From an uncultured archaeon (GTDB lineage Archaea; Thermoproteota; Nitrososphaeria; Nitrososphaerales; CALBXV01): 9,583 bases of DNA. The notes beneath the pieces were generated by a model that was given only the letters and a program-made list of their open reading frames with translations, was not told where the DNA came from and ran no database searches. This document shows positions 1 through 9,583 of the stretch, piece after piece. Positions within the stretch are counted from its first letter, which is position 1; each line of letters starts with the position of its first letter. The stretch covers positions 1 to 9,583 of the forward strand of contig CALBXV010000701.1 in the NCBI GenBank assembly GCA_937890045.1. Reading direction: 5' to 3'. Made by a program: the position numbers and the translations under genes.

Positions 1-218
1 TCTTCTACTGTCCATACGTTCCACTACAGATGGTTCGTGCGGTTGGTGAAAGTTCCTTCCAGCCAAAAATTGGTTTCAAGACTCGTTACGGTCTTGCTGC
101 TAATCCTTTTGCCGCCTCTGGTGCGGTTGCCGCTGGCGATACTGTTAACTCCGATGCATCACTTGATGCGAATACCAATGCTTGGTATCGGAGGGTTAAG
201 GTTACAAACTTGATGTAA
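1..218 (+). CDS. 23: Major capsid protein gp23, C-terminal 71 residues (5' truncated)
   Basis: This is the tail end of the T4-type major head protein, which forms the hexamers of the prohead and capsid shell. The frame opens at base 3, so the gene begins before the window, and it stops with TAA at 216-218. The residues visible are characteristic of gp23: PYVPLQMVRAV, then FQPKIGFKTRYG, then ANPFA, and a C-terminus of YRRVKVTNLM. An internal ATG at 30 is not a start, because the homologous sequence continues upstream of it. Codon use is unlike the genes that follow: many C-ending Phe/Tyr/Thr codons and a higher local GC content, as expected of a very highly expressed virion protein. A strong terminator follows the stop by about 23 nt. 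Identity is confident; only the fragment's completeness is limited by the window. Confidence 0.93.
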   Translation, partial: FYCPYVPLQMVRAVGESSFQPKIGFKTRYGLAANPFAASGAVAAGDTVNSDASLDANTNAWYRRVKVTNLM

Positions 219-241
219 AATCAAGAACAATGAAGTAAATT

Positions 242-268
242 GGGGGGTCTTTTGACCCCCCTCTTTTT
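242..268 (+). terminator. Intrinsic terminator after gene 23
   Basis: An 8-bp perfect stem (GGGGGGTC at 242-249 paired with GACCCCCC at 254-261) closes a TTTT loop and is followed by a T run at 264-268. In this AT-rich sequence such a GC-rich hairpin is conspicuous. It should end gene 23 transcription and isolate it from the next unit. Confidence 0.93.
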
Positions 269-273
269 ATTAT

Positions 274-281
274 TATAAATA
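274..281 (+). promoter_or_regulatory. T4-type late promoter (TATAAATA) for the outer-membrane-like gene
   Basis: This is an exact match to the T4 late-promoter octamer, recognised in T4 by RNA polymerase carrying gp55. It lies 5 nt beyond the T run of the preceding terminator. By the T4 rule, transcription would start about 6 nt downstream, near 287, giving a leader of roughly 50 nt to the ATG at 339. The gp55 homologue encoded later in this window is the likely specificity factor. Confidence 0.85.
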
Positions 282-326
282 TAAACAATTATAATGTTCT
301 TAGTGACAAATCAATCTAGGAGTTTT

Positions 327-333
327 AGGGAGG
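327..333 (+). promoter_or_regulatory. Ribosome binding site that fixes the start at 339
   Basis: AGGGAGG lies 5 nt before the ATG at 339. The earlier in-frame ATG at 294 has no comparable site and is only about 7 nt from the predicted transcription start. The protein from 339 begins with a clean signal peptide, which also favours this start. Confidence 0.8.
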
Positions 334-338
334 AATAT

Positions 339-1061
339 ATGAAAATATTTAAAAATATTCTCGTGGGAATGCTTGCAGTAGCTTTTATTGGAACTGCAAT
401 TAGTTATAAAAATGAAGTTGTTGCGGCAAGTACAGATTGGGAGATATCTGACCACAATTGGGATGTTAATTGGGAACAATCTGGATATGATATTGGTGTT
501 AATGTAAGAAATCAATATCGTTCTGATTATGACCATGCTGAGTTATCAATTAAACTTCGTCCAATGTTCTTAACACCATTTACTGTAGCAGTTCGTATTG
601 CTGAAGAAGATGGTGCTAGAGAATATCGGCCGACATTGACACAATCGGTAATTAATTGGGATATGCTAAAAGATGAAGAAGGTAATAAAGGACCGATTAG
701 TTTATCACTTGGACATAGAATCGAATACAGACACTATGAGGGCATCAATGCTCCGCCAAGTAATTGGTATTCAGATGGTGTAGATGCAAATTGGCGTTAC
801 AGAGGTATTATTACAGTGGGTCTTAATGTTTTAGATAATATTAATATCTGGGCAAGAGTTCAACCCCGCTTTGAATTTGGCGAAGGAAAAGAAAATGATT
901 TTGAGATTGATGATGTTAAAAATCAAGTTGGATTCAGTATAAATTTGGGTGACAACGCAACCTTTAGTCCATACGTTGAATATTTGATGGACGGTCAGGA
1001 CAATAACTTTGAACGAAAAGAAGTTATGGTTGGAACTAGACTAGCATTTAAATTAAATTAA
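339..1061 (+). CDS. Predicted outer-membrane beta-barrel (porin-like) protein with signal peptide
   Basis: The product is 240 aa. The N-terminus (MKIFKNILVGMLAVAFIGTA) has a short basic stretch and a hydrophobic core, as in a Sec signal peptide. Cleavage is plausible after residue 30 (VAA|S), though a site nearer residue 22 is possible. The rest has no long hydrophobic helix and shows alternating strand-like segments ending in charged turns, for example ISLSLGHRIEYRHYEG, IITVGLNVLDNINIWARVQP, ATFSPYVEYLMDG and EVMVGTRLAFKLN. This is the look of an outer-membrane barrel; a DUF2490-like or KdgM-type small porin is a guess from pattern only. The last residue is Asn, not the usual terminal Phe of a beta-signal. 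The gene is alone between two terminators with its own late promoter and a strong RBS, so it should be expressed late as a single unit. Alternatively it could be a periplasmic or secreted beta protein. Confidence 0.6.
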   Translation: MKIFKNILVGMLAVAFIGTAISYKNEVVAASTDWEISDHNWDVNWEQSGYDIGVNVRNQYRSDYDHAELSIKLRPMFLTPFTVAVRIAEEDGAREYRPTLTQSVINWDMLKDEEGNKGPISLSLGHRIEYRHYEGINAPPSNWYSDGVDANWRYRGIITVGLNVLDNINIWARVQPRFEFGEGKENDFEIDDVKNQVGFSINLGDNATFSPYVEYLMDGQDNNFERKEVMVGTRLAFKLN

Positions 1062-1080
1062 ATTGATTTAATTTGATTAA

Positions 1081-1106
1081 GGGAGGCTTTCGAGCCTCCC
1101 TTTTTT
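1081..1106 (+). terminator. Intrinsic terminator with UUCG tetraloop
   Basis: GGGAGGCT at 1081-1088 pairs perfectly with AGCCTCCC at 1093-1100 around a TTCG loop, followed by six Ts at 1101-1106. The UUCG loop is an especially stable tetraloop. It closes the outer-membrane-like gene 19 nt after its stop codon. Confidence 0.95.
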
Positions 1107-1110
1107 ATCA

Positions 1111-1118
1111 TATAAATA
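1111..1118 (+). promoter_or_regulatory. T4-type late promoter (TATAAATA) abutting a start codon
   Basis: This is an exact late-promoter octamer, 4 nt past the T run of the preceding terminator and only 5 nt before the ATG at 1124. By T4 spacing the transcript would start at or within a base or two of that ATG, leaving no room for a ribosome binding site. Confidence 0.85.
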
Positions 1119-1123
1119 GATAT

Positions 1124-1708
1124 ATGGCAACAGCACAATCACCACTTGCAAGACAACCTGAGAAGTTAGACTATGCCACTCAAACACAATTTAAATTTGG
1201 TATACATCAATTACCGAAGGTTGAATTTTTTACTCTGAGTGCAAATGTTCCTGGCATTTCTGCTGGTGTTGTTACTAGGGCAACTCCATTTAAAGATATT
1301 CCTTTAGTTGGAGAGAAACTTACATACGAAAATCTATCCATAACTTTTCAAATAGATGAGTATTTGGAAAATTATATTTCATTACATAATTGGATGAAGG
1401 GTATAGGATTTCCAACAGACAGGCAAGAGTTTCGTACATTTAGAGATGTAACATCAAATACACCAGCTAGTGGTAAAACTCCACCAGTAGATTTGGTTGG
1501 TAAAGCTGTTCCTGATAGAGCATTATATTCAGATGCATATCTTATGGTGCTTTCTAATAAAAACAATCCTATTGTAGAAGTTAATTTTCAAAATATTTTT
1601 CCTATATCTTTAGGTGCATTAGATTTTACTCAAGCTGTTACTGACGTAGAATATATGACTGCAACTGCTGAGTTTGCATATCAAATTTATGAAATAAACA
1701 CATTATAA
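1124..1708 (+). CDS. Tail-tube-fold structural protein (gp19/gp54-like)
   Basis: The product is 194 aa and is probably a virion tail component. Its layout matches the T4 tube superfamily (gp19 tube, gp54 initiator): an N-terminal strand and 'LP' segment (about 22-45, with ANVPGI), then PLVGEKLTYENLSITFQIDE (61-79) and a helix with NWM (89-91). It ends in VNFQNIFPISLGALDF...FAYQIYEI (153-191), which parallels the C-terminal strands of gp54 (CIPISV...FAYRV) and gp19. At 194 aa it is shorter than gp54 (320 aa) and longer than gp19 (163 aa), with an insertion around 100-130. I chose ATG 1124; in-frame codons upstream run through the terminator. It has its own late promoter and no Shine-Dalgarno. 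In related marine phages the gene after gp23 may be annotated as tail completion gp3, an alternative name I cannot exclude. Confidence 0.65.
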   Translation: MATAQSPLARQPEKLDYATQTQFKFGIHQLPKVEFFTLSANVPGISAGVVTRATPFKDIPLVGEKLTYENLSITFQIDEYLENYISLHNWMKGIGFPTDRQEFRTFRDVTSNTPASGKTPPVDLVGKAVPDRALYSDAYLMVLSNKNNPIVEVNFQNIFPISLGALDFTQAVTDVEYMTATAEFAYQIYEINTL

Positions 1709-1711
1709 ATA
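1704..1711 (+). promoter_or_regulatory. Third TATAAATA, overlapping the tail gene stop codon
   Basis: This is an exact late-promoter octamer that contains the TAA stop (1706-1708) of the tail-tube-like gene. It would start transcription near 1717 and give uvsY a leader of about 100 nt. In AT-rich DNA a chance match is possible, but it falls at a gene boundary like the other two. Confidence 0.65.
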
Positions 1712-1753
1712 ACCACGAGCAGATGCGATAAACTTTAACATATTCACATCTTA

Positions 1754-1794
1754 GACTTTTAAAGTCAAAAATAAAAAAGAGAGTAATCAACTCT
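1754..1794 (+). repeat. Two small inverted repeats in the uvsY leader
   Basis: GACTTT at 1754-1759 and AAAGTC at 1761-1766 form a near-perfect palindrome. AGAGT (1780-1784) and ACTCT (1790-1794) can form a 5-bp hairpin. Neither has a T run on the + strand, so they are not clear terminators. They could be an operator or leader structure; the 1709-1817 spacer shows nothing else recognisable. Confidence 0.3.
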
Positions 1795-1817
1795 GCTCAA
1801 CTTTGAAACGATATATT

Positions 1818-2249
1818 ATGAACCTAGAACAATTAAAAGAAGAAGCAAGAAAAGACCTCATAGTAGAAAATGAGGAACACCTTGATTCTGAATCCCTCAA
1901 AAACCAAAAAATAAAAGCAAAGTATCTTGAGCATAAAACAAGATATCAATTACTATTGCAAAAGGCCAATGGTGATTATCAACGTATGTACAGAGAAAAA
2001 TGGGAGTACTACGGTGGTAAGGCTGATGTCAAAGTTTATGTTGCAAAACCGTTTGACTTAAAAGTTTTAAAAGGTGATTTGGCAATGTATATTAGTTCTG
2101 ATGAAGAAGTTATTGCATTGATGGATAAGATTGGATATCTGGAAGTTGTAATAAAATATATTGATGGTGTTATTAAATCAATTGACAATCGCGGATGGGA
2201 TATTAAAAATGCAATTGAATGGAAAAAGTTTGAAGCAGGGATGATATGA
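1818..2249 (+). CDS. uvsY: UvsY recombination mediator protein
   Basis: The product is 143 aa (T4 UvsY is 137). In T4, UvsY loads the UvsX recombinase onto single-stranded DNA coated with gp32, so it drives recombination-dependent replication and repair in the cytoplasm. The N-terminus MNLEQLKEEARKDL lines up with T4 MRLEDLQEELKKDV. A basic segment with KWEYYGGKAD (61-70) corresponds to the T4 RLDYYSGRGD region. The C-terminus IKSIDNRGWDIKNAIEWKKF followed by EAG matches T4 IKSRGFAIKHIQ...FEAG. A TTG at 1803 is in frame, but the ATG at 1818 reproduces the family N-terminus. There is no good Shine-Dalgarno. Transcription could come from the TATAAATA at 1704. The stop overlaps the next gene by 4 nt (ATGA), suggesting translational coupling. 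Confidence 0.85.
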   Translation: MNLEQLKEEARKDLIVENEEHLDSESLKNQKIKAKYLEHKTRYQLLLQKANGDYQRMYREKWEYYGGKADVKVYVAKPFDLKVLKGDLAMYISSDEEVIALMDKIGYLEVVIKYIDGVIKSIDNRGWDIKNAIEWKKFEAGMI

Positions 2250-2794
2250 CTTGGTTAGTAGCAGATTATATTAAATATTATGAAGGTGTGGTTTCAAATG
2301 ACCAATGTTCTGAAATATTAAACTGCACTGAAACTGTATATGTTCCTTCTACATATTCTAGTAATGATGGTAAGGTTGAAAGTGAAGAACGAGTTCGTAT
2401 GGATGAGTGTTGGGTCAAAAATGATAGTATATTGTGGCCTACTATATTAAGTTGCTATGAAGAAGTCATAAAAAGATATTCATCAGATTTCCCTTTATTC
2501 ACTGTACAACGTACAACAGATTTTAGAATTAACAGATATGCATCAGGTGGGTTTATGTCTAAGCATTGTGATAATATACATCATAGTCATGGTCAACAGT
2601 ATGGATACCCACAAGTAACTGCTCTCTTATACCCTAATGATGATTACGAAGGTGGAGAATTTTTTGTATCAGATCATCAATATTTACCAAAGAAGGGTTC
2701 ATCTATAGTATTCCCTTCTAACTTTATGTACCCCCATGAAGCAAAGGCTATTACCAAAGGGACTCGTTGGAGTATAGTTACATGGCTGATGTAA
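2246..2794 (+). CDS. Fe(II)/2-oxoglutarate-dependent oxygenase, prolyl-4-hydroxylase type
   Basis: The product is 182 aa. This family uses Fe(II), O2 and 2-oxoglutarate to hydroxylate a substrate, often protein side chains; the substrate here cannot be read from sequence. The iron ligands are visible: HCD at H107-x-D109 and the distal H164 in YPHEA. R174 in TKGTRWSIVTW fits the 2-oxoglutarate carboxylate site. The LLYPNDDYEGGEFF segment (128-140) is typical of the P4Hc-like core, and the length suits a single catalytic domain. The gene starts at the ATG in ATGA, sharing 4 nt with uvsY, and has a GCAGGG ribosome site about 5 nt upstream. It overlaps the next oxygenase gene by 13 nt. All catalytic residues are present, so it should be active. 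Confidence 0.85.
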   Translation: MTWLVADYIKYYEGVVSNDQCSEILNCTETVYVPSTYSSNDGKVESEERVRMDECWVKNDSILWPTILSCYEEVIKRYSSDFPLFTVQRTTDFRINRYASGGFMSKHCDNIHHSHGQQYGYPQVTALLYPNDDYEGGEFFVSDHQYLPKKGSSIVFPSNFMYPHEAKAITKGTRWSIVTWLM

Positions 2795-3375
2795 AACTTT
2801 ACAGATGTTTTCCAACAACAGTTGGTGAGTTTTCATATTATCCCAATGACATAGAAATGAAGGATATGATTTCTCATATTACAACCACGAAAAAAAATCA
2901 TGGGTATCATACCGAAGATGATTTACATACGATATCTTATTTTGCTGATTTTCGGGATGAGATATTAAATGTTAATAAAACATATATGAAAGATTTAAAA
3001 TACGAATATGACAAATTAGAAATTACTGGTATGTGGGCAAATAAATTACATGTGGGAGAGGCTCATCCACCACATACACATTCAAATAATTTCTTATCTG
3101 GTGTATATTATTTAAAAGCTTCAAATAATACTTCTCCTATACAATTTTTTGATCCAAGACCCCAAGCAAATGTTTTACGACCAAGAAATGAACCAATTTG
3201 GGAAAATTCAAGTATGTTGCAATTTGCTTCTGTTAAAGGAATAGGATTTATTTTCCCATCATGGTTACTGCATTGGGTGCCACCCACACAAGATGAGCGT
3301 ATAAGTATCTCTTGGAATATAATTGTGAGAGGTAATTACGGCGAACCTGATACATTACAAAATGCATATATCTAA
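2782..3375 (+). CDS. Second 2OG-Fe(II) oxygenase family protein (TIGR02466-like)
   Basis: The product is 197 aa, from a different branch of the oxygenase superfamily than its upstream neighbour. It looks like the TIGR02466/2OG-FeII_Oxy_5 family: MWANKLHVGEAHPPHTHSNN (84-103), then LSGVYYL (105-111), IQFFDPRP (120-127) and FPSWLLHWVPP (158-168), then R173 in DERISISWN. Likely metal ligands come from the H95/H98/H100 cluster with H164 distal, and R173 is a candidate 2-oxoglutarate contact; which of the clustered histidines bind iron is uncertain. A TTG at 2767 is in frame, but the ATG at 2782 is preferred, with GGAG about 9 nt before it. The gene overlaps the upstream gene by 13 nt and uvsW by 14 nt, so all are co-translated in one operon. 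Substrate unknown. Confidence 0.75.
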   Translation: MADVKLYRCFPTTVGEFSYYPNDIEMKDMISHITTTKKNHGYHTEDDLHTISYFADFRDEILNVNKTYMKDLKYEYDKLEITGMWANKLHVGEAHPPHTHSNNFLSGVYYLKASNNTSPIQFFDPRPQANVLRPRNEPIWENSSMLQFASVKGIGFIFPSWLLHWVPPTQDERISISWNIIVRGNYGEPDTLQNAYI

Positions 3376-4816
3376 AAAAAATGAAGTATACCTTACTCTA
3401 AATAATGTAGAACCTTCAACCTCTCAAGAGTTAACAGAGTTTTTCACTTTTGAAGTGCCTGGTGCTAAATTTATGCCCATGTATCGTAATCGAATGTGGG
3501 ATGGCAAGATACGATTGTTTAGTCCAGTTACAGGAGAGATATATGTTGGACTTCTATCTTATATAAAGAAATTTTGCAAACAAAACAATATAGAATATAC
3601 AATAGAAGAGGGTGTAGAAGATAATAGGAATATTATACTAGCGGATGTTAGAAATTTCATCAGGAGTCTCAAACCCAAGACCAAAGGCAAAACCCTCAAA
3701 GTACGAGATTATCAAATTCAAGCTGTTCACCATGCCATATCTAGAAATCGTTGCCTTCTTCTTTCTCCTACTGCTTCTGGTAAGTCTTTAATAATATATA
3801 TCCTAGTCCGTTATTATCATATGATGGGCCTGAAGACTTTAATTCTTGTACCTACTACTTCCCTTGTGGAACAGATGTATTCTGATTTTCAGGATTATGG
3901 GTGGAGTTCAGGAATCTATTGTCAAAAAATATATCAAGGCTATGATAGAGCTGTTACTAAGGCCGTTGTAATATCAACTTGGCAATCTATCTATAAGATG
4001 CCAAAGAAATATTTTGAAGATTTTGGGTGTGTGATTGGAGATGAAGCTCATTTTTTCAAAGCAAAATCTCTTACAGGTATAATGACCAAGTTGCATCAAT
4101 GTAAGTACAGATACGGTCTTACAGGGACGCTAGACGGTACACAGACGCACCAGTTAGTACTAGAGGGTCTATTTGGTCCTGTTGATACTATAGTAACAAC
4201 TAAAGAGTTAATGGATAAGAAAACTCTTGCCAATTTAAAAATAAAATGTGTGGTGTTAAAACATCCACCTATACGAGAGAAAATGACATATGCTGAAGAA
4301 CTCGAATATTTGGTTACGAATAGCGCTAGGAATCAATTCATTATTGATTTGTGTCGCAACATTTCTGGCAATACATTATGTTTATTTCAACTAGTAGAAA
4401 AACACGGAAAAATCTTATATGAACAGATAAGTAAGATTGCAAAAGATAGAAAGGTATTTTTTGTTTACGGTGGCGTAGATAGTTTAGAACGTGAGAGAAT
4501 TAGGGAAATAGTTGAAAATGAAAAGGATGCTATTATTATTGCGAGCTTTGGTACTTTTAGTACTGGTATCAACATTCGCAACCTTCACAACATCGTGTTC
4601 GCTTCACCTTCAAAGTCTAAAATTAGAGTCTTGCAATCAATCGGAAGGGGATTGCGGGCTACTAAGAGCAAAATGGGAGTTTTAGTATTCGATATTGCAG
4701 ATGATATATCCTATAAAGAAAGAAGAAACTTTACACTTAATCACTTTTCAGAACGAATAAATATCTATAACGAACAACAATTTAACTACGAAATAAGTAA
4801 GGTAACACTAAAATGA
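3362..4816 (+). CDS. uvsW: UvsW-type superfamily 2 DNA helicase
   Basis: The product is 484 aa (T4 UvsW is 503). In T4 UvsW unwinds D-loops, R-loops and branched DNA, regresses stalled forks, and shifts replication from origin-primed to recombination-dependent. The N-terminal substrate-binding domain carries FMPMYRNRMWDGKIRLF (37-53), matching the T4 NWDGRIRLL stretch. The helicase core has a Q-like RDYQ (115-118), Walker A SPTASGKS (135-142), VPTTSLVEQM (163-172), STWQSI (205-210), DEAH (227-230, with GDEAHFF), GLTGT (252-256), IIIASFGTFSTGIN (391-404) and the arginine-finger motif QSIGRGLR (425-432). All key motifs are intact. The start at 3362 overlaps the oxygenase gene by 14 nt and has no clear Shine-Dalgarno, so coupling is likely. 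The stop shares ATGA with the next gene. Confidence 0.92.
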   Translation: MHISKKNEVYLTLNNVEPSTSQELTEFFTFEVPGAKFMPMYRNRMWDGKIRLFSPVTGEIYVGLLSYIKKFCKQNNIEYTIEEGVEDNRNIILADVRNFIRSLKPKTKGKTLKVRDYQIQAVHHAISRNRCLLLSPTASGKSLIIYILVRYYHMMGLKTLILVPTTSLVEQMYSDFQDYGWSSGIYCQKIYQGYDRAVTKAVVISTWQSIYKMPKKYFEDFGCVIGDEAHFFKAKSLTGIMTKLHQCKYRYGLTGTLDGTQTHQLVLEGLFGPVDTIVTTKELMDKKTLANLKIKCVVLKHPPIREKMTYAEELEYLVTNSARNQFIIDLCRNISGNTLCLFQLVEKHGKILYEQISKIAKDRKVFFVYGGVDSLERERIREIVENEKDAIIIASFGTFSTGINIRNLHNIVFASPSKSKIRVLQSIGRGLRATKSKMGVLVFDIADDISYKERRNFTLNHFSERINIYNEQQFNYEISKVTLK

Positions 4817-5214
4817 ACACAGATACAGCTACTTATAAAGTTCTTAAATTATTGAATGGAGAAGAGCTCATCTGTGAATTGGAAGATGGTGTTGTTGACG
4901 ATTCTTATGAAATAACTAATCCATTAAAAATGCAAGTTGAATCTAAACTCACAAGACAAGGCCCTGTGGAGTCTTTAAGTTTAAGCAGGTGGATTGGTCC
5001 ATATACTGAACAATCATTATTTAGTATTAAGACAGCACATGTTCTTATAGTTGCTGAGGCCTCAGAAGGTTTATCTAGATATTATGAACATGTGCGAAAA
5101 GAAATCATAAAAAGGGATTCTCCTGATTATAGAAAATCTTTAAATGATATTGATAATGAAGAAGTTTATGAAGATCTGTTAGCTGAATTAGAAATTGAAG
5201 ATACTATTCACTAA
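4813..5214 (+). CDS. Conserved-type phage protein of unknown function downstream of uvsW
   Basis: The product is 133 aa, with no function I can name. The N-terminal part (about 8-80) reads as a small beta-barrel: VLKLLNGEELICELED, YEITNPLKMQVES, then ESLSLSRWIGPY and SLFSIKTAHVLIV. This is the look of an Sm/Lsm-like or PRC-like barrel. The C-terminal third (85-133) is helical and acidic (EEVYEDLLAELEIED). I recall proteins of this pattern next to UvsW in marine T4-like phages, but cannot verify this here. It starts in the ATGA shared with uvsW, with AAGG about 10 nt upstream, and it is the last gene of the operon. A 139-nt spacer with the gene 55 promoter follows. A small nucleic-acid-binding accessory to UvsW is only a guess. 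Confidence 0.6.
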   Translation: MNTDTATYKVLKLLNGEELICELEDGVVDDSYEITNPLKMQVESKLTRQGPVESLSLSRWIGPYTEQSLFSIKTAHVLIVAEASEGLSRYYEHVRKEIIKRDSPDYRKSLNDIDNEEVYEDLLAELEIEDTIH

Positions 5215-5249
5215 AACAACACATAGCTATTATATACATTTTTTTCATA

Positions 5250-5279
5250 AAGTCAAGTACCATTTGAAAGATTTGACTT
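5250..5279 (+). repeat. Inverted repeat AAGTCAA/TTGACTT upstream of gene 55
   Basis: AAGTCAA (5250-5256) and TTGACTT (5273-5279) are exact inverted copies separated by 16 nt. A further direct copy of TTGACTT at 5301-5307 contains the promoter -35 element. This may be an operator, or chance in AT-rich DNA. No terminator-like hairpin with a T run follows the upstream operon. Confidence 0.3.
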
Positions 5280-5300
5280 AATTTAGATTAATAAAGGGAA

Positions 5301-5329
5301 TTGACTTTTTCATATAATTGATGTATTAT
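5301..5329 (+). promoter_or_regulatory. Sigma70-type promoter for gene 55
   Basis: A TTGACT -35 box (5301-5306) and a TATTAT -10 box (5324-5329) are separated by the ideal 17 nt. Transcription would start near 5336, just before the gene 55 ribosome site GAAGGA (5342-5347) and ATG at 5354. It looks readable by unmodified host polymerase, which suits a factor needed before late transcription. Confidence 0.75.
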
Positions 5330-5353
5330 GATATATCTTTTGAAGGAATAATA

Positions 5354-5911
5354 ATGGCTAAAAAATCCAAGGCCGCGCATTACGTTAACAATAAACAATT
5401 TTTAGAAGCTATGGTTGAATGGCGAGAGAGGTGTGCTGAGGCAGAAAATATCGGTGAACTTCAACCACCAGTTACAAATTACATAGGTGAATGTTTTCTA
5501 AAAATTGCTACTCATTTATCATATAGACCTAATTTTATTAACTATACATACAGGGATGAAATGATATCAGATGGGATCGAGAACTGTTTACAATATGTTA
5601 AGAATTTCAATCCAGAGAAGTCGCAGAACCCTTTCGCATACTTCACGCAAATCATCTACTACGCCTTCTTGCGAAGGATCACCAAAGAAAAAAAACAAAC
5701 CCATGTCAGAAACAAAATAATAGAAAATATACAATATGAGTCTTGGACAACTATGAAAGGTGATGATACTGTATATTCTGTACAAGGTTTTGATCCCAAT
5801 ATAATGCTTCCAGATGAGGATGTATATAAACCAAAAAAGAAATTAGTAGATAAATCTAAAGGTTTAGAGCCTTTCATGGAGTCGAATATTGAAGATAGCA
5901 ATAATAACTGA
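5354..5911 (+). CDS. 55: Late-transcription sigma factor gp55
   Basis: The product is 185 aa, the same length as T4 gp55. In T4, gp55 is a minimal sigma factor that directs host core RNA polymerase to TATAAATA promoters and works with gp33 and the sliding clamp. Evidence: N-terminal HYVNNKQFLEAMVEW (9-23) matches T4 YVNNKELLQAIIDW. The core EMISDGIENCLQYVKNFNPE (69-88) and QNPFAYFTQIIYYAFLRRIT (91-110), then KEKK, match the T4 sigma region 2-like segment. The C-terminal GLEPFMES (170-177) sits where T4 has its hydrophobic clamp-binding tail, but the match is weak. The ATG at 5354 has GAAGGA 6 nt upstream; an in-frame ATG at 5318 lies inside the promoter. The end overlaps gene 47 by 23 nt. Three TATAAATA sites in this window are its expected targets. 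Confidence 0.9.
   Translation: MAKKSKAAHYVNNKQFLEAMVEWRERCAEAENIGELQPPVTNYIGECFLKIATHLSYRPNFINYTYRDEMISDGIENCLQYVKNFNPEKSQNPFAYFTQIIYYAFLRRITKEKKQTHVRNKIIENIQYESWTTMKGDDTVYSVQGFDPNIMLPDEDVYKPKKKLVDKSKGLEPFMESNIEDSNNN
5878..5881 (+). promoter_or_regulatory. Ribosome binding site supporting the TTG start of gene 47
   Basis: GGAG inside the end of gene 55 lies 7 nt before the TTG at 5889. It supports initiation at this non-ATG codon and ties gene 47 translation to gene 55. Confidence 0.6.
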
Positions 5912-6947
5912 TACCCATTTCGGAGCACGAAACGACAACCTTAATTTTAACGATTACTTTTATAAATTTTATGATGATATTTTTTTTCCAACATTGAAGG
6001 AAAGAGGTATTACAACATGTGTCCATATGGGAGATGTTGTTGATCGCCGAAAGTACATAAGTTATCGTATTGCGAATGATTTTCGTAGTCGTTTTATTGA
6101 GCGGTTCAAAGAATTAAATATTGATTTGCATATCATTATCGGCAATCATGATACCTATTACAAGAACACCAATGAAGTAAATTCTATGAGTGAACTTGTC
6201 GGTGAAGATATACTTACAACAATTTATTCTGAGCCACAGGTTGTAGAATTTGATGATGTTCCTATTCAATTCATTCCTTGGATTAATGCTGGCAATTATT
6301 CAAAAACGATGGAAGTATTATCTAACTCTCCAGCACAAATTGTTATGGGTCATTTAGAGGTAAGTGGTTTTCAGATGTATCGTGGACAGTATTCAGAGAA
6401 TGGATGGGATAAGGAATTGTTTCGCAGATTTGATACCGTGTTTAGTGGGCATTATCATCACAAGTCAGATGATGGTCAAATATATTATCTGGGAACGCCA
6501 TATGAAATTTTTTGGAATGATTATAATGATTCAAAAGGTTTTCATATTTTTGATACTGGAACGAGAGAACTTGAACGTATTGTAAATCCTTATACATTGT
6601 TTAGGAAAATATATTATGATGATACTCAAGAAGATTATAGTAACCACAATGTTGAGCAATATGAAGAGCAGTATGTAAAACTAATTGTTGTTAATAAGAA
6701 GGACTTGTATGAATTTGATAAATTTGTTGATCGACTTCTAGCTGTAGATGCACATGAAGTAAAGATTATTGAGGATTTTTCAGAACTGGATGCGTCAAAT
6801 GTACCAGATGATATTGTAGAGAATACAGAAGATACTATGACTTTGCTTGATAGATATGTTGATGAGTTGGATGTGACACTAGATAAGAATAGACTTAAAA
6901 ATACCATGAAGTCACTCTATAACGAGGCTCAGGACTTAGAACTTTGA
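5889..6947 (+). CDS. 47: gp47, Mre11/SbcD-type nuclease subunit
   Basis: The product is 352 aa (T4 gp47 is 339). With gp46 it forms the T4 Mre11-Rad50 complex, which resects DNA ends for recombination-dependent replication and host DNA breakdown. The metallophosphoesterase motifs are all present in order: D8-x-H10 (TDTHFG), GD at 48-49 (HMGDVVDRR), GNHD at 85-88, GH at 154-155 (VMGHLEVSGF) and GHYHH at 187-191. The FIPW (128-131) and YLGTPYEIFWND (200-211) stretches match T4 IPW and YIGTPW. The start is TTG at 5889: no ATG or GTG lies upstream in frame without crossing gene 55 at length, and the next ATG (about residue 47) would remove the first catalytic motif. The gene overlaps gene 55 by 23 nt and gene 46 by 4 nt. 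The C-terminal third is the acidic gp46-binding and capping region. Confidence 0.92.
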   Translation: MKIAIITDTHFGARNDNLNFNDYFYKFYDDIFFPTLKERGITTCVHMGDVVDRRKYISYRIANDFRSRFIERFKELNIDLHIIIGNHDTYYKNTNEVNSMSELVGEDILTTIYSEPQVVEFDDVPIQFIPWINAGNYSKTMEVLSNSPAQIVMGHLEVSGFQMYRGQYSENGWDKELFRRFDTVFSGHYHHKSDDGQIYYLGTPYEIFWNDYNDSKGFHIFDTGTRELERIVNPYTLFRKIYYDDTQEDYSNHNVEQYEEQYVKLIVVNKKDLYEFDKFVDRLLAVDAHEVKIIEDFSELDASNVPDDIVENTEDTMTLLDRYVDELDVTLDKNRLKNTMKSLYNEAQDLEL

Positions 6948-8653
6948 TTCATTTTAAATATGTTAGGTGGAAGAATTTTTTATCAACTGGTAATAACTTC
7001 ACAGAAATTCAACTAGACAGAAATCCAACAACTTTAATCATTGGTGAGAACGGAGCAGGCAAGTCTACTATTCTTGATGCATTGTGCTTTGGTTTGTTTG
7101 GTAAACCTTTTCGGGGCATTAATAAACCACAACTATTAAATTCTGTCAACGATAGTGGATGTATTGTTGAGGTAGAGTTCAAGATTGGTTCCAAGGATAT
7201 TAAAGTGATTCGTGGTATCAAGCCAACTGTCTTTGAGATATACATCAATGGTAAGATGTATAATCAGGATGCACATTCTAGAGACTATCAGAAGTATCTT
7301 GAACAACAAATTCTAAAACTAAATTATCGTAGTTTTACTCAAGTTGTGATTCTTGGATCGTCTACATTCGTTCCATTTATGCAGCTGAAGGCTCGTCACC
7401 GTAGAGAGGTGGTTGAGGAGATTCTTGACATCCAAATATTCTCGTTGATGAATATGTTATTGAAGCAAAAACTCAAAACCATATATGATGATATTCGTGA
7501 TATAGATTATAAGTTTGAACTCACCACAGAAAAGATTCAATTACAAAATCAGTATATTGATGATGTAAAGAAAAATAAAGATAAAATTATTACAGAAAAG
7601 ACTAGTCTTATTGATAGTAATGAAGAAGAGATTTTCTCAAGAAAGTCTGTCATTGAAAAACTTCAACAGGAGAACGATAGTCTACTAAGTAAAATTTCTG
7701 ATGATGAGAAAGTTAAAAAGAACTATAATAAGCTTAAGGATATAAAATCTACTCTAGTAGAGAAACATAAAGCACATTCTAAAGTTGTTGGTTTCTTTGA
7801 GCATAATGATGATTGTCCTACCTGTCAGCAGCACATAGATGAAATTTTCAAGAAGGAAATGATATCTAATAGACAGAAAGATGTAATCAAATTTTCAAAT
7901 GGTCTGAAGGAACTTGAAGAAGAACTAAAGAAATCAAAAGAGAGACAAAAAGAGATTTCTGATATTGCAAATAAAATACGAGAGAATGAAGTACAGATTG
8001 CAACGGATAATAGTTCTGTTGTACAACTGGAAAAGTTTAACTCCACTTTGGAGGCTGAATGTGCTCAATTAGAAACTGGTGATGTAAGTAAATCTGATTA
8101 TAAGAAATTGAAAGAATTGAAAACCGAATTAACAGGAATAGATGATCAAAAAACAAAACTTAAAGAAGATAAAACTTATGCTGAAGCGGCAAAGAATATG
8201 CTACAGGATACAGGTATCAAGACCAAGATTATTAAGCAGTATCTTCCTATTATGAATAGGTTGATCAATACCTATTTGACTTCTATGGAGTTTTATGTGA
8301 ACTTCACATTGAATGAGAGTTTTGGGGAAACCATTAAATCAAGATATCGTGATGAGTTTACTTATGATTCGTTTAGTGAAGGTGAGAAGATGCGTATTGA
8401 CCTTGCATTGCTCTTTACATGGAGAGCCATCGCAAAGATGAAGAACAGTACCAATACAAATCTGTTAATGTTGGATGAGATTTTCGATAGTTCTCTGGAC
8501 AGTACAGGTACAGATGAGTTCCTAAAGATTCTGAATACTCTGGGTGATGAGAACGTATTTGTGATTAGTCATAAACAGGATGTGCTGGTAGATAAATTTA
8601 GAAGCACAATTAAATTTGAGAAGGTGAAAAACTTTAGTCATGTGGTGGAATAA
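6944..8653 (+). CDS. 46: gp46, Rad50/SbcC-type ATPase subunit
   Basis: The product is 569 aa (T4 gp46 is 560). It is the SMC-like ATPase partner of gp47 in the end-resection complex. The ATP-binding head is split: Walker A GENGAGKST at 34-42 followed by FGLFGKPFRG, and at the far end the ABC signature SFSEGEKMRID (476-486), Walker B LLMLDE (507-512) and the H-loop His543 in ISHK. Long coiled-coil arms (about 175-280 and 300-410) flank the zinc hook CPTC at 291-294. Residues TGIKTKIIKQYLPIMNRLIN match T4 SGIKGAIIKKYIPLFNKQIN. Translation starts at TTG 6944, overlapping the gene 47 stop in TTGA, with AGGA 9 nt upstream. The nearest ATG (6960) is out of frame. All catalytic motifs look intact. 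It ends in TAATG with the next gene. Confidence 0.93.
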   Translation: MIHFKYVRWKNFLSTGNNFTEIQLDRNPTTLIIGENGAGKSTILDALCFGLFGKPFRGINKPQLLNSVNDSGCIVEVEFKIGSKDIKVIRGIKPTVFEIYINGKMYNQDAHSRDYQKYLEQQILKLNYRSFTQVVILGSSTFVPFMQLKARHRREVVEEILDIQIFSLMNMLLKQKLKTIYDDIRDIDYKFELTTEKIQLQNQYIDDVKKNKDKIITEKTSLIDSNEEEIFSRKSVIEKLQQENDSLLSKISDDEKVKKNYNKLKDIKSTLVEKHKAHSKVVGFFEHNDDCPTCQQHIDEIFKKEMISNRQKDVIKFSNGLKELEEELKKSKERQKEISDIANKIRENEVQIATDNSSVVQLEKFNSTLEAECAQLETGDVSKSDYKKLKELKTELTGIDDQKTKLKEDKTYAEAAKNMLQDTGIKTKIIKQYLPIMNRLINTYLTSMEFYVNFTLNESFGETIKSRYRDEFTYDSFSEGEKMRIDLALLFTWRAIAKMKNSTNTNLLMLDEIFDSSLDSTGTDEFLKILNTLGDENVFVISHKQDVLVDKFRSTIKFEKVKNFSHVVE

Positions 8654-9174
8654 TGGGTAAACGAAGCGACTTTGAACGAAAACCAAGAGATTTCTATCCT
8701 ACACCAAGAGAAGCAATAGAACCTCTTATTCCACATTTACCAGAAACAGGACTTTTTGCTGAACCTTGTGCTGGGGATGGCCGACTTATTGATTGTGTAG
8801 AAGAATTATCTAATTTACATTGTTATTTAGCAGTAGATATTGAACCTCGCAGAGATGACATAGGAGAAGGAGATGTTCTTACAGTTGATGTAAATGGGTG
8901 TGATTTGATAATAACAAATCCGCCATGGGATAGAAAGATATTACATCCAATGATTGAACATCTATCAAAACAAAAACCTACTTGGTTGTTATTTGATGCA
9001 GATTGGATGCATACTAAACAGAGTAGACCATACCTTTTAGCTTTACATAAGATTATAAGTGTAGGTAGAATTAAGTGGTTTGGTGATACTACAGGTAAAG
9101 ACAATTGTGCTTGGTATTTGTTTGATGCACAGACACCTTCAATTATGGGTACAACTTTTTATGGAAGAACATAA
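8653..9174 (+). CDS. Short N6-adenine-type DNA methyltransferase-like protein
   Basis: The product is 173 aa with a class I SAM-dependent methyltransferase fold. The SAM-binding motif I is FAEPCAGDGRL (35-45), an acidic VDIEP (61-65) suits the ribose-binding strand end, and the catalytic motif IV is DLIITNPPW (84-92). The NPPW tetrad is typical of N6-adenine or N4-cytosine amino-methyltransferases. The N-terminal DFYPTPREAIEPLIPHL (13-29) is also seen in phage enzymes of this type. It is short: little room exists for a separate target-recognition domain, so specificity may be relaxed or the target may differ from a Dam site. The segment WLLFDADWMHTKQSRPYLLA (111-130) replaces the usual region after motif IV. 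The ATG at 8653 shares one base with the gene 46 stop (TAATG) and has GGTGGA upstream. DNA modification against host restriction is a reasonable inference, not shown. Confidence 0.75.
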   Translation: MGKRSDFERKPRDFYPTPREAIEPLIPHLPETGLFAEPCAGDGRLIDCVEELSNLHCYLAVDIEPRRDDIGEGDVLTVDVNGCDLIITNPPWDRKILHPMIEHLSKQKPTWLLFDADWMHTKQSRPYLLALHKIISVGRIKWFGDTTGKDNCAWYLFDAQTPSIMGTTFYGRT

Positions 9175-9175
9175 T

Positions 9176-9583
9176 ATGGCAACATACACATTACTTGAAA
9201 ATGATAATATAGCTCTTACTATTCCTTTGTCTGGATGTAGTGAGGATTTGGACAGAAAAGAACTGAAGGAAAATCTGATAGAAACCATGAAGAATTTTCA
9301 TGGAATCGGGTTGTCAGCAAATCAGTGTGGCATTATGGAACGTGTTTTTGTGATGTATTCAGATATAAAGAAAAAAAAGATTATTGTTTGTTTTAATCCT
9401 CAAGTTATAAGTGAAGGCACAGAGATGGTTACGATGGATGAAGGTTGTTTGACTTGGCCTGGCATATGGATAAAGATTCGTAGACCAGATCATATTGCCT
9501 GCACTTTTGAAGATGAGAATGGGGAATTGAATAGGGTAACGATGATGGGGTTAGAATGTCGTATTTTCCAGCATGAGATGGAT
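9176..9583 (+). CDS. def: Peptide deformylase (3' truncated by window end)
   Basis: 136 codons are visible and the frame is open at the window end. Peptide deformylase removes the formyl group from the N-terminal methionine of nascent proteins using a bound metal. All three family motifs appear: motif 1 GIGLSANQCG (43-52), motif 2 EGCLT (89-93) with metal ligand C91, and the start of motif 3 QHEMD (132-136) with H133 and E134; the second His should be the next residue outside the window. The spelling EGCLTWPG differs from the common bacterial EGCLSVPG type. The ATG at 9176 comes 1 nt after the methyltransferase stop, with GGAAGA about 8 nt before. Marine T4-like phages often carry deformylases; in cyanophages one has been linked to photosystem D1 processing, but nothing here shows a photosynthetic host. 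Whether the C-terminal helix of bacterial enzymes is present cannot be seen. Confidence 0.92.
   Translation, partial: MATYTLLENDNIALTIPLSGCSEDLDRKELKENLIETMKNFHGIGLSANQCGIMERVFVMYSDIKKKKIIVCFNPQVISEGTEMVTMDEGCLTWPGIWIKIRRPDHIACTFEDENGELNRVTMMGLECRIFQHEMD

Follow-up and report, generated by a model that had tools for sequence, protein, structure and literature searches.

Why would a T4-like phage carry a lone gene for an exported protein between its capsid and tail genes, and what might that protein do in the envelope of the host? The question is raised by a fragment of 9,583 nucleotides, the whole of which is called the window below and which, by gene content and relatives, belongs to a T4-like phage. 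It opens with the end of gp23, followed by the exported protein (OMP), one resembling tail-tube/tail-completion proteins, UvsY, a pair of 2OG-Fe(II) oxygenases, a homologue of the helicase that occupies the UvsW position in relatives, a small conserved protein, gp55, gp47, gp46, a DNA methyltransferase-like protein and peptide deformylase. Among the phage records, its gp46 is closest to that of Methylophilales phage Melnitz (60%), followed by that of Pelagibacter phage HTVC008M (52%), a kinship which suggests a marine phage. The two oxygenase genes (2246-3375; PF13640 and PF13759) differ from each other and overlap head-to-tail between UvsY and the helicase; the 173-aa methyltransferase-like protein (phrog_799) is followed by the deformylase (PF01327), truncated at the window end (8653-9583). 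Searches of the window with Rfam at the gathering score and for tRNAs found nothing. The features relevant to the cassette are as follows.

1..218, + strand: C-terminal part of the gp23 major capsid protein (PF07068, E 2.3e-19; phrog_138, E 1.5e-21), left border of the slot
242..261, + strand: terminator behind gp23, an 8-pair G+C-rich hairpin with a T run
274..281, + strand: predicted late promoter element of T4 type, TATAAATA, serving the cassette and also present in loci L002 and L003
339..1061, + strand: OMP ORF, candidate outer-membrane channel of 240 aa, with a signal peptide at about 1-30 and a predicted barrel at about 37-239
1079..1102, + strand: terminator of the cassette, a 10-pair hairpin with a T run; similar hairpins in L002 and L003
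1111..1118, + strand: late promoter element TATAAATA of the tail gene, right border of the slot
1124..1708, + strand: tail-tube/tail-completion-like protein (phrog_45, E 4.5e-33), adjoining the slot
5351-5911: gp55 late sigma factor (phrog_234, E 4.3e-63), encoded in the same window as the late promoter elements

The initial annotation had described a single gene lying between two GC-rich terminators, with its own late promoter and a strong ribosome-binding site. Both parts of this description are confirmed, by the hairpins with T-tails at 242-261 and 1079-1102 and by TATAAATA at 274-281 together with the strong site AGGGAGGA before ATG 339; the stop codon is at 1059-1061. An alternative in-frame ATG at 294 would give a protein of 255 aa, and most aligned homologues start at or near 339. 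Terminator-like sites number nine in the window against 3.7 expected from shuffles (sd 1.8). The number of TATAAATA copies was rejected as significant by itself, three being seen (the third at 1704-1711, + strand) against 1.66 expected, with at least three in 47 of 200 shuffles. The position of the element is conserved upstream of OMP in L002 and L003 and upstream of the next gene in Melnitz, and terminator hairpins trailing gp23 recur in L002, L003, L030, L032, L147, L186, L209 and Melnitz. The cassette has the same order as in the window in L002 and L003, whose OMPs are 87% and 72% identical to that of the window, respectively. In L002 a further, very short ORF (2365-2448) lies between the cassette and the tail gene; by eye it contains two CxxC pairs, four Cys in all.

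The OMP gene is absent from the slot in L147, L148, L149 and Melnitz. Melnitz and L147, the latter with a tail gene 92% identical to that of the window, have a single terminator and a late-promoter element between gp23 and the tail gene; since the whole cassette is missing there, the promoter, gene and terminator were gained or lost as one unit. A predicted promoter and terminator of its own, and presence or absence among close relatives at a single site, point to a moron, and the earlier description of the cassette as moron-like is supported by the anatomy conserved in L002 and L003 and by its absence in Melnitz and L147.

The gp23-to-tail slot was surveyed in the best 80 of 135 tail-gene loci, with + strand ORFs of at least 45 aa taken as cargo; the gene at the position of the tail gene is annotated as gp3/tail completion in S-SSM7 and HTVC008M. 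Both borders were found in 70 loci, of which 42 contained no ORF and 28 contained cargo; the number of empty slots depends on the filter, as gaps of 215-537 bases in L166 and L220-L225 have no listed ORF, and small ORFs of the L178/L179 type were scored as cargo. The commonest single kind was carbamoyltransferase alone (6 of 28), and the remaining slots carried a weakly NMT1-like protein (four), an 84-aa protein (four), PiT (three, two of them with carbamoyltransferase), a Na/Pi cotransporter (three, one with carbamoyltransferase), OMP (two), PstS (one) and others (five). Genes for phosphate uptake, namely PiT, the Na/Pi cotransporter and PstS, are found in 7 of the 28 occupied slots from these best 80 of 135 loci. 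After contigs 95% identical over 2 kb were collapsed, the NMT1-like class counted three, the 84-aa class two and others three. Ten of the 80 loci lacked one border; in L157 and L158 PiT immediately precedes the tail gene. Among loci found in the PiT search, gp23 is followed by PiT in L030, L069 and L074, where the contig stops before the tail gene, and both borders are present in L031, L032 and L035. The slot of AG-345-E02 holds a 2OG-oxygenase-like protein and that of HTVC008M one of 85 aa; in S-SSM7 it carries a gene without a Pfam match, and in S-SKS1 it is empty. As judged by sequence comparison, the site behind gp23 is a cargo hotspot, at which PiT, Na/Pi, PstS, carbamoyltransferase, NMT1-like and other genes are exchanged.

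The location between gp23 and the tail gene, as well as the late promoter, would also suit an ordinary structural protein of the virion. However, the signal peptide and barrel-type fold, the lack of the gene in close sisters and the location of several relatives outside the capsid module make such a role highly improbable. The expectation that homologues always adjoin gp23 did not hold, as only 2 of the 23 loci retrieved by the OMP alignment (L002 and L003) have this arrangement.

The 102 homologues of OMP at E <= 1e-3 and dN/dS values of 0.12-0.41 (six pairs among the window, L002, L003 and L004) indicate that it is a real protein. The tail gene gave 0.11-0.25 in three pairs, and the OMP gene is under purifying selection that is somewhat weaker than that on the tail gene. 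No family was matched by the window OMP in Pfam at E <= 1, and none in PHROGs; tblastn of OMP and of its relative P0098 against 50,697 phage records gave no match at E <= 1. A PDB sequence search with the OMP alignment returned no porin among its five rows, the best of which (E 0.45) was an unrelated protein, and matches in BFVD were weak (best E 4.4e-3). Scanning genome contigs with the OMP family alignment, by two peptide patterns only, gave 85 pattern matches, none of them a relative by tblastn.

AlphaFold2 and structure comparison agree on a barrel, and hydrophobicity alternates between inward and outward positions in all 11 of the 11 predicted strands. They support the initial proposal of a signal-peptide, outer-membrane-type barrel as a predicted fold. 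In the VIA-align comparison the model resembles the KdgM/NanC small porins (4fqe, 4pr7, 2wjr, 2wjq and 8xua), which carry acidic oligosaccharides. Foldseek ranked VDAC first and BamA next; the VIA-align result was preferred because the Foldseek matches had TM values of 0.22-0.41 and rmsd of 8-17. OMP shares the predicted small-barrel fold with KdgM/NanC but is unrecognised by sequence profile, and is best described as small-porin-like by predicted fold and, by its own score, in no Pfam family. Among the relatives, P0087 (45% identical) scores above the curated cutoff of DUF2490 (PF10677; 31.1 vs 29.8 bits), a family itself without assigned function, whereas seven other tested relatives fall below it (15.9-28.8 bits), and P0023 and the window OMP have no listed match to it. 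Phage_OMP (PF24653), a cyanophage outer-membrane-like barrel, is likewise a phage-encoded barrel family, but is matched by two OMP relatives only, below the cutoff (E 0.1 and 0.26). The window OMP has no match to the Porin_O_P phosphate porins (PF07396) at the curated Pfam score.

The predicted lumen of the window OMP, with positions assigned by strand parity, is charge-balanced (14 K/R vs 13 D/E); the relatives reach 21 K/R vs 10 D/E, and the lumen is clearly basic only in distant ones. The signal region of many relatives contains a lipobox-like Cys (e.g. LVAC|G) where the window has Tyr (362-432; alignment, by eye), which may mean that the proteins of some clades are lipoproteins, or that a change of signal peptidase took place there. 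The last residue of barrel proteins is usually Phe or Tyr, as in most distant relatives; the clade of the window ends in Lys-Leu-Asn (1056-1058). A predicted protein of 258 aa, P0085, in which the start of a DctP-type solute-binding protein is fused to the middle of an OMP relative, is likely an assembly chimera.

Our preferred reading, to which we assign a probability of about one half, is that OMP is a phage-encoded outer-membrane channel, carried as cargo in a swappable slot, which raises the entry of a solute, most likely phosphate. The cassette would be an auxiliary metabolic gene in an exchangeable slot of a T4-like phage, transcribed late, and its product would be exported to the host envelope and would fold in the outer membrane as a KdgM/NanC-like small barrel of about 12 strands. 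As a diffusion channel it could let more solute, most likely phosphate, into the infected cell. Phosphate would cross the outer membrane through it, and the steps that follow would fall to periplasmic PstS and an inner-membrane PiT or Na/Pi cotransporter, genes which other phages carry in the same slot or beside OMP relatives. The sequences show the cassette anatomy, the predicted barrel-type fold, the exchange of cargo in the slot, phosphate genes beside some relatives and Pho-box-like repeats before two of them; insertion into the outer membrane, pore activity, phosphate as the solute and a benefit to the phage are inferred. The phosphate role is the best-supported function by virtue of genetic company: solute uptake, most likely of phosphate, is favoured because phosphate-transport genes occupy sister slots and lie beside some OMP relatives.

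A phosphate gene lies within 1.5 kb of OMP in six of the 23 loci that the OMP alignment retrieved, namely PiT in L004, L005 and L023, and PstS in L018, L022 and L024; clustering at 95% identity turns these into 5 of 12 groups. The phosphate gene is directly upstream of OMP in L018 and L022 (PstS) and in L023 (PiT), and the preceding ORFs look similar by eye in all three. No phosphate gene was found beyond 1.5 kb in the 23 loci and none in the 9.6 kb of the window, and searches of 11 whole records gave no further PiT or PstS. In L062, found via PiT and not counted among the six, a divergent OMP has 4 bases in common with the start of PiT; its E-value of 3.3e-15 is from the first round, since the later iterated profile contained L062 itself. 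Six of the 17 loci without a phosphate gene within 1.5 kb (L015-L017 and L019-L021) have a gene set resembling that of L019. In L019, csgF, csgG and a curlin-repeat protein (PF10614, PF03783 and PF07012) are encoded downstream of OMP, and the ORFs of L020 are similar by eye.

Uncultured viral contigs often encode the PiT-like permease (L029-L146): 94 of 97 stretches were relatives, of which 80 were kept. Its Pfam matches are below the cutoff, the AlphaFold2 model is modest (pLDDT 68), and Foldseek gave nothing at E <= 0.001, 6l85 surfacing only on a second look. Neither PHROGs, for three phage PiT proteins, nor a sequence search of solved structures with the PiT alignment (E <= 0.1), nor tblastn against the 50,697 phage records (E <= 1e-5) gave a match. 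The PiT search that led to L062 comprised 47 loci. Most PiT loci have no outer-membrane-type neighbour: for 100 PiT ORFs with an ORF upstream within 700 bases, the neighbours listed include three OMPs of KdgM-like type and nine further distinct ones with a signal-peptide-like start, several of them clearly non-barrel. PstS adjoins PiT in L053, L071 and L117. Directly before PiT lie a Porin_O_P protein in L066 (3784-4968) and, in L041 (4001-4909) and L044 (4000-4908), a Phe-ending 302-aa signal-peptide protein without a Pfam match; a Phe-ending signal-peptide protein of 122 aa is encoded beside the phage PiT in L117 (2190-2558).

Upstream regions were scored for Pho-box-like repeats with the E. 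coli consensus against 1073 dereplicated control regions from the loci studied, 5 of which reach a score of 12 and 3 of which reach 13. Regions upstream of PiT reach 12 in 12 of 67 cases (rank test P 2.6e-9), and P was 0.0015 for three PstS regions and 0.025 for two Na/Pi regions, these values being rough as the sequences are related and not fully independent. OMPs as a class showed no enrichment (13 regions, P 0.19). The highest score of all regions, 14.5, is upstream of the OMP of L062, and 13.0 was obtained for L013, where OMP is alone among genes of the opposite strand. No Pho box was found upstream of the window OMP (score 9.0, below the control mean; shuffle fraction 0.88), and L002 and L003 score 9.0 and 10.0. 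A Pho box for the PiT of L032 was rejected (9.0), a TTGACA plus TATTAT-like element being seen there instead by eye.

The channel might instead serve a different solute (acidic oligosaccharides, sulfate, others) or permeability in general, and the link to phosphate would then reflect shared nutrient cargo. The fold evidence is identical for this reading, and the acidic oligosaccharides carried by KdgM/NanC would fit it. The PiT family includes sulfate carriers, and the PiT of L032 has one weak NCBIfam match, to a sulfate permease; other metabolic cargo in the slot and the csgF/csgG neighbourhood of some relatives point the same way. This reading was given more weight because 17 of the 23 loci have no phosphate gene. 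However, phosphate genes of three unrelated families occur in the slot, PstS and PiT adjoin relatives, and Pho-box-like repeats precede two of them (L062 and L013), so that we regard it as possible but rather doubtful.

Several observations speak against the phosphate role preferred here. The window copy lacks a Pho box and a phosphate gene within the 9.6 kb, its late promoter is oddly timed for uptake, and its predicted lumen is charge-balanced. Most relatives (17 of 23 loci, six of them with the L019-like gene set) have no phosphate gene nearby, OMP upstream regions as a class are not enriched for Pho boxes, much of the slot cargo has no relation to phosphate, and the identification of PiT is itself modest by Pfam and AlphaFold2. 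With regard to timing, a late promoter seems late for DNA synthesis, but PMC10976474 describes Synechococcus phages without pstS which at low phosphate produce fewer progeny and lyse late, with unimpaired genome replication, whereas named pstS-carrying phages show no delay of lysis. Phosphate supplied late may still benefit a phage.

The initial annotation had also offered receptor masking, a block to superinfection, altered permeability and preparation of lysis. Altered permeability is favoured by the comparative evidence in one form, the uptake of a solute, most likely phosphate; nothing specific was found for masking, superinfection block or lysis, which are less likely alternatives. A late outer-membrane barrel could conceal or replace a receptor, as the late promoter and predicted surface location would allow, and receptor-altering phage outer-membrane proteins are known. 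The Lc porin of the lambdoid phage PA-2 is reportedly a general trimeric porin encoded by a temperate phage and tied to receptor change. However, masking or exclusion would not predict the linkage to phosphate genes, and conservation in the alignment, taken over strands and surface loops together, is distributed along the barrel; we consider this role unlikely.

The protein might instead act at the close of infection, as a lysis or permeability factor. The late promoter would agree with this, as would a lysozyme-like gene upstream of OMP in L004 (PF00959) and L005 (by eye), and a part in lysis has been proposed for the CsgG pores of phages (PMC9004378). However, PiT lies downstream of OMP in the same two loci, and a signal peptide with a barrel is porin-like and unlike known spanins or holins, making this quite improbable. 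The CsgGF curli pores of pelagimyophages and Melnitz are outer-membrane pores of related phages (corresponding passages of PMC7029224 and PMC9004378), but they belong to a protein family unrelated to OMP, with other functions proposed, and share a neighbourhood with some OMP relatives.

A wider proposal, which we advance tentatively, is an interchangeable, envelope-spanning kit for phosphate import, comprising OMP outer-membrane channels as a new family, PstS, and PiT or Na/Pi, some under host PhoB, with each phage carrying the piece that limits its host. The pieces would be placed in the slot behind gp23 or beside one another.

Phosphate-acquisition auxiliary genes are also known as pstS and phoA in cyanophages and as pit and pst in soil phages (PMC3037559, PMC10976474 and PMC10987575). 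The viral phosphate genes described in these papers serve the periplasm or inner membrane or encode enzymes or regulators, unlike the OMP candidate, which would serve the outer membrane, and the word "porin" is absent from these three main texts. A search of the literature for "phage-encoded porin" returned no paper; most subscription journals and all preprints were outside its scope, and no priority is claimed. If the reading is correct, a lytic virus would possess its own outer-membrane channel and viral control of nutrient uptake would begin at the cell surface, and in water poor in phosphate the outer membrane would become a candidate bottleneck for the infecting phage. The cargo behind gp23 offers a simple readout of the additions that a given phage makes for its host, and the Pho-box-like repeats open the phosphate idea to tests of expression and of phosphate-dependent growth.
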